A stretch of 64,000 nt of DNA from the NCBI GenBank assembly GCA_023266575.1, contig JAHFPV010000009.1, positions 89,506-153,505 of the forward strand. The letters are read 5' to 3'. Origin of the DNA: Sphingobium sp. (GTDB lineage Bacteria; Pseudomonadota; Alphaproteobacteria; Sphingomonadales; Sphingomonadaceae). Of this stretch, positions 1 to 64,000 are shown in pieces (within the stretch, counting starts at the first letter, position 1; each line of letters starts with the position of its first letter). The translations under genes and the position numbers were made by a program. The notes under the pieces were generated by a model that made no database searches, was not told the DNA's origin, and was given only the letters and a program-made list of their open reading frames with translations.

Positions 1-402
1 GACCTGTGGGCGACGCCGCAATCGGGGGAGCCGCCGCTGCGCCCCATCCATCTGTTCGATCCGCCCCAGCCGATCGAGGTATTGGGCGCCGAAGTCCCCG
101 ACGGCCCGCCCCGTCGCTTCCGCTGGCGGCGGGCGCTGCACGAAGTCGCCCGGTTCGAGGGGCCAGAGCGGATCGCGGGGGAATGGTGGCGCAGGCGACC
201 CGTGTCGATCGAACTGCCCCGGCCCGGCAGCGATCCGGGCGAGGTCGATATCCGCTATCTGCTGGGTGATGCGCCCGACCATATCCGCGACTATTATAGG
301 GTGGAGGACCGGCGCGGGCGTCGTTTCTGGATCTTCCGGCTGGGCTTCTTCGAGCCGGACAAGCCGATGCCGCGCTGGTATATGCATGGACTGTTCGCAT
401 GA
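1..402 (+). CDS. imuB: ImuB (DinB-like Y-family protein), C-terminal part
   Basis: Only the last ~133 residues are in the window; the frame is open from base 1. The tail (GPERIAGEWWR, then DYYRVEDRRGRRFWIFR, ending WYMHGLFA) is the characteristic C-terminus of ImuB, a catalytically inactive Y-family polymerase relative that bridges DnaE2 to the beta clamp in the SOS mutasome. The stop codon overlaps the dnaE2 start (ATGA at 399-402), so the two are translationally coupled, as in the usual imuA-imuB-dnaE2 operon. The promoter, where a LexA box would be expected, and imuA lie upstream of the window. Identification rests on the C-terminal motif and the dnaE2 neighbour. Confidence 0.9.
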   Translation, partial: DLWATPQSGEPPLRPIHLFDPPQPIEVLGAEVPDGPPRRFRWRRALHEVARFEGPERIAGEWWRRRPVSIELPRPGSDPGEVDIRYLLGDAPDHIRDYYRVEDRRGRRFWIFRLGFFEPDKPMPRWYMHGLFA

Positions 403-3400
403 GCCGGGGGCGTGATCCTGGGCCGGAGGGGGAGGGGCGTCGGCCCATCGCCCTGGATGCGGCGTTGCGGGCGCGGCGACCGGCAACCCCATCGCCTGCG
501 CCGGATTTCGCCGAACTGGTGGCGGCGACCAATTATAGTTTCCTACGCGGCGCGTCCCACCCGGCTGATATGGTGGGGCAGGCGCTGGCGCTGGGCCATG
601 CGGGCATCGGCATAGCCGATCGCAATACGGTCGCCGGGGTGGTGCGGGCGTGGAGTGCGCTTAGATCGGTACGCAAGATGCTGGCGGAGGATGCCGACGA
701 TCAGGGCATCCGCACTGGCGAAACCGCGCAGTCGGCTGCTGAACGCCGCCATCTTGCGGCGCAGGCATTGCCGCTGGCACAGGCTTTTCGTCTCGTCACC
801 GGGGCGCGGCTCTGTTTTGCCGACGGGACGCCGGACATGATCGCCTACCCCATCAATCGCCATGGCTGGGGACGGCTGACCCGGCTGCTGAGCGTCGGTA
901 ATCTCAAAGACACGGTGCAAAAGGGCGATTGCGACCTGCGCCTGTCAGACCTGATCGACCATGCGCAGGACATGGTCCTGATCGTCATGGCGGGGGAGGC
1001 GGACGAAGCGCTGCTGGCGACATTGGCGCAGTCGGTGCCGGGCGGGATGTGGATCGGCGTCACCATGCCGCGCGCCGGGCCGGATCGCCGCCGCCTTGCC
1101 CGGCTGGCGGCGATGGCGCAGCGGCTGGGCCTGCCTTTGCTCGCCACCTGCGACGCGCTCTATGCGATGCCAGAAGATCGGCCGTTGCACGATGTCGTCA
1201 CCTGCATCCGCCATGGCGTGACCCTGCGCGAGGCGGGGCGACGGCTGGAGGCCAATGCCGAGCGGCACCTGAAACCCGCGCGCGAAATGGCGCGGCTGTT
1301 CCGCGACTGGCCGCAGGCAGTGGGTGCGTGGCGCGATGTGCTGGACCGGATCGCGTTCGATCTGTCGGACCTTAAATATGAATATCCCCATGAACCGGTG
1401 CCGGAGGGGTGGACGGCGCAGGACTGGCTGGAGCATGAAGTGCTGCGGCTGGCTGGCGAGGCCTATCCCGATGGCGTGCCGGACAAGGTCCATGCGATGC
1501 TGGCGACGGAATTCGCGCTGATCCGCAGCCGCAACTATGCCTATTATTTCCTGACCGTCTATGAAGCGGTGCAGTTCGCCCGCAGCCTTGATCCGCCGAT
1601 CCTGTGCCAGGGCCGCGGGTCGGCGGCCAATTCGGCGGTCTGCTATTATCTGGGCATCACTTCGGTCGACCCGACCAAGCATAACCTGCTCTTCTCCCGC
1701 TTCATTTCGGAGGATCGCGACGAGCCACCCGATATCGATGTCGATTTCGAGCATGAGCGGCGCGAGGAGGTGATCCAGCATATCTACGCCCGTTATGGCC
1801 GCGAACGCGCAGCTATCGCTGCGACCGTCATCCATTATCGCCCGCGCAGCACGGTGCGGGAGGTCGGCAAGGTGCTGGGCCTGTCGGAGGATGTGACCGC
1901 GCGGATCGGCAGCACAGTATGGGGCAGCCATGCCAGCGGCATGGAGGAGCGGCGCTTCCGCGACGCCGGGCTGGACGTGGGCAATCCGCTGGTCATGCAG
2001 TTGAAGGAACTGGTCGATCGGCTGCTGACCTTCCCGCGCCATCTGTCGCAGCATGTCGGCGGATTCGTGCTGACGCAGGACCGGCTGGATGAGACGGTGC
2101 CGATCCATCATGCGGCGATGGCGGATCGCACATTTTTGGAGTGGGACAAGGATGATATCGACGCGCTTGGCCTGATGAAGGTCGACGTGCTGGCGCTGGG
2201 GATGCTCAGTTGCATCCGCAAGGGGTTTGCGCTGATGCGCGACCATGGCCTGGGCGATATGACGCTGGCGTCGGTGCCGGGGGAGGAAGCGCCGGTCTAT
2301 GACATGCTGTGCCGGGGCGACAGTGTGGGCGTGTTCCAGGTGGAAAGCCGCGCCCAGATCAACATGCTGCCCCGTCTGCGCCCGCGCAAATTTTATGATC
2401 TGGCGGTGCAGGTGGCGATCGTGCGGCCCGGCCCGATCGAGGGGGATATGGTCCACCCCTATCTCGCCCGCCGGGCCGAGGCGCGCGATGGCAAGCCCAA
2501 AAGCTGGTCCTTTCCTTCGCCTTCACCAGCCTATCCCGCCGACGAATTGCATGACGTGCTGGGCCACACCTACGGCGTCCCCCTGTTTCAGGAACAGGCG
2601 ATGAATCTGGCGATTACGGCGGCCGAATTTTCGCCTGCGCGCGCCAATCAATTGCGCCGGGCGATGGCGACGTTCCGCAATGTCGGCACGATCGGCGAGT
2701 TTGAGGAGCAGATGGTCGGCGGCATGGTGCGGCGCGGCTATGAACGCGCCTTCGCCCAGCGCTGCTACGACCAGATCAAGGGCTTTGGCAGCTATGGCTT
2801 TCCCGAAAGCCACGCCATCTCCTTTGCCCGGCTGGTCTATGTGTCGGCCTGGCTGAAATGCTACCAGCCTGCCGTGTTCGCCGCCGCCCTGCTAAATGCG
2901 CAGCCGATGGGCTTCTACGCCCCAGCGCAGATCGTGCGCGACGCGATCGAACATGGCGTCATGGTGCGCGGCATCGACGTCAATGCCAGCGGCTGGGACA
3001 ATGGGCTGGAGCCGATCACGGTGGACGATCCTGATGCGGGCAAGCATTGGACCCCGGCCAATCGCCGCTGGGGCGACATCGTCCCGCGCCACCGCAAGGA
3101 CGGGGCGTTTGCGCTGCGGCTGGGCTTTCGCCAGATTGACGGGTTTCGCGAGGCATGGGGAGAGGCGATTGCGGCGGATCGCGCGGCATCCGGTCCTTTC
3201 GCCACGATCGAGGAACTGGGGCGGCGGGTGCGGCTGCCTGCCCGCGCGCTGCATTTGCTGGCCGATGCCGACGCCTGCCGCTCGATCGGGCGCGAACGGC
3301 GCGATGCGGCCTGGGACGTGCGGCGGATGCCAGCAGGCGAACTGCCGCTATTCGCCGCCGCCCGCGCGCGCGAATTGGGGGAGGAAGCCGACGCCGCGCT

Positions 3401-3944
3401 GCCGCCCATGCCCTTGTCCGAAGCGGTAGCGGCGGATTATCAGCTGATCCGCCTGTCGCTCAAACAGCATCCCATGACTTTCCTGCGCCCGCTTTTCGCG
3501 GCCGAAGGGCTGCTGACCAGCGAGCAGATGAACAGCGTGAAAAATGGCGCGCGGGCCAAAGTGGCGGGGGTAGTGCTGGTGCGGCAGCGACCGGGCAAGG
3601 GCAATGCGATCTTCGCGACGCTGGAAGATGAGACCGGCATCGTCAATATCCTGCTCTGGGCCAGGATGCTGGACCGCTATCGCCTGCCGGTCATGGCCGC
3701 GCGGCTGATGGAGGCGCATGGCGTGGTGCAGCGGGTGCGGGAGGGGCCGGTCGATGTATTGCACCTGATGGCTGATCGCATCGTGGATCGCACCGCTGAA
3801 CTCGATCGCCTGTCAGAAGATCATGCTACGGTGATTGAAGCAGGACCGGGCGACAAGGCCGTTCACCCGGTCATGTCGCGCGTCCGCACCCATGGCTATC
3901 CGCGCAACGTGCGGATATTGCCTGGATCACGCGATTTTCATTAG
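399..3944 (+). CDS. dnaE2: Error-prone DNA polymerase DnaE2 (ImuC)
   Basis: A 1181-aa C-family polymerase alpha subunit of the DnaE2 subclass, the translesion polymerase of the ImuB/DnaE2 mutasome. The N-terminal PHP domain opens with TNYSFLRGASHPADMV. The palm carries the acidic catalytic stretch PDIDVDFEHERR (near residue 445) followed by YGRERAAIAATVIHYRPRS. The helix-hairpin-helix and OB-fold regions follow, with ARAKVAGVVLVRQRPGKGNA and FATLEDETGIVNILLW near the C-terminus; this ending separates DnaE2 from replicative DnaE1. Length is normal for the family. The start overlaps the imuB stop. Regulation by LexA is expected from the family but cannot be seen here. Confidence 0.96.
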   Translation: MSRGRDPGPEGEGRRPIALDAALRARRPATPSPAPDFAELVAATNYSFLRGASHPADMVGQALALGHAGIGIADRNTVAGVVRAWSALRSVRKMLAEDADDQGIRTGETAQSAAERRHLAAQALPLAQAFRLVTGARLCFADGTPDMIAYPINRHGWGRLTRLLSVGNLKDTVQKGDCDLRLSDLIDHAQDMVLIVMAGEADEALLATLAQSVPGGMWIGVTMPRAGPDRRRLARLAAMAQRLGLPLLATCDALYAMPEDRPLHDVVTCIRHGVTLREAGRRLEANAERHLKPAREMARLFRDWPQAVGAWRDVLDRIAFDLSDLKYEYPHEPVPEGWTAQDWLEHEVLRLAGEAYPDGVPDKVHAMLATEFALIRSRNYAYYFLTVYEAVQFARSLDPPILCQGRGSAANSAVCYYLGITSVDPTKHNLLFSRFISEDRDEPPDIDVDFEHERREEVIQHIYARYGRERAAIAATVIHYRPRSTVREVGKVLGLSEDVTARIGSTVWGSHASGMEERRFRDAGLDVGNPLVMQLKELVDRLLTFPRHLSQHVGGFVLTQDRLDETVPIHHAAMADRTFLEWDKDDIDALGLMKVDVLALGMLSCIRKGFALMRDHGLGDMTLASVPGEEAPVYDMLCRGDSVGVFQVESRAQINMLPRLRPRKFYDLAVQVAIVRPGPIEGDMVHPYLARRAEARDGKPKSWSFPSPSPAYPADELHDVLGHTYGVPLFQEQAMNLAITAAEFSPARANQLRRAMATFRNVGTIGEFEEQMVGGMVRRGYERAFAQRCYDQIKGFGSYGFPESHAISFARLVYVSAWLKCYQPAVFAAALLNAQPMGFYAPAQIVRDAIEHGVMVRGIDVNASGWDNGLEPITVDDPDAGKHWTPANRRWGDIVPRHRKDGAFALRLGFRQIDGFREAWGEAIAADRAASGPFATIEELGRRVRLPARALHLLADADACRSIGRERRDAAWDVRRMPAGELPLFAAARARELGEEADAALPPMPLSEAVAADYQLIRLSLKQHPMTFLRPLFAAEGLLTSEQMNSVKNGARAKVAGVVLVRQRPGKGNAIFATLEDETGIVNILLWARMLDRYRLPVMAARLMEAHGVVQRVREGPVDVLHLMADRIVDRTAELDRLSEDHATVIEAGPGDKAVHPVMSRVRTHGYPRNVRILPGSRDFH

Positions 3945-3958
3945 CGATTTATATGAAG

Positions 3959-4035
<77 letters not shown>

Positions 4036-4081
4036 ACGCCTCGCGCCTTAGCGGCCTATCGCGCGTCCCGTCAATCGGCGA

Positions 4082-4159
4082 TCAGTGAAAGAAGAGCCAA
4101 AGTAGCAGAATGATGGGGATCGGCACGCCGATCAGCCATAATAGCAGTCCCTTGCCCAT
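4082..4159 (-). CDS. 25-aa single-span membrane peptide
   Basis: A 26-codon reading frame, too short for most gene callers. It begins MGKGLLLWLIGVP, continues IPIILLLWLFFH and stops with TGA. Almost the whole peptide is one hydrophobic helix with a proline kink (IGVPIP), preceded by a single Lys and ended by His, as expected of a one-span inner-membrane micro-protein. A good Shine-Dalgarno (AGGAG, 7-8 nt before ATG) precedes it. From memory, very similar short peptides are common in sphingomonads and other alphaproteobacteria, but I cannot run a search here. Function unknown; it lies between tRNA-Pro and a small lipoprotein on the same strand. Confidence 0.7.
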   Translation of the reverse strand: MGKGLLLWLIGVPIPIILLLWLFFH

Positions 4160-4229
4160 GATATTTTCTCCTGCTGCGGTTCAGAATCAACCGATGGGCA
4201 GATGGAGATGTTCCCGATCCCTTGGGCAC

Positions 4230-4264
4230 AAACAAAAAGGGCGGGCCGTGGATACGGCCCGCCC
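4230..4264 (-). terminator. Rho-independent terminator of the small lipoprotein gene
   Basis: A perfect 11-bp GC-rich stem (4239-4249 pairing with 4254-4264, loop of 4 nt) is followed on the minus strand by a TTTTTGTTT tract. It lies 25 bp downstream of the Asn/Ala-rich lipoprotein stop codon and separates that gene from the 25-aa membrane peptide. Confidence 0.9.
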
Positions 4265-4289
4265 TTCGGAAATCTCGCTAATGCGAAGA

Positions 4290-4493
4290 TTACATCGCGT
4301 TCGCAGCGTTGTTCGCAGCGTTCGCGGCGTTGTCAGCAGCGTTCGTTGCATTTTCAGCAGCGTTCACGGCGTTTTCAACAACGTTTTCCACGACGGCGTT
4401 CGAAGCGTTCGCGGTTTCGTTGGCCGGCTTCTCACCGCAAGCGGCGAGGGCCATCAGGCTGGCCGAAGCGAAAACAGCAGCGATCTTCTTCAT
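4290..4493 (-). CDS. Small Asn/Ala-repeat lipoprotein
   Basis: 67 aa. The start MKKIAAVFASASLMALAAC is chosen because it gives a standard lipoprotein signal peptide with lipobox L-A-A-C (lipidated Cys at residue 19); an upstream in-frame start at 4514 would add seven unlikely residues. The mature ~49 residues are almost only Asn, Ala, Glu, Val and Thr in a repeated N-A-(V/A/T) pattern (ENAVNAAENATNAADNAA). That resembles a short alanine-rich helical or coiled-coil surface lipoprotein, broadly like entericidin or alanine-zipper lipoproteins. A strong terminator follows, so it is probably a monocistronic, well-expressed envelope protein. Specific function unknown. Confidence 0.8.
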   Translation of the reverse strand: MKKIAAVFASASLMALAACGEKPANETANASNAVVENVVENAVNAAENATNAADNAANAANNAANAM

Positions 4494-4649
4494 TGTGTAC
4501 GGCTCCCATAGCATTATGCCGCGTCAGGCACGTTACGATGTGACCCTACGCGAGCGACCCGCATTAACGTGTGCGTTGCACAAATCAATGCTTTTCTGCG
4601 CCGGTGAAACGAAGGAATCACGCGACAGGGCGTTGTCTACTATAAAAGT

Positions 4650-6023
4650 TCAGTTAACGCCCAATGTTTCTGATGCATGGGCGATCAGGTTCAGCGTTAC
4701 CGCCCAGGCGGCGACATTCTGTCGCAACTGCGCCGGGTCGACCTTGTCCAGCGTATCGTCGGGCGTGTGATGCAGATCAAAATAGCGGGTGCCATCCTGT
4801 TGCAGGTCGATCACCGGCACACCGGCTTTCACCAGCGGCGCAATGTCGGCCCCGCCACCCGCTTCCTGCTTGCTGGCCCCGATGCCCAGCGGCGCAAGGG
4901 CCGCTGCGATGCGCGCGGCAAGCGCCTCATGCCCCTGCGGCAATTTGAAATCGATGCGCCAGACGCGATCGCCGCCAAAATCCGATTCGATCGCCAGCGC
5001 ATGTTTCTCCGCGCCATGCGCCTTATAATAGGCGCGCGCACCGTCACCGCCGACTTCTTCCGCGCCAGCCATCAAAACGCGGATGGTGCGACGGGGCTGG
5101 CCGGCCTTCGCCACCTGCAACGCCGCTGCCGCCGCGATGCCGCAGCCGGTCGCGTCATCAATCGCGCCTGTGCCCTGGTCCCAACTGTCGAGATGGCAGG
5201 CGGCGACGACAATGCCAGCGCCAGGATCAGTGCCGGTTATTTCCGCGATCACATTGCCCGATGGTTGGTCCTTGAGCATTTTCGAGGTCAGCGTCAGGTG
5301 GAGCTTCACCGGCTGTCCGCGCGCGATCACCCGCGCCAGTTGCTCGGCATCGGGGACCGAAAGCGCGGCGGCGGGAATCGGCGTCACGCCATCGGCCCAC
5401 ATCTGCACCCCGGTATGGGGCAGGCGGTGGTGATCGGTCCCGATCGAGCGGATCAATATGGCGATCGCGCCCTTTTTCGATGCGATGCTCGGTCCCTGCC
5501 GCCGCGCCGCGCCAAAATAGCCATAGGAGGAACCGTCCTGCGTCGCTGCCATATCGTGGCTGACGAAGACGATCTTGCCCTTCACGCTGGCGGCGGGCGC
5601 GGCTTCCAGATCGGCGATGGTCGGGAAATAGACGACGTCGCCCTCTATCCCCTTGTCCGGGGTCGATCCGCTATTGCCGAGCGCCGCCAGCACCAGATTT
5701 TGGGGGAAGGGGGAGAGTATCTTCGCTTCATCCCGGCCGCGCACCCATACCGGCATCGTATAGGGTTCCGCGCGCACATTGCTGAACCCCAGCGCCTTGA
5801 GCTTTGCCACCGCCCAGTCGCGCGCCCGCGCTTCCTGCGGCGTGCCGGCCGGACGCGGGCCGACTTCGGTGGTCAGCCCTTCGGTGAAATCCCATGCGAC
5901 ATCATCCTTGAGCGCAGCGTCGCGAATCGCGGCGCTGTCTGCCGGGGCGGCATGGGAGAGGGCGGGGGTGAGGAGGCTGCCAAGGAGGAGGGCGGCAAGC
6001 GTGCCCGATCGAATTTTCTGCAT
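4650..6023 (-). CDS. Secreted M28-family zinc peptidase
   Basis: 457 aa from the Met (MQKIRSGTLAALLLGSLL) that opens a clear Sec signal peptide cleaved after SHA; the longer frame from 6059 adds residues that would spoil the signal. A PA-type inserted domain is followed by the M28 metallopeptidase core: HLDSWDQGTGAIDDATGC supplies zinc-ligand His/Asp and the bridging Asp, AGAEEVGGDGARAYY the catalytic Glu pair, SDFGGD a further Asp, and LHHTPDDTLD the last His. It would act as an exported aminopeptidase or carboxypeptidase (compare plasma glutamate carboxypeptidase-like enzymes). The exact substrate cannot be read from sequence. It is transcribed divergently from ettA. Confidence 0.9.
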   Translation of the reverse strand: MQKIRSGTLAALLLGSLLTPALSHAAPADSAAIRDAALKDDVAWDFTEGLTTEVGPRPAGTPQEARARDWAVAKLKALGFSNVRAEPYTMPVWVRGRDEAKILSPFPQNLVLAALGNSGSTPDKGIEGDVVYFPTIADLEAAPAASVKGKIVFVSHDMAATQDGSSYGYFGAARRQGPSIASKKGAIAILIRSIGTDHHRLPHTGVQMWADGVTPIPAAALSVPDAEQLARVIARGQPVKLHLTLTSKMLKDQPSGNVIAEITGTDPGAGIVVAACHLDSWDQGTGAIDDATGCGIAAAAALQVAKAGQPRRTIRVLMAGAEEVGGDGARAYYKAHGAEKHALAIESDFGGDRVWRIDFKLPQGHEALAARIAAALAPLGIGASKQEAGGGADIAPLVKAGVPVIDLQQDGTRYFDLHHTPDDTLDKVDPAQLRQNVAAWAVTLNLIAHASETLGVN

Positions 6024-6122
6024 GGGTGAGAGCGTAGCGAGCCATCGCCCATTTGCCAATGCGTCCCGCCTCCGCTAACTCCGCGCCAAATCCTCTTATC
6101 CTACCGTTGGAGCTGCCCGAAC

Positions 6123-7808
6123 ATGTCCGCCTCCTCGCAATATGCCTATGTCATGAAGAACATGACCAAGAGCTTCCCCGGCGCTGCCAAGCCGGTGCTG
6201 AGCAACATAAACCTGCAATTTTATCGCGGGTCTAAGATCGGCATCGTAGGCCCGAACGGTGCCGGTAAATCGACCCTGATCAAGATCATGGCCGGTATCG
6301 ACACCGATTTCACCGGCGAAGCCTGGCCGGGCGAGAACATCACGGTCGGCTATCTGGCGCAGGAGCCGCAGCTCGACCCGACCAAAACCGTGCTGGAAAA
6401 CGTCAAGGACGGCGCGCGCGAGACCGCAGACAAGATGGATCGCTTCAACGAGATCAGCAACATCATGGCCGATCCGCCGGAGGACGTCGATTTCGACGCG
6501 CTGATGGAAGAAATGGGTACGTTGCAGGAGCAGATCGACGCGGTCGATGGCTGGACGCTCGACAATCAGCTGGAAATCGCGATGGAGGCACTGCGCTGCC
6601 CGCCGTCCGACTGGTCGGTCGAAAATCTGTCGGGTGGTGAAAAGCGCCGCATCGCGCTGACCCGCCTGCTCATCCAGAAGCCCGACATCCTCCTGCTCGA
6701 CGAACCGACCAACCATCTGGATGCCGAAAGCGTTACCTGGCTGGAAAATCATCTGAAGGAATATGCCGGGTCGGTCCTGATGATCACCCATGACCGCTAT
6801 TTCCTCGACAATGTCGTGGGCTGGATACTCGAACTCGATCGCGGCAAATATTTTCCGTACGAAGGCAATTACTCCACTTATCTGGAGAAGAAGGCCAAGC
6901 GTCTGGAGCAGGAGGACCGCGAAGCGTCCGGCCGCCAGAAGGCGATCAATGACGAGCTGGAATGGATCCGGGCCGGGACCAAGGGCCGCCAGACCAAGTC
7001 CAAGGCGCGTATCAAGAAGTTCGAGGAACTGGTCGCTGGCCAGAACAACCGCTCACCCGGCAAGGCACAGATCGTCATCCAGGTGCCGGAACGGCTGGGT
7101 GGCAAGGTGATCGAGTTCAAGAACATCAGCAAGGCCTTTGGCGACAAGCTGCTGTTCGAGGATCTGTCCTTCCTGCTGCCACCGGGCGGCATTGTCGGTG
7201 TGATCGGCCCGAACGGTGCGGGTAAATCGACCCTGTTCAAGCTGATCACCGGCCAGGAAAAGCCCGATTCGGGCGAGATCGACATCGGCACGACCGTGCG
7301 CCTGGGCTTTGTCGACCAGAGCCGCGATCATCTGGATGACAGCAAGAATGTCTGGGAAGAAGTGTCCGACGGCCTCGATTATGTGAAGGTCAATGGCCAT
7401 GACATGTCGACGCGGGCCTATGTCGGCGCCTTCAATTTCAAGGGGCAGGACCAGCAGAAGAATGTCGGCAAGCTGTCGGGCGGTGAACGCAACCGCGTCC
7501 ATATCGCCAAGATGCTGAAAAAGGGCGGCAACGTTCTGCTGCTCGACGAACCGACCAACGATCTGGACGTCGAAACGCTGGGTGCGCTGGAAGAAGCGAT
7601 CGAAAATTTCGCTGGCTGCGCCGTGGTCATCAGCCATGACCGTTTCTTCCTCGATCGCCTCGCCACCCACATCCTGGCGTTCGAGGGTGACAGCCATGTC
7701 GAATGGTTCGAGGGTAATTTCGAGGCTTATGAAGAAGATAAGCGCCGCCGCCTGGGCGATGCGGCCGATCGGCCGACCCGGTTGGCGTATAAGAAGCTGA
7801 CCCGCTGA
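6123..7808 (+). CDS. ettA: Energy-dependent translational throttle protein EttA
   Basis: 561-aa ABC-F ATPase with two nucleotide-binding domains and no membrane segments. Each half has a Walker A (GPNGAGKST near residues 41 and 361), an ABC signature ([10 protein letters not shown] and [12 protein letters not shown]) and a Walker B/D-loop ([14 protein letters not shown] and [13 protein letters not shown]). The inter-domain linker is Lys/Arg-rich and contains the P-site-tRNA-interaction region. EttA binds the ribosomal E site and gates the first elongation step according to the ADP/ATP ratio. The length and the N-terminus ([15 protein letters not shown]) match EttA rather than Uup or YbiT. A strong terminator follows directly. 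Confidence 0.95.
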
Positions 7809-7819
7809 TCTGATGCTTC

Positions 7820-7863
7820 AGCCGGGCGGTTGCAAAAGTTGCAACTGCCCGGCTGTTTTTCGC
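7820..7863 (+). terminator. Rho-independent terminator of ettA
   Basis: A 16-bp stem with one G-T pair (7820-7835 with 7839-7854, 3-nt loop) followed by GTTTTT. It sits 12 bp after the ettA stop codon. Confidence 0.92.
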
Positions 7864-7870
7864 ACTTGCG

Positions 7871-7886
7871 ATATTAGCGCTAATAT
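7871..7886. promoter_or_regulatory. 16-bp perfect palindrome, possible operator
   Basis: ATATTAGC followed by its exact reverse complement GCTAATAT, lying just after the ettA terminator and just before the putative small-RNA gene. The right half contains TAATAT, which could serve as a -10 element, so a dimeric regulator bound here would cover the promoter. No matching regulator can be named. Confidence 0.45.
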
Positions 7887-7892
7887 TTGAAG

Positions 7893-7963
7893 AGTGCGGT
7901 GCCTTTCAGGCATCCTCTCCTAAACTTTACAGGCCGGTCCTTCACAGGATCGGCCTTTTTTTA
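7893..7963 (+). ncRNA. Putative small regulatory RNA
   Basis: Between the ettA terminator and a second strong terminator there are only ~70 nt with no reading frame, which implies a separate short transcript. It has a 5' hairpin (TGCCT-TTC-AGGCA), a single-stranded pyrimidine stretch TCCTCTCCTAAAC able to pair with Shine-Dalgarno sequences, and a terminator stem (7931-7940 with 7947-7956) followed by eight T residues. TAATAT at 7881-7886 is a candidate -10. Two hairpins flanking an anti-SD stretch is the architecture of alphaproteobacterial trans-acting sRNAs such as the suhB/alpha-r14 family. The 5' end is inferred, and family membership needs a covariance-model search. Confidence 0.55.
7931..7963 (+). 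terminator. Rho-independent terminator of the putative small RNA
   Basis: A 10-bp stem with one G-T pair (AGGCCGGTCC with GGATCGGCCT), a 6-nt loop and a run of eight T residues. It is the second terminator within 150 bp and no gene lies between the two. Confidence 0.88.
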
Positions 7964-7989
7964 TGCAAGTTGCGTTGGCGGCGATGGAT

Positions 7990-8170
7990 AGCGGGTCCTG
8001 CCTTCTCCCTTGGGGGAGAAGGATACGCAGCCTTACCGAACGCAGTGAGGCTAGGCGAAGTTGGATGAGGGGAAGTGCGCTATCGTTGGCGCGGTAAACC
8101 CTCTCCCGGCTTCGACTAGGCAGCAAGCTGCCAAGTCTGCGCAGCCCTCTCCCTCGAGGGAGAGGGATCA
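7990..8170. repeat. Composite REP-like hairpin repeat
   Basis: About 180 bp of intergenic DNA built from hairpins: CCTTCTCCC/GGGAGAAGG (8001-8022), GGCAGC-AA-GCTGCC (8119-8132) and a perfect 22-bp palindrome (8145-8166) of CCCTCTCCCTC and its complement. The arms are CCTCTCCC-like in both orientations, with degraded segments such as GCAGTGAGGCTAGGCGAAG between them. This is the style of dispersed intergenic REP/BIME repeats in sphingomonads. It lies between the small-RNA candidate and the 3' end of the NYN gene, and no coding frame is visible. Confidence 0.75.
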
Positions 8171-8177
8171 TCGAGCC

Positions 8178-8990
8178 TCAATTCACCCGCTTGATCCACA
8201 CCTGACCGCCCTCGCGCGATTCGGTGATGAAGTTGGGGATGGCCTGCACCAGGTCGGACAGCCGCTTATAGCCATAGTTGCGCACGTCGAAGCTGGAGCG
8301 GTTGCCCGCAAGCTGGCCCACCGACCCCAGCCGCACAAAGCCGCGCTCGTCGCGTTTGACCGAATCATAGGCGTCGATCAGCAGCTTGATGACTTCGGCA
8401 TCCACGGCTTTCTTGACGACGGGGGCGGGTGCTGGAGCGGGCGCAGACGCGGGAGGCGCGGCTTTTGCGGGCGCGGCTTTGGTTTCGTCAGCCTTGGGCG
8501 CGCGCGCCGGGGCTGGTGCCTTGCTGACGATCGGCTCTTCGGCCGCGGCCAGCGCCACCACGTCAATGAAGCGGGTACAGGCGCGGCGGAAACCCTCGGG
8601 CGAATTCATCCGGCCAAAGCCATAGACCGGGATGCCTTGTTGCCGAATGCGGGTGACGAGCGGGGTGAAATCGCTGTCGCTCGACATCAGGCCAAAGCCG
8701 CTGACCCGCCCGCTCGCCATCAGATCCATGGCGTCGATCGTCATTTTCATGTCGGTTGCGTTCTTGCCCTTGGTCAGGTCGAACTGCTGCTGCGGTTCGA
8801 TCGCCTGCGCGATCGACAGCGCGGCCCAGGTCTTGAGCGTCGCCTTGCTCCAATTGCCGTAGGCGCGGCGGATATTGACCGTACCCAGCTCCGCCAGCAC
8901 CGTCATCACCGGATCGAAATGGGCCGCCGACGCATTGTCGGCATCGATCAGCAGGGCGATATTGCCGCTCGGCCCGTCCAGTGACGTCAT
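8178..8990 (-). CDS. NYN-domain (LabA/PIN-like) protein with C-terminal LOTUS/OST-HTH domain
   Basis: 270 aa. Residues ~8-150 form a NYN (DUF88, PIN-like) nuclease fold with acidic positions in ALLIDADNAS, KGKNATDMKMTIDAMDLM and SSDSDFTPLV. A Pro/Ala/Lys-rich linker (~155-200) leads to a ~70-residue C-terminal OST-HTH/LOTUS domain (SVKRDERGFVRLGSVG through VWIKRV), a predicted RNA-binding module. The NYN plus LOTUS pairing suggests RNA binding or cleavage, but the RNA target is unknown. It is followed at the 5' end by the carbonic anhydrase gene on the same strand with an 11-bp gap, so they may be co-transcribed. Confidence 0.88.
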   Translation of the reverse strand: MTSLDGPSGNIALLIDADNASAAHFDPVMTVLAELGTVNIRRAYGNWSKATLKTWAALSIAQAIEPQQQFDLTKGKNATDMKMTIDAMDLMASGRVSGFGLMSSDSDFTPLVTRIRQQGIPVYGFGRMNSPEGFRRACTRFIDVVALAAAEEPIVSKAPAPARAPKADETKAAPAKAAPPASAPAPAPAPVVKKAVDAEVIKLLIDAYDSVKRDERGFVRLGSVGQLAGNRSSFDVRNYGYKRLSDLVQAIPNFITESREGGQVWIKRVN

Positions 8991-9001
8991 GCTATGTCCT
9001 T

Positions 9002-9640
9002 TCAGGCAGGCGTGAAGATGCCGCTCTGCTCATCCATGACATGCAGTTGGCCGTCCGAAATGGCAAAGAAAGCGCCGATCAGTTTCAACTCGCCCTTGCG
9101 CTCCTTGGACCGGACGCAGGGGAAGGTGCGCAGGTTTGCCAGGCTCACCTTGACGCTTTCCTGCTCCATCGCCCGTTCGACGTCCCGGCTGCGGTCGTCG
9201 CCATAGCGCGCAATCACCGTGTCGCGCGCCGGGTCGAGCAACTCGATCCAGCTATGGATGAAACCGCCTTCGCCGGGCTCTGCATCCTTCAGATCATGAC
9301 TGAGCGCCGCCTTGCAACCCCCGCATTTGCCGTGGCCCATGACGATGATTTCGCTGACCTGAAGCACCTGCACGGCAAATTCCAGCGCCGCCGATACGCC
9401 ATGATGACCCGGTGTCGTCTCGAACGGCGGCACCAAAGCTGCGACATTGCGGACGACGAAAATCTCGCCGGGGTTGGTGTCGAAAATCTGCGCGGGATCG
9501 ACCCGGCTGTCGGAACAGGCGATGATCATCACCCTGGGGCTTTGCCCTTCGCTCAGTTCGTCCCATCGCGCCCGCTGCTGAGTCCAGCCGGTTTGGCGGA
9601 AGCGGCGATAGCCTTCGATCATGTTGGAAAAATCAGCCAT
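9002..9640 (-). CDS. Beta-class carbonic anhydrase
   Basis: 212 aa from [14 protein letters not shown]; a longer frame to 9700 overlaps the lipA promoter side and adds non-family residues. It interconverts CO2 and bicarbonate. Zinc ligands and active-site residues are in place: Cys42-x-Asp44-x-Arg46 in ACSDSRVDP, and His103/Cys106 in GHGKCGGC. Size and motifs fit the bacterial beta-CA (CynT/Can) family. It is divergent from lipA and upstream of the NYN gene on the same strand. Confidence 0.93.
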
Positions 9641-9729
9641 GCGCCGGTCTGTGCCGCACAATAAGGATGCTGGCAAGTATGGCCATATGGGGACTGGCAA
9701 CTGGAGCGCTGGATCGCTATCTGGGGCGG

Positions 9730-10674
9730 ATGAACGACATCGCCCCGATCCCCATGCCCGGTGACCCTGTCAAGCCGGAGCGCGCGCGCAAACCCGACTG
9801 GATTCGCGTCAAGGCACCGACCAGCCCGGCCTATCATGAGACGCGCAAACTGATGCGCGACAAGGGGCTGAACACGGTGTGTGAGGAAGCGGCCTGCCCG
9901 AATATCGGCGAATGCTGGACCAAGAAGCACGCGACGGTGATGATCCTGGGCGACGTCTGCACGCGGGCCTGTGCGTTCTGTAACGTCAAGACCGGGATGC
10001 CGCGCAAGGTCGATGTCAACGAGCCGCAAAATCTGGCCGATGCCTGCGCCGAAATGGGGCTGGAACATATCGTCATCACCTCGGTCGATCGTGACGATCT
10101 GCCCGATGGCGGCGCATCGCAATTCGTCAAGGTGATCGAGGCGCTGCGCCGGACGACGCCGAACACGACGATCGAAATCCTGACGCCGGACTTCCGCAAC
10201 AAGCATGAACGCGCGGTCGAGATGATCGTCACGGCGCGACCCGACGTCTATAATCATAATCTGGAGACGGTGCCCCGTCTCTATCCGACCATCCGCCCCG
10301 GCGCGCGCTATTATGCCTCGCTGCGGTTGCTGGAGTCGGTCAAGCGGCTCGACCCGTCCATCTTCACCAAGTCCGGCATCATGCTGGGGCTGGGCGAAGA
10401 GCGGCTTGAAGTGCATCAGGTGATGGATGACATGCGGTCGGCCGACATCGATTTCCTGACCATGGGCCAATATCTCCAGCCCACGCCCAAGCACGCCAAG
10501 GTGATCGAGTTCGTCACCCCGGCCGCGTTCAACGCCTATGCCGCGATCGCGCGGGCCAAGGGCTTCCTGCAGGTGGCGTCCAGTCCGCTCACCCGGTCAA
10601 GCTATCATGCGGGCGCGGATTTCGCCGAAATGCGCGCCGCGCGTGAGGCGAAGCTGGCCAAGGCTGCCCGGTAA
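9730..10674 (+). CDS. lipA: Lipoyl synthase
   Basis: 314 aa from [16 protein letters not shown] (ATG at 9730), the normal family N-terminus; the reading frame is open further upstream but that part overlaps the carbonic anhydrase start. This radical SAM enzyme inserts two sulfurs into octanoyl-protein to form the lipoyl cofactor of 2-oxoacid dehydrogenases. It has both clusters: auxiliary Cys51, Cys56 and Cys62 ([12 protein letters not shown]) and radical-SAM Cys77-x3-Cys81-x2-Cys84 (CTRACAFC). The C-terminal region has [11 protein letters not shown] as expected. It forms an operon with the following COQ10-like gene (3-bp gap). Confidence 0.96.
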
Positions 10675-10677
10675 ATC

Positions 10678-11154
10678 ATGCACCGGCATGAAGAGACCCG
10701 GCATCTGCCCTACAGCCCGACCCAGATGTTCGATCTGGTGGCGGATGTCGCGCGCTACCCCGAATTTTTGCCCTGGATCAGTGCGATCCGGGTGCGGTCG
10801 AACAGCGACTCGGAAATGGTCGCCGACATGATCGTGGGGTTCAAGGGGATCAAGGAAAGCTTCACTTCCCGCGTCCACAAGCATCGGCCCGACCATGTCC
10901 GGGTCGATTATCTCGATGGCCCGTTGAAGCATCTGCACAATGAGTGGCACTTCCGTGATGACGGGCAGGGCGGGGTACTGGTGGATTTTGAGGTCGAGTT
11001 CGCCTTCAAGAATCGCCTGTTCGAGATGCTGGCGGGCCAGATGTTCGACAAGGCGCTGCGCAAGATGATCGGCGCGTTCGAAACCCGCGCTGGGCAGCTT
11101 TATGCGCCGGGCGAATCGGGCAGCAGCAGTTCGAGCGCGCAAAGCGCCGCCTGA
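10678..11154 (+). CDS. RatA/COQ10-like START-domain protein
   Basis: 158 aa of the polyketide cyclase/START superfamily that includes bacterial RatA and mitochondrial Coq10. Typical features are HLPYSPTQMFDLVADVARYP at the start, FLPWI, and WHFRDDGQGGVLVDFEVEFAF. The mitochondrial member binds ubiquinone and aids its delivery; RatA was described as a toxin inhibiting 70S assembly. In alphaproteobacteria with lipA next door a ubiquinone-related role is usually assumed, but the sequence does not settle it. The Ser-rich tail (ESGSSSSSAQSAA) is encoded opposite the end of the PncC gene, a 55-bp convergent overlap. Confidence 0.88.
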   Translation: MHRHEETRHLPYSPTQMFDLVADVARYPEFLPWISAIRVRSNSDSEMVADMIVGFKGIKESFTSRVHKHRPDHVRVDYLDGPLKHLHNEWHFRDDGQGGVLVDFEVEFAFKNRLFEMLAGQMFDKALRKMIGAFETRAGQLYAPGESGSSSSSAQSAA

Positions 11155-11618
11155 AGCCGCACGCCGCCCCGGCCATCATTGTCGAAATGCCGCATGTCCG
11201 CGACGATCTTGTCGGGACTTGCCCCGCGTTCGGCGCGGGCGAATACGACGGTGCCGACCGGCTTTTGCTCGGTCCCGCCACCTGGCCCTGCGATCCCGGT
11301 GATGGCGACGGCGACATGGGCATGGCTTTTGAGCAGCGCGCCCTGCGCCATGGCCCAGGCGGTGGCGATGGACACCGCGCCGAAGGTTTCCAGCACATCA
11401 TGCGAAACTTTCAGAAGTTCCGCCTTCATATCATTGGAATAAGTGACGAATCCGGCCTCGAACACGTCGGATGAGCCCGCGATTTCGGTGAGGGCGGCGG
11501 ACACCAGCCCCCCGGTGCAGCTTTCGGCGACGGCGATGGTCCGCCCGGCGCGGCGATTGGCGATGATGACCCGGTCGGCAAGTTCGACCAGGATGGTGGG
11601 GAGGATGCTGTCTGGCAT
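11100..11618 (-). CDS. PncC-type nicotinamide-nucleotide amidase (CinA C-terminal domain)
   Basis: 172 aa from MPDSILPTILVELADRV; an upstream start at 11690 would run into ispDF. The CinA_C domain is recognisable from VAESCTGGLVSAALTEIAGSSDVFEAGFVTYSN (quoted in part: AVAESCTGGLVSAAL, FVTYSNDMK) and AITGIAGPGGGTEQKPVGTV. Stand-alone versions deamidate nicotinamide mononucleotide to NaMN in pyridine-nucleotide salvage. The N-terminal CinA/MoCF domain is absent, so this is a PncC-type single-domain form. It follows ispDF by 4 bp on the same strand. Confidence 0.9.
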   Translation of the reverse strand: MPDSILPTILVELADRVIIANRRAGRTIAVAESCTGGLVSAALTEIAGSSDVFEAGFVTYSNDMKAELLKVSHDVLETFGAVSIATAWAMAQGALLKSHAHVAVAITGIAGPGGGTEQKPVGTVVFARAERGASPDKIVADMRHFDNDGRGGVRLQAALCALELLLPDSPGA

Positions 11619-11622
11619 GGGA

Positions 11623-12798
11623 TCAGGATAGCGCGGGAAGGGAGAGGGTGGCAACCGCTTGTGCCGCAATACCTTCGCGCCGCCCTGCAAAGCCCAGCCG
11701 CTCGGTGGTGGTCGCCTTAACGCTGACCCGGTCGATCGGCAGGCTGAGTATCTCGGCGATCCGCGTCCGCATGGCGTCGCGATGCGGGCCGATCTTGGGC
11801 GCTTCGCAGATGATGGTCAGGTCGACATGGTCGATCGTCCCGCCGCGCGCCGCGACCCGATCACCCGCATAGGCCAGAAAACGGTCGGACGAAGCGCCAC
11901 GCCATTGCGCATCGGACGGCGGGAAATGGCTGCCAATGTCGCCCTCTGCCAGCGCGCCCAGCAGCGCATCGACGATAGCGTGCAGCGCCACGTCGGCATC
12001 GCTATGCCCGGCCAGGCCGCGATCATGGGGGACCAGCACGCCGCCCAGCCACAATTCCTCATCCGGGGCGAGGCGATGGACGTCATAGCCCATGCCGACG
12101 CGCACCGTGCGGGCGCTCGCCAGCCTGGCCTCGGCACGGGCAAAATCTTGGTGGTAGGTCAATTTTTCCAGTCCCTCGTCGCCTGCAACCAAGATGACGT
12201 CATGGCCCCAACCTTTCAAAATCTGCGCATCGTCTGTGGCTTCGCGGCCCTCGTCCCAGCCACGGTGCGCCGCCAGGATCGTATCGAAGCAGAAAGCCTG
12301 CGGCGTTTGTACCCGGAAAAGGCCGTCGCGCGCCACGCCTTGGCCCATCGCTCCGTCCGCACCGCGCACCAGCGTGTCGGCGACCGGCAACACCGGGATC
12401 GCCCCCTGCGCACCGTCCAGTGCTGCCAGCAACCGATTGACAACCGCACACGGCAGAAACGGCCGCGCCGCATCATGGATCAGCACCCGGTCGGCACCAC
12501 CCGCCGCCGCAATCGCCTCCAGCCCCGCGCGTACCGATCCGCGCCGACTGTCCGCGCCCTGCGTCACCCCGGCAATCGCGCGATCTCCCAACAGCGCGCG
12601 CACCTGCGCCTCCTGCCCGGCACCGATGACCAGATGGATCGCGTCAATGCCCTGATGCGCCGCCAGAGCGTCCGCCGCATGAACGATCACCGCCTTGCCG
12701 CCAACGGTGCGGAACTGCTTGGGAATGTCGCCGCCCGCGCGGCTGCCGGTGCCAGCGGCGACCAGCAGGGCGAGCGTTCTGTGCCTGTTGTCAGTCAT
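11623..12798 (-). CDS. ispDF: Bifunctional IspD/IspF
   Basis: 391 aa from MTDNRHRTLALLVAAG (ATG at 12798). The N-terminal ~230 residues are 2-C-methyl-D-erythritol 4-phosphate cytidylyltransferase (nucleotide loop AAGTGSRAGGDIPKQF, HDAARPFL, VQTPQAF). The C-terminal ~155 residues are 2-C-methyl-D-erythritol 2,4-cyclodiphosphate synthase (GYDVHRL, GHSDADVALHAI, SVKATTTERLGF). The two non-consecutive MEP-pathway enzymes are fused, as commonly seen in alphaproteobacteria. It is divergent from dusB across a 110-bp gap and is probably co-transcribed with the downstream amidase gene. Confidence 0.96.
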   Translation of the reverse strand: MTDNRHRTLALLVAAGTGSRAGGDIPKQFRTVGGKAVIVHAADALAAHQGIDAIHLVIGAGQEAQVRALLGDRAIAGVTQGADSRRGSVRAGLEAIAAAGGADRVLIHDAARPFLPCAVVNRLLAALDGAQGAIPVLPVADTLVRGADGAMGQGVARDGLFRVQTPQAFCFDTILAAHRGWDEGREATDDAQILKGWGHDVILVAGDEGLEKLTYHQDFARAEARLASARTVRVGMGYDVHRLAPDEELWLGGVLVPHDRGLAGHSDADVALHAIVDALLGALAEGDIGSHFPPSDAQWRGASSDRFLAYAGDRVAARGGTIDHVDLTIICEAPKIGPHRDAMRTRIAEILSLPIDRVSVKATTTERLGFAGRREGIAAQAVATLSLPALS

Positions 12799-12908
12799 GG
12801 CGCGGGGCATAGACGCTTGGGCGCACCCCCGCCAGACCCCTTCGCTTGCCCCGCCGGCCAATAACCGCTATGGGCTGCCTGTTTTTTAGGCAGTATCGTT
12901 CGAGTATC

Positions 12909-13931
12909 ATGCGCAGGCTTTCCCCCATTTCCATCGGTCCGCTGACGATCGACATGCCCGTCGTGCTGGCGCCGATGACCGGCGTCACTGACATGCCGTT
13001 CCGCACGCTGGTGCGCCGCTATGGCTGCGGCCTCAACGTGACCGAGATGATTGCGACCGCCGCGATGATCCGCGAGACGCGCCAGTCGCTGCAAAAGGCC
13101 GCCTGGCATCCGCTGGAGGAACCCGTGTCGATGCAGCTGGCAGGCTGCTCGCCGGCCGAAATGGCCGATGCGGCGAAGCTGAATGCGGATCGCGGCGCGG
13201 CTATCATCGACATCAATATGGGCTGCCCGGTCAAGAAGGTGGTCAATGGCGACGCGGGCAGCGCGCTGATGCGCGATCTGCCGCTGGCGGCTGCGCTGAT
13301 CAAGGCTACGGTCGAGGCGGTGGATGTGCCTGTGACCGTTAAGATGCGGATGGGCTGGGACCATAGCAGCCTCAATGCGCCCGAATTGGCGCATATTGCC
13401 GAAGATCTGGGCGCGAAGCTGATCACTGTTCACGGTCGCACCCGGTGCCAAATGTATAAGGGGTCGGCGGACTGGGGCTTCATCCGCTCGGTGAAGGATG
13501 CGGTCAAGTTGCCGGTGATCGCCAATGGCGACATCTGCTCGATCGAGGATGCCGACATGGCGCTGGAACAGAGCGGTGCGGACGGGGTGATGATCGGGCG
13601 CGGTGCCTATGGCCGTCCCTGGCTGATCAGTCAGGTCATGGCCTGGCTGGACCGGGGCGAACGCGTGCCGGACCCGTCGCTGGAAGAGCAATATCGTGTG
13701 ATCATAGAGCATTATAAGGCAATGCTCGATCATTATGATAATTATACCGGGGTCAATATGGCCCGCAAGCATATCGGCTGGTACACCAAAGGGCTGACCG
13801 GATCGGCCGAGTTCCGCCATGCGGTCAATCAGGAGCCGGATGCGGACAAGGTGCTGGACATGCTGGCTCGCTTCTACGAACCGCTGATTGCGGGTGAGGT
13901 CGAGGCGGTGGACGCGCGCCAGGCGGCATGA
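12909..13931 (+). CDS. dusB: tRNA-dihydrouridine synthase DusB (NifR3)
   Basis: 340 aa from [15 protein letters not shown]. This FMN TIM-barrel enzyme reduces specific uridines in the tRNA D-loop. Visible are [13 protein letters not shown] at the N-terminus, [10 protein letters not shown] with the catalytic Cys in GCP, the [18 protein letters not shown] flavin/RNA region, and [12 protein letters not shown]. The gene was named nifR3 in alphaproteobacteria because it heads the ntrBC operon, exactly as here (ATGA overlap with ntrB). Confidence 0.95.
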
Positions 13932-15037
13932 GCGGCACGCTGCCGCTGGTGCCGCCGCTACGGATGCAGCAGGACGGGCCGTCGCTGCCCGAACAGATGA
14001 CCGCGCTGCCGGTGGCGACTTTGGTGGTCCGGCCCGACAACAGCATTGCCGAAGCCAATGTCCGGGCCGAAACTCTGCTCAACATGGCCCGTTCCGCCAT
14101 TGTCGGCAGCGATGTCGCGCGCACCATCCGCATTGCCGAAGCAGGCGCGCGCTTCGACATCTGGCACAGCCAGAAGCCGATCGCGGCCTATGACATCAAG
14201 GTTCATGCCGGGCGTACCGCCGAAATGGAGGTTGACCTGATGATCGCGCCGATCGTCGATCATGATGGCTGGCGGGTCGTGTCGCTCCATGCGCAAAGCC
14301 AGGCGCGCAAGATCGGTCATCGCGGCACGTCCGGCGGCGCACGCTCCGCTATGGGCGCGGCGGCAATATTGGCGCATGAGATCAAAAATCCGCTGTCGGG
14401 CATACGCGGCGCGGCGCAGTTGCTGGAAGGCGGGCAGGGCGGACGCGATGCCGCGCTGACCCAGCTGATCTGTAACGAGGTGGATCGGATCGCCGCGCTG
14501 ATCGACCGGATGCAGGATTTCACCACCGATCGGACGCTGGAATGTCACCCCGGCAATATCTATCCGCTGATCGACAGGGCGGCCGATATTGCGGCAGCGG
14601 GCTTTGCCAAACATGTCCGTATTATAAAGCGTTACGACCCGTCCCTGCCATTTGCCAACATCAATGATGATGCGCTGGTGCAGGTGATGATCAACCTGCT
14701 CAAAAATGCGGCGGAGGCATTGGAGCATGTCGCCAAGCCCCGCATCCGCGTCGAAACCGCCTTCCGCCATGGCGTGTCCGTCATGGTCGGCGGTGGCAAG
14801 GGCAGCGCGGTGCTGCCGATCGAGATTGTCGTGGTCGACAATGGGCCGGGTGTGCCGGAACATATTCTGGACCATCTCTTCAATCCCTTCATCACCGGCA
14901 AGCGCGACGGGCAGGGGCTGGGGCTGGCGCTGGTGGACAAGCTGGTCCGCGACATGAACGGATTTGTACAATATGCGCGCGATGCGGAGGCGGGCGAATC
15001 CACCTTCCGCATATTGCTGCCGATGGGGATGGGGTGA
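13928..15037 (+). CDS. ntrB: Nitrogen regulation histidine kinase NtrB
   Basis: 369-aa cytoplasmic sensor kinase. An N-terminal PAS-like domain ([19 protein letters not shown]) is followed by the dimerisation/phosphoacceptor helix with [20 protein letters not shown] (His near residue 153) and a HATPase_c domain with an N-box ([11 protein letters not shown]), G1 VVDNGPGVP and G2 [11 protein letters not shown]. No membrane segments. It phosphorylates NtrC under nitrogen limitation, normally under PII protein control. It overlaps dusB by 4 bp and ntrC by 1 bp. Confidence 0.95.
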
Positions 15038-16482
15038 TGGCCGCGACGGGAACCGTGCTGGTGGTCGATGATGATCCCGCCATCTGCGTGGTGGTGGGCG
15101 AAGCGCTGCGGCGGCAGGGGCACAAGGTCAAGACCGCCGGGTCGATCCGCGAGCGTGCCGCGCTGATGGACAGTTTTACGCCCGACGTGCTGATCACCGA
15201 CGTCATGTTGCCCGATGGCGACGGACTGGAGGGGGTGGCCGACATCATCGCCGCCCGCCCGGCGCTGAGCGTCATCATATTGTCGGCGCAGAACACGCTG
15301 AACACCGCGATCCGCGCGACCGAGAAGGGCGCGTTTGAATATCTGCCCAAGCCCTTCGACCTTAACGAACTGACCCGCGCCGTGTCCGATGCGCTTGGCA
15401 CGAGGCTTGCGGCCAATGGAGAGGTGGAGGAGGGCGCTCTGCCCCATGACGGGCTGCCGCTGGTCGGGCGTTCGCCCGCGATGCAGGAAGTCTATCGTAC
15501 TATCGCCCGCGTCCTGTCCAACGACCTGTCGATCCTGGTGCTGGGCGAATCCGGCACGGGCAAGGAACTGGTCGCCGAAGCGATCCACAGTTTGGGCCAG
15601 CGCCGTACCAAGCCATTTGTGGCGATCAACATGGCCGCCATTCCGCGCGAACTGATCGAAGCAGAACTGTTTGGTTATGAAAAGGGCGCCTTCACCGGCG
15701 CCCATGCCCGCACCGCCGGTAAATTCGAGCAGGCGCAGGGCGGGACACTCTTCCTCGACGAAATTGGCGACATGCCGATGGAGGCGCAGACCCGTCTGCT
15801 GCGGGTGCTGCAATCGGGCGAGGTCACCACCGTGGGTGGCTCCAAACCTGTTCGGGTCAATGTCCGCATCATCGCCGCGACCAACAAGCATCTGCCCCAG
15901 TTGATCGAGGAAAACCGGTTCCGGCAGGATCTTTATTATCGCCTGAATGTCGTGCCGATCGCCCTGCCTGCGCTGCGCGAACGACGCGAGGATGTGATCT
16001 TGCTCGCCCGCCATTTTCTGGAACGCGCTGCGCAGGAAGGGCTGCCGCGCAAGACGCTGGCGGACGACGCGACCCAGTTGCTGATGGTCTATCACTGGCC
16101 CGGCAATGTTCGCGAATTGCAGAATATGATGCAGCGCCTGGCCGTGCTGAGCCGTGAAAATGTGATCACCGGCGAAATCCTGCGCAACATGCTGCCGATG
16201 GATGCGGTCCCGGCCGACTATGCCGCACCCGCCGATCATCTGGCCCATGCCGTGCGCGATTGGGCGCGGCGGCAACTGGGCGTTGGCATCGGTCAGCCCA
16301 ATCGCAACCTGCATGACGATCTGCTGGCGGTTATCGAGCCGATCCTGTTGCAGGAGGTGCTGGCCACTGTCGATGGCAACCAGATCCGCGCCGCCGGGCT
16401 GCTCGGCATCAACCGCAATACGCTGCGCAAGAAACTGACCGATTATGGGCTGGACCCGCTGCAATTGCGCCTGGCCGATTGA
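15037..16482 (+). CDS. ntrC: Nitrogen regulation response regulator NtrC
   Basis: 481 aa from ATG 15037 (a GTG three bases upstream is also possible), overlapping the ntrB stop. The receiver domain has Asp55 ([12 protein letters not shown]). The sigma-54 AAA+ domain has Walker A GESGTGKE, an intact GAFTGA loop ([20 protein letters not shown]) and Walker [15 protein letters not shown] Fis-type HTH ([20 protein letters not shown]) ends the protein. It therefore has every element needed to activate sigma-54 promoters of nitrogen-assimilation genes, unlike the NtrX downstream. Confidence 0.96.
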
Positions 16483-16591
16483 TTGAGATCAGCGCTACGC
16501 GGGACGAACCGACGGTCTGCATCGACCAGTAACTGCAGATACGACAAATACTGTGTTTGATCGGGCACGGGGTTGTTGTAACAAAGCCACT

Positions 16592-18847
16592 ATGAGCGGC
16601 GCGACTACAGTTTCCCGGCGGGTGCCGGCATGGCGGAAGCATCTGCCGCCTTTCCTGCGCCGACGGCGTCTGGCTGCCCTGGTCGAAGCGGTGACGCTGG
16701 GGCTGTTCGTGGGCATGGCGGTGCTGACCTACCGGCTCGTATCCAGTAGTGGCCAGTCCTACGCGCTGCTGACCCCGCCGATCGTCGCGCTGCTGCTGGT
16801 CGCGAATCTCGTCCCTGCCATCGCCTTGCTGGTGCTGTTGGGGCGGCGGGTCGCCAAGCGCCGTGCCGCGGCTTCGGCCATCGGCAGCGATGGTCAGTTG
16901 CATGTCCGGCTGGTCGCCATCTTCTCGATCGTCGCCAGCGTCCCCATGCTGCTGGTGGTGATCTTCGCGTCCCTGCTGTTTCAATATGGCGTGCAATTCT
17001 GGTTTTCCGACAGCGCGCGCGGGATGCTCCAGAATGCCAGCGATCTGGCGCGCGGCTATTATGAGCAGAATCTGCGCGAGGTCGGCGACGAGACGGTCAC
17101 CATGGCCAGCGATCTGCGCGACTATCTGGCCCAGTCGAAGGTCAACAGCCCGCGCTTTGCCGAGGGCTTCATCTATCAGGTCGTGACCCGCAAGCTTAAC
17201 CGATCGGCCATCATTGAAGTCGGCAAGGATGGCGTCGCCCGCACCGCCGCCACGGTCGATCCGGAAAACCGCCCCGCCGCGCAAATGCTGACCGCCGCTG
17301 TGGTCAAGCGGCTGAATGCGGGCGAAAATGTCGTCGTCCAGGCCAAGCCGCAGCAGATCGAGGCGGTGACTTTGCTGTATCCGGGATCGAAAATCTATCT
17401 CTACGCCACCCGCGATTCGGGGTCATGGGCGTTCAGCAATGTTGAGCGCGCGCAGAAGGTGATCGCCGATTATGATGTGTTTTCGGCGCAATCGCGGGCG
17501 TTGCAGCTCCGCTTCAACATCGCCCTGTTTGTGGGATCGCTGCTGCTGGTCGGCATCGCCGTCTATATCGCGTTGGCCGTTGCCGACTGGATGGTCCGCC
17601 CGGTCAACGAACTGGTGACGGCGGCGCGGCGGATCACCGCGGGCGACCTGTCGGCGCGCGTGACCAGTCCGCTGGCCCGTGACGAGATTGGTACGCTCGC
17701 CTCCGCCTTCAACCGCATGACCCAAAGGCTGGAGGCGCAGACCGGTGCGCTGGTCGCCGCCAACAGCCAGCTGGACGAACGCCGCGCCTTTATCGAGGCG
17801 ATTCTGTCGGGCGTGACGGCTGGCGTACTGTCTGTGGATCGCAAGGGCGTGATACAGTTGCTCAACCGCTCCGCCGCCGCCATTTTGGTGGAGGAGGGCG
17901 ACGATCCGGTCGGCCGCCTGCTGACCGACGTATCGACCGAACTGGCCGACCTGATCGCATCGGATGAGAGCGCGGGCATCGTGCAGGTCCGCGCTCATGG
18001 CGACCTGCGGACGCTGGCGGTCAAGGTGTCGGACGATGCGTCGGGCCATATTCTGACCTTCGATGATATCACTCAGCAATTGTCGGATCAGCGCCGCGCC
18101 GCCTGGTCCGATGTCGCCCGCCGGATCGCGCATGAGATCAAGAACCCGCTGACCCCGATCCAGCTGGCCGCCGAACGGCTCCAGCGCCGCTATGCCGACG
18201 AAATCACCAGCGACCGACCGACCTTTACCCGGCTGACCGGCACGATCGTGCGACAGGTGGGCGACCTGCGCCGCATCGTCGACGAATTCTCCTCCTTCGC
18301 GCGGATGCCAAAGCCTGTGTTCCGGCGCGAGACGGTGGGCGACATTGCCCGCCACGCACTGTTCCTGCACGAGGTCGCGCATCCCGATATCCGCTTTGAC
18401 TATCAGGCTGACACGCCAGATCTGGAACTGGTCTGCGACCGGCGACAATTGGGGCAGGCTTTGACGAATATCGTCAAAAATGCGGTGGAAGCCATTGAAC
18501 CCAAGCCGGAACCGGCAGAGGGCGAACCGCGCGGTCATGTGTCCATGCGGGTTGCCCAGATGGGCGACGATCTGGTCATCACCGTCCGCGATGATGGCAT
18601 CGGCCTGCCCCCGGAACGGGACCGAATATTGGAACCTTATATGACCACGCGGACCAAGGGGACGGGTCTGGGCCTCGCCATCGTCAAGAAGATTGTCGAG
18701 GAGCATCTGGGGGAAATTCGCTTCGATGACGCGCAGGGTGGCGGCGCATCGGTAACATTGCGTTTTGCTGCGGCGGCGCTGGAAAAATTGGAAGAAGGGC
18801 AGGTTATTGCCATGCCCAAAGGAAAAGTGACGGCCAATGGCGCTTGA
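16592..18847 (+). CDS. ntrY: Membrane histidine kinase NtrY
   Basis: 751 aa from MSGATTVSRRVPAWRK. The N-terminal ~100 residues contain hydrophobic spans, and two more spans bracket a ~190-residue periplasmic region (span near IVASVPMLLVVIFASLLF and span near LFVGSLLLVGIAVYIALAV). HAMP, PAS and kinase domains follow: phosphoacceptor [21 protein letters not shown]-box NIVKNAVEAI, and G-boxes VRDDGIGLPP and GTGLGLAIVKKIV. NtrY is the sensor of the second nitrogen/redox two-component pair of alphaproteobacteria. It lies 109 bp after ntrC and overlaps ntrX by 11 bp. Confidence 0.95.
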   Translation: MSGATTVSRRVPAWRKHLPPFLRRRRLAALVEAVTLGLFVGMAVLTYRLVSSSGQSYALLTPPIVALLLVANLVPAIALLVLLGRRVAKRRAAASAIGSDGQLHVRLVAIFSIVASVPMLLVVIFASLLFQYGVQFWFSDSARGMLQNASDLARGYYEQNLREVGDETVTMASDLRDYLAQSKVNSPRFAEGFIYQVVTRKLNRSAIIEVGKDGVARTAATVDPENRPAAQMLTAAVVKRLNAGENVVVQAKPQQIEAVTLLYPGSKIYLYATRDSGSWAFSNVERAQKVIADYDVFSAQSRALQLRFNIALFVGSLLLVGIAVYIALAVADWMVRPVNELVTAARRITAGDLSARVTSPLARDEIGTLASAFNRMTQRLEAQTGALVAANSQLDERRAFIEAILSGVTAGVLSVDRKGVIQLLNRSAAAILVEEGDDPVGRLLTDVSTELADLIASDESAGIVQVRAHGDLRTLAVKVSDDASGHILTFDDITQQLSDQRRAAWSDVARRIAHEIKNPLTPIQLAAERLQRRYADEITSDRPTFTRLTGTIVRQVGDLRRIVDEFSSFARMPKPVFRRETVGDIARHALFLHEVAHPDIRFDYQADTPDLELVCDRRQLGQALTNIVKNAVEAIEPKPEPAEGEPRGHVSMRVAQMGDDLVITVRDDGIGLPPERDRILEPYMTTRTKGTGLGLAIVKKIVEEHLGEIRFDDAQGGGASVTLRFAAAALEKLEEGQVIAMPKGKVTANGA

Positions 18848-20207
18848 TATTCTGATAGTCGACGATGAAGAGGATATTCGCGATCTGGTCGCGGGTGTGC
18901 TGGAAGATGAGGGCTTTACGACCCGCACCGCCGCCAATAGCGACAGTGCGATAGAGGCGCTGGATTCGCGCCGTCCTTCGCTCGTCCTGCTCGACGTCTG
19001 GTTGCAGGGATCGCGCATGGATGGCCTGGAGCTGCTGGACGAGATCAAGCGGCGCGATCCGACCATTCCCGTGCTGATGATATCCGGCCATGGCAATATC
19101 GACACAGCCGTCGCCGCGATCCGCAAGGGAGCCGCCGACTTCATCGAAAAGCCGTTCGAGGCCGACCGGCTGATCCATCTGGTATCGCGCGCGACGGAAA
19201 CGGAACGGCTGCGGCGTGAAAATCAGGTGCTGCGTGCCCGGTTCGGGCAGGATGATGAGCTGACCGGTACATCGGCGGCGGTCAATGGTGTGCGCGCCAC
19301 GATCAAGAAGGTCGCCGGCACTGGCAGCCGCGTCCTCATTTCCGGCCCGGCGGGCGTAGGCAAGGAAGTCGCCGCGCGGATGCTGCACAGCTGGAGCGGC
19401 CGCGCCGATTCCCCCTTCATCATCGTCGCCGCCGCCCGCATGGACCCGGATCGGGTCGAGGAGGAACTTTTCGGTCTGGAGGACCAGAGCGGTCTGGTGC
19501 GGCCCGGCTATCTGGAACAGGCGCATGGCGGCACCCTCTATATCGACGAAGTCGCCGACATGCCGATCACGACGCAGGGCAAGATATTGCGCGTCCTGAC
19601 CGACCAGAGCTTCACCCGCGTCGGCGGCCAGCGCCAGGTCAAGGTCGATGTCCGCGTCATCTCCTCGACCGCGCGCGACCTGTCGACCGAGATTGAGGAA
19701 CGGCGCTTCCGCGAGGATCTTTTCTATCGGCTCAACGTCGTGCCGCTGGTCATCCCGCCCTTGTCCGAAAGGCGCGACGATATTCCCCCGCTGGTCGAAC
19801 ATTATCTCGCCCGTTTCGCCGCCGAACGCCGCGTGCCGCCGCCAGATATGGCGAGTGACGCCATGGCGGCGCTGCAAGCCAATGAATGGCCCGGTAATGT
19901 CCGCCAGCTGCGCAATGTCATCGAACGCACGATGATTTTGGCACCGGGTGATCGCATCGGCCGGATCGAGCTGGACATGCTGCCCGCTGAACTGACCAGT
20001 AGCGGCGGCGGTGAGGGCATGGGCCAGTCCGCGATCATGGGCGCGCCGCTGCGGGAGGCGCGGGAGAGTTTCGAGCGGGAATATCTGCGCATCCAGATCC
20101 GCCGTTTTTCGGGCAATATTTCGCGCACGGCGACCTTCATCGGCATGGAACGGTCCGCATTGCACCGCAAACTCAAGCTGCTGGGGATCACCGACGGCAA
20201 GGAATAG
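18837..20207 (+). CDS. ntrX: Response regulator NtrX, lacking the GAFTGA loop
   Basis: 456 aa. The receiver domain has phospho-acceptor Asp53 (VLLDVWLQGSRMDGLELL). The AAA+ domain has Walker A GPAGVGKE (~170-177) and Walker B GGTLYIDEVADMP (~231-243). A C-terminal Fis HTH (ISRTATFIGMERSALHRKLK) binds DNA. In the L1 loop, where NtrC reads EKGAFTGAH, NtrX reads LFGLEDQSGLVRPGYLEQ (211-228), so the sigma-54-contacting GAFTGA motif is absent. This implies sigma-54-independent action. The gene overlaps ntrY and precedes hfq. Confidence 0.95.
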   Translation: MALDILIVDDEEDIRDLVAGVLEDEGFTTRTAANSDSAIEALDSRRPSLVLLDVWLQGSRMDGLELLDEIKRRDPTIPVLMISGHGNIDTAVAAIRKGAADFIEKPFEADRLIHLVSRATETERLRRENQVLRARFGQDDELTGTSAAVNGVRATIKKVAGTGSRVLISGPAGVGKEVAARMLHSWSGRADSPFIIVAAARMDPDRVEEELFGLEDQSGLVRPGYLEQAHGGTLYIDEVADMPITTQGKILRVLTDQSFTRVGGQRQVKVDVRVISSTARDLSTEIEERRFREDLFYRLNVVPLVIPPLSERRDDIPPLVEHYLARFAAERRVPPPDMASDAMAALQANEWPGNVRQLRNVIERTMILAPGDRIGRIELDMLPAELTSSGGGEGMGQSAIMGAPLREARESFEREYLRIQIRRFSGNISRTATFIGMERSALHRKLKLLGITDGKE

Positions 20208-20217
20208 GATGGCGATC

Positions 20218-20247
20218 AGGGGCGCTCCATTCCCCATGGACGCCCCT
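20218..20247 (+). terminator. Hairpin after ntrX, possible terminator
   Basis: A 12-bp stem with a single bulged C (AGGGGCG plus TCCAT pairing with ATGGA plus CGCCCCT, 5-nt loop) begins 11 bp after the ntrX stop. There is no U-tract, so it could instead be a processing or mRNA-stabilising structure between ntrYX and hfq. Confidence 0.5.
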
Positions 20248-20269
20248 TCGCAATTGCGATACGATTATC

Positions 20270-20294
20270 CCTGCCCCCGACAAGCGGGGGCAGG
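20270..20294. repeat. REP-like hairpin in the hfq leader
   Basis: A perfect 10-bp stem CCTGCCCCCG/CGGGGGCAGG with a 5-nt loop, ~70 bp before the hfq start. A related hairpin (CCTGCCCCCGCGAAGGCGGGGG) appears at 43740-43761 inside another repeat, so this is probably a dispersed REP-type sequence rather than an hfq-specific leader element. A weaker hairpin (CACCC/GGGTG, 20300-20316) follows. Confidence 0.65.
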
Positions 20295-20362
20295 CAAGAC
20301 ACCCTGCCCAGGGGTGCAAGAGCGGGTAACGTCCCGCCAAGAATAAAGGACCGGCAGAGACC

Positions 20363-20845
20363 ATGGCCGATAAAGTGAACAACCTTCAGGACATTTTCCT
20401 GAACAGCCTGCGCAAGAGCAAGACCCCGGTGACCATGTTTCTGGTCAAGGGCGTGAAGCTGCAAGGCATCATCACCTGGTTCGACAATTTTTCCGTGCTG
20501 CTGCGCCGCGATGGCCAGTCCCAGCTGGTGTACAAGCACGCCATCTCCACCGTGATGCCCGCCCAGTCGATGGACCTGACCGACCTGCGCAAGGCGAGCG
20601 ACGGCAATGGCAAGGCCAAGCTGTTGCAGGAAATCTTCCTGACCGCCGTCCGCAAATCCGGCAGCCCGGTGACCATGTTCCTGGTCAATGGCGTGATGCT
20701 TCAGGGCGAAATCGCCGCTTTTGACCTGTTCTGCATGTTGCTGGAGCGCGATGGCATGGTCCAGCTGGTCTATAAGCACGCCATTTCCACGGTCCAGCCG
20801 CTCCATTCGCTCGACCTGTCGGGCGAGAATGAACAGAACGACTGA
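20363..20845 (+). CDS. hfq: RNA chaperone Hfq with two tandem Sm domains
   Basis: 160 aa, twice the normal length. Residues ~7-66 and ~87-146 are each a complete Hfq Sm fold: [20 protein letters not shown]...YKHAISTV and [20 protein letters not shown]...YKHAISTV. Both keep the Sm2 YKHA signature. They differ at RNA-contact positions: domain 1 keeps VKLQG, the DNF pocket and RRDG, whereas domain 2 has VMLQG, DLF and ERDG. Double-domain Hfq is known from Zymomonas mobilis and other sphingomonads. Three chains would give a six-domain ring. It follows ntrYX as in other alphaproteobacteria, with AAAGGA ~12 nt before ATG. Confidence 0.96.
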
Positions 20846-20890
20846 TCCTGCCCGGAGCCTATTTCCGCCTCCTTTGAATTGAGCGTTTGG

Positions 20891-20943
20891 AAAGGCCGTA
20901 TCGAGGCGTCATGCAGTTTGTATGATCGTTCGATGCGGCCTTT
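20891..20943. promoter_or_regulatory. Extended hairpin between hfq and glsA
   Basis: A 14-bp stem with one G-T pair (20891-20904 with 20930-20943) encloses a second 6-bp stem (20909-20914 with 20920-20925). No run of T follows on either strand (+ reads TTTCGGCTTT; on the minus strand the bases after the stem read CCAAACG), so it is not a classic terminator. It could be an hfq 3' structure, a glsA leader or a degenerate repeat. Confidence 0.45.
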
Positions 20944-20974
20944 CGGCTTTGCGCAACAGGGTTAGGGCAAAGGC

Positions 20975-21919
20975 ATGAGTCTCGATCTTCCAGCTGTCAT
21001 AGCCGACATTACTGCCAGCATGGCGTCGATGGAGGATCGCGGGCAGGTGGCGACCTATATCCCCGAACTCGCGACCGTCGATCCGGCGCAATTCGGCATC
21101 GCCATCGTCACCGCCGATGGCCGGGTGCTGACCGGGGGCGACGCTGATACCGGCTTTTCGATCCAGTCGGTGTCCAAGGTGTTTGCGCTCACCCTGGCGC
21201 TGGGCAAGGTCGGCGACCAGTTGTGGGACCGGGTGGGGCGCGAGCCGTCGGGCAATGCGTTCAATTCGATCACCCAGCTGGAACATGAGCAGGGCATCCC
21301 GCGCAATCCCTTCATCAATGCGGGCGCGATCGTCGTGGCCGACGTCAATCTGGGCGGGCATGAGCCGCGCGTCGCCATTGGCGAGATGCTGCGCTTCGTA
21401 CGCTATCTGGCTGGCGATGACAGCATCACCATCAACGAAGCGGTCGCCGTGTCGGAAACCGCGACGGGCTTTCGCAACATGGCGCTCGCCAACTATATGC
21501 GCGCCTTCAACAATGTGCGGCACCCCGCCGAACTGGTGCTGGGCAGCTACTTCCATCAATGCGCAATCGAGATGAGCTGTCGGCAACTGGCGCTGGCCGG
21601 ACGCTATCTGATGCTCGACGGGCGGCATCCGGGCGGGGGGCGCGTGATCTCTCCGCGCCGGGCGCGCCGCATCAACGCGCTAATGCTCACCTGCGGACAT
21701 TATGACGCATCGGGCGACTTCGCCTTCCGCGTCGGCATCCCCGGCAAGTCGGGCGTGGGCGGGGGCATATTGGCGATCGTGCCGGGCCGCGCTGCCATCG
21801 CGGTCTGGTCGCCGGGCCTGAACGCCAGCGGCAATAGCTGCCTTGGCACGCTGGCGCTGGAGGAACTCGCCCGCCGTACCGGCTGGTCGGTGTTCAGCCC
21901 GCCGGACGAGGGCGACTGA
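20975..21919 (+). CDS. glsA: Glutaminase
   Basis: 314-aa serine-dependent glutaminase (GlsA/YbaS/YneH family), which hydrolyses glutamine to glutamate and ammonia. The catalytic Ser-x-x-Lys is in [16 protein letters not shown]; also present are [18 protein letters not shown], a later Tyr/Asn region (ANYMRAFNN) and GKSGVGGGI near the C-terminus. The size is standard. Its position after ntrBC-ntrYX-hfq is metabolically consistent with nitrogen regulation, but no NtrC-type site is obvious upstream. A purine-rich AGGG lies 7 nt before ATG. Confidence 0.95.
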
Positions 21920-21987
21920 AGCATATTATCGGATAAGTCTGGAGCCTTTCCTGCGGGCGGCAGTATCGCCGCGCTGGCAGGAAAATC

Positions 21988-22062
21988 TGGCTCCCCGAGT
22001 AGGATTCGAACCTACGGCCATTCGATTAACAGTCGAATGCTCTACCGCTGAGCTATCGGGGA
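21988..22062 (-). tRNA. tRNA-Asn (anticodon GTT)
   Basis: On the minus strand, a 75-nt cloverleaf: acceptor TCCCCGA with TCGGGGA, D-arm GCTCAGCGGTAGAGC, anticodon stem ATTCGA/TCGAAT around CTGTTAA (anticodon GTT), T-arm GTAGGTTCGAATCCTAC, discriminator G and encoded CCA. Confidence 0.96.
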
Positions 22063-22186
22063 GCAGCCCGACTTCCGCCGGGCAGGCCGCGCCTATAGCA
22101 GCGGCTTTTAAGAATTGGCAAGCGCTAATCTGATGATTTTTTTGGCTCCCCGTCAGGCCGGGCTTTGGCCCCGTTAAAGCCCCCGT

Positions 22187-22963
22187 TCAGGCGATGAATT
22201 GTTCGGCCGCGATGCGGTCGTCCAGCGTATGTTCGGGGTCGAACAACAAGGTCAGCGGGGTCGCGCGGTCGATCTTGATTTCCACCTGGGCGACGTCGCG
22301 GACTTCGCGCTGGTCGGCCACGGCGCTGACCGGGCGCTTGACCGGATCAAGCACGGTGAAGCGGATGACGGTGTTTTCCGGCAGGATCGCGCCGCGCCAG
22401 CGACGCGGACGAAACGGGCTGATCGGGGTCAGTGCGACCAACGCCGATCCCAACGGCAATATGGGGCCATGGGCCGACAGATTATAGGCGGTGGACCCGG
22501 CTGGCGTCGCCACCAGCACGCCGTCACACACCAGTTCGGGCAGGACGACGCGGCCATTGACCTGCACCTCCAGCTTGGCGGTCTGGCGGGTTTCGCGCAG
22601 CAGCGACACTTCGTTGATGGCGGGGATGGAGAAACGCTCGCCATCGACCGTATCGACGATCATGCGCAGCGGATTGACCTTGAACATCTTGGCCGCTTCC
22701 AGCCGCTGTTCCAGCCGCTCCAGCCGCCATTCGTTCATCAGGAAGCCGACCGTGCCCAGGTTCATGCCGAACACCGGAACGATCCGCCGCGCTTCCAGCA
22801 TAGAATGGAGCGTCTGGAGCATATAGCCGTCGCCGCCGAGCGCGATGATCATCTCGGCCTGATCGACCGGCACGAAGTCGTAGGTGGCGCGCAACCGTTC
22901 CTCGGCGGCCTTGGCTGCCTGGGTAGGGGACACGACAAGCGCGCGCCGAATCTCGCCGCTCAT
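22187..22963 (-). CDS. nadK: NAD kinase
   Basis: 258 aa. It phosphorylates NAD to NADP. The diagnostic GGDG motif is in IIALGGDGYMLQTLHS, followed by GMNLGTVGFLMNE and the C-terminal TPAGSTAYNLSAHGPILPL nucleotide-binding segment. The N-terminus is short, as in alphaproteobacterial NadK. The start overlaps the moaA stop (4 bp), so they form a two-gene operon. Confidence 0.95.
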   Translation of the reverse strand: MSGEIRRALVVSPTQAAKAAEERLRATYDFVPVDQAEMIIALGGDGYMLQTLHSMLEARRIVPVFGMNLGTVGFLMNEWRLERLEQRLEAAKMFKVNPLRMIVDTVDGERFSIPAINEVSLLRETRQTAKLEVQVNGRVVLPELVCDGVLVATPAGSTAYNLSAHGPILPLGSALVALTPISPFRPRRWRGAILPENTVIRFTVLDPVKRPVSAVADQREVRDVAQVEIKIDRATPLTLLFDPEHTLDDRIAAEQFIA

Positions 22964-23973
22964 CCGCCGGTGACGCTCATATGACGACGGGTGGCAGGCG
23001 CGGTTTCACCGGCACCGATGCGGAAGTCGTGGCGCGCAGGCTTCAGCCGCAGGGCGCGGTCGATCAGCGGCTCGACGGCTGGCAGGCCGCCTTCGCGCAG
23101 CGCCGTCTTGAAATCGACATGATCCTCATGGCCCAGGCACATGAAAATCTTGCCCTCGCACGTCATGCGGATGCGGTTGCAATCGGCGCAGAAATTATTG
23201 GTGAGCGGGGTAATGAGACCAAGCCGCGCCGTCATCCCCGCGACGCTGTGATAGCGTGCGGGGCCACCGGTGCGGTCGGGCAGCGGGGTGAGGGCGTGGA
23301 GCGCGCGGATATCGTCGGCTACCTGGTTCAGTGGCAGATAATGGTCGGTCCGGTCGTCACCCGTTTCGCCCAATGGCATCGTCTCGATCAGCGTCAGGTC
23401 CAGGCCTTCCGCGTCGCACCAGCGCAGCATCGGCAGGATCTCATCGTCATTGACGCCTTTCAGCGCCACCATGTTGATCTTGATCGCCAGCCCCGCCGCC
23501 TGCGCGGCTTTCAGCCCGCCAAACACCGTCTGTATGTCGCCGCCACGGGTGATATGGGCAAAACGATCGGGATCAAGGCTGTCGAGGCTCACATTGATCC
23601 GCCGCACCCCTGCATCGGCCAGCATGTCGGCATGGTCAGCCAGGCGCGTGCCATTGGTCGTCAGCGTCAGCTCGTCCAGCCCATTGCCCAGATGGCGCCC
23701 GATCCGGCGCACCAGATCGCCAATATCGCGCCGCACCAGCGGTTCGCCGCCGGTTAGCCGTATCTTGTTAATGCCGCGCGCGACGAATAGGTCGGCCAGC
23801 AGCGCGATCTCCTCCAGCGTCAGCACCTGATTTTTGGGCAGGAACTGCATCTTTTCCGCCATGCAATAGCGGCAGCGCAGGTCGCAGCGGTCGGTCACGG
23901 ATATGCGCAAATAGCTGATCCGGCGGCCAAGGCCGTCGGTCATCTGCGTGCGTGAGGGGTCCGCCATGGCCAT
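22960..23973 (-). CDS. moaA: GTP 3',8-cyclase MoaA
   Basis: 337 aa. This radical SAM enzyme performs the first step of molybdenum-cofactor synthesis. The N-terminal cluster is Cys30-x3-Cys34-x2-Cys37 (CDLRCRYC), with LTGGEPLVRRD for SAM binding. The C-terminal substrate cluster is CADCNRIRMTCEGKIFMC, and the protein ends in Gly-Gly as active MoaA does. A second in-frame ATG at 23967 is equally possible as the start. The gene is divergent from the GGDEF-EAL gene. Confidence 0.95.
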   Translation of the reverse strand: MAMADPSRTQMTDGLGRRISYLRISVTDRCDLRCRYCMAEKMQFLPKNQVLTLEEIALLADLFVARGINKIRLTGGEPLVRRDIGDLVRRIGRHLGNGLDELTLTTNGTRLADHADMLADAGVRRINVSLDSLDPDRFAHITRGGDIQTVFGGLKAAQAAGLAIKINMVALKGVNDDEILPMLRWCDAEGLDLTLIETMPLGETGDDRTDHYLPLNQVADDIRALHALTPLPDRTGGPARYHSVAGMTARLGLITPLTNNFCADCNRIRMTCEGKIFMCLGHEDHVDFKTALREGGLPAVEPLIDRALRLKPARHDFRIGAGETAPATRRHMSVTGG

Positions 23974-24092
23974 GCCCCTTAGCTAGGGGATGGACCTGCC
24001 CCGCGCAAGCACCCCGGTTGCGGGATACGCAAGACGTCGGTAACCCGTTGATGCTAAGGCGGCAGGATGCGCGCGCCCAGGGGACCATATCA

Positions 24093-26108
24093 GTGATCGC
24101 GGATCAGGCCGCAGACGGACAGCGCAGCCTTTTCATCCTGTCGCCCGGCGACCGGGACGGGCTGTGCCATGCCGCGCAGGCGGCTGGCTGGCGCGCGATC
24201 GGCGCACGGCGCGCGCGGGAGGCACCACAGCGCTATCTGCGCAGCGAGGCGCAGGTCGCGCTGGTGGACATGCGCGCAGGTGGCGGAGAAGCGAAGCTGC
24301 TGGCCCCGCTGGTCCCGGCGATGGAGGCAGGCGGCGGCGCGCTGATCGTGCTGGTGGATCAGGCGGATGAAGCGATCATTCCCGATTTGCTGGCAGCAGG
24401 CGCGACCCATTTCCTGACCGCGCCCTATAGCGAGGCATCGTTGCGCGCGGCGCTGGCTTCGGCGCAGAGGCTTGTGGAGCGACTGGGCGGCGGCGCATCG
24501 CACAGCCAGCGCGCCCAGCGGATTCGGCGCGGCGACGCGCTCTACTGGGAATTGGGGCGCAGCGATTCGCTGCTGCGACTGAGCGAAAGTCTCGCCCGTC
24601 ATCTCGATCTGCCGATGGCGCGGGTTCATCCTGCGGCGCTGATCCGCCGTCTGCCACGGGCGGAGCGACGCGCGGTGCTGACGGCGCTAAGGGCGATGAT
24701 GCGGGCGGGGCGTCCCGCCGCGCTGGCGCATGACTTGCCCGACCGGCCCGGCAACCGGCTGGTCCATCATCTGCGGGTCGAGGATGGCGTGGTCGCGGCC
24801 GATGTCGAGTGGTTGTCCGACGCGCAGGAGCGTGATCTGGCGAGCCGCGACTATCTGACCGGATTGCGATCGCGACAGGCGGCGCTCGACTGGCTTGATC
24901 GGCGCACCGGGCTGGCGACCACCGCCATATTGCTGTCGATCAGCCAGTTTGAGCGGATGAACGCGGCCTATGGCCAGGTCGTCGGCGACGCATTGCTCGG
25001 CCGTATCGCCCGACGAATCGAGCGGATGGTCGACGATGTCGCGCCCGGCGCCATGGTCGCGCGCATCACCGGGACCGAATTTCTGGTCGGCCTGACCGGC
25101 GAAGTGGCGGGCAGCGACCGCGCGACCTTCCTGGCGCGGCAGTTGATCGCGGCGATCGGTCGTCCGTTCAGCGCGGGCGATCATCTTATCCGTCTGATTG
25201 CCCGCTGCGGCATCGCCCAGGCGCGGCCCGAAGATGACGCGACCCATTTGCTGCGTCGTGCCGGCACCGCGCTGGCGGATGCGCGTCAGGCGGGCGGAGA
25301 GGGCATTCGCATACTGTCGACTGATCGCCACAGCCGTCAGGTCGATCCCGACCAGCTGGAAACCGATCTGCGTTTGGCGCTCGATCGCGGCGAAATCGGC
25401 ATCGTGTTCCAGCCGCAATATCCGGTGGATTCGGAGGTCATCAGCGGTGTGGAGGCGCTGGCGCGCTGGAACCATCCGCAATATGGGCCGCTGGGCGCGG
25501 GCATATTGTTCGCCACCGCCGAACGGTCCGACTATATGCTGCCGTTGTCCGCGCATATCCAGGTGGAGGCGTTGCGGCAGGCCGCGGCATGGCCCCGCGC
25601 GCTGTCCGCGTTGCGCCTGTCGATCAATGTGACGGCGGCGGACATTGCCCAGCCCGGTTTCATGAGCGGGTTGCTGGCGATCGTGGACAATAGCGGCTTT
25701 CCCCGATCCCGCCTGACGGTCGAGATCACCGAAAGCGGGCTGATCGAGGATGTCGATGCCGCCGCAGCTTTGCTGACCGCGCTTCGGTCGGAGGGGCTGG
25801 CGGTCGCGATCGATGATTTCGGCACCGGCTATTCCAGCCTCGCCTATCTCAAGAGCCTGCCGCTCGATTATCTCAAGATCGACAGCGGGCTGGCGCAGGA
25901 TATCGCCGGGAGCGCGCGCGACCGGATCGTCGTGCGCGGGGTCATCCACATGGCCAAGTCGCTGGGGCTGAAGGTCGTGGCGGAAGGGGTGGAGACGCAG
26001 CAACAGCTTGATTTGCTGGCGCGCGAGGGATGCGATTATTATCAGGGTTTCCTGCGATCGGCAGGGGTGTCGTCCGCCGATTTGGTCGCGTTGGTGCTGG
26101 CGGGCTGA
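24093..26108 (+). CDS. REC-like/GGDEF/EAL cyclic-di-GMP protein, predicted phosphodiesterase
   Basis: 671 aa from GTG 24093, chosen because AGGGGAC sits 9 nt upstream; ATG 24051 has no Shine-Dalgarno. Residues ~8-130 resemble a receiver fold without a clear phospho-Asp pocket. The GGDEF domain (~250-400) reads TGTEF (326-330) in place of GGDEF, so cyclase activity is unlikely. The EAL domain (~430-670) looks complete: VEALARWNHP, SINVTAADI, VEITESGL, IDDFGTGYSSLAYLK, LKID, VAEGVET and YYQGF. The likely role is c-di-GMP hydrolysis, perhaps with GTP sensing by the degenerate GGDEF. No membrane segments. Confidence 0.9.
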   Translation: MIADQAADGQRSLFILSPGDRDGLCHAAQAAGWRAIGARRAREAPQRYLRSEAQVALVDMRAGGGEAKLLAPLVPAMEAGGGALIVLVDQADEAIIPDLLAAGATHFLTAPYSEASLRAALASAQRLVERLGGGASHSQRAQRIRRGDALYWELGRSDSLLRLSESLARHLDLPMARVHPAALIRRLPRAERRAVLTALRAMMRAGRPAALAHDLPDRPGNRLVHHLRVEDGVVAADVEWLSDAQERDLASRDYLTGLRSRQAALDWLDRRTGLATTAILLSISQFERMNAAYGQVVGDALLGRIARRIERMVDDVAPGAMVARITGTEFLVGLTGEVAGSDRATFLARQLIAAIGRPFSAGDHLIRLIARCGIAQARPEDDATHLLRRAGTALADARQAGGEGIRILSTDRHSRQVDPDQLETDLRLALDRGEIGIVFQPQYPVDSEVISGVEALARWNHPQYGPLGAGILFATAERSDYMLPLSAHIQVEALRQAAAWPRALSALRLSINVTAADIAQPGFMSGLLAIVDNSGFPRSRLTVEITESGLIEDVDAAAALLTALRSEGLAVAIDDFGTGYSSLAYLKSLPLDYLKIDSGLAQDIAGSARDRIVVRGVIHMAKSLGLKVVAEGVETQQQLDLLAREGCDYYQGFLRSAGVSSADLVALVLAG

Positions 26109-26136
26109 AGTGCAATGCCCTTAGTTTGCCTAACAT

Positions 26137-26276
26137 CCGTTCGTGCTGAGTAGAGACTGAGCTTGTCGAAGGCTCGTATCGAAGCATTATGCGCAGCGCC
26201 TGGTCCTTCGATATGCCATTTGACCTACGGTCGTCTGCGACTCCGACTTCGCTCAATGGCTACTCAGGACGAACGG
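26137..26276. repeat. 140-bp element with 17-bp terminal inverted repeats (copy 1)
   Basis: Bounded by CCGTTCGTGCTGAGTAG and CTACTCAGGACGAACGG, which are inverted copies of each other at 16 of 17 positions. Inside, CGTATCGAAG faces CTTCGATATG across a variable 19-nt centre. Copy 2 at 43609-43769 matches it nearly base for base outside the centre. It lies between convergent genes (GGDEF-EAL and MAPEG). It carries no coding frame and so resembles a MITE or BIME. Confidence 0.85.
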
Positions 26277-26286
26277 GTATTATATT

Positions 26287-26682
26287 CTACAGGCGCAGCA
26301 ACGGCCACAACACCATGCCCAGTCCGACCAGGCTGACGAGGAAGATCAGCGTGCGGATTTTGGGGATACCAAGGGCATAGACGGGCAGATAGAGGATGCG
26401 CGCACCCAGCCAGATATGGGCGCCGAGCATGGTCATCTCGCTCGATCGACCCGCCACCACGACGCCGATCAGCGCAACGATGGCGATGGGCAGGGTTTCC
26501 TGAAAATTCGCCTGCGCGCGGGCCAGACGACCGGCCACCGCATTGAGCGGCGGCAATGTCTCATCGCGCGCGCCCATATTCCAGTTGGTGCCATATTGCT
26601 TCGTCTTGACATGGGCGGCGGCGAAGATGTGGATCAGGAGCAGCACCATGCTCCAGGCCAGCACGAACAGTTCGACAGCCAT
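26287..26682 (-). CDS. MAPEG-family membrane protein
   Basis: 131 aa starting MAVELFVLAWSMVLLLIH. ATG 26682 is preferred because GGGAG lies 9 nt upstream; the ATG at 26691 abuts that same GGGAG. Four hydrophobic spans (about 3-22, 55-78, 85-105, 110-128) and the internal ARAQANFQETLP fit the MAPEG family, whose eukaryotic members handle eicosanoids and glutathione. Bacterial substrates are mostly unknown. Nothing in the neighbourhood suggests a pathway. Confidence 0.88.
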   Translation of the reverse strand: MAVELFVLAWSMVLLLIHIFAAAHVKTKQYGTNWNMGARDETLPPLNAVAGRLARAQANFQETLPIAIVALIGVVVAGRSSEMTMLGAHIWLGARILYLPVYALGIPKIRTLIFLVSLVGLGMVLWPLLRL

Positions 26683-26745
26683 GATCTTCATCTCCCACCC
26701 CGTTGACGCCTCAGCCTAAGCCATCGCTCGTTGGACGACAAGGCA

Positions 26746-29700
26746 TCACCCCGCCGCCTTGGCCAGCCCCTTCGACAATTGCAGCGCGCCGTTCAGGCGA
26801 GCGGCGGAATCGGCCCAGTTGCGGTTGACCACAACCTTGCTGTCGGGCCGCAGCCGCGCCACGCCGTCGAGCCGCTGGATATAGGCGACCAGACCCGCGG
26901 GATTGGGGAAGCGATCCTCGAAGAAGCTGACCAGCGCGCCCTTTTGCCCGACGTCGATCTTGGCGATGTTGGCCTTCACGCAATTCTGCTTGATCTCGAT
27001 GATCTTGAGCAGGTTTTGCGTGGGCGCGGGCAGCTTGCCGAAACGGTCGATCAGTTCGGCGGCGAAGGATTCCAGACCCTGCCGGTCCTCCACCTCGTTC
27101 AGGCGGCGGTAGAGACCCATGCGCAGGTCGAGGTCCGGCACATAATCGTCGGGGATCATGATCGGCGCATCGACGCTGATCTGGGGCGAGAAGCTGTCGC
27201 TGCGCGGTTCAAGTCCCGCGCCGCCCGCCTTGGCGTCGAGGATCGCCTCTTCCAGCATCGACTGGTAAAGCTCGAACCCGACTTCACGGATATGGCCCGA
27301 CTGTTCGTCACCGACCAGATTGCCCGCGCCGCGAATGTCGAGATCATGGCTGGCCAGCTGGAAGCCAGCTCCCAGCGTGTCGAGATCGGACAGCACTTTC
27401 AGGCGCTTTTCCGCCGTTTCGGTGATGATGCGGTTGGCGGGTGTCGTCATATAGGCATAGGCGCGGGTCTTGGACCGGCCGACGCGACCGCGCAGCTGAT
27501 AGAGTTGGGCGAGGCCAAAGCGGTCGGCGCGATGGATGATGAGGGTGTTGGCGCTGGGGATGTCCAGCCCGCTTTCGACGATGGTGGTGGACAGCAGCAC
27601 ATCGTAGCGCTTGTCGTAAAAGGCCGACATGCGTTCTTCCACCTGCGTGGCGCTCATCTGGCCATGGGCGACGATGGCCTTGATTTCCGGCACTTCGGTG
27701 CGCAGATATTCCTCAATCTCGGTCAGGTCGGCGATGCGGGGGACGACGAAGAAGCTCTGCCCGCCGCGATAATGTTCGCGCAGCAGCGCCTCGCGGATCA
27801 CCACCCCGTCCCAAGGCATGGTGTAGCTGCGCACCGCCAGGCGATCGACCGGCGGGGTCTGGATCACCGACAGTTCGCGCAGCCCCGACATCGCCATTTG
27901 CAGCGTGCGCGGGATGGGTGTCGCCGTCAGTGTCAGGACATGCACGTCGGTCTTCAGCGACTTCAGCCGCTCCTTGTGGGTCACGCCGAACCTTTGTTCT
28001 TCATCGACGATGACGAGGCCCAGGCGCTTGAACTCTATGCCCTTGGTCAGCAGCGCATGGGTGCTGATGACGATGTCCACCGTGCCGTCGGCCAGCCCCG
28101 CCTTGACCGCCTTGGCCTCCTTGTCGGGGACCAGACGGGACAGGCGACCGATATTGACCGGGAAGCCGCGAAAGCGCTCCTCGAACTGCATATGATGCTG
28201 GCGTGCCAGCAGGGTGGTGGGGCAGATCAGTACGACCTGCATCCCGGCCATCGCCGCGACGAAGGCGGCGCGCAACGCCACCTCGGTCTTGCCAAAGCCT
28301 ACATCGCCGCAGACGAGCCGGTCCATCGGCTTGCCTGCGCCCAGATCCTCGATCACGTCCAGGATGGCGCGCTCTTGGTCCTCGGTTTCCTGATAGGGGA
28401 AGCGATCGACAAAGGCGGGATAGCCCGCACTGTCGGGTTCGGCGACGGTGGCGGCGCGCAGCGCGCGTTCGGCGGCGGTCTTGAGCAATTCCCCCGCAAT
28501 TTCGCGGATGCGCTCCTTCATCTTGGCCTTGCGCCGCTGCCACGCTTCGCCGCCCAATTTGTCGAGGCTGACCCCGTCGCTGTCGGAGCCATAGCGGGAG
28601 AGGACTTCGAGATTTTCGACCGGCACGAACAATTTGTCGCCGCCCGCATAGCTTAAGGCGACGCAGTCATGGGCTGTCTTGCTGACCGGGATTTGGGTCA
28701 GCCCTTCATAGCGGCCGATGCCATGGTCCATATGCACGACCAGATCGCCGGGCGAGAGCGTTGCCAGTTCCGCGAGGAAGGCGTCCGCACTCTTCTTGCG
28801 CTTGGCCCGGCGGACCAGCCGGTCGCCCAGCATATCCTGTTCGGTCAGCACCGCGACGTCGGGCGCGGTGAAACCATGGTCGAGCGGCAGGACGGTCAGC
28901 ACCACGCTGCCACCGGCGGCCAGCCCCAGCGCCTCCTGCCAGCTGTCCGCCGCCGCCATCCGCTTGACGCCATGATCGGCCAGCAGGCCCGACAATCGTT
29001 CGCGCGCGCCGGCGGAGTAGCTGGCGATCACGACCTTTTTCTTTGACCGTTGCAGCGTGCCGATATGTTTGCCGACCGCTTCATAGACATTGGCGTTCTG
29101 CGCGCGTTCGGGCGCAAAATCGCGCGGGCCATCGACCGCGAAGTCCAGCACGGTGGCGCTGTCCGGCTCATGAAAGGGGGTCGCGACGTGCATCGGCCAG
29201 CGCGCGACGATGGCGTCCCATTCGGCGGCGTCGAGATAGAGGAGATCGGGTTTCAGCGGGCGATAGGCACCGGGGTCCGACGATTTCGCCTGCACCCGGT
29301 TGGCGTGATAATCGCGGATCGCCTCGAACCGGGAATCGGCTGCGCCGACGACGCCATGGTCGCGAATGATCACGGCATCCTCGCCCAGATGGTCGGACAG
29401 CGGAACCAGCTTTTCCTCGAACAGGGGCAGCCAATGTTCCATGCCCGACAGGCGCCGCCCGTCGCTCACCGCCTGATAGAGCGGATCGCCGGTCGCGGTC
29501 GCGCCGAACATCTCGCGATAGCGACCGCGGAAGCGCTTGATCGTATCCTCGTCCAGCAACGCTTCGGACGCGGGGAGCAGGGTGAAGCCATCGACGCTGC
29601 CGGTGGTGCGCTGGTCGCCGGGATCGAAGCGGCGGACCGTCTCGATCTCGTCCCCGAAAAAGTCGAGGCGGAGCGGCTGCTCCTCGCCGCCCGGAAACAG

Positions 29701-30210
29701 ATCGACAATGCCGCCGCGAATCGCAAACTCGCCCCGGTCATGGACGGTATCGGTGCGGACATAGCCATTGGCCTGGAGCATTTCGGCCAACCGCGTGATC
29801 GCGATCCGCTCCTTGGGCGCGAGTTTCGCCACCAGTTGCCGGACGCGGAACGGCGTGAGGGTACGCTGGGTCAGGGCGTTGAGCGTGGTCAGGACCAGTT
29901 GTGGGCCGCTCGGTTTGGCCTGCAAGGCGTACAGCCCGGCAAGCCGCGCCGACGCGGTGCGCAGCGACGGGCTGGCCCGGTCATAGGGCAGGCAGTCCCA
30001 GGCCGGGATTTCGATAATTTCGATCTCCGGCGCGAAATAATGCGCCGTCTCCGCCACCGCGCGCATCAGTTGCTCGTCGGAGGCGACGAACACGGCGCGG
30101 CTCGGCGAAGCGCGGGCGATGTCGGCCAGCAACCAGGGCTGGAACCCCGCGGGGACGCCCGACAGGGTGAGCGGCGCTTTGGCGCGGAGGATTTTCTGGA
30201 GATCGGTCAT
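26746..30210 (-). CDS. mfd: Transcription-repair coupling factor Mfd
   Basis: 1154 aa from ATG 30210 (a GTG at 30216 is in frame). It displaces stalled RNA polymerase and recruits UvrA. In order: UvrB-homology region (first ~350 residues), an RNAP-interaction CarD-like domain around GDLVVHMDHGIGRYEGL, and RecG-like helicase motifs (DVGFGKTEVALRAAF, VDEEQRFGV, TLTATPIPRTL, GRVGRSKTRAYAY). The C-terminal TRCF/UvrA-binding domain (PDDYVPDLDLRMGLYRRL) follows. The length is typical. A BIME-type hairpin pair separates it from sdhE. Confidence 0.96.
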   Translation of the reverse strand: MTDLQKILRAKAPLTLSGVPAGFQPWLLADIARASPSRAVFVASDEQLMRAVAETAHYFAPEIEIIEIPAWDCLPYDRASPSLRTASARLAGLYALQAKPSGPQLVLTTLNALTQRTLTPFRVRQLVAKLAPKERIAITRLAEMLQANGYVRTDTVHDRGEFAIRGGIVDLFPGGEEQPLRLDFFGDEIETVRRFDPGDQRTTGSVDGFTLLPASEALLDEDTIKRFRGRYREMFGATATGDPLYQAVSDGRRLSGMEHWLPLFEEKLVPLSDHLGEDAVIIRDHGVVGAADSRFEAIRDYHANRVQAKSSDPGAYRPLKPDLLYLDAAEWDAIVARWPMHVATPFHEPDSATVLDFAVDGPRDFAPERAQNANVYEAVGKHIGTLQRSKKKVVIASYSAGARERLSGLLADHGVKRMAAADSWQEALGLAAGGSVVLTVLPLDHGFTAPDVAVLTEQDMLGDRLVRRAKRKKSADAFLAELATLSPGDLVVHMDHGIGRYEGLTQIPVSKTAHDCVALSYAGGDKLFVPVENLEVLSRYGSDSDGVSLDKLGGEAWQRRKAKMKERIREIAGELLKTAAERALRAATVAEPDSAGYPAFVDRFPYQETEDQERAILDVIEDLGAGKPMDRLVCGDVGFGKTEVALRAAFVAAMAGMQVVLICPTTLLARQHHMQFEERFRGFPVNIGRLSRLVPDKEAKAVKAGLADGTVDIVISTHALLTKGIEFKRLGLVIVDEEQRFGVTHKERLKSLKTDVHVLTLTATPIPRTLQMAMSGLRELSVIQTPPVDRLAVRSYTMPWDGVVIREALLREHYRGGQSFFVVPRIADLTEIEEYLRTEVPEIKAIVAHGQMSATQVEERMSAFYDKRYDVLLSTTIVESGLDIPSANTLIIHRADRFGLAQLYQLRGRVGRSKTRAYAYMTTPANRIITETAEKRLKVLSDLDTLGAGFQLASHDLDIRGAGNLVGDEQSGHIREVGFELYQSMLEEAILDAKAGGAGLEPRSDSFSPQISVDAPIMIPDDYVPDLDLRMGLYRRLNEVEDRQGLESFAAELIDRFGKLPAPTQNLLKIIEIKQNCVKANIAKIDVGQKGALVSFFEDRFPNPAGLVAYIQRLDGVARLRPDSKVVVNRNWADSAARLNGALQLSKGLAKAAG

Positions 30211-30224
30211 ATTCACTACTCGTT

Positions 30225-30315
30225 CCCCTCCCGCTTGCGGGAGGGGCTAGGGGTGGGCCAGCGGAACAGGGGTGCGCACGCCCACCCCCTAACCCCCTCC
30301 CGCCCGCGGGAGGGG
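30225..30315. repeat. Paired REP hairpins (BIME) between mfd and sdhE
   Basis: Two near-identical hairpins, CCCCTCCCGC/GCGGGAGGGG, at 30225-30246 and 30294-30315. They flank a core in which GGGGCTAGGGGTGGGC faces GCCCACCCCCTAACCCC, so the whole ~90 bp can fold as one larger inverted repeat. It may terminate or stabilise sdhE transcripts (minus strand). Confidence 0.8.
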
Positions 30316-30323
30316 CGACCTGG

Positions 30324-30590
30324 TCAGTTCTCGATCTTCACGAAATCGAGCTTCAAAAACTTGTCCATCATCGGCCCCTTCCATTCGTCCGGCACGGGGA
30401 TGGTGCCCAGCGCCCAGCCGATGATGTCGGCATCCTGTTCATCCATGAACCGCTCGAACCAGGCGATTTCCTCGGCGTTCCATTCCATGTGATAGCGCTC
30501 GAAGAATCCGCCGACCGCATAATCGGATTCGCGCGTGCCACGGTGCCAGGCGCGGAATTTCAGGCGGCGCATCTGGGGATCATCGTTCAC
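30324..30590 (-). CDS. sdhE: FAD assembly factor SdhE (SDHAF2/YgfY family)
   Basis: 88 aa from GTG 30590, picked because AAAGGA precedes it by 7-10 nt; an internal ATG at 30572 gives 82 aa. It promotes covalent FAD attachment to succinate dehydrogenase. The family signature is RLKFRAWHRGTRESDYAVGG: the RGxxE motif reads RGTRE, and GGFFERY is followed by EIAWFERFMDEQDADIIGW. It is divergent from recG with an 87-bp shared promoter region. Confidence 0.9.
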   Translation of the reverse strand: MNDDPQMRRLKFRAWHRGTRESDYAVGGFFERYHMEWNAEEIAWFERFMDEQDADIIGWALGTIPVPDEWKGPMMDKFLKLDFVKIEN

Positions 30591-30677
30591 AATTTGTTCC
30601 TTTTGCGGACACGCCGAAAAAGCCGATCGGATGTTTGTGCCATCGTCCCGGCTGGGGTAGATGCTGGCCAGATAGAC

Positions 30678-32741
30678 ATGCGACCCGATATTCTCAATCC
30701 GCTCTTTGCCGAAATCTCTGTCCTTAAGGGCATTGGACCGGCGCTGGCCCGTCCGCTGGAGCGGCTGGGGCTGGCGCGCGCGGTCGATGTGGCGTTCCAT
30801 CTGCCGGTCAGCTGGGTCGATCGCGTCCTGACCGACGAGCTGGATATGGCGGATACGGGCCGGGTGATCGGCATCGTCCTGACGCCGGTGGACTATCGCG
30901 CCAGCGGCAGCGCCCGCGCGCCGTTCCGCGTCCATGCGACCGACAGGCACGGCAATTATGTGTCGCTGACCTATTTCGGCCGGAACAGCGCCTGGCCGCG
31001 CAAGCTGTTGCCGCTGGGTGAACCCAAATTCGTGTCGGGCAAGCTGGAGGCCTATGGCGACAATCTCCAGATCGTCCACCCGGACCATGTGCTGCCGCCA
31101 GAGGAAGCCGCGACCATCCCTGCGCGCGAACCGGTCTATGGCCTGTCCGAAGGGCTGACCAACAACCGGATGCGCGATCTGGTGGGGCAGGCGCTGGCCC
31201 GTGCGCCGGACCTGCCCGAATGGATCGAACCGAGCCTGCTGGCGCGCAAGGACTGGCCGACATGGCGTGAGGCGCTGGCGCGTATTCATGCCGACCCCTC
31301 TGACTCCATCGTCCGCGAACGGCTGGCCTATGACGAGATTTTCGCGGGGCAGCTGGCACTAATGCTGGTGCGGCAATCGTCGCGGCGGCGGCGCGGCGTG
31401 CCGATCGCGCGCGACGGGCGGTTGCGGGCGATGCTCAAACTGCCCTTCGCACCGACCGGGGCGCAGCGGCGGGCGTTCGGCGAGATTGAAGGCGACATGG
31501 CGCAGGCCACGCCGATGCTGCGGCTGCTCCAGGGCGATGTCGGATCGGGCAAGACTTTGGTGGCGTTGATGGCGTTGCTTAACGCCGTTGAGGCCGGGAT
31601 GCAGGGCGCGATGCTGGCCCCGACCGAAATATTGGCGCGGCAGCATTATGAGACGCTGCGCAAAATGGCGTCGGGCCTGCCGGTGGAGATCGCCATCCTG
31701 ACCGGGCGCGACAAGGGCAAGGTGCGGGAGGCCACGCTGATGGGGCTGGCCGATGGCAGCATCGACATATTGGTCGGCACCCACGCGATCTTTCAGGAGG
31801 CAGTGCAGTATAAGCATCTGGGTCTTGCCGTGATCGACGAGCAGCATCGCTTCGGCGTCGCCCAGCGGATGATGCTGGCGAACAAGGCGGAGCGCGCGCC
31901 GCATCTGCTGGTGATGACCGCGACGCCGATTCCCCGGACACTGACCCTGACATATTATGGCGAGATGGAGGTGTCCAAGCTGGACGAGATGCCGCCCGGC
32001 CGCCAGCCGATCCAGACCGTGGTGATGGCAGCGACCCGGCTGGACGAAGTGGTCGATGCGCTGGCCCGCCATGTCGAGGGCGGCGGACAAGCCTATTGGG
32101 TCTGTCCGCTGGTCGAGGAGAGCGAGACCAGTGATCAGGCAGCGGCGGAGGCCCGCGCCGAATCGTTGAAGCTGCGCTTTGGCGATCGGGTCGGGCTGGT
32201 CCATGGCCGGATGAAAGGGCCGGACAAGGACGCCGCGATGGAGGCGTTCGCTGCCAACCGGACGCAGATATTGGTCGCAACCACTGTGATCGAGGTCGGC
32301 GTCGATGTGCCAAACTCCAGCCTGATCATCATCGAAGGGGCGGACCGCTTCGGCCTGGCGCAGCTACACCAGTTGCGCGGGCGGGTCGGTCGCGGTGACA
32401 AGCCGTCGGTCTGCCTGCTGCTGCGCGGCAATGCGCTAGGCGAAACGTCGCGGGCGCGGCTGGCGCTGATGCGCGAGACGAACGATGGCTTCCGCATTGC
32501 CGAGGAGGATCTGAAACTGCGCGGCGCGGGCGAAGTGCTGGGGACGCGCCAGTCGGGCGAGCAGCAGTTGAAGCTCGCGACGCCAGAGCATTTGGCGTCC
32601 TTGCTGGACGCGGCGCGCGATGACGCCCATCTGCTGATCGACCGCGACGGTGGCCTCGACAGCCCGCGCGGACAGGCAGCGCGAACCTGCCTCTATCTGT
32701 TCGAGCGGGATGCGGCGGTTGGCTTGCTGCGCGGTGGGTAG
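30678..32741 (+). CDS. recG: ATP-dependent DNA helicase RecG
   Basis: 687 aa from MRPDILNPLFAEISVL; the frame is open upstream but that part overlaps sdhE. RecG remodels stalled forks and branched DNA. An N-terminal wedge/OB domain (LKGIGPALARPLERLG) is followed by helicase motif I DVGSGKTLVALMAL, motif II VIDEQHRFGV, motif III TATPIPRTLTLTYYGE, and motif VI GRVGRGDKPSVCLLL. The size and motif spacing fit RecG rather than Mfd. Confidence 0.96.
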   Translation: MRPDILNPLFAEISVLKGIGPALARPLERLGLARAVDVAFHLPVSWVDRVLTDELDMADTGRVIGIVLTPVDYRASGSARAPFRVHATDRHGNYVSLTYFGRNSAWPRKLLPLGEPKFVSGKLEAYGDNLQIVHPDHVLPPEEAATIPAREPVYGLSEGLTNNRMRDLVGQALARAPDLPEWIEPSLLARKDWPTWREALARIHADPSDSIVRERLAYDEIFAGQLALMLVRQSSRRRRGVPIARDGRLRAMLKLPFAPTGAQRRAFGEIEGDMAQATPMLRLLQGDVGSGKTLVALMALLNAVEAGMQGAMLAPTEILARQHYETLRKMASGLPVEIAILTGRDKGKVREATLMGLADGSIDILVGTHAIFQEAVQYKHLGLAVIDEQHRFGVAQRMMLANKAERAPHLLVMTATPIPRTLTLTYYGEMEVSKLDEMPPGRQPIQTVVMAATRLDEVVDALARHVEGGGQAYWVCPLVEESETSDQAAAEARAESLKLRFGDRVGLVHGRMKGPDKDAAMEAFAANRTQILVATTVIEVGVDVPNSSLIIIEGADRFGLAQLHQLRGRVGRGDKPSVCLLLRGNALGETSRARLALMRETNDGFRIAEEDLKLRGAGEVLGTRQSGEQQLKLATPEHLASLLDAARDDAHLLIDRDGGLDSPRGQAARTCLYLFERDAAVGLLRGG

Positions 32742-32853
32742 GCGATGCTGTGTGTACCGAACAAAGCCCTCCCAAAGCCTGCGACCTAATTTCACAATGG
32801 ATGGACGGTTACTTGAGCGCCGCGACGTCACATCGGGAAAATGGGAGGATAAG

Positions 32854-33441
32854 ATGATCAAGATTTCATTAGCGCTTGCCACGTTGCTCATCCCTGGGGT
32901 GGCGTTTAGTCAGGAACCGCCACTGTCCGGCCTGATCGTCGGCGCGCAGGCAGGCTATCAATCCCGATCCGTGGAATATTTTGTCGGGAACGTCGATTTC
33001 AGCAAGGCCAGGGACGACTTCGTCTATGGGGCATTTGTCGGTTATGACATTCCCGTCGATCGCCTGCGCCTTGGCATTCAGGCGGAGTTGATGGATGGCT
33101 CCAGCACCCTGTGGTCCGATGACGGGGCTGGCACGGAATATATCGTTGAGCCCAAGGGGGTGAGCTACGCCTTCACCGCACGCGCGGGCTTTCTGGTCGG
33201 TCCTCGCTCGATGATCTATGCGCGGGGTGGCTATGCGGCTGAGAAGAACCGCACTGTGTTTACCGGGCCGACAATCCTGTCGATACCGATCAAACGGCGG
33301 GATGAGGGGCTGCTGGTTGGTGCGGGCTTTGAATCCGAGTTGACCAGCGGGATCACGCCGCGCGTCGAATATCGTTATCGTGATCTGCCGAACAAGCTGT
33401 CGAGCCATCAGTTGCTCGCCGGGGTCGGTTATCGCTTCTGA
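32854..33441 (+). CDS. Outer-membrane beta-barrel protein
   Basis: 195 aa starting MIKISLALATLLIPGVAFS with a Sec signal peptide; GGGAGG lies ~6 nt before ATG. The mature part has alternating strands (VGAQAGYQSRSVEYF, VYGAFVGYDI, AFTARAGFLVG, MIYARGGYA, GLLVGAGFESEL) and ends in an aromatic residue (GVGYRF), the outer-membrane sorting signature. It fits the 8-stranded Omp25/OmpA-like porin family. Function unknown. The upstream 110 bp show no clear promoter. Confidence 0.85.
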   Translation: MIKISLALATLLIPGVAFSQEPPLSGLIVGAQAGYQSRSVEYFVGNVDFSKARDDFVYGAFVGYDIPVDRLRLGIQAELMDGSSTLWSDDGAGTEYIVEPKGVSYAFTARAGFLVGPRSMIYARGGYAAEKNRTVFTGPTILSIPIKRRDEGLLVGAGFESELTSGITPRVEYRYRDLPNKLSSHQLLAGVGYRF

Positions 33442-33467
33442 GGCAGCGGGCGGCGGGTAGCGACCCG

Positions 33468-33821
33468 CTACCAGGCCGTACGGCGCGGCGGGACCAGGGC
33501 CATCAGCGCGTCATAAGTGCGCGGGGCGATGGGTTTCAGAAATTCGATGCCCAGCCGCCCGTCCTCGACCCAGCGCACTTCGGCGGGATGGTCCTTCAGG
33601 ATCGGCAGCCAGAGGGTCAGCCGCTCGCCCATCAGCAATTCGCCTTCGGTGCGGCACATGGCACCGAGCGCGGAAATGTTGATGATCCGCACGCCATGGG
33701 TGCGGCCGCGCGCGGTGACATGGCTGACCATATCGACCAGATCACGGGTGGCCCGGCGCTGATCCACTGCCGGATCGCGCGAACGCATGACATGATTGAG
33801 GTTGGCGAACAGCGACGACAT
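33468..33821 (-). CDS. PilZ-domain protein
   Basis: 117 aa, a single PilZ domain. The c-di-GMP-binding signature is split as expected: an Arg-rich switch (QRRATRDLV) and later a D/NxSxxG-type motif (INISALGAMC), then strands LTLWLPI and AEVRWVEDGRLGIEFL. It could be an effector for the GGDEF-EAL protein encoded 9 kb upstream, but no direct link is visible. It stands alone between convergent neighbours. Confidence 0.85.
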   Translation of the reverse strand: MSSLFANLNHVMRSRDPAVDQRRATRDLVDMVSHVTARGRTHGVRIINISALGAMCRTEGELLMGERLTLWLPILKDHPAEVRWVEDGRLGIEFLKPIAPRTYDALMALVPPRRTAW

Positions 33822-33897
33822 AGCCGCAGCCTAGGGCGGCGAAGATGGACGCTTTGCTAGGGGAAAGCGTTAATTTCCCCCTAACATTCTTTCTGCG

Positions 33898-35115
33898 TCA
33901 GGCGACCACGATCCCATGCTTTTTCGCGCCGAAACTCACCTTGTCGCCCGGTTTTAGCGTCAGGGCAGGATCGTTCACCACATTGCCGTTCACGCGGATC
34001 GCATTTTCCGACAATTTCCGCCGCGCTTCCTTGTTCGACGTGGCGAAGCCGAGCGCGACATTAGCCTGCACCACGGTCAGCCCGTCCGCGCCGAGGCTGA
34101 CGGTCGGCAGGTTGGCGTCGGATGCGCCTTCCTCGAAGGTTTTGCGGGCCGTTTCCGCCGAGGCGGCGGCTGCCTCTGCGCCATGGGCCATGGCGGTGGC
34201 GGCGTCGGCCAGTATCTTTTTCGCCTCGTTGATCTCCGCGCCCTGCAAGGCTTCCAGCCGGGCGATCTCGTCGAGCGGCAGGTCGGTGAACAGCCGCATG
34301 AAGCGCCCGACATCGGCATCCTGGGTGTTGCGCCAGAATTGCCAATAATCATAGGGCGGCAGCGCGTCGGCGTTCAGCCAGACCGCGCCATTCATGGTCT
34401 TGCCCATCTTGCCGCCGTCTGCCGTGGTGATCAGCGGGCTGGTCAGGCCATAAACCTGCGTGCCATCGACCCGGCGCGAGAGTTCGATGCCGTTGACGAT
34501 ATTGCCCCACTGGTCCGATCCGCCCATCTGCAACCGGCAGGCCGAACGGCGCGACAGTTCCAGAAAGTCATAGGCTTGCAGGATCATGTAATTAAATTCG
34601 AGGAAGCTGAGCGACTGTTCACGTTCCAGCCGCATCTTGACGCTGTCGAAGCTCAGCATCCGGTTGACCGAGAAATGCTGGCCAATGTCACGCAGGAACG
34701 GGATATATTCCAGTTTGTCGAGCCAGTCGGCATTGTTGACCATCACCGCGTCGGTCGGGCCATCGCCAAAGGTCAGGAACTTCTCGAACACCCGCTTGAT
34801 GCTGGCGACGTTGGACGTGATCAGATCGTCGGTCAGCAGTTTGCGCGCTTCATCCTTGAAGCTGGGATCGCCGATCTTGCCGGTGCCGCCGCCCATCAGA
34901 ACGATAGGCTTGTGGCCCGCCTGCTGCATCCGCCGCAGCATCATGATCTGCACCAGGCTGCCGACATGGAGCGACGGCGCGGTCGGATCGAACCCGATAT
35001 AGCCGGGCACGATCTCCTTCTGCGCCAGCGCGTCGAGACCCGCCGCATTGGTGACGTCATGGATATAACCGCGCGTGTCGAGCAGGCGCAGGAGGTCGGA
35101 CTGATAGTTGCTCAT
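33898..35115 (-). CDS. tyrS: Tyrosyl-tRNA synthetase
   Basis: 405 aa from [16 protein letters not shown]. Class Ic synthetase with the HIGH-like motif in [11 protein letters not shown], a tyrosine-binding [22 protein letters not shown], a KMSKS-type loop reading GKMGKTMNG, and a C-terminal S4 RNA-binding domain ([19 protein letters not shown]). The frame is open upstream but that part precedes the anmK-side promoter. Divergent from anmK (54-bp gap). Confidence 0.96.
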
Positions 35116-35169
35116 GGCGCGCGCCTGTAGCATTGGGAGGGCGGCTGTAAAAGAGGCGGAGAGTTGTAA

Positions 35170-36255
35170 ATGCTGGCAATCGGCCTGATGTCGGGAACAT
35201 CGCGCGACGGGATCGACGCGGCGTTGATCGAGACCGACGGTGAGGGGCAGGTCAAGCCGGTCGCTTTTCATGCGCAGGCCTATCATGACGGCTTCCGGGT
35301 GCGGCTGGCCGAAGCCTGCGCCCGCGCCATGGCGATGGACGCGCCGGGGTTCGAGCCGCTAATCGCGTCGGTCGAGGCGGAACTCACCGAATTGCATGTC
35401 GAGGCGGTGGCCGACCTGCTGGGGCGCAGCGGCTATGTGGCGGAGGATGTCGGCGTCATTGGCTTTCATGGCCATACCGTCGCGCACAGGCCCGACCGGC
35501 GCTGGACCTGGCAGATTGGCGACGGCGCGGCACTGGCCGGGGCGTTCGGCATAGCGGTCGTCGGCGACCTGCGCAGCGCGGATGTAGCGGCGGGTGGGCA
35601 GGGCGCGCCGCTGCTGCCGGTATATCACCGCGCGCTGGCCGCCGGGCTGGACAAGCCGGTGGCGATCCTCAATCTGGGCGGGGTCGCCAATGTCACCGCG
35701 ATCGGATCGGACGGGGCGCTGACGGCTTTCGATACCGGCATGGCGAGCGGACTGATCGACAACTGGATGCAGGCGCATGGGGATGCGGCCTATGACGCGG
35801 GCGGGGCTTGCGCCGCGCAAGGGCGCGTCGATGAGGCGCGGCTGGCGGCGATGCTGGCCGACCCCTGGTTTGCGGTGCCGCCGCCCAAGAGCATCGACCG
35901 GGAAGCGTTCACGATCCAGGCGGTGCAGGGGTTGAGCCTCGAAGATGGCGCGGCGACGCTGACCGCCTTTTCAGCAGCAGCGGTGGCGCGGGGCATCGAC
36001 CATCTGGCTGAGCGGCCTTTATGCCTGCATGTCGCGGGTGGCGGGCGGCATAATGAAACGCTGATGGCGATGCTGGCGGCGCGATGCGGCGTGGAGGTTC
36101 GGGCTGTGGACGCGCTGGGCTGGGATGGCGACGCGCTGGAGGCGCAGGGTTTTGCCTATATGGCGGTGCGTCATCTGGAAGGGCTGCCGATCAGCTTTCC
36201 CGGCACTACGGGCGCGCCGGAGCCGATGACGGGCGGAGTGCTGTTTCGGGCTTAA
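35170..36255 (+). CDS. anmK: Anhydro-N-acetylmuramic acid kinase
   Basis: 361 aa. It converts anhydroMurNAc and ATP to MurNAc-6-phosphate in cell-wall recycling. Typical stretches are [19 protein letters not shown] at the N-terminus, [43 protein letters not shown] and [12 protein letters not shown]. The length matches the family. No other recycling genes are adjacent. Confidence 0.95.
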
Positions 36256-36360
36256 CTTCGCATATTTCCCGGTAAATACGACATTTTATGGCGTGGGCGT
36301 GATCCTATCGCAAAGGGCGTGGCGCATCATAGCAAGCTGGTTTGCTGTAGGACAGCCGGG

Positions 36361-37344
36361 TCAGGCCAAGGTCGCCTCATGCTGGCCAAAGCCGTTCGGG
36401 CCTTCGGGCGGTCGCTGTCTGATCCAGCGGCTGGCGATCAGCTTGGTGCCGGATTGCACGGGTAGTCCGGCATGTTCGCTCATCGGGTCGGGGCGGTCGT
36501 CGGGCAGGGTGTTGGCGAACAGCAGCCCGTCGCCCTTGCGGCCCCTATGGGTGAGGGGGAGGCGGGTGAAGTGGGTTTCGCCGCCGCTATAGTCGTCGTT
36601 GAGATAGACCAGCAGGGTCAGGCTGCGCTGGTTGGTGAGGCCCGGCACGGCGTCGAGATGGGGGCGATATTGCTGGCCGGGGCGGTAGCGCAGCACCTGG
36701 AGCGTCTCGCCCTGTTCGACGGCGGTGCCGCTGGCGGCGGCCAGGCGGCGGTTGATCGCGTGGATGGCGGGCCATTCGGATACGATCGGAAACCCCGCCG
36801 CGTCTGAATCGCGCACAGGATCGGCGACGAAGCGCTTTTGCCCTTCGTGAAAGATCAGCGCCGGACGCAACCGCCGGTCGGACAGGGTGGCGAGCAGGTC
36901 ACATTCCGGCGCGGTGAGCAGGCCGGGCAGGGCGACGATCATCGGGCTGTCGGACAATGGCTGAGGCGCAGGCAGGTCGAGCGGATCGCCTTTGGCGTCG
37001 ATCGCCATCGCTGCGATCAGGGCGCGCTGTTGCGCGGCAATCGGATCGCGGGCTGCCCAGTCGTCGAGCATCGCCAGCGCCCCGGCCCAGTCGCGCGCGC
37101 CGCCGACGCCGGCAGCGAGAAAACCGGCGAGAATCCGTGCTGCGCTGATGGTGTTGGCAGCCGCCAGATCGGCGCGGGCGGCGGGCAGGTCGCGCGGCAC
37201 CAGCCGTCCTTCGACGCGCCAGAGCGCCCGCATCGCCAGCGCGTCGCCATCACCCCGCGCGCAACCGGCATCAATCAGCCCACGCGCCGACGCGCTGTCG
37301 CCGCGCTGGAGCAGCGCCAGCGCCTCTGCCGCCACGCCCGTCAT
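36361..37344 (-). CDS. 2OG-Fe(II) oxygenase with N-terminal helical repeats
   Basis: 327 aa. The N-terminal ~120 residues are Ala-rich helical repeats of Sel1/TPR type (SARGLIDAGCARGDGDAL, AARADLAAANTISAAR). The C-terminal ~180 residues are a prolyl-4-hydroxylase-like jelly roll: QVLRYRPGQQYRPHLDAV gives the Fe ligands His229-x-Asp231, LLVYLNDDYSGGETHF is the core strand, and EHAGLPVQSGTKLIASRWIR holds the distal His291 and the basic 2OG-binding region. It probably hydroxylates a protein or peptide. It overlaps the upstream CoxE-like gene by 1 bp (TGATG), so the two are co-translated. Confidence 0.87.
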   Translation of the reverse strand: MTGVAAEALALLQRGDSASARGLIDAGCARGDGDALAMRALWRVEGRLVPRDLPAARADLAAANTISAARILAGFLAAGVGGARDWAGALAMLDDWAARDPIAAQQRALIAAMAIDAKGDPLDLPAPQPLSDSPMIVALPGLLTAPECDLLATLSDRRLRPALIFHEGQKRFVADPVRDSDAAGFPIVSEWPAIHAINRRLAAASGTAVEQGETLQVLRYRPGQQYRPHLDAVPGLTNQRSLTLLVYLNDDYSGGETHFTRLPLTHRGRKGDGLLFANTLPDDRPDPMSEHAGLPVQSGTKLIASRWIRQRPPEGPNGFGQHEATLA

Positions 37345-38519
37345 CAGCGCTTGCGGGTCAGCTCCCGCATGGCCGCGTCGATACCCTCGATCGTTAGCGG
37401 ATACATGCGGTCATTCATCGCCTCGCGGATCAGGCGGGTCGACTGGCTATAGCCCCAATGCGCCTCCGGCGTCGGGTTGAGCCACACGGTTGCGGGATAG
37501 GTATGGGCCACCCGTTGCAGCCATACCCCGCCTGCTTCCTCGTTCATATGTTCGACCGATCCGCCCGGATGGCTGATCTCATAGGGACTCATCGCCGCGT
37601 CCCCGACGAAGATCACCTTATAGTCATGGCCATATTTGTGGAGGATGTCCCAGGTCGGGGTGCGTTCGGCAAAGCGGCGGCGATTATCCTTCCACACGCC
37701 TTCATAGAGGCAGTTATGGAAGTAGAAAAATTCCATATTCTTAAATTCGCTGGTGGCTGCGGAGAAGAGTTCCTCACACAGCTTGACGAACGGGTCCATC
37801 GATCCGCCGACATCCAGAAACAGCAGCAGCTTGACCGCATTATGCCGTTCCGGGCGCATTCGAATGTCGAGCCAGCCCTGCCGCGCCGTGCCGCGGATGG
37901 TTTCGTCCAGGTCCAGTTCCTCCGCCGATCCTTCGCGCGCGAAACGGCGCAGGCGGCGCAGCGCGACCTTGATATTGCGGGTGCCCAATTCCTTCGTGTT
38001 GTCGAGATTGGCGAAGTCGCGCTTTTCCCACACTTTGATCGCGCGCTTATGTTTACTCTCTCCGCCGATGCGGACGCCTTCGGGATTATAGCCGCCATGG
38101 CCGAAGGGGGATGTGCCGCCGGTGCCGATCCATTTATTGCCGCCCTGATGCCGCCCCTGCTGCTCCTCCAGTCGCTTCTTGAGCGTCTCCATAATCTCGT
38201 CCCAGTCGCCCAGCGACTTGATCTTCTCCATCTCTTCGGGACTGAGATATTTTTCCGCGACCAGCCGCAGCCATTCCTCCGGTATCTCCGCCTCTACACC
38301 CGAACTGCCCAGCACACCCTTGAACACTTGCCCGAACACCTGATCGAAACGGTCGAGCAGCCCTTCATCCTTCACATAGGTGGCGCGGGCGAGATAATAG
38401 AAATCCTCCGGCCGCCGTTCGATGACGTCGCGGTCCAGCGCTTCCAGCAGCAGCAGATGCTCCTTGATGCTGGCGGGGATGCCAGCGGCCCGGAGCGCAT
38501 CGAGAAAATTGAGCAGCAT
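37344..38519 (-). CDS. CoxE-like VWA-domain protein
   Basis: 391 aa from MLLNFLDALRAAGIPAS. The C-terminal half is a von Willebrand A-like domain of the CoxE family. Its metal-ion-dependent adhesion motif reads LLFLDVGGSMD (Asp236...Ser240), where the first Ser of the classical DxSxS is Gly. CoxE-type proteins usually work with a MoxR-family AAA+ chaperone to insert metal centres; no moxR gene is visible within the window. It is the first gene of a two-gene operon with the 2OG-Fe(II) oxygenase. Target unknown. Confidence 0.85.
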   Translation of the reverse strand: MLLNFLDALRAAGIPASIKEHLLLLEALDRDVIERRPEDFYYLARATYVKDEGLLDRFDQVFGQVFKGVLGSSGVEAEIPEEWLRLVAEKYLSPEEMEKIKSLGDWDEIMETLKKRLEEQQGRHQGGNKWIGTGGTSPFGHGGYNPEGVRIGGESKHKRAIKVWEKRDFANLDNTKELGTRNIKVALRRLRRFAREGSAEELDLDETIRGTARQGWLDIRMRPERHNAVKLLLFLDVGGSMDPFVKLCEELFSAATSEFKNMEFFYFHNCLYEGVWKDNRRRFAERTPTWDILHKYGHDYKVIFVGDAAMSPYEISHPGGSVEHMNEEAGGVWLQRVAHTYPATVWLNPTPEAHWGYSQSTRLIREAMNDRMYPLTIEGIDAAMRELTRKR

Positions 38520-38599
38520 GGCCGCCCTTGTCGGGCAGCGCGGCGTGCGATGCAAGCGGCCGGATTGATGGCTTGTCGGAATATTAAGTGTTGCAGTGC

Positions 38600-40027
38600 A
38601 TGGTTAATGCGTCACTATTCGTTCTTCCAGAAATTTGGGGCGCACGCTTGGAAAACAGGGACTTGCTGGCTGACCTTGGTGAACGGTCAGGTGATATCGC
38701 GTTGCAATGCAGCGAAACGGCCGGCTTTCTGAGCGAGCTGAACCGGCGCATCCAGCAGGATTCGGCGCGCCTGTCCGATTTGCAGGCGAATATGAATACG
38801 CTGGCCAGCAGCCAGAATGAAAGCGTCGCCGCCGCGCAGGAATTGAGCCTGACCGCGCGCCGGGCCGGGCGGATCATCGCCGACGGGCATGAGGTCATCA
38901 CACTGTCGCTGGGCGAAGTGGCGGGACTGGTGGAGCATGTCACGGGACTGGAGGGGCATTTGCGCCAGTTCCTGTCGGTGATCGAGGCGGTGGGCGATAT
39001 TTCCGACGAGCTGGGCGCGATCGCGCGACAGACGCGGCTGCTGGGCATCAATGCCGCCATCGAGGCGGCGCGTGGCGGGGAGGCGACGCAGGGCTTTGCC
39101 GTGGTCGCGGATGAAATCCGGCGGCTGGCGGGGCAGGCGGGCGAATCGGCGGCGTCGGTCGGCGACAAGCTGGGCCAGCTGGATCGCGATGCACGGCGGC
39201 TGATCGGCGGGGTGGAGGCCAATATCGTGCGGGGGCGGGATGTTGGCACGCATATCGACCGGCTGCGGATGAGCATAGCGGAGATCGCGTCGCTGGTGAC
39301 GCAATTTGCCGAACGGTCCGACGCGATCGTGACCTGCACCGACGAAGCGGATGGCGATGTCGCAGCGCTGCGGCAGGGGCTGGCGCTGTTCAGCCAGTCG
39401 GCGAGTGAAAGCGCGACGCGGGTCGAGGAAGCGCGCGGGCAGCTGGAAGGGCTGGAGGGGATGGCCAACGCCATGCTCGATACCGCCGCGCACGGGCCGC
39501 AGCGCACCCGCAACAGCCGCTATATCGCGCTGGCGGAGGAGGGCGCGGATGAAGTCATGGCGCTTATCCAGCAGGGGATTGCCGACAATCAGCTGAGCCT
39601 GGCCGACCTGTTCGACACGGACTATCGCGCGATCGAGGGGTCCAACCCTACGCAATATCAGACCCGTTTCACCGCCTTTGCCGACGCGCTGCTGCGCCCG
39701 ACGCTGGACCGGCGTACCAGCGAGGATAGTGCAATCGTCGGCTGCTGCCTGATCGACATGAACGGATACCTTCCCACCCATATCAGCACGCGCAGCCAGC
39801 CCCAGCGGCCGGGCGACCCGCGCTGGAACATGGAACATGCGCGCAATCGCCAGATGTTCATGGACAGCCAGACCCGTCGCGCGCTGGACGGGGAGGGGGA
39901 TTTCTTCCTCTTCACCTATCGCCAGGATCTGGGCGAGGGCCGCTATCGCGCGCTGCGCAGCGTGTTCGTGCCGCTGGTCTTTGGCGGGCGGCGCTGGGGT
40001 CTGTATGAGATCGGCTATCTGATCTGA
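38600..40027 (+). CDS. Soluble methyl-accepting-chemotaxis-like protein with C-terminal sensor domain
   Basis: 475 aa from ATG 38600 (GTG 38588 also possible). No transmembrane segment. Residues ~40-290 are a coiled-coil signalling domain with the conserved hairpin tip (IARQTRLLGINAAIEAARGG then TQGFAVVADEIRRLAGQ). The C-terminal ~170 residues form a Cache/PAS-like sensor (CLIDMNGYLPTHIS, RNRQMFMDSQTRRAL, FVPLVFGGRRWGLYEIGY). It is therefore a cytoplasmic receptor with an inverted domain order. No che genes are nearby. Confidence 0.85.
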   Translation: MVNASLFVLPEIWGARLENRDLLADLGERSGDIALQCSETAGFLSELNRRIQQDSARLSDLQANMNTLASSQNESVAAAQELSLTARRAGRIIADGHEVITLSLGEVAGLVEHVTGLEGHLRQFLSVIEAVGDISDELGAIARQTRLLGINAAIEAARGGEATQGFAVVADEIRRLAGQAGESAASVGDKLGQLDRDARRLIGGVEANIVRGRDVGTHIDRLRMSIAEIASLVTQFAERSDAIVTCTDEADGDVAALRQGLALFSQSASESATRVEEARGQLEGLEGMANAMLDTAAHGPQRTRNSRYIALAEEGADEVMALIQQGIADNQLSLADLFDTDYRAIEGSNPTQYQTRFTAFADALLRPTLDRRTSEDSAIVGCCLIDMNGYLPTHISTRSQPQRPGDPRWNMEHARNRQMFMDSQTRRALDGEGDFFLFTYRQDLGEGRYRALRSVFVPLVFGGRRWGLYEIGYLI

Positions 40028-40160
40028 CGGGCTGGATCAGGGCAAGGCGCGTGCCGCTGCTGCCGGGCGCGCATAGGGATATTTGCGGATGGAGGGTGCG
40101 GCTGCTCCGGCATAATCAGGAAGGCAATCGCCTGATGCCCTTATGCCCGGAGTTCACCCC

Positions 40161-40976
40161 ATGAAAACCATCCTGCTGCACATCCATGAGGATAGCGCCC
40201 AGACGAGCAGGATGGAGGTTGCGCTGGACATTGCCCGCGCGACCGGCGCGCATATCCGCTGCCTTCAGGTCACGCCGGTAATCGATTATGTTTCGGCGGA
40301 TATGTATGGCGGCAGCTATGTGCTGCCCAGCGACATCGACAATATTCGCGTCGCCGAGGCGCAAGAAAAGGAAAAGGTCGAAGCGCGGATGCAGCGCGAG
40401 GGCGTGACGTGGGACTGGCGGCACAGTGACGGCGATGTCGTGCAATGCCTGCTGTCCGCGTCCCGGCTGGTCGATGCGATCGTCGTGACCCTGCCGGCGC
40501 AGGGCCGCCGGGCGATTGGCGATCCGCTGCCGATCGTCGCCGACCTTGCGATCAGCAGCCGTGCGCCGATCCTGGCCGTGCCGCAGGGGTGCCAGCGCTT
40601 TGCCTGTCAGGGGCGGGCGATGGTGGCGTGGGACGGATCGCATGAGGCCGCCGTCGCGTTGTGCGCGGCCCGGCCGTTGCTGGCGCTGGCCAGCGAGGTG
40701 CATGTCGTCACGGTCGAGGAAAAGACCAAGCGCGATTTCCCCCCGATCGATGCCAGCGAATATCTCTCCCGTCACGGCATCGCGTCGGAAATCCACGAAT
40801 GGCCGCGCAAGGGCCGCACGGTCGAGGAGGCGCTGGCTGCCGCCGCGGACGAGTTGCGCGCGGACTGGATTGCCATGGGAGCCTTTGGCCATAGCCGCCT
40901 GCGCGAGACCATATTTGGCGGCGTCACCCGTTATCTGCTCGGCGAAGCGCGGGTTCCGCTCTTGCTGGCGCACTGA
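40161..40976 (+). CDS. Universal stress protein (UspA family)
   Basis: 271 aa, two Usp-like halves. The N-terminal half opens MKTILLHIHEDS. The C-terminal half carries the ATP-binding signature G-2x-G-9x-GGVT in MGAFGHSRLRETIFGGVT. ATG 40161 is preferred over the upstream ATG 40143 because the family starts at MKTIL. It lies 20 bp before fixL, so it may belong to the micro-oxic regulon (Usp genes often do), although no FNR box is evident here. Confidence 0.88.
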   Translation: MKTILLHIHEDSAQTSRMEVALDIARATGAHIRCLQVTPVIDYVSADMYGGSYVLPSDIDNIRVAEAQEKEKVEARMQREGVTWDWRHSDGDVVQCLLSASRLVDAIVVTLPAQGRRAIGDPLPIVADLAISSRAPILAVPQGCQRFACQGRAMVAWDGSHEAAVALCAARPLLALASEVHVVTVEEKTKRDFPPIDASEYLSRHGIASEIHEWPRKGRTVEEALAAAADELRADWIAMGAFGHSRLRETIFGGVTRYLLGEARVPLLLAH

Positions 40977-40996
40977 TTTCCGGTCAGTGATGGGCG

Positions 40997-42133
40997 ATGG
41001 CGATCAACGATGTCGATCCGCGCGATGATGCGCACAGCCTGGAACAGGCGCTGCTGGGATCGATCCTGGCGACGGTGCCTGACGCCTTGATCGTCATCGA
41101 CGCGCGCGGGCGGATCATATCGTTCAGCCCGGCGGCGCAGCGCATGTTTCACTATAGCGAAGCCGATGTGCTGGGCGAGAATGTGGCGATGCTGATGCCT
41201 TCGCCCGATCGGGATCGGCATGACGGCTATCTGGCCCATTATCGCGACACGGGCGAAAAGAAGATCATCGGCATTGGTCGCCTGACCACGGCGCGGCGGC
41301 GGGACGGGTCGACCTTCCCGATCGAACTGGCGGTGGGCGAGGTGCATGATCAGGGGGAACCGTTGTTCACCGGCTTCATCCGCGACCTGACCGAGCGGCA
41401 GCGGACCGAGCGGCGGGTGCAGGATTTGCAGGCAGAACTCAGCCATGCGTCGCGCGTGACCGCCATGGGGACGCTGGCCGCCGCGCTGGCGCATGAACTC
41501 AACCAGCCGCTCACTGCCATCGCCAATTATATGGAGGCAGGCCGCGACCTGCTGGCGCAGGAGGGCGCGATCGACCGTGCCTTGCTGGGCGAAGCGATGG
41601 ACGAGGCCGCCACCCAGGCGCTGCGTGCGGGGGAAATCATCCGGTCGCTGCGCGAATTCATCCGCCGGGGCGAGGCGGACCGCCAGCCGGAAACCGTCGC
41701 CACTTTGTTGTCGGAAGGGGTCGCGCTGGCCTTTATCGGCATCGACAGCCGGGGCATCGACATGGATATCGCCGTCGATCCGCGCGTCGGCCGGATCATG
41801 GCCAACCGGGTGCAGGTGCAGCAGGTCATCATCAACCTGGTCCGCAATGCGGTGGAAGCGATGGACGGGCGGCCGATGCGTATTCTGCATCTCTCAGCCG
41901 CCCCCGATGAGGAAGGTCGGGTGGAAATCATCATCGCCGACAGCGGCCCCGGCCTTGATCCCGCCGCCGAACGATCGCTCTTCACCCCGTTCAGCACGAC
42001 CAAGCCCACCGGCATGGGCGTTGGCCTGTCGATCAGCCGCACCATCGTCGAAGGGCATGGCGGTCGCATCTGGACGAGCCGGTCGCGTTGGGGCGGGGTC
42101 GCCTTTCACTTCACCCTTGACCCTGCGGACTGA
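40997..42133 (+). CDS. fixL: Oxygen-sensing haem-PAS histidine kinase FixL
   Basis: 378-aa soluble kinase. The PAS domain (~20-130) matches haem-PAS FixL: the proximal haem His is His75 in DRHDGYLAHY, and Arg95 in IIGIGRLTTARRRDG corresponds to the O2-contacting Arg220 of Bradyrhizobium FixL. By the same alignment, the Arg206 and His214 positions are His81 and Lys89. The kinase follows: LAHELNQPLTAIANYMEAG with the phospho-His, INLVRNAVEAM, and GMGVGLSISRTIV. It phosphorylates FixJ, encoded 4 bp downstream. Confidence 0.92.
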   Translation: MAINDVDPRDDAHSLEQALLGSILATVPDALIVIDARGRIISFSPAAQRMFHYSEADVLGENVAMLMPSPDRDRHDGYLAHYRDTGEKKIIGIGRLTTARRRDGSTFPIELAVGEVHDQGEPLFTGFIRDLTERQRTERRVQDLQAELSHASRVTAMGTLAAALAHELNQPLTAIANYMEAGRDLLAQEGAIDRALLGEAMDEAATQALRAGEIIRSLREFIRRGEADRQPETVATLLSEGVALAFIGIDSRGIDMDIAVDPRVGRIMANRVQVQQVIINLVRNAVEAMDGRPMRILHLSAAPDEEGRVEIIIADSGPGLDPAAERSLFTPFSTTKPTGMGVGLSISRTIVEGHGGRIWTSRSRWGGVAFHFTLDPAD

Positions 42134-42137
42134 CGCC

Positions 42138-42746
42138 ATGACCCAACCCCTCATCTATGTCGTCGATGATGATGAGGCGATCCGCCGATCGCTCAGCTTC
42201 ATGCTCAAGACCAGCGGCTTTGCGGTGCAGAGTTTTTCGGGCGGCATCCCGTTCCTGAAGGATGCCGCCGCGCTGGAGCAGGGCTGCGTCCTGCTGGACG
42301 TGCGGATGCCGGATATGGACGGGCTGGAGGTGCAGCGCGAATTGCGCGCGCGGGGCATCCTGTTGCCCGTCATCATCATGACCGGCCATGGCGATGTCGG
42401 CATGGCAGTGGCCGCGATGAAGGCGGGCGCGACCGACTTCATCGAAAAGCCGTTCGAGAAGGCGGCGCTGCTCGACGCCATCGCCGCCGCCAATGCGCAG
42501 GTCGCCATGCACCGCGATGCGGGCGCCCGGCGCGACGAGGCGCAGGCGCGCCTCAATATCCTGACCGATCGGGAGCGTGAGGTGCTGGCCGGGCTGGTCG
42601 AAGGGCTGCCCAACAAGTCGATCGCCTATGATCTGGGCATTTCGCCGCGCACCGTGGAAATTCACCGCGCCAATCTGATGCAGAAACTGGACGTGCGCAG
42701 CCTGTCCGAAGCGCTGCGCATCGCGTTTCAGGCCGGGCTGGAATGA
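42138..42746 (+). CDS. fixJ: Response regulator FixJ
   Basis: 202 aa from MTQPLIYVVDDDEAI. The receiver domain has the phospho-acceptor Asp54 (VLLDVRMPDMDG), Lys in FIEKPFEKA, and a GerE/LuxR-type HTH (LTDREREVLAGLVEG, NKSIAYDLGISPRTVEIHRA). It pairs with FixL directly upstream and is expected to activate the fnr/fixK gene that follows. The reading frame is open 200 codons further upstream only as a shadow of fixL. Confidence 0.94.
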   Translation: MTQPLIYVVDDDEAIRRSLSFMLKTSGFAVQSFSGGIPFLKDAAALEQGCVLLDVRMPDMDGLEVQRELRARGILLPVIIMTGHGDVGMAVAAMKAGATDFIEKPFEKAALLDAIAAANAQVAMHRDAGARRDEAQARLNILTDREREVLAGLVEGLPNKSIAYDLGISPRTVEIHRANLMQKLDVRSLSEALRIAFQAGLE

Positions 42747-42804
42747 CGCCCGATCAGGGACATTACGGATAGGCCCACGCCTGTCGCTGCGTCAGGCAGC
42801 GATC

Positions 42805-43557
42805 ATGATGATGCATTTTGATCTGGCGCAAACCGCGCCCGCCGCCGCCCCGGTTCCTTGCCAGGATGCCAGCTATTGCCAGCAATGCGACGTGCGCGCG
42901 CGCGCCATTTGCGGCACGCTGGAGGATGACGAGCGCGCCGCGCTCAATCGCCTTGGTCGGCGGGTCATGGTGCAGGCCGGACAAACGGTGATGTGGGAAG
43001 GCGACGACGCCACCATCGTCGCCAATGTCATCGAAGGCACGCTCAAATTGTCGGCCTCCACCGGCGACGGACGCGAACAGATTGTCGGCGTGGTCTATCC
43101 ATCCGATTTCATCGGCCGCCCCTTTGGCCGCAGCACGCCGCACAGCGTCACCGCGCTGACCGACGCGCGCCTGTGCCTGTTCACGCGGGGCGCTTTCGAC
43201 GGCTTTGCCCGGACCCATCCCGAATTGGGCCATCGCCTGCTGCAACGCACGCTGGACGATCTCGATCGGGCGCGGGCCTGGATGCTGCTGCTGGGCCGCA
43301 AAAATGCGCGGGAAAAGATCGCGACCTTCCTGCTCGACATGTCGCACCGGCTGGCGGGGGAGGGCGCAGGGCCGCTCGACAGCTTCGCCCTGCCCCTGTC
43401 GCGTCAGCAGGTCGCCGATGTGCTGGGCCTGACGATCGAGACGGTCAGCCGCCAGATGACCGACATGAAGCGCGCCGGGATCATCGCGCTGCCGAACCGG
43501 CGCACGGTCGATATTCTGGACCGCGACCAACTGGCCTGCTGCGCCGAAGGGGCCTGA
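42805..43557 (+). CDS. Fe-S Crp/Fnr-family regulator (FnrN/FixK type)
   Basis: 250 aa. The N-terminal cysteines C25-x2-C28-x7-C36 plus C124 match the [4Fe-4S] ligands of FnrN/FixK1-type oxygen sensors (E. coli FNR has the same layout with a shorter last gap). A cyclic-nucleotide-like beta-barrel is followed by a C-terminal HTH whose recognition helix reads TIETVSRQM, the E-x-x-S-R pattern that selects TTGAT...ATCAA sites. Three ATGs in a row (42805, 42808, 42811) are possible starts. The gene sits between fixJ and ccoN, which carries an FNR-like box. Confidence 0.92.
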   Translation: MMMHFDLAQTAPAAAPVPCQDASYCQQCDVRARAICGTLEDDERAALNRLGRRVMVQAGQTVMWEGDDATIVANVIEGTLKLSASTGDGREQIVGVVYPSDFIGRPFGRSTPHSVTALTDARLCLFTRGAFDGFARTHPELGHRLLQRTLDDLDRARAWMLLLGRKNAREKIATFLLDMSHRLAGEGAGPLDSFALPLSRQQVADVLGLTIETVSRQMTDMKRAGIIALPNRRTVDILDRDQLACCAEGA

Positions 43558-43608
43558 CCGATGCATATCGGCGCAGTTAGAGCGCGATGATTTTGGGTTC
43601 CACAATAT

Positions 43609-43769
43609 CCGTTCGTGCTGAGTAGAGACTGAGCTTGTCGAAGGCTCGTATCGAAGCATCGCGTCCATACGCATCCTTCGATACGCCATTTGACCTACGG
43701 TCGTCTGCGACTCCGACTTCGCTCAATGGCTACTCAGAGCCTGCCCCCGCGAAGGCGGGGGACGAACGG
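43609..43769. repeat. 161-bp terminal-inverted-repeat element (copy 2, with nested hairpin)
   Basis: The same ends and interior as the element at 26137-26276, with a different 17-nt centre. Just inside its right end it carries an extra ~22-bp hairpin sequence (CCTGCCCCCG...GGCGGGGG, 43740-43761) absent from copy 1. That hairpin is related to the one at 20270-20294, so one repeat appears to have inserted into another. Together with the FNR box it occupies the 342-bp gap between the fnr gene and ccoN; no gene is visible in that gap. Confidence 0.85.
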
Positions 43770-43826
43770 GTCAAACGGCTTCCATCACTCGCTAGGGACA
43801 TTCCCCTACAGACCCCGATCCCCCCT

Positions 43827-43840
43827 TTTGACAGAGGACA
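43827..43840 (+). promoter_or_regulatory. FNR/FixK-like box upstream of ccoN
   Basis: TTGAC-AGAG-GACAA, differing from TTGAC-N4-GTCAA at one base. It lies 59 bp before the ccoN ATG and 270 bp after the stop codon of the Fnr-family gene, the place expected for micro-oxic activation of a cbb3 operon. Confidence 0.6.
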
Positions 43841-43899
43841 AGGACAGTCGATGCCCGCCCGTGCAGGCGCGGCGACGAACATATCTCCTGGGGGATAAC

Positions 43900-45552
43900 A
43901 TGGAACAATTGGTCATCAAGGCGGGCGGATGGTTCGCGCTGGCCCTGCTTGCAGCCGCTGCTGCCGTCATGGCGGCGGACACCGGCTTTGCCGTCCATAT
44001 GACGATCGTCGCGGCGACGGGACTGCTGCTTGCGGCGCTCACGCTCAATCGCGCCGATTATGGCGCGATCGTGCGTGGCGCGCTCAAAATGCCCGATCCG
44101 GGGCGCTATGATGACGACATGATCCGCTGGGGCGTGATCGCGACGATATTCTGGGGGCTGGCCGGATTTCTCGCCGGGCTCTACATCGCGCTTCAGCTGG
44201 CCTTTCCGGCGCTGAACCTGGGGATCGAATATACCAGCTTCGGGCGGTTGCGGCCGCTGCATACGTCGGCGGTGATCTTCGCCTTTGGCGGCAATGCGCT
44301 GATCGCGACCAGCTTCTATGTCGTGCAGCGCACCTGCCGCGCACGACTCGCCTTCCCGACGATGGCCCGGTTCGTGTTCTGGGGATACCAGATGTTCATC
44401 GTGCTGGCGGCCACCGGCTATCTGCTGGGGATTACCGAGGGCAAGGAATATGCCGAGCCGGAATGGTATGTCGACCTGTGGCTGACGGTGGTGTGGGTCT
44501 GTTACCTGCTGGTGTTCGGCGGGACGATCCTGAAGCGGTCCGAACCGCATATCTATGTCGCCAACTGGTTTTACCTCGCCTTCATCATCACCGTGGCCAT
44601 GCTGCACATCGTCAACAATCTGTCGATGCCGGTCAGCCTGCTGGGGTCCAAAAGCTATAGCGCCTTTGCGGGGGTGCAGGATGCGCTGACCCAATGGTGG
44701 TATGGCCATAATGCGGTCGGCTTCTTCCTGACCGCCGGCTTCCTGGCGATGATGTATTATTTCGTCCCCAAGCAGGCCGAGCGCCCGGTCTATAGCTATC
44801 GCCTGTCGATCATCCATTTCTGGTCGCTGATCTTCCTCTATATCTGGGCCGGTCCGCACCATCTGCATTACACCGCGCTGCCCGACTGGGCGCAGACGCT
44901 GGGCATGGTGTTTTCGATCATGCTGTGGATGCCCAGCTGGGGCGGGATGATCAACGGCCTGATGACGCTGAACGGCGCATGGGACAAGATCCGCACCGAT
45001 CCGATCATCCGCATGATGGTGATGGCGCTCGCCTTCTACGGCATGTCGACCTTTGAAGGCCCGATGATGTCGATCAAGGCGGTCAACAGCCTGTCCCATT
45101 ATACCGACTGGACGATCGGCCATGTCCATAGCGGGGCTTTGGGCTGGAACGGCATGATCACCTTCGCCTGCCTCTATTATATGACGCCGCGTCTGTGGGG
45201 CCGGGAACGCCTATATTCGCTGCGCATGGTCAACTGGCACTTCTGGTTGGCGACCGTCGGCATCGTTCTTTACGCCGCCGCGATGTGGACGGCGGGCATC
45301 ATGCAGGGGCTGATGTGGCGCGAATATGGCAGCGACGGCTACCTCGTCTACGCCTTCTCCGAAGTCGTGAAGGCCATGTTCCCGATGTACGTCATCCGCG
45401 CGGCGGGCGGCCTGCTCTATCTGGCCGGTGCGATCATCATGGCGGTCAATATCGGCCTGACCATCGCCGGACGCCGGCGGGACGAAAAGCCGATGCGCGA
45501 CGCCGCCTTCGATCCTGCTGCGGATCGTCCCCTCCAGCCGCACGCCGCGTGA
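43900..45552 (+). CDS. ccoN: cbb3-type cytochrome c oxidase subunit I
   Basis: 550 aa from [16 protein letters not shown], preceded by GGGGGA; the longer frame to 43690 runs through the repeat. This is the catalytic haem b/b3-CuB subunit of the high-affinity oxidase. Many transmembrane helices are visible, with ligand-bearing stretches [49 protein letters not shown] and [13 protein letters not shown]. It is first gene of ccoNOQP-ccoGHIS, preceded by an FNR-like box. Confidence 0.96.
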
Positions 45553-45565
45553 CGGAGAAACCGAC

Positions 45566-46312
45566 ATGGAAACCAAGACAAAACGCAAATTCTTCGATCA
45601 TGGCCGACTGGAGCGTAACGTCTCTTTGCTGGGCATCGCGTCGCTGATCGTCGTCGCCATTGGCGGCATCGTGGAAATCGCGCCGCTCTTCTGGATCGAC
45701 AGCACGATCGAGAAGGTGGAGGGGATGCGCCCCTACACCCCGCTCGAACTGGCCGGGCGCAACATCTATATTCGCGAAGGCTGCTACAACTGCCATAGCC
45801 AGATGATCCGCCCGTTCCGCGATGAAGTCGAACGCTATGGCCATTACAGCCTGGCCGCCGAAAGCATGTATGATCACCCCTTCCAATGGGGGTCCAAGCG
45901 CACCGGGCCGGACCTGGCCCGTGTGGGCGGGCGCTATTCGGATGAATGGCATGTCCAGCATCTGGTCGATCCCCGCGCGGTCGTGCCGGAATCGATCATG
46001 CCGACCTATCCATTCCTGGCGGAGCGGGAATTGAAGGCAGGCGACATGAGCGGCGACCTGACCGCCCTGTCGCGGGTCGGCGTCCCCTATGACAAGGCCG
46101 CGATCGCTGCCGCCAATGAGGATTTGAAGGCGCAGGCCGATCCCAGCGCGGACAGCACGGCGCTGGTGAAGCGCTATCCCAAGGCGCAGGTCCGCGATTT
46201 TGACGGTGACCCGAACAGGCTGACCGAGATGGATGCGCTGGTCGCCTATCTCCAGATGATCGGCACGCTGGTCGATACCAAGGCCGCCGCCGCGCAGGAG
46301 ACGGTGCGATGA
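45566..46312 (+). CDS. ccoO: cbb3 oxidase subunit II, monohaem cytochrome c
   Basis: 248 aa. One N-terminal membrane anchor (~20-45) is followed by a periplasmic cytochrome domain with the haem c motif CYNCH (73-77), and a Met ligand region ([12 protein letters not shown]). The length is standard. Spacing of 13 bp from ccoN, and the stop overlaps ccoQ by 4 bp. Confidence 0.96.
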
Positions 46313-46482
46313 GCTATGACGCGATGCGCCATTTCGCCGACAGCTGGGGTCTGGTTTTCATGGGCCTCACCTATCTGGTCCTCATCGGCTGGCATTTCCG
46401 GCCCGGCGCGCGCCGCCGCAGCGGCGATGCTGCCACGATGATCTTTACCGACAGCGAAACCAAGGGGGGCGACCATGGCTGA
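46309..46482 (+). CDS. ccoQ: cbb3 oxidase small subunit CcoQ
   Basis: 57 aa ([14 protein letters not shown] at the start, one hydrophobic span [16 protein letters not shown], then a short cytoplasmic tail ending GGDHG). It overlaps ccoO by 4 bp and ccoP by 8 bp. The span, size and position between ccoO and ccoP identify it as CcoQ, which stabilises the oxidase under oxygen. It is below the usual size cut-off of automatic ORF lists. Confidence 0.92.
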
Positions 46483-47410
46483 CCCGACCAAGAGCAAGAT
46501 CGACGAACCGACCGGCACCCCCACCATGGGGCATGAATGGGACGGGATCGAGGAACTGGATACGCCACTGCCGCGCTGGTGGCTGTGGACATTCTACGCC
46601 TGCATCCTGTTTTCGCTGGGCTATGTCATCGCCTATCCCGCCTGGCCGCTGATCGAGGGCTATACCAAGGGTGCGCTTGGCTGGTCGAGCCGTGGCGATC
46701 TGGCCAAGGAGATGGCGACGCAGGCGGCGAAGGTGGCACCGATCCATCGCGCCATTGCGGCGACCCCGATCGATCAGCTTCCGGCCAGGCCCGCCCTGAT
46801 GCAGGCTGCGGTCGATGGCGGCCGCGCCGCGTTCAAGGTCCATTGCGTGCAGTGCCATGGGTCGGGTGCTGCGGGATCGAAGGGCTATCCCAACCTGAAC
46901 GACGACGACTGGCTGTGGGGCGGCGATCTGGCGACCATCGAAAAGACGATCGTCGATGGCATCCGCAATCCCGATCATGCCGCAACCCGCCTGTCGATCA
47001 TGCCAGCCTTTGGCCGCGACCAGCTGTTGCAGGCTGCGCAGGTCGATGATGTGGTTGCTCATGTCCGCACGATCAGCGGCCAGCAAAGGGGTGACGCGGC
47101 CTCCCAGCGCGGCGCGCAGCTTTTTGCGGACAATTGCGCGGTCTGCCATGGCCCGGCGGGCAAGGGCAATCGCCAGTTGGGTGCGCCCAACCTGACCGAC
47201 GGCATCTGGCTCTATGGTGGCGATGGGGACTCCCTTCACCAGACCGTCTGGAACAGCCGTCAGGGCGTGATGCCACGCTGGGGCGACAGGCTTGACGCAG
47301 CGACGGTGCGGATGCTCGCGGCCTATGTTCACAGTCTGGGCGGGGGTGAGGCTGCGCCGGTGATGGCGGTGGACAATGTTGCGGGCGAGGCGAGCGATGC
47401 GCGTCCTTAA
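46475..47410 (+). CDS. ccoP: cbb3 oxidase subunit III, dihaem cytochrome c
   Basis: 311 aa. N-terminal Trp-rich segment, a membrane anchor (~37-58) and two cytochrome c domains with haem motifs CVQCH (124-128) and CAVCH (221-225). It delivers electrons to CcoO and CcoN. The first domain also has WLWGGDLATIEKTI and the second WLYGGDGDSLHQTV, the matched signature of CcoP. Confidence 0.96.
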   Translation: MADPTKSKIDEPTGTPTMGHEWDGIEELDTPLPRWWLWTFYACILFSLGYVIAYPAWPLIEGYTKGALGWSSRGDLAKEMATQAAKVAPIHRAIAATPIDQLPARPALMQAAVDGGRAAFKVHCVQCHGSGAAGSKGYPNLNDDDWLWGGDLATIEKTIVDGIRNPDHAATRLSIMPAFGRDQLLQAAQVDDVVAHVRTISGQQRGDAASQRGAQLFADNCAVCHGPAGKGNRQLGAPNLTDGIWLYGGDGDSLHQTVWNSRQGVMPRWGDRLDAATVRMLAAYVHSLGGGEAAPVMAVDNVAGEASDARP

Positions 47411-47452
47411 CCCCTCTCCGTTTTGGGATGGCGGGCGTCAGGCTGACCTCCC

Positions 47453-48883
47453 ATGACCACCGCCTCCCTGTCCCTCTACGAAAAGCGCAAGGGCGTTTAT
47501 CCCAAGGCGGTCGATGGTTTCTACCGTCGCCTGAAATGGGCGGTGATGGCGGTCACGCTCGCCATCTACTGGATCACCCCCTGGCTACGCTGGGATCGCG
47601 GTCCCTATGCGCCCGATCAGGCTGTGCTGATCGATCTCGCCCATCGTCGCTTCTATATGTTCGCGATCGAGATATGGCCGCATGAATTTTACTATGTCGC
47701 GGGGCTGCTGGTCATGGCCGGGGTCGGCCTGTTCCTGGTGACCTCCGCGGTCGGGCGGGCCTGGTGCGGTTATGCCTGTCCACAGACGGTGTGGACGGAC
47801 CTGTACCAGCATGTCGAACGGTGGATGGATGGCGACCGCAATGCGCAGATCCGGCTCGACAGGGCGCCCTGGACTGCGGGCAAGATCGCCCGGCGGGTCG
47901 CCAAATGGAGCGTCTGGTTGGTCATCGCCTTTGGCACTGGCGGCGCGTGGATATTCTATTTCGCCGATGCGCCGACGCTCCAGCATCAGTTCTGGACCGG
48001 GACCGCGGCGAGTGTCGCCTATGCCACCGTCGCCGTCCTGACTGCGACGACCTTCATCCTGGGCGGGTTCATGCGCGAACAGGTGTGCATCTATATGTGC
48101 CCCTGGCCGCGCATCCAGACCGCTATGCTCGATGAAAAATCGCTGGTCGTCACCTACAAGCATTGGCGCGGCGAACGGCGCGGCAGCCTCAAGAAAGCGC
48201 AGGCGCAACCCGACGCCTTTGGCGATTGCATCGATTGTGACCAGTGCGTCGCGGTCTGTCCCACCGGCATCGACATTCGGCAAGGGCCGCAGATCGGCTG
48301 CATCACCTGCGCGCTCTGCATCGACGCCTGCGACAAGGTGATGGGACAGGTCGGGCGGCCACGCGGCCTGATCGACTATTGTACCGAGGATGACGCCAAT
48401 GCGGAAAAGGCGGGCCGCGCGCCACGCCCCGTCCTTCGGTCGCTGCTCCACGTTCGCACGCTCGTCTATCTGACGCTGTGGAGCGCGGTCGGCGCGGCGA
48501 TGCTGTTTGCGCTCGGCACCCGCACGCGCATGGACATCAGCGCGCAGCAGGATCGCAACCCTGTCGCCATGCGCCTGTCCGACGGCACGATCCGCAATGC
48601 CTTCACGGTCAAGCTGCGCAACATGGAATCGCGACCCCGGCCGATGCGGGTCACGGTGGAGGGGCTGGCCGGGGTCAGCCTCTGGACCGACCGTGATGGC
48701 CGGGCCGATGCGCGGGCGGCAATCGACACGGTCGTCCCGCCCGACAGCGTGGCGAAACTGCGCCTCTTCCTCGCCGCGCCAGCCCATGGCCCGCTGCGTC
48801 AGGACTTTGCTTTCACTGTCCGCGCCACCGATCGCGAAGGTGGCGCTGACCGTGAACCCGCCCATTTTGAAAGGCTGCAATAA
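47453..48883 (+). CDS. ccoG: cbb3 oxidase accessory protein CcoG (FixG-type ferredoxin)
   Basis: 476 aa. Several N-terminal transmembrane spans and a cytoplasmic bacterioferredoxin-type domain with two [4Fe-4S] sets, CIDCDQCVAVCP and CITCALCIDACDK (near residues 258 and 283). A C-terminal Ig-like FixG domain begins around LRNMESRPRPMRVTVEG. CcoG has been implicated in Cu(II) reduction for cbb3 assembly. It starts 42 bp after ccoP and its stop overlaps the ccoH start. Confidence 0.94.
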   Translation: MTTASLSLYEKRKGVYPKAVDGFYRRLKWAVMAVTLAIYWITPWLRWDRGPYAPDQAVLIDLAHRRFYMFAIEIWPHEFYYVAGLLVMAGVGLFLVTSAVGRAWCGYACPQTVWTDLYQHVERWMDGDRNAQIRLDRAPWTAGKIARRVAKWSVWLVIAFGTGGAWIFYFADAPTLQHQFWTGTAASVAYATVAVLTATTFILGGFMREQVCIYMCPWPRIQTAMLDEKSLVVTYKHWRGERRGSLKKAQAQPDAFGDCIDCDQCVAVCPTGIDIRQGPQIGCITCALCIDACDKVMGQVGRPRGLIDYCTEDDANAEKAGRAPRPVLRSLLHVRTLVYLTLWSAVGAAMLFALGTRTRMDISAQQDRNPVAMRLSDGTIRNAFTVKLRNMESRPRPMRVTVEGLAGVSLWTDRDGRADARAAIDTVVPPDSVAKLRLFLAAPAHGPLRQDFAFTVRATDREGGADREPAHFERLQ

Positions 48884-49335
48884 TGACCGGTTTTCGCCTC
48901 AACGGTCGTCATGTCGCGGGGATTTTCGTCGGCTTCTTTGCCGTGGTCATTGCGGTGAATGTCCTGATGGCCAGCTACGCCATCGGGGGCTTTGGCGGGA
49001 CGGTGGTCGACAATAGCTATGTCGCGAGCCAGCGTTTCAATGAATGGCTCGCCATGGCGCGGCGGCAGGATGCGCGTGGCTGGCGGCAGCAAACGCGGCT
49101 GGATGCCGGACGCCATTTGGTCCTGACTTTGGAAGGGCCAAGCGCAACCCCGACGTCGGTTGCCGCGACGGCCGAGCATCCGCTGGGGCGCGCTGCCGAC
49201 ATCCCCTTGCGCTTTGAGGTGCAGGCGGACGGCCAGTGGCGCGCGGCAACCCCGTTGCCCGCCGGGCGATGGATCATCCATTGGACCGTCCAGGCCGACG
49301 GCCATGCCATGCGCTTTGTGGAAAGGAACGGATGA
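48883..49335 (+). CDS. ccoH: cbb3 oxidase assembly protein CcoH (FixH)
   Basis: 150 aa. One N-terminal membrane span (HVAGIFVGFFAVVIAVNVLM) followed by a periplasmic domain with WLAMARRQDARGW and the family's C-terminal beta-rich part (WIIHWTVQADG). It stabilises and associates with the cbb3 complex. It overlaps ccoG by 1 bp and ccoI by 4 bp. Confidence 0.92.
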   Translation: MTGFRLNGRHVAGIFVGFFAVVIAVNVLMASYAIGGFGGTVVDNSYVASQRFNEWLAMARRQDARGWRQQTRLDAGRHLVLTLEGPSATPTSVAATAEHPLGRAADIPLRFEVQADGQWRAATPLPAGRWIIHWTVQADGHAMRFVERNG

Positions 49336-51470
49336 TGCAGAGCGAGCCTGTCACCCTGTCGCCCGATCCGGTCGTGCTGGAGACGGCCCATAGCATATTC
49401 GCGGTGCCGGACATGCATTGCGCCGGTTGCATCGCCAAGGTCGAGCGCGGGCTGGCCATGCTGCCGGGCATCCACGCCGCGCGCGTCAACTATTCGGCCC
49501 GGCGCGTCTCCATCACCCATGATCCGGCGCTGACCGTGCCGGATTTGCGCGCAGCCATAGCGGGCATCGGCTTTGCCGCCGAACCCCTGGCCGATCCGAC
49601 GATCGAGGTAGAGAGCGCGCAGGACAAGCGACTGTTGCGCGCGCTGGCCGTCGCGGGCTTTGCGTCGATGAACATCATGCTACTGTCGGTATCGATCTGG
49701 TCCGGGGCGATGGGCGCGACCCGTGAGCTGTTCCACTGGTTGTCCGCCCTGATCGCGCTGCCGACCGTCGCCTATGCCGGGCAGCCCTTCTTCCGTTCCG
49801 CCTTCGCCGCGCTGCGTGCCGGGCGGACCAATATGGACGTGCCGATCAGCATCGGGGTGCTGCTGGCAACGGGCATGAGCCTGTATGAGACGATCACCGG
49901 CGGCGCCCATGCCTGGTTCGACGGCGCGGTGATGCTGCTGACCTTCCTGTTGGCCGGGCGATGCCTGGACGCCATGATGCGGGGCCGGGCGCGCGACGGC
50001 GTTGCCGCGCTGCTGCGCCAGACCGCGCCGGGCGCTTATGTGATCGAAGCGGGCCAGCGTCGCTGGGTCGCCGCGCGGGCGCTGGTGCCGGGCATGATGA
50101 TGCAGGTGGCTGCGGGCGAACGCTTTGCCGCCGATGGCGAAATTCGCGAAGGCAAAAGCAGCGTCGATCTTGCCTTCCTGACTGGCGAGAGCCAGCCGAT
50201 GGCCGTCGGGGTCGGTGACGGCGTTCATGCGGGTGCGCTCAATATGGACGGGCCGCTCAGCGTCGTCGTGCGCGCGGCGGGTGCGGATACGCTGATCGCC
50301 GATATAGCGCGGATGATGGACGCCGCCGGGCAGGGCAAGTCCCGCTATGTCCGCATTGCCGACCGGGCGGCGCGGCTATATGCGCCTGCCGTGCATCTGC
50401 TGGCCGCCCTGTCGTTCGCGGGGTGGATGATCGCGGGCGCTGGCCTGCATCAGGCGCTGCTGATCGCCACCGCCGTGCTGCTCATCACCTGTCCCTGCGC
50501 CCTTGGCCTCGCCGTGCCTGCCGCGCAGGTGGTGGCGTGCGGCGCGCTGATGCGGCGCGGCATATTGGTCAAGGACGGCTCCGCGCTGGAGCGGCTGGCA
50601 GAGGCCGACCGCGCGATTTTCGACAAGACCGGCACGTTGACGCTTGGTCGGCCAATGCCGGTGAACCTGGATGTGCTGCCGTCCGATGCCCGGCCCGTCG
50701 TGCTGGCGCTGGCCCGCGCCAGCCGCCATCCGCTGAGCGTCGCATTGGCCGAGGCGCTGCAACGGCAGGGCGTCGTTGCGGCCACGCTGTCCGACCTGCG
50801 AGAGGAAGCCGGTGTTGGCGTAACCGGGCGGTGGCAGGGGAGGGCCGTCTCGCTTGCCCGACCGGAACAGGCGGGCAACTGGACCAGCCTGTCCACGGAA
50901 TATCGGGACGGTGAGCGCCATAGTCTCCTGACCTTTGCCGACATGCTGCGTCCCGATGCCGCTGCCACGGCTGCGGAGCTGCGCGCTCTTGGCCTTGATC
51001 CGATCATTGCAAGCGGCGACCGGCCCCAGGCACTGCACGATGTCGCCGCCGCGACGGGCATGTTGGCGACCGGCCATATGAGCCCGCAGGCCAAGCTGGC
51101 GATGATCGAGCGGCTCAAGGCGCAGGGGCATCGCGTGCTGATGGTGGGGGATGGTCTGAATGATGGTCCGGCGCTCGCGGCGGGGCATGTCAGCCTGGCG
51201 CCATCTTCCGCCAGTGACGTCAGTCAATTGGCCGCCGATGTCGTGTTTCTGGGCGACAGCCTGGCCTCCGTCGCGGTTGCCGTACGTGCGTCCCGGCGGA
51301 CGCTGGCGGTCGTGCGTCAGAATTTCCTGCTGGCCGTGGGCTATAATATATTGGCGGTGCCGCTGGCGATTGCCGGGCTGGTCACGCCGCTGGTCGCTGC
51401 TCTGGCCATGTCCAGTTCGTCGTTGATCGTCATTGCCAATGCCCTGCGGTTGCGGCGGGCTGCGCGATGA
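49332..51470 (+). CDS. ccoI: Copper P1B-type ATPase CcoI (FixI)
   Basis: 712 aa from MMQSEPVTLSPDPVV (ATG 49332, overlapping the ccoH stop; a longer frame from 49236 is a shadow). An N-terminal HMA domain with MHCAGC (Cys30, Cys33), eight predicted membrane spans, the metal-selective CPC motif (LLITCPCALGLAV), the phosphorylation site DKTGTLT, SRHPL, and the hinge MVGDGLNDGPALAAG. It exports copper to the periplasm for insertion into cbb3 oxidase. Confidence 0.95.
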   Translation: MMQSEPVTLSPDPVVLETAHSIFAVPDMHCAGCIAKVERGLAMLPGIHAARVNYSARRVSITHDPALTVPDLRAAIAGIGFAAEPLADPTIEVESAQDKRLLRALAVAGFASMNIMLLSVSIWSGAMGATRELFHWLSALIALPTVAYAGQPFFRSAFAALRAGRTNMDVPISIGVLLATGMSLYETITGGAHAWFDGAVMLLTFLLAGRCLDAMMRGRARDGVAALLRQTAPGAYVIEAGQRRWVAARALVPGMMMQVAAGERFAADGEIREGKSSVDLAFLTGESQPMAVGVGDGVHAGALNMDGPLSVVVRAAGADTLIADIARMMDAAGQGKSRYVRIADRAARLYAPAVHLLAALSFAGWMIAGAGLHQALLIATAVLLITCPCALGLAVPAAQVVACGALMRRGILVKDGSALERLAEADRAIFDKTGTLTLGRPMPVNLDVLPSDARPVVLALARASRHPLSVALAEALQRQGVVAATLSDLREEAGVGVTGRWQGRAVSLARPEQAGNWTSLSTEYRDGERHSLLTFADMLRPDAAATAAELRALGLDPIIASGDRPQALHDVAAATGMLATGHMSPQAKLAMIERLKAQGHRVLMVGDGLNDGPALAAGHVSLAPSSASDVSQLAADVVFLGDSLASVAVAVRASRRTLAVVRQNFLLAVGYNILAVPLAIAGLVTPLVAALAMSSSSLIVIANALRLRRAAR

Positions 51471-51607
51471 TCGGCCTTGCCCTCCTCATTCCCATTGCGC
51501 TGCTGCTGGGACTTGTCGGCCTTGGTGCCTTCTTCTGGGCATTGACCGCCGGGCAATTTGACGATCCCGACGGGTCTGCCCTGCGCATATTGAATGATGA
51601 TGACTGA
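51467..51607 (+). CDS. ccoS: cbb3 oxidase maturation protein CcoS
   Basis: 46 aa (starts MIGLALLIPIALLLGLVGL, then AFFWALTAGQFDDPDG). One N-terminal span followed by the conserved W-A-x-x-x-G-Q-F-D-D-P/L-x-G motif of CcoS, needed for haem b and CuB insertion into CcoN. It overlaps ccoI by 4 bp and closes the ccoGHIS set. Too short for most ORF callers. Confidence 0.93.
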   Translation: MIGLALLIPIALLLGLVGLGAFFWALTAGQFDDPDGSALRILNDDD

Positions 51608-51613
51608 TCCGCT

Positions 51614-51652
51614 GCGCTGAACCCTGTCTCATTGAGCGATCAGGTTCAGCGC
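51614..51652. terminator. Inverted repeat between convergent ccoS and hydrolase genes
   Basis: A perfect 10-bp stem (GCGCTGAACC with GGTTCAGCGC) around a 19-nt loop, located between the ccoS stop and within the last codons of the opposing gene. No U-tract, so termination is only suggested by position. Confidence 0.4.
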
Positions 51653-52903
51653 GCGGGTCAGCAGCGTCACGAAGCGGGCTTCATCGACGCGGGCGGCGCT
51701 GTCGTTCCAGCTGGCCGCGATCGCGAACCAGCGGCCATCGCGCCCCTGCGCCAGAAAATTCATGGCGATCACGCCCGGCTCCGATCCGCCCTTATAGCCC
51801 AGATAGCGCCAGCGTTTCGCGTCGGCAGGCGCGATGCCGGGATTGACCGCCAGGATCGGCAGCGCATCGCCGCCGTTTCGCCGCAGCCAGTCGAGCAAAT
51901 GGACCATATCGCGCGGCGTGGCGAACCATTCGATGCTGTCGATCGCGGTCGGCACTTCCGCAACCGTGCCGATATCCACCGCACCTGCCGTCAGCCGTTT
52001 GGCATCGGCTGCGATCAATGCGCGGCGCGCATCCGGCGTCGCGGCGACATAGCGGCGCGCAAGGTCGGCATTGGCGGGCATTTTGAGCGCGAACGCCTCC
52101 GCCGTGGTCAGCAGCGGCAGTGTCGCGTCCGGGCGGGCATGGCCGCTCGTCCCGACCATCGCGTCGACCCGCGCCCGCCCCAGCGCCAGCAACAGCGTGT
52201 CAGCCGCGCTATTGTCGCTCTCCGCGATCATCGCCAGCGCCAGACTGTGCAGTGTCATCGGCGCACCATCCGGGCTTGTCAGCAGCCGTCCCGAAAAGCT
52301 CTTGTGCGATAGCGGGATCACATCGCTCCAGCGCCGCTCTCCGGCCGCCACGGCGCGGGCGAGTTCCGCCACGATATAGAGTTTGAACGATGACCCGGTG
52401 GCCATCAGCGCATCGGCCCGATGGCCATGTAGCCAGACCGGCCCTGCCTCGTCCAGCCGGGCTATGGAAAGGGCTGCCTGACCGGGTAGGACCGCGATGT
52501 CGGCCAATACCCGGTCCATGCTGTCATCGTTTTGCTTTATGCCCACCAGTTGCAGGCCGATGACGCGGTGGGGCGCTTGCGGCGCTACGACGAGGGTGAA
52601 GCCGATCGTTGCCCGCTCATAGCGGATTTCCACCACGCCCGTGGTCGGGCTTTCCACCTGCACCGCTCCGCGCGCCAACGGCTTGCCATGCTGCTTGCGC
52701 AGATCGGCCGCCAGCGCGCGCCACTGCGCGACCGGCACGGCGTCCAGGAACAGGGTGGAGAAATAGGCGTCCTCGCCAACAGGGGCGCTGAGCATGTCGA
52801 GCAGTTGCGATGCCCGTTGCTGATAGGCGACAGTGGGTTGGGCAAGGCTGCCGGTCGGCAGGAAAATCACAAACAGGGTGATGAGGATCGACCAGAGCCG
52901 CAC
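51629..52903 (-). CDS. Class A beta-lactamase-like serine hydrolase
   Basis: 424 aa from GTG 52903, with a Sec signal peptide (MRLWSILITLFVIFLPTGSLA). Residues ~25-125 are an NTF2-like/uncharacterised N-terminal domain (VVEIRYERATIGFTLVVA). The transpeptidase-like fold has Ser171-x-x-Lys174 in MATGSSFKLY, SDN (229-231) in IAESDNSAAD, and Lys-Gly-Gly (371-373) in place of the usual KTG. It is therefore a beta-lactamase/esterase relative of unknown substrate; resistance cannot be inferred. It follows parE on the same strand with a 32-bp gap. Confidence 0.85.
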   Translation of the reverse strand: MRLWSILITLFVIFLPTGSLAQPTVAYQQRASQLLDMLSAPVGEDAYFSTLFLDAVPVAQWRALAADLRKQHGKPLARGAVQVESPTTGVVEIRYERATIGFTLVVAPQAPHRVIGLQLVGIKQNDDSMDRVLADIAVLPGQAALSIARLDEAGPVWLHGHRADALMATGSSFKLYIVAELARAVAAGERRWSDVIPLSHKSFSGRLLTSPDGAPMTLHSLALAMIAESDNSAADTLLLALGRARVDAMVGTSGHARPDATLPLLTTAEAFALKMPANADLARRYVAATPDARRALIAADAKRLTAGAVDIGTVAEVPTAIDSIEWFATPRDMVHLLDWLRRNGGDALPILAVNPGIAPADAKRWRYLGYKGGSEPGVIAMNFLAQGRDGRWFAIAASWNDSAARVDEARFVTLLTRALNLIAQ

Positions 52904-52935
52904 ACGCTATATCCGTATCGGGGTTAAACGGCCCC

Positions 52936-54912
52936 TCATGCGTCGATCGCTTCCTCGTCCACCGCTGCGGCATTTTCCTGAATGAAGGCGAAGCGGTGCG
53001 CCGGGTTGGTGCCCATCAGCCGGTCGACCAGATCGCGCACGCTGGCGCGTTCCTCGACATCGGCGGGCAGGGTGATGCGGATCAGGCTGCGGGTCTTGGG
53101 GTCCATGGTGGTTTCGCGCAGCTGCATCGGGTTCATTTCGCCTAGCCCCTTGAAGCGGCTGACCTCGACCTTCTTGCCCTTGAACTCCTTGCGCATCAGC
53201 TCCTCGCGATGCGCATCATCCTTGGCATAGAGGCTCTTGCCGCCAGCCACGATGCGATAGAGCGGCGGTTGCGCCAGATAGAGATGCCCGCGCCGCACCA
53301 GTTCCGGCATTTCCTGAAAGAAGAAGGTCATCAGCAGCGTCGCGATATGCGCGCCGTCCACGTCTGCGTCGGTCATGATGACGATGCGGTCATAGCGCAG
53401 ATTGTCGGGGTTGCAGTCCTTGCGCGTGCCGCAGCCCAGCGCCAGGATCATGTCGGCAATTTCCTGATTGGCCAATATCTTGGCATTATTGGCCGACGCG
53501 ACGTTCAAAATCTTGCCGCGCAGGGGCAGGATCGCCTGGGTCTTGCGATCGCGCGCCTGCTTGGCGGAGCCGCCCGCCGAATCGCCTTCGACCAGGAAAA
53601 TCTCGGTGCCTTCGGGATTGTCGGTCGAACAGTCGGTCAGCTTGCCGGGCAGGCGCAGCTTGCGCGCGCTGGTCGCGGTCTTGCGCTTGACGTCCTTTTC
53701 CTGCTTGCGCTTGAGCCGCTCGTCCATCCGGTCGATGACATAGGCTAGCAGCGCCTTGCCGCGATCCATATGGTCGGTCAGGAAATGGTCGAAATGGTCC
53801 CGCACCGCATTTTCCACCAGCCGCGCCGCGTCGGGACTGGTCAGCCGGTCCTTGGTCTGGCTCTGAAATTGCGGATCGCGAATGAACACGGACAGCATGA
53901 TTTCCGATGACGTCATGATGTCGTCGGCGGTGATGTCTTTGGCCTTCTTTTGGCCGATCAGGTCGCCAAAGGCGCGGATACCCTTGACCAGAGCGGTACG
54001 CAGCCCCGCTTCATGGGTGCCGCCATCGGGGGTCGGGATGGTGTTGCAATACCAGCTATAGCTGCCATCGGACCAGAGCGGCCAGGCGACCGCCCATTCG
54101 ACCCGGCCAGCGGTGCCGGGAAAATCCTGATTGCCCGCAAAGAAAACGCTGGTCGCACATTCGCGGTCGCCGACCTGTTCCTTCAGATGATCGGCAAGGC
54201 CACCGGGAAACTGGAACACGGCTTCAGCTGGCGTATCGTCGCTGATCAGTTCCGGCGCGCATTTCCAGCGTATCTCGACGCCCGCGAACAGATAGGCCTT
54301 GGACCGGGCCAGGCGGTGGAGGCGCGCGGGCTTGAATTTCTGCTCGCCGAAAATCTCCGTATCGGGAACGAAGCTGACCGACGTGCCGCGCCGGTTGGGG
54401 GCCGCGCCGACCTTTTCGAGCGCGCTGGTCGGATGACCCTGCGAAAAGCTCTGACGGAACAATTCCTTGTTGCGGGCGACTTCTACCATGGTGGTGGTCG
54501 ACAGCGCGTTCACCACGCTGATCCCCACGCCATGCAGGCCGCCCGACGTGGCATAGGCCTTGTCGGTGAACTTGCCGCCGGAATGGAGCGTGGTCATGAT
54601 GACTTCCAGCGCGGACTTGCCGGGGAATTTCGGGTGCGGATCGACCGGGATGCCGCGGCCATTGTCGGTGATGGTCAGCCGGTTGCCCGGCTCCAGCGTC
54701 ACTTCGATCCGGGTGGCATGGCCCGCGACCGCCTCGTCCATGCTATTGTCCAGCACTTCGGACGCCAGATGGTGCAGCGCACGTTCGTCGGTGCCGCCAA
54801 TATACATGCCGGGGCGACGACGGACCGGTTCCAGTCCTTCGAGCACTTCAATGGCGGAGGCATCATAGCCAGGGGAGGATGTGGGCTGGGCGGCGAACAG
54901 GTCATCGGACAT
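52936..54912 (-). CDS. parE: DNA topoisomerase IV subunit B
   Basis: 658 aa. GHKL ATPase domain (GMYIGGTDERALHHLASEV, DNGRGIPVD, GGLHGVGISVVNALS), transducer domain (QTKDRLTSPDAARLVE) and TOPRIM (EIFLVEGDSAGGSAKQARD, then DADVDGAHIATLL). With ParC it decatenates replicated chromosomes. ParE is preferred over GyrB because of the ~650-aa length and DNSMDEAVAGHA signature. Confidence 0.93.
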   Translation of the reverse strand: MSDDLFAAQPTSSPGYDASAIEVLEGLEPVRRRPGMYIGGTDERALHHLASEVLDNSMDEAVAGHATRIEVTLEPGNRLTITDNGRGIPVDPHPKFPGKSALEVIMTTLHSGGKFTDKAYATSGGLHGVGISVVNALSTTTMVEVARNKELFRQSFSQGHPTSALEKVGAAPNRRGTSVSFVPDTEIFGEQKFKPARLHRLARSKAYLFAGVEIRWKCAPELISDDTPAEAVFQFPGGLADHLKEQVGDRECATSVFFAGNQDFPGTAGRVEWAVAWPLWSDGSYSWYCNTIPTPDGGTHEAGLRTALVKGIRAFGDLIGQKKAKDITADDIMTSSEIMLSVFIRDPQFQSQTKDRLTSPDAARLVENAVRDHFDHFLTDHMDRGKALLAYVIDRMDERLKRKQEKDVKRKTATSARKLRLPGKLTDCSTDNPEGTEIFLVEGDSAGGSAKQARDRKTQAILPLRGKILNVASANNAKILANQEIADMILALGCGTRKDCNPDNLRYDRIVIMTDADVDGAHIATLLMTFFFQEMPELVRRGHLYLAQPPLYRIVAGGKSLYAKDDAHREELMRKEFKGKKVEVSRFKGLGEMNPMQLRETTMDPKTRSLIRITLPADVEERASVRDLVDRLMGTNPAHRFAFIQENAAAVDEEAIDA

Positions 54913-55071
54913 GATTGCAAGCTATAGGCAGGCGGACGATCCGCGCAAGCGCTGTGCTGAAATGGCAACAGCAACAAAATGTTGCATTGCGATGTGAAAC
55001 AAAAGCGCCGTTCAAGCCGTTAGCGGATCGCAGTTGGGTTTTTACACCCGATCAGGCGAGGAGATTTTTCA

Positions 55072-55914
55072 ATGCATTTCAACCGTATCGCGCCGCTTGG
55101 CGCCACCCTGGCGCTCGTTCTGGCGGCAGCGCCCGCCCTCGCGCAGGATAGCGGCACGGTCGACTGGACCGGTCCTTATGTCGGCGGGTCGTTTGGCTAT
55201 AATTGGCAGAAGAGCGATCAGGGCGAACATCTGCGCTTCGACACCAACGCAGACGGCACGTACAATGACACCATTCGCACGACGACCGGCGCCAACGCTT
55301 TCTCGCCAGGCACCTGCGGCGGCGCAGCGCGTGGCTCTACCCCGGTTCAGGGTTGCGACGACGACAAGGATGCGATCGGCTGGATGGGCCATGTCGGCTA
55401 TGACATGCAGTTTGGCGGCATTGTCGCCGGTGTCGTCGCCGAAGCGGGCAAGGCCTATATCAGCGATAGCGTGAGCGAATATTCGACCACGCCTGCCTTC
55501 TACACCATGACGCGCCGGATCGACTGGAACGGCAATCTGCGTGCGCGCCTGGGCTACACCACGCCCGGCGGCATCATGCCCTACATCACCGGCGGTCTGG
55601 CCTATGCGAAGGTCAAGAACAGCTTTGGCACCAGCAATGGCGCGAACAGCTTTACGCAGGTCGATGCCAAGGAAGATGCATGGGGCTGGACCGCAGGTGG
55701 CGGTATCGAAGCGAAAGTGTCCGACAATTTCTCGATCGGCGCCCGCTATTTGTGGACCCGCTATAATGTCGGCGATTATCGCGTCGATGTCGGCGCGGGC
55801 AGTGCGCCTGCCACCAACCCGTTCCGCATCACGCCGTCGGGCGGCGCCAGCATCAATCGCGGCGACAAGTTCGACACGCAGAGCGTTATGGTGACCACCA
55901 GCTTCCGCTTCTGA
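55072..55914 (+). CDS. Outer-membrane beta-barrel porin-like protein
   Basis: 280 aa. Sec signal peptide (MHFNRIAPLGATLALVLAAA then PALA-QDSG) and SD GAGGAG ~7 nt before ATG. Amphipathic strands WTGPYVGGSFGYNWQ, GWMGHVGYDMQFGG, NLRARLGYTT, MPYITGGLAYA, GWTAGGGIEAKV and FSIGARYLWTRY end in VMVTTSFRF with a terminal Phe. It belongs to the Omp25/LomR-like OMP_b-brl family common in alphaproteobacteria. It has its own terminator, suggesting an abundant protein. Confidence 0.9.
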   Translation: MHFNRIAPLGATLALVLAAAPALAQDSGTVDWTGPYVGGSFGYNWQKSDQGEHLRFDTNADGTYNDTIRTTTGANAFSPGTCGGAARGSTPVQGCDDDKDAIGWMGHVGYDMQFGGIVAGVVAEAGKAYISDSVSEYSTTPAFYTMTRRIDWNGNLRARLGYTTPGGIMPYITGGLAYAKVKNSFGTSNGANSFTQVDAKEDAWGWTAGGGIEAKVSDNFSIGARYLWTRYNVGDYRVDVGAGSAPATNPFRITPSGGASINRGDKFDTQSVMVTTSFRF

Positions 55915-55924
55915 TTCAGGCATT

Positions 55925-55966
55925 AAAAAAGGGGACGGTTCCTGCGAAGGAACCGGCCCCTTTTTT
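55925..55966. terminator. Bidirectional Rho-independent terminator
   Basis: A 13-bp stem with one mismatch (GGGGACGGTTCCT with AGGAACCGGCCCC, loop GCGA) flanked by AAAAAA on the left and TTTTTT on the right. It therefore can end both the outer-membrane protein transcript (+) and gcrA (-). Confidence 0.92.
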
Positions 55967-55983
55967 GCGTCTGTGCTAAAGGC

Positions 55984-56688
55984 TTAGCGAACCCGTGGGC
56001 CACCAAAGGGCAGCGGCGGGGGCGGGCGGCGGGTGCCGCGCGGCAGTTGCGCCTGATAGGCGCGACCGCAATGTTCGACGCAATAGGGGAAGCCGGGGTT
56101 CACCTGCTCGCCACAGAAATGGAAGTCCGGCTCACCCGGATGCCCCATCGGCCATTTGCAGATCCGCTCGGTCAGATCGAGCAGCGATGTCTTGCCTGCA
56201 ATCTCGGCGCTCGGCTTGGCCGGAACCAGACGGCGGGGCGGCGCAGGCGGGATCGGTGCCTGCTGGTCGCCCGGACCCTGACGCAGGAAACCACCCGGCC
56301 CGACCGACACGATGCGCGGCTGCGGCTTGGGCGCGACGACCGGTGCTTCGTCAGTGACGGGCGCAGGCGCGGCGGGCGCAGCGGCGGGCGTGAAGGCGCG
56401 GACCGGGGCCGGGGTTTCAGCCGCTGGCGCGGGCGTGGCCGGACGCGGCGCGGCCTCTGCCTCGACCGCCGGAGCGGTGCTTGCGGGCTTGCGCGGTGGC
56501 ACGGCTGCTTTCTTGGGCGCGTCATTGGCCTTGACCGGCGAAGGACGCGATTGCAGGCCAAGGCGATGGGCCTTGCCGATCACCGCATTGCGGCTGACGC
56601 CGCCCAGTTCCTCGGCAATCTGGCTGGCGGTCAGGCCGCGCTCCCACATCCCCTTGAGCTGGTCGATACGCTCGTCGGTCCAGGACAA
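55984..56688 (-). CDS. gcrA: Cell-cycle regulator GcrA
   Basis: 234 aa from TTG 56688, preferred because AGGAG lies 7 nt upstream and the family begins at (M)SWTDERI; an earlier in-frame TTG at 56703 would include the SD itself. The N-terminal DNA-binding region reads SWTDERIDQLKGMWERGLTA then RNAVIGKAHRLGL. A long Pro/Ala-rich linker (~60-175) leads to the C-terminal Cys domain (ICKWPMGHPGEPDFHFC then GFPYCVEHC). GcrA binds sigma-70 RNAP and CcrM-methylated GANTC sites in alphaproteobacteria. Confidence 0.95.
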   Translation of the reverse strand: MSWTDERIDQLKGMWERGLTASQIAEELGGVSRNAVIGKAHRLGLQSRPSPVKANDAPKKAAVPPRKPASTAPAVEAEAAPRPATPAPAAETPAPVRAFTPAAAPAAPAPVTDEAPVVAPKPQPRIVSVGPGGFLRQGPGDQQAPIPPAPPRRLVPAKPSAEIAGKTSLLDLTERICKWPMGHPGEPDFHFCGEQVNPGFPYCVEHCGRAYQAQLPRGTRRPPPPLPFGGPRVR

Positions 56689-56803
56689 TGAAACACTCCT
56701 CAAAATATCTGGCTGCGTCCCTATATGGGAAGCCGGTGCGCAGGTTCAAATGTGTGAACAGCGCCCTTGCAGCAAATCCTCTCAGCCGATAGTCGATCCA
56801 TCC

Positions 56804-57664
56804 ATGAACGACCAGCCCAAAATTGCCCCATCCGCCCCAGCCCTGCCGCCATTCCCCGAACCGGGGGTGCCGGTGATTCGCAACATCAACTGGGCGGGTA
56901 GCTGGGCGCTTTACCTCAAGGAAGTGCGCCGCTTCATGAAGGTGCAGCTTCAGACAGTATGGGGCCCTGCGATCACCACCCTGCTGTTCCTGGTCATCTT
57001 CATCGTCGCCCTGGGGGGGAGCGGCCGCACCGTGATGCTGCGCGGACAGGCGGTGCCCTTTGCCGATTTCGTAGCCCCCGGCCTCATCATCATGGGCATG
57101 ATCAACGCCTGCTTCGCCAATGCGAGTTTTCCGCTGATGGTGGGCAAGGTGCAGGGAACGCTGGTCGATTATCTGATGCCGCCGATTTCGGTCGGCGAAT
57201 TATTGGGCGCGCTGGTCGCCTCCTCCGTCACGCGCGCCTTGTTCGTCGGTTCGGCGCTATGGGCGGCGATGGCGCTGTGGCCGGGCGTTCATGTCACTCC
57301 GGCGCATCTGTGGGCGGTGCTGTGGTTCGCGCTGATCGGCACCAGCTTCATCGCCTTTCTGGGCGTGCTGACCTCCATCTGGGCCGACAAGTTCGATCAT
57401 AATGCCGCGGTCACCAACTTCCTCATCGGCCCGCTCGCGCTGCTGTCCGGCACCTTCTACTCGATCGACCGGCTGCCGCCCTTCTTTCAGGCGATCAGCC
57501 ACGCCAACCCCTTCTTCTATATCATTTCAGGCTTCCGCTATGGCTTCGTCGCGGCGGCGGACACCAATATCATCGTGGGCAGCAGCGTGCTTCTGGCGCT
57601 CAATATCGGGCTTGGCGCGCTCTGCTACACGCTGTTGAAGCGCGGCTGGAAGATCAAGGCTTAG
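56804..57664 (+). CDS. ABC-2 type transporter permease
   Basis: 286 aa from MNDQPKIAPSAPALP. About six membrane spans (TLLFLVIFIVALGGSG, FVAPGLIIMGMINA, LLGALVASSVTRALFV, LWAVLWFALIGTSFIAFLG, NFLIGPLALLSGTFYSI, VLLALNIGLGALCYTLL) and the ABC-2 motif LSGTFYSIDRLPPFFQ. The partner ATPase gene is not adjacent. Its location before the polysaccharide genes hints at capsule export, but a drug or lipid exporter is equally possible. The frame upstream of 56804 is a shadow of gcrA. Confidence 0.87.
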   Translation: MNDQPKIAPSAPALPPFPEPGVPVIRNINWAGSWALYLKEVRRFMKVQLQTVWGPAITTLLFLVIFIVALGGSGRTVMLRGQAVPFADFVAPGLIIMGMINACFANASFPLMVGKVQGTLVDYLMPPISVGELLGALVASSVTRALFVGSALWAAMALWPGVHVTPAHLWAVLWFALIGTSFIAFLGVLTSIWADKFDHNAAVTNFLIGPLALLSGTFYSIDRLPPFFQAISHANPFFYIISGFRYGFVAAADTNIIVGSSVLLALNIGLGALCYTLLKRGWKIKA

Positions 57665-57667
57665 GCT

Positions 57668-57790
57668 TCAGGAAAAGGCGGCGAGGATCGGCATGATGGC
57701 GCTGAGGACGATCACTATCGCCGCCGCCATCAGCCAGTGACGCCAGCGGGGCAGGGCGCTGTCGTGCGCCTCTTCGTCCCACGGCCACAT
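57668..57790 (-). CDS. Candidate 40-aa membrane peptide
   Basis: A 41-codon frame starting MWPWDEEAHDSALPRWRHW, then a hydrophobic span AAAIVIVLSAIMPILAAF. The acidic/Trp-rich head followed by one membrane helix is typical of small inner-membrane proteins, and codon use is normal for the genome. There is no convincing Shine-Dalgarno, and the start could be the TTG one codon upstream. It lies on the opposite strand between the permease and wecB. Function unknown. Confidence 0.45.
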   Translation of the reverse strand: MWPWDEEAHDSALPRWRHWLMAAAIVIVLSAIMPILAAFS

Positions 57791-57910
57791 CAACGGCCGA
57801 CACCGCCAAAGCGCGTGGGCGCAAAGCCCGCCTCGATCGTCGCACATTTCATAAAGTGAGCATTACCCGCGCAAGTGTTGATGCGCCAGCATAGCATCGA
57901 GCAGTTGCAA

Positions 57911-57946
57911 AACCATCGTCGGGCGGCCCGCGTTCAGGCGATGGTT
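57911..57946. promoter_or_regulatory. Hairpin in the wecB upstream region
   Basis: AACCATCG at 57911 pairs with CGATGGTT ending at 57946, around a GC-rich loop containing GGGC-GGCCCG. It lies ~70 bp before the wecB start. It could be part of the wecB leader or a degraded repeat; no U-tract is present. Confidence 0.35.
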
Positions 57947-58015
57947 ACATTTCTCTGCCACATCGGGCTGCGATACCGCTTTGCAGCATGAAAGGTTGAT
58001 GATGAAGGTTGCCCG

Positions 58016-59128
58016 ATGAAGGTCGCCATAGTGTTCGGCACCCGCCCCGAAGCGATCAAGATGTTCCCCGTGATTCACGCCCTTCGCGCGCGGTCCGGCG
58101 TGGAAACCCGCGTCATCGTGACGGCCCAGCATCGCGGGCTGCTGGATCAGGTGCTGGAGATTGCCGGAATCGTGCCTGACGTCGACCTTGACGTCATGGT
58201 CCCCAACCAGACGCTCGACGGGCTGACCGCCAAGCTGATCGTCGAGCTGGGCAAGGCGTTCGACGCGGAAAAGCCCGATCGCATCGTGGTCCATGGCGAC
58301 ACGCTGACCACCATGGTCGCGAGCCTTGCGGCCTATTATCGCAAGATCCCGGTCGCCCATGTCGAGGCGGGCCTGCGCAGCGGTGACATCCACCATCCAT
58401 GGCCCGAGGAGGTGAACCGCCGCGTCGTCGCCTGTATTGCCGACATGAACTTCGCCCCCACGCAAGCCGCTGCCGACGCGCTGCTGCGCGAAAGCCGCGA
58501 TGCGGCGGGCATCCACATCACCGGGAATACCGTGATCGACGCGCTGCTCGCGACCCGCGACCGGGTGCTGGCCGATCCAACGCTTGCCAGTGGCCTGGAC
58601 GATCTCGCCGCGCGCTTTGCTGGCAAGCGCATCATTGCCGTCACCAGCCATAGGCGCGAAAATTTCGGCGGCGGCATGGAGGCGATCGCCCGTTCCATCG
58701 CCGACGTCGCGGCCCGCCCCGACGTTGCGGTGATCTTCCCCGTCCATCCCAACCCCAATGTCCGCCCGATCATGGACGCCGTGCTGGGCGACCTGCCCAA
58801 TGTCGCGATGATCGAGCCGCTCGATTACCCCCATTTCGTCCGCCTGCTCGATCTCTGCACCCTGGTCCTGACCGACAGCGGCGGTGTGCAGGAAGAAGCC
58901 CCTTCGCTCGGCAAGCCGGTGCTGGTGATGCGCGAAACCACCGAACGGCCCGAAGGGGTGGAGGCTGGAACGGCGAAACTGGTCGGGACCGACCGCGCGT
59001 TGATCGTGCGCGAGGTGCTGGCGCTGCTGGACGATGAGGACGCCTATGACGCCATGGCGCGGGCGCATAATCCTTTTGGCGATGGCCATGCGGCGGAGCG
59101 GATTGCTGGCGTTATCGCAGGACGCTAA
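58016..59128 (+). CDS. wecB: UDP-N-acetylglucosamine 2-epimerase
   Basis: 370 aa. Converts UDP-GlcNAc to UDP-ManNAc. The fold is GT-B; the family signatures are FGTRPEAIKMFPVI at the N-terminus, VHGDTLTTMV, HVEAGLRSGD, FPVHPNPNVR, LTDSGGVQEEAPSLGKPVLV and RETTERPEGVEAGT. It is the first gene of the polysaccharide locus; WecC downstream uses its product. Its ATG overlaps the stop of a preceding mini-ORF (ATGA). Confidence 0.94.
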   Translation: MKVAIVFGTRPEAIKMFPVIHALRARSGVETRVIVTAQHRGLLDQVLEIAGIVPDVDLDVMVPNQTLDGLTAKLIVELGKAFDAEKPDRIVVHGDTLTTMVASLAAYYRKIPVAHVEAGLRSGDIHHPWPEEVNRRVVACIADMNFAPTQAAADALLRESRDAAGIHITGNTVIDALLATRDRVLADPTLASGLDDLAARFAGKRIIAVTSHRRENFGGGMEAIARSIADVAARPDVAVIFPVHPNPNVRPIMDAVLGDLPNVAMIEPLDYPHFVRLLDLCTLVLTDSGGVQEEAPSLGKPVLVMRETTERPEGVEAGTAKLVGTDRALIVREVLALLDDEDAYDAMARAHNPFGDGHAAERIAGVIAGR

Positions 59129-59592
59129 CCCTGTTGTTCGTCATTCGCGATCCATATTCGTATTTGCTTTTGGAACATCAGGCAGGCAGAGATTTTTTCG
59201 ATGTCGGGTGTCAGTGGGATGATCGCCGTCGTATTTTCCGAGTTCATTTCCAGTCGATATTGTTTGACGCCGCAGGCCATGATCTGTCGCGCCAAGGGAG
59301 ACGCGCCACATTTGTCCTTGGCTATCCAAGGTGTGGGCGTTTCATTTGGGGGGAGGCCAGGGCAACCATCGATGGCTTTTAACACGAAGCTTGATGGCCT
59401 TGCTCTCTCCGAAAGAAAGCTGAACGCCGCGATAGCTATGCAGCTTAATCCAATGAGCAGGACGAGGAGGGGGAACTTCGTTTTTATGGCAGCGTCCTTT
59501 GCTTTATGGCTGCGGGCATTGGGTAGATGGTCGCACCACCACCTTAAACGCACAACTCTGATATGTGCCACCGTTACCGAAATCTTCAGCAT
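59125..59592 (-). CDS. Hypothetical single-span protein of lower GC content
   Basis: Up to 155 aa, opposite in strand to its neighbours and lying between wecB and wecC. A hydrophobic segment (FPLLVLLIGLSCIAIAAF) is followed by a periplasmic part with several Cys (CPGLPP, KDKCGAS, MACGVKQYRLEM, ISACLMF). The most likely start is uncertain: ATG 59592 has no Shine-Dalgarno. Base composition is visibly lower in GC than the flanking genes, so recent acquisition is possible. Function not recognised. Confidence 0.55.
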   Translation of the reverse strand: MLKISVTVAHIRVVRLRWWCDHLPNARSHKAKDAAIKTKFPLLVLLIGLSCIAIAAFSFLSERARPSSFVLKAIDGCPGLPPNETPTPWIAKDKCGASPLARQIMACGVKQYRLEMNSENTTAIIPLTPDIEKISACLMFQKQIRIWIANDEQQG

Positions 59593-59642
59593 TTTCGGGC
59601 AGAAACTGGGGCAAATCTTAGCCTCATAAGGACTGCCCCTCC

Positions 59643-60938
59643 ATGCCCGTCGACACCAAGCAGAAGGTTTCCGTCATCGGCCTTGGCTATATCGGCCTGC
59701 CGACCGCAGCCCTGATCGCCCGTGGCGGTGCGCAGGTGGTGGGCGTGGATGTGTCCGCCCATGTCGTGGAAACCGTCAATTCGGGCCGGGTGCATATCGA
59801 GGAAGTCGATCTTGACGGGCTGGTGCAGGGCGTCGTCGCGCGCGGCAATCTGCGCGCCAGTCTGGAGGTCGAGGAGAGCGACGTGTTCATCATCGCCGTG
59901 CCGACCCCGGTATCGGAAGACCGCGCGCCCGACATCAGCTATGTCCTGAAAGCCGCCCGCACCATCGCCCCGGTCCTGAAGGCAGGCGACACGGTGATCC
60001 TGGAATCCACGTCCCCGGTCGGCACGACCGAAGCGATGCGCGACGTCATCGGCACCATGCGCCCCGACCTGAAAATGCCCGGCAAGGGCGTGCAGGGCGA
60101 TATCGCCATCGCCTATTGCCCGGAGCGGGTTCTGCCCGGTCGTATCCTGGTCGAGCTGATCGACAATGACCGCTGCATCGGCGGCATCACGCCCCGTTGC
60201 GCGCGCAAGGCGCTGGGCTTCTATCGCCAGTTCGTGCGCGGCGCGTGCATCACCACGACCGCCCGCGCGGCGGAGATGGTCAAGCTGGTCGAAAACAGCT
60301 TCCGCGACGTCAACATCGCCTTCGCCAACGAACTCTCGGTGATCGCGGAGAATATGGACATTGACGTGTGGGAGGTGATCCGGCTGGCGAACCGCCATCC
60401 GCGCGTCAACATCCTGTCGCCCGGCCCCGGCGTCGGCGGCCATTGCATTGCGGTCGACCCCTGGTTCATCGTCCATGGCGACCCGGAAAATGCCCGCATC
60501 ATCCGCACCGCGCGCGAAGTGAATGACGGCAAGACCGACTATGTCGTCGCCAAGGCATCCGACATGATCGACGCCTTCGCCAACGAAAATGTCGCCTGCC
60601 TTGGCCTCGCCTTCAAGGCGAATATCGACGATTTCCGCGAAAGCCCGGCGGTCAAGGTCGCGGCGCGCCTCGCCCGTCGCTATGGTCGCCGGATCAAGCT
60701 GGTCGAACCCTATGCCCACGCATTGCCGATGGAATTTGCCGGGACCGGCGCGGAACTGATCGATCTCGATACGGCTCTGGAACAATGCGGCGTGTTCGTC
60801 ATTCTTGTCGATCATGACATGTTCAAATCTGTCCCCGTCGATGAACGTGTCGGCAAGGCTGTTTATGACACGCGCGGCATCTGGCCCGACCAGCCGCGCC
60901 GTATTGCCGAACCGGCACCGGGACGCCTCGCCGTCTGA
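59643..60938 (+). CDS. wecC: UDP-N-acetyl-D-mannosamine dehydrogenase
   Basis: 431 aa. It oxidises UDP-ManNAc to UDP-ManNAcA with NAD. Rossmann motif VIGLGYIGLPTA, VPTPVSEDRAPDISYV, and the catalytic Cys268 in GVGGHCIAVDPWF. The C-terminal UDP-binding domain begins near GLAFKANIDDFRESPA. WecB encoded just upstream supplies its substrate. SD AAGGA lies ~9 nt before ATG. Confidence 0.94.
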   Translation: MPVDTKQKVSVIGLGYIGLPTAALIARGGAQVVGVDVSAHVVETVNSGRVHIEEVDLDGLVQGVVARGNLRASLEVEESDVFIIAVPTPVSEDRAPDISYVLKAARTIAPVLKAGDTVILESTSPVGTTEAMRDVIGTMRPDLKMPGKGVQGDIAIAYCPERVLPGRILVELIDNDRCIGGITPRCARKALGFYRQFVRGACITTTARAAEMVKLVENSFRDVNIAFANELSVIAENMDIDVWEVIRLANRHPRVNILSPGPGVGGHCIAVDPWFIVHGDPENARIIRTAREVNDGKTDYVVAKASDMIDAFANENVACLGLAFKANIDDFRESPAVKVAARLARRYGRRIKLVEPYAHALPMEFAGTGAELIDLDTALEQCGVFVILVDHDMFKSVPVDERVGKAVYDTRGIWPDQPRRIAEPAPGRLAV

Positions 60939-61040
60939 CAATCGGCCATCGGGCGCGACCCGTCGCGCCTGTGGTTGCCATCGCCGTGCCGCACCGCTAC
61001 CCCCCGGCCTCAAGTGGGCCATAAGGGGGCAGATGTGCAG

Positions 61041-61736
61041 ATGACCATCAGGCAGATATATGCCGCGATGACAGGCTGCGCCTTGCTGTCGGCCTGTGCC
61101 AGCGTCGAGCAGGCACCGCGCGGCGACGCCGCCTATGCGCTCATCCCGGCAGCGCCCGCAACCGGTGCCGATTATCGCCTTTCCCCCGACGATGTGCTGC
61201 GCATCCAGGTCTATCATGAGCCGGGCCTGTCGCTGGAGGATGCGCAGGTCAGCGCGGCGGGCATGGTGCGGATGCCGCTGATCGGGGATGTGCCGGTCGC
61301 TGGCCTGTCATCGGGCGATGCAGCCGATCTGATCGCCGCGCGGCTGGGCCAGCGCTATCTGGTGTCGCCGCAAGTCACGATCTTTGTCAAAAAGGCCGTC
61401 GGTCGCCGCATCGCCGTGGACGGCGAAGTGCGCGAGCCGGGCCTGTTCCCGCTCGACGGGCGGCTGACGCTCAGCCAGGCGGTGACGCTGGCCAAGGGAC
61501 CAACCCGCCTCGCCAGCCTCTCGCAGATCATTGTCGTGCGGCAGATAGACGGCCAGCGGCAGGCGGCGATGTTCGATCTTGCCGCGATCCGCCGGGGCAA
61601 GGCCGCCGATCCTGAAATCCTGCCCGGTGATACTATCATCGTCGGCCTGTCGCGGGCCAAGGCGATTCTCGGCGGCTCCCTGCTGGCCGCGCCCGCGCTG
61701 GCTGCTGGGTTCATCGCGCTTGACGGGAAGAATTGA
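61041..61736 (+). CDS. Polysaccharide export lipoprotein (Wza/ExoF family)
   Basis: 231 aa from MTIRQIYAAMTGCALLSAC, a lipoprotein signal with lipobox L-S-A-C. The Poly_export domain YRLSPDDVLRIQVYHEPGLS follows, then SLBB-type repeats (VAVDGEVREPGLFPLDG-like, here RIAVDGEVREPGLFPLDG) and a C-terminal hydrophobic stretch. It is shorter than E. coli Wza. It forms the outer-membrane export channel with the Wzc-like kinase whose gene overlaps by 1 bp. Confidence 0.9.
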   Translation: MTIRQIYAAMTGCALLSACASVEQAPRGDAAYALIPAAPATGADYRLSPDDVLRIQVYHEPGLSLEDAQVSAAGMVRMPLIGDVPVAGLSSGDAADLIAARLGQRYLVSPQVTIFVKKAVGRRIAVDGEVREPGLFPLDGRLTLSQAVTLAKGPTRLASLSQIIVVRQIDGQRQAAMFDLAAIRRGKAADPEILPGDTIIVGLSRAKAILGGSLLAAPALAAGFIALDGKN

Positions 61737-63826
61737 TGAGCGCGGCTGAGACCATCGCATCGGACGAAGGCCGCGCCGCCCGCTTCGCCGCCGCCACGCG
61801 CCACGGCTGGGCCGTGCTGCGCCGTCATCGCGTCATCCTGTTCGTCACCATGGCGCTATGCCTGCTGGCGGGCGCGTTGTTCATCCTCATGTCCACCCCC
61901 GACTATCGCGCGACGGCTTCGGTCGAGGTGCAGGACATACCCGCAGGCGCCGCCGGGGCAGGGGCGCAGGCCACCCCGCGCGTTGCGCCGGGCGACATCG
62001 AATCGCTGATGCAGACCGAGTTGGAAGTGCTGCGCAGCCGTGCGCTGGCCGAAGAGGTCGCACGCGATCTTGCGCTGGTCGGCACGCCCACTTTCTTTGC
62101 CGGTATGGACCGCCACCGCCCCACCGAAGGCGCGGGCAGCCTGACCCAGCGGCAGGTCGAACAGGACGCTGTCATCCGCTTGCTGCGCGACAATCTGGAA
62201 GTCGATCTGCCCGGCAAGTCCCGCGTCCTGCGCATCAGCTTCGTCAGCGCCGACCCGGTCCTGTCGGCGCGCGTCGCCAACAGCTATGCCGACAGCCTGA
62301 TCCGCGCGGACCTGAAACGCGGCTTTGAATCGGGCGTGCAGGCCCGCCGCTTTCTGCTCGGCGAACTGGACGGCGCGCGCAACGATCTGGCACGGGCGGA
62401 GCGCGATCTGGCGGTCTATGCCGCCCGTACCAGCACGACGACGGGCGAAGAAAGCGACACGCAACCCCCACCGGAAGGCACCATCACCGCCCGCCTCGCC
62501 CAGCTGAACGCCTATCATGCGCAGGCGCTGGCGGATCGTATCGCGGCGCAGAAACGCTGGGAGGGCGCACGCCGGGCGAGCGCCGAAACCCTGCCCGAAG
62601 TGCTGGGCAATGGCGCGATGCAAACGTTGATGGCCAGCCGCGCCGAAGCCCGCGCCGCCATTGTCGAGGAACGCCAGTTTCGCAAGGACGCCCATCCCGA
62701 CATGCGCGAAGCCCGCGCGCGCCTGGCTGCGCTGGACGATCAGGCGGAGGTGATGGCCAACACCATCCGCGCATCGCTGCGCGAACAATATGAGGTCGCG
62801 GTGCATGGCGAAACCCAGATCGCGGCCGAAATCGCCGATCTGGAACGGCAGGTGCAGGCCGAACGCGGGCGCGACGTGCAGACCGGCATCTTGGAACGCT
62901 CGGTCGATACCTACCGGATGCTGCATGACAGCCTGCTCCAGCGCTATCGCGACATGGCGTCGCAGGCCGGATTTCAGGCAGGGCGCATTCAGCCGCTCGA
63001 TCGCGCCGCCGTGCCGACCCGGCCCTTCTCGCCCCGCATCGGCGTGACGCTGTTGCTGGCGTCGCTCGGCGGGATCGCGCTGGGCCTGCTGCTGGTCGCG
63101 GCCCGGCATATGTTTGATGATGCCGTCACCTCCGCCGATACGCTGGCGGAGCGGGTCGGGCTGCCGCTGCTGGGTGCGGTGCCGGTGACCGGCGATGCGC
63201 CCCAGCCGGTCGACATCTTCTCGCCGCTCGCCTCCTCCCTGCTGCTGGCGTCGGCGGGTGGCCTGCCGCGCTCCATCCTCGTCACCAGCGCGCAGGAGGG
63301 GGAGGGCAAGTCGTTGACACTTCATGCCCTCGCACTGGCGCTGGCGGGGCTGGGCAAGCGCGTGCTGGTGGTCGACGGCGATATGCGTCGCCCGGTCCAG
63401 CACAGCCTGTTCCGCCTGCCCGCCGGGCGCGGCATCAGCGCATTATTGACCGGGCAGGCGAACGCGGATCAGGTCATCCTCGAGACCAGCACGACGGGCG
63501 TCGACCTGCTCCCCTGCGGCGCGGTGCCGCCCAACCCGGCGGAACTGCTGGCGACCCCGGCGCTCGAAGCCCTGCTGCTGGCCGTCCGCGACCGCTATGA
63601 CACGGTGCTGATCGACGCGCCGCCGATCCTGGGCGGAACCGACGCGCTATTGCTGGCGGGCAAGGTGCAGGCCAGCCTGCTCGTGGTCGAATGGGGCCGC
63701 AACCACCATGGCGGCCTGCGCGCCGCCTTCGACCGCTTGCGCCGCGCGGGTGGCACCATCATCGGCGCGATTCTGACCAAGCAGCAAGGCCGGGCGATGG
63801 AATATGATTATCACCGTGGTGGGTGA
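61736..63826 (+). CDS. Wzc-like tyrosine autokinase for polysaccharide export
   Basis: 696 aa from ATG 61736 (TTG 61733 also open). N-terminal Wzz domain with two membrane spans (VILFVTMALCLLAGALFILM and ITLLLASLGGIALGLLLVA-like), a long coiled coil between them, and a C-terminal CpsD/BY-kinase: Walker A SAQEGEGKSLTLHAL, Walker A' VVDGDMRRP and Walker B VLIDAPPILG. A short Tyr cluster (MEYDYH) ends the protein. It controls chain length and export of the polymer. Confidence 0.92.
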   Translation: MSAAETIASDEGRAARFAAATRHGWAVLRRHRVILFVTMALCLLAGALFILMSTPDYRATASVEVQDIPAGAAGAGAQATPRVAPGDIESLMQTELEVLRSRALAEEVARDLALVGTPTFFAGMDRHRPTEGAGSLTQRQVEQDAVIRLLRDNLEVDLPGKSRVLRISFVSADPVLSARVANSYADSLIRADLKRGFESGVQARRFLLGELDGARNDLARAERDLAVYAARTSTTTGEESDTQPPPEGTITARLAQLNAYHAQALADRIAAQKRWEGARRASAETLPEVLGNGAMQTLMASRAEARAAIVEERQFRKDAHPDMREARARLAALDDQAEVMANTIRASLREQYEVAVHGETQIAAEIADLERQVQAERGRDVQTGILERSVDTYRMLHDSLLQRYRDMASQAGFQAGRIQPLDRAAVPTRPFSPRIGVTLLLASLGGIALGLLLVAARHMFDDAVTSADTLAERVGLPLLGAVPVTGDAPQPVDIFSPLASSLLLASAGGLPRSILVTSAQEGEGKSLTLHALALALAGLGKRVLVVDGDMRRPVQHSLFRLPAGRGISALLTGQANADQVILETSTTGVDLLPCGAVPPNPAELLATPALEALLLAVRDRYDTVLIDAPPILGGTDALLLAGKVQASLLVVEWGRNHHGGLRAAFDRLRRAGGTIIGAILTKQQGRAMEYDYHRGG

Positions 63827-63839
63827 GGGAAACGCCAAC

Positions 63840-64000
63840 ATCCGTTCGTTTCGAGCGAAGTCGAGAAACGTAGTGCGCTGGTTTCTTGCATCTTGCGGTT
63901 GACCTGAGAGCAGTTGCATTCGGGTTGACCGTCTGGGGTGGCCACCCCAGACGGTCTGACGGATGGGACCGTGGGTTTCTGGGTTAGAGCCGAAGTCGAG
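63840..64000. repeat. Sphingomonad-type repeat and 30-bp palindrome after the Wzc-like gene
   Basis: Starts with ATCCGTTCGTTTCGAGCGAAG, sharing the CCGTTCGT end of the 26.1 and 43.6 kb elements, followed by a mirror TTTCGAGCGAAGTCGAGAAA. At 63927-63956 lies a perfect 30-bp palindrome (GACCGTCTGGGGTGG and its complement). The remaining bases to 64000 end with GCCGAAGTCGAG, a second partial repeat. No gene is visible. Confidence 0.7.

Follow-up and report, generated by a model that had tools for sequence, protein, structure and literature searches.

Double Hfq of Sphingomonadaceae: two unequal Sm domains in one chain, of single origin among sampled genomes, and a probable three-chain ring

Hfq normally consists of six identical subunits, so a single rim or face site cannot be removed alone. 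A gene in a 64,000-nucleotide stretch of Sphingobium sp. DNA (hereafter the window) encodes one chain with two Sm domains that have grown unalike, and it raises the question of what ring such chains build and what each half contributes to it. Residue positions in the text follow E. coli Hfq numbering, and published work is cited from the passages available of each paper. The features concerned are these:

13928..20207, plus strand: ntrB, ntrC, ntrY and ntrX, upstream of hfq; NtrY and NtrX identified by Pfam, NtrB and NtrC by reading frame and position alone
20363..20845, plus strand: hfq, double-Sm form, 160 aa, with an ATG start, a TGA stop and matches in Pfam and NCBIfam
20384..20572, plus strand: Sm/Hfq domain 1 (D1), chain residues 8-70, with proximal, distal and rim residues as in single-domain relatives, plus N28K
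20447..20449, plus strand: codon of chain residue Lys29 (E. coli N28), Lys in D1 of 185/185 double loci and Asn in 76/76 single-domain loci
20561..20623, plus strand: linker, chain residues 67-87, 21 aa, with a predicted short helix at residues 73-79
20624..20806, plus strand: Sm/Hfq domain 2 (D2), rim partly eroded (RKSG, E47, net +1), with K31M, Q41L, A37 and A38, and Q63; remaining face contacts kept
20696..20698, plus strand: codon of chain residue Met112 (E. coli K31), Met in D2 of 181/185 double loci and Lys in 0
20807..20842, plus strand: acidic C-terminal tail ending GENEQND

PF17209 is found twice in the 160-aa protein (190.4 bits, cut-off 27) and TIGR02383 in two stretches (182.4 bits, cut-off 61.7), while NF010691, the NCBIfam model of double Hfq, covers residues 1-160 (312.5 bits, cut-off 270). 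The two Sm/Hfq domains that a preliminary description had read in this frame are thus real, and the motifs it listed stand as written (YKHA in both halves, VKLQG against VMLQG, DNF against DLF and RRDG against ERDG). Both halves carry the YKH of the Sm2 motif and the proximal residues Q8/F42. Instead of the canonical single Sm domain per chain, two domains share one reading frame, and both PF17209 matches of this genome (99.96% complete, 26 contigs) are the halves of this gene, the only hfq found there. By its named relatives, the window belongs in or beside Sphingobium (S. limneticum, 96% identical). The halves of the window chain are 68% identical over 57 core positions and the same arrangement recurs in 185 loci, hence it is not a product of chance. 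Among the 164 distinct doubles of our main set, the linker is 17-24 aa long and the last 10 residues are net-negative in every case.

The hflX gene lies within the fetched hfq flank in 100/100 loci of one set and in 205/208 overall, and the three loci without it (L180, L188, L241) end within 350 bases after hfq. It is absent from the 64-kb window, where hfq is followed (20846-22062) by a glutaminase gene at 20975-21919 and a tRNA-Asn gene at 21988-22062 on the minus strand; the hflX of this genome sits on a different contig (C9), which points to a rearrangement or an assembly join directly behind hfq. A 96-aa open reading frame at 21843-22133 on the plus strand overlaps the tRNA-Asn gene on the opposite strand and probably encodes no protein.

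Double Hfq as such had already been described in Zymomonas mobilis, as the preliminary description noted: the protein ZMO0347 has two Sm-like domains, which are common to six other Sphingomonadales species, and the 2010 paper raises the question of a three-chain assembly (PMC2877685). In a Burkholderia paper, Novosphingobium aromaticivorans is named among species with two hfq-like copies (PMC3474761); in light of the named Novosphingobium loci among our doubles, the two copies could well be this fusion. A sample of the order gave an Hfq match in 390/396 genomes, and those with two matches all belong to the window's family except one, G001, where the one copy fetched is a 91-aa frame with a single domain. 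Within a family sample, 146/149 genomes matched, 125 with the double form and 21 with single-domain Hfq only (counted from rows). In a sample of the class, the NF010691 cut-off is passed by 4/289 genomes, namely the four listed from the window's family, and the rest of the 237 matching genomes fall below it. Restriction to one family within the Alphaproteobacteria, which is our own and not a curated mark of double Hfq, therefore holds in the sample.

The counts that follow rest on 185 double loci (184 distinct proteins); the main-set figure of 165 loci counts the window twice and stands for 164 distinct ones. Known duplicate loci from one genome were removed before counting, and a locus with D1 split between two frames (L261) and one at a contig end (L241) are excluded from the 185. 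The figure of 76 for singles counts loci rather than genomes, and some of these loci share a genome (L087 with L088, probably L246); L095, a single whose reading stops early, was retained unchanged. L087 and L088 are identical single-domain hfq frames of one genome (G682); on a contig of 2.88 Mb, one lies about 51 kb in from the start and the other about 21 kb short of the end, which may reflect a circular chromosome with an untrimmed overlap.

A tree built from NtrX and NtrY (123 rows: 95 double, 22 single, 6 outgroup) places the 95 doubles in one clade, with the single-domain members of the family as a basal grade; L050 and L051, with short NtrX, were left out of it, and four further loci have no NtrX. 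In a second tree (63 rows: 38 doubles, 19 singles, 6 outgroup; IQ-TREE) SH-aLRT support for the double clade is 100 and its sister is the single L075; 20/63 rows are less than half filled, many at ~38%, since they are represented by NtrX alone. A tree of 83 domains, built on few columns, resolves D1 and D2 as one clade each (support 81 and 98). We conclude that, among the sampled genomes, the double form arose once and within one family, and the simplest reading of the sequences is one tandem duplication followed by divergence. Independent origins and secondary loss of D2 were both rejected, with the doubles forming one clade and the singles lying basal to it; that the singles keep N28 in 76/76 loci also speaks against their being doubles stripped of D2. 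Gene conversion between the halves was likewise dismissed: within-chain nucleotide identity averages 0.65 and peaks at 0.77, with no sign of recent homogenisation.

That the two halves are unequal, as proposed from the window alone, proves to be a property of the whole clade, visible in the 185 double loci. D1 has its own fixed change, N28K, which the preliminary description had passed over: Lys28 is present in 185/185 loci together with Lys or Arg at position 31 (185/185), while single-domain relatives have N28 and K31 in 76/76. D2 keeps N28 in 185/185 loci and has at position 31 Met in 181, Ala in two, Leu in one, Ser in one and Lys in none, along with Q63 in 181/185 and Leu at position 41 in 157/185. 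Beyond this, its faces are largely intact. The proximal residues Q8, F42, Y55, K56 and H57 and the distal residues F25, G29, V30, L32, Q33, Q52 and T61 are each kept in 96-100% of the 185 loci (Q8, K56 and H57 in 184, 185 and 185). The expectation that proximal and distal RNA sites would be three-fold rather than six-fold is not supported by this comparison, in which one residue per face differs (K31 and Q41). Similarly, the loss of a "DNF pocket" in D2 held for its middle residue, E. coli Q41, which is gone, and not for D40 and F42, which are still present.

The asymmetry falls mainly on the lateral rim, as seen on alignment of both halves with sphingomonad and E. coli Hfq, the comparison first suggested for this locus. 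Measured against the 43 core positions that 90% or more of singles conserve, D2 (164 loci) is eroded at 16 (9, 13, 16, 17, 31, 37, 38, 39, 41, 44, 47, 48, 51, 54, 59 and 63) and D1 (165 loci) at four (17, 28, 54 and 59). The lateral patch is given as R16, R17, R19 and K47 in the RydC-Hfq paper, which also describes a lateral U-U site at positions 13, 16, 17 and 39 (PMC4337610). Net charge at 16, 17, 19 and 47 is +4 in 76/76 singles and in 165/165 main-set D1. In D2 of the main set it averages -0.07, and over the 185 doubles it ranges from -3 to +4, with 12/185 at +4 and the window at +1; position 47 can alternatively be aligned one residue later, which would place D2 rim charges about one unit higher. 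The rim Arg reported as lost in D2 (ERDG) does occupy the K47 position within this patch, but helix 1 is altered too: E. coli R16 R17 E18 R19 is replaced in the window by RKSK in the first half and by RKSG in the second. The window's D2 retains R16 and K17, and position 16 is still Arg in 129/185 second halves, which weighs against the alternating ring proposed below. In E. coli, R16A nearly abolishes sRNA-mRNA chimeras, and K31A is milder for expression, with chimeras down about four-fold (PMC12262471).

Part of this asymmetry is ancient, judging by how it is distributed over the branches: D1 Lys28 and a D2 without Lys31 appear to go back to the base of the clade. Early-branching doubles (L049, L053, L060, L065 and L071) already carry K31M, Q41L and Q63 in D2 and N28K in D1, and four of them have a D2 rim of +4 and the fifth, L071, of +2. 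Most later branches have a lower D2 rim charge, often zero or less, with L061 (+4) and L167 (+3) as exceptions; several forks among these branches are weakly supported. As the early doubles are mostly at +4, and 12/185 doubles in all, rim loss was neither part of the original fusion nor universal. The face changes thus look like changes of the stem, and the decay of the rim like a later and uneven process. We hypothesize that K28 of D1 replaces K31 of D2 across the interface between them.

Could D2 be a dispensable, decaying appendage to a normal hexamer built from D1 alone? Mean pairwise identity is 0.89 for D1 and 0.75 for D2, a ~2.4-fold divergence of D2 over 4000 sampled pairs; much of its rim is gone, and in one genus seven loci carry a heavily altered D2, all as an appendage would be expected to behave. 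However, dN/dS is 0.11 in D1 and 0.23 in D2 (3106 of 13366 pairs, those of moderate dS), which shows purifying selection on both halves, and an appendage would hardly keep Q8, K56 and H57 in nearly every locus. Further to that, no loss of D2 was seen, the sampled singles of the family being a basal grade, and three of the seven altered loci have H57 missing from D1 but present in D2. We therefore regard a D1-only hexamer as quite improbable. The seven loci (L097 and L255-L260; seven genomes of one genus, g13) have both halves strongly altered, with Gly38 and Arg31 in D1, and three of them have YKQ for YKH in D1 and keep FKH in D2.

A different way back to an ordinary ring would be release of single-domain Hfq, by an internal start, a frameshift or cleavage, and its mixing into rings; the preliminary description had set this against its own ring of three chains. 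In the window, a weak AAGG motif does precede an internal TTG where D2 starts, and L261 has its D1 broken across two frames, perhaps through a sequencing error. Across the main set, however, no conserved internal start was found: a Shine-Dalgarno-like motif precedes any internal start in 13/165 loci (164 distinct) and an ATG in 1/165, and in each of the 185 loci counted the two halves share a frame. Production of single-domain Hfq from an internal start or a frameshift was rejected as not conserved, and the release of single domains overall is very improbable.

AlphaFold2 predicts for the window protein two Sm folds and a linker with a short helix (pLDDT 89.8, pTM 0.85), and for a relative, L108, a model with a low-confidence N-terminus (pLDDT 88.9, pTM 0.77). 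Such pTM values stand for a confident relative placement of the halves in a single chain and are not proof of their placement in a ring; by our own estimate, independently oriented halves would give a pTM near 0.5. The closest solved structure by Foldseek is Caulobacter Hfq (6gwk), one chain per half, with 80% identity to D1 and an rmsd of 0.8 over 66 columns. Of the 50 matches listed by Foldseek and the 50 by VIA-align, each is an Hfq chain that covers roughly one domain, for VIA-align mostly residues 4-75 of the model; a fused two-Sm chain is not among these matches listed, which excludes nothing.

These single-chain models, taken with the sequence comparison, make a ring of three chains the most likely assembly. 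An alternative is that six chains form two stacked homomeric rings, one all-D1 and one all-D2, with twelve Sm domains in total; the complete Sm fold of each half, and the fact that each half forms its own clade, as specialised homomeric rings would, agree with it. On the other hand, the linker of 17-24 residues suits a ring neighbour, because the 15-residue tail of Caulobacter Hfq already reaches the neighbouring protomer (PMC6561178), and the confident D1-D2 placement (pTM 0.85 and 0.77) is as for neighbours in one ring. Neither point is decisive, and stacked rings seem unlikely to us. We favour a single ring closed by three chains; with much of the rim of D2 lost and most of its inner RNA-binding residues kept, this ring probably alternates two kinds of subunit, and from the sequences it is expected to be near six-fold on its faces and three-fold on its rim.

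The tails can be viewed in the same light. In Caulobacter Hfq, tail residue E75 touches S39 and R49 on the adjacent protomer, where the acidic tip also lies against R18/K19 (PMC6561178), which correspond to E. coli positions 37, 47, 16 and 17. These are kept in nearly all D1, while over the 185 D2 copies T37 is found in 3, Arg or Lys at 47 in 22, Lys or Arg at 17 in 84 and R16 in 129. In seven loci, all from one genus, the tail is 2-5 aa long, and no other locus has one of 8 aa or less; their D1 rim falls below +4 in 4/7, compared to 0/178 of the others. The pairing of a short tail with a reduced D1 rim fits tail docking, and as these loci are one related group it comes close to a single event. 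Docking of the linker on the D2 rim was considered and rejected. Contrasts on 94 doubles gave r=-0.35 between D2 rim charge and the charge of the whole linker, but the correlation sits in the last nine linker residues (r=-0.55) and is absent from the first twelve, the tail-like part (r=-0.02); it is read as a probable local charge balance beside helix 1. Between D2 rim and C-terminal tail charge, contrasts gave r=0.10 (raw 0.39).

We suggest that the protein is probably a covalent Hfq dimer that arose once, three chains of which close one alternating six-Sm ring that serves as an ordinary sRNA-mRNA matchmaker. Its history would begin with an in-frame tandem duplication of hfq in an ancestor within Sphingomonadaceae (GTDB sense), in which the tail of half 1 became the linker. 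Three chains would then form one ring of six Sm domains with halves 1 and 2 alternating. U-rich 3' ends would enter a proximal pore of six Q8/F42/K56/H57 sets, three of them without the Q41-type contact, and A-R-N stretches would bind a distal face on which half 1 alone provides Lys31 and also provides the extra Lys28. Its annealing rim would have three full basic patches, all from half 1, on each of which the acidic half-2 tail of the preceding chain is expected to dock, as between Caulobacter neighbours; the tail next to D2 would in a three-chain ring be the linker. In Sphingopyxis granuli TFA, the sRNA SuhB depends on Hfq (PMC6563040), Sphingopyxis being a double-Hfq genus (L209, L210), and an hfq insertion in Zymomonas lowers inhibitor tolerance (PMC2877685). 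From these roles, and from the effects of R16A and K31A in E. coli, we expect three full rim patches to suffice in sphingomonads.

A bolder form of this reading, which we put forward tentatively and hold to be doubtful, is a covalently locked bacterial Sm hetero-ring. In it, the distal Lys of D2 would have been given up and a Lys of D1 gained three residues away, early and permanently. The distal face would then use two types of pocket to read a composite repeat of six nucleotides, and annealing would have mainly three rim sites. If true, the clade would supply an order of events, face first and rim later, as well as a genus with reciprocal decay of the halves, and a tractable parallel to the origin of eukaryotic Sm/Lsm hetero-rings. 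In any event, an orthodox half joined to a rim-poor half across a large clade is a natural test of how many rim patches, lysines and tails a ring needs, and would be a bacterial case of the step from a homomeric to a heteromeric Sm ring.

The architecture itself is real, conserved and already described. Its clade-wide inequality of halves was not found in the literature searched, in the passages available and with most subscription papers outside its scope, and so appears to be undescribed there. In basic layout, nothing separates the window protein from ZMO0347 and the family model NF010691 (PRK14091, 176 positions), which have the same two-domain architecture. Caulobacter crescentus Hfq (6gwk), by contrast, has one Sm domain per chain, six chains and six identical rims (PMC6561178). 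E. coli Hfq shares the fold, with a core identity of 60% to D1 and 54% to D2, but differs in its single domain, in having N28 and K31 in every subunit and in its long C-terminal tail. Eukaryotic Sm/Lsm hetero-rings hold diverged Sm paralogues in fixed places, as separate chains, with seven subunits and no fusion. They are mentioned in the Zymomonas Hfq paper (PMC2877685), and the ring proposed here for double Hfq, known from sequence and single-chain models, would resemble them in having diverged Sm copies in fixed places.
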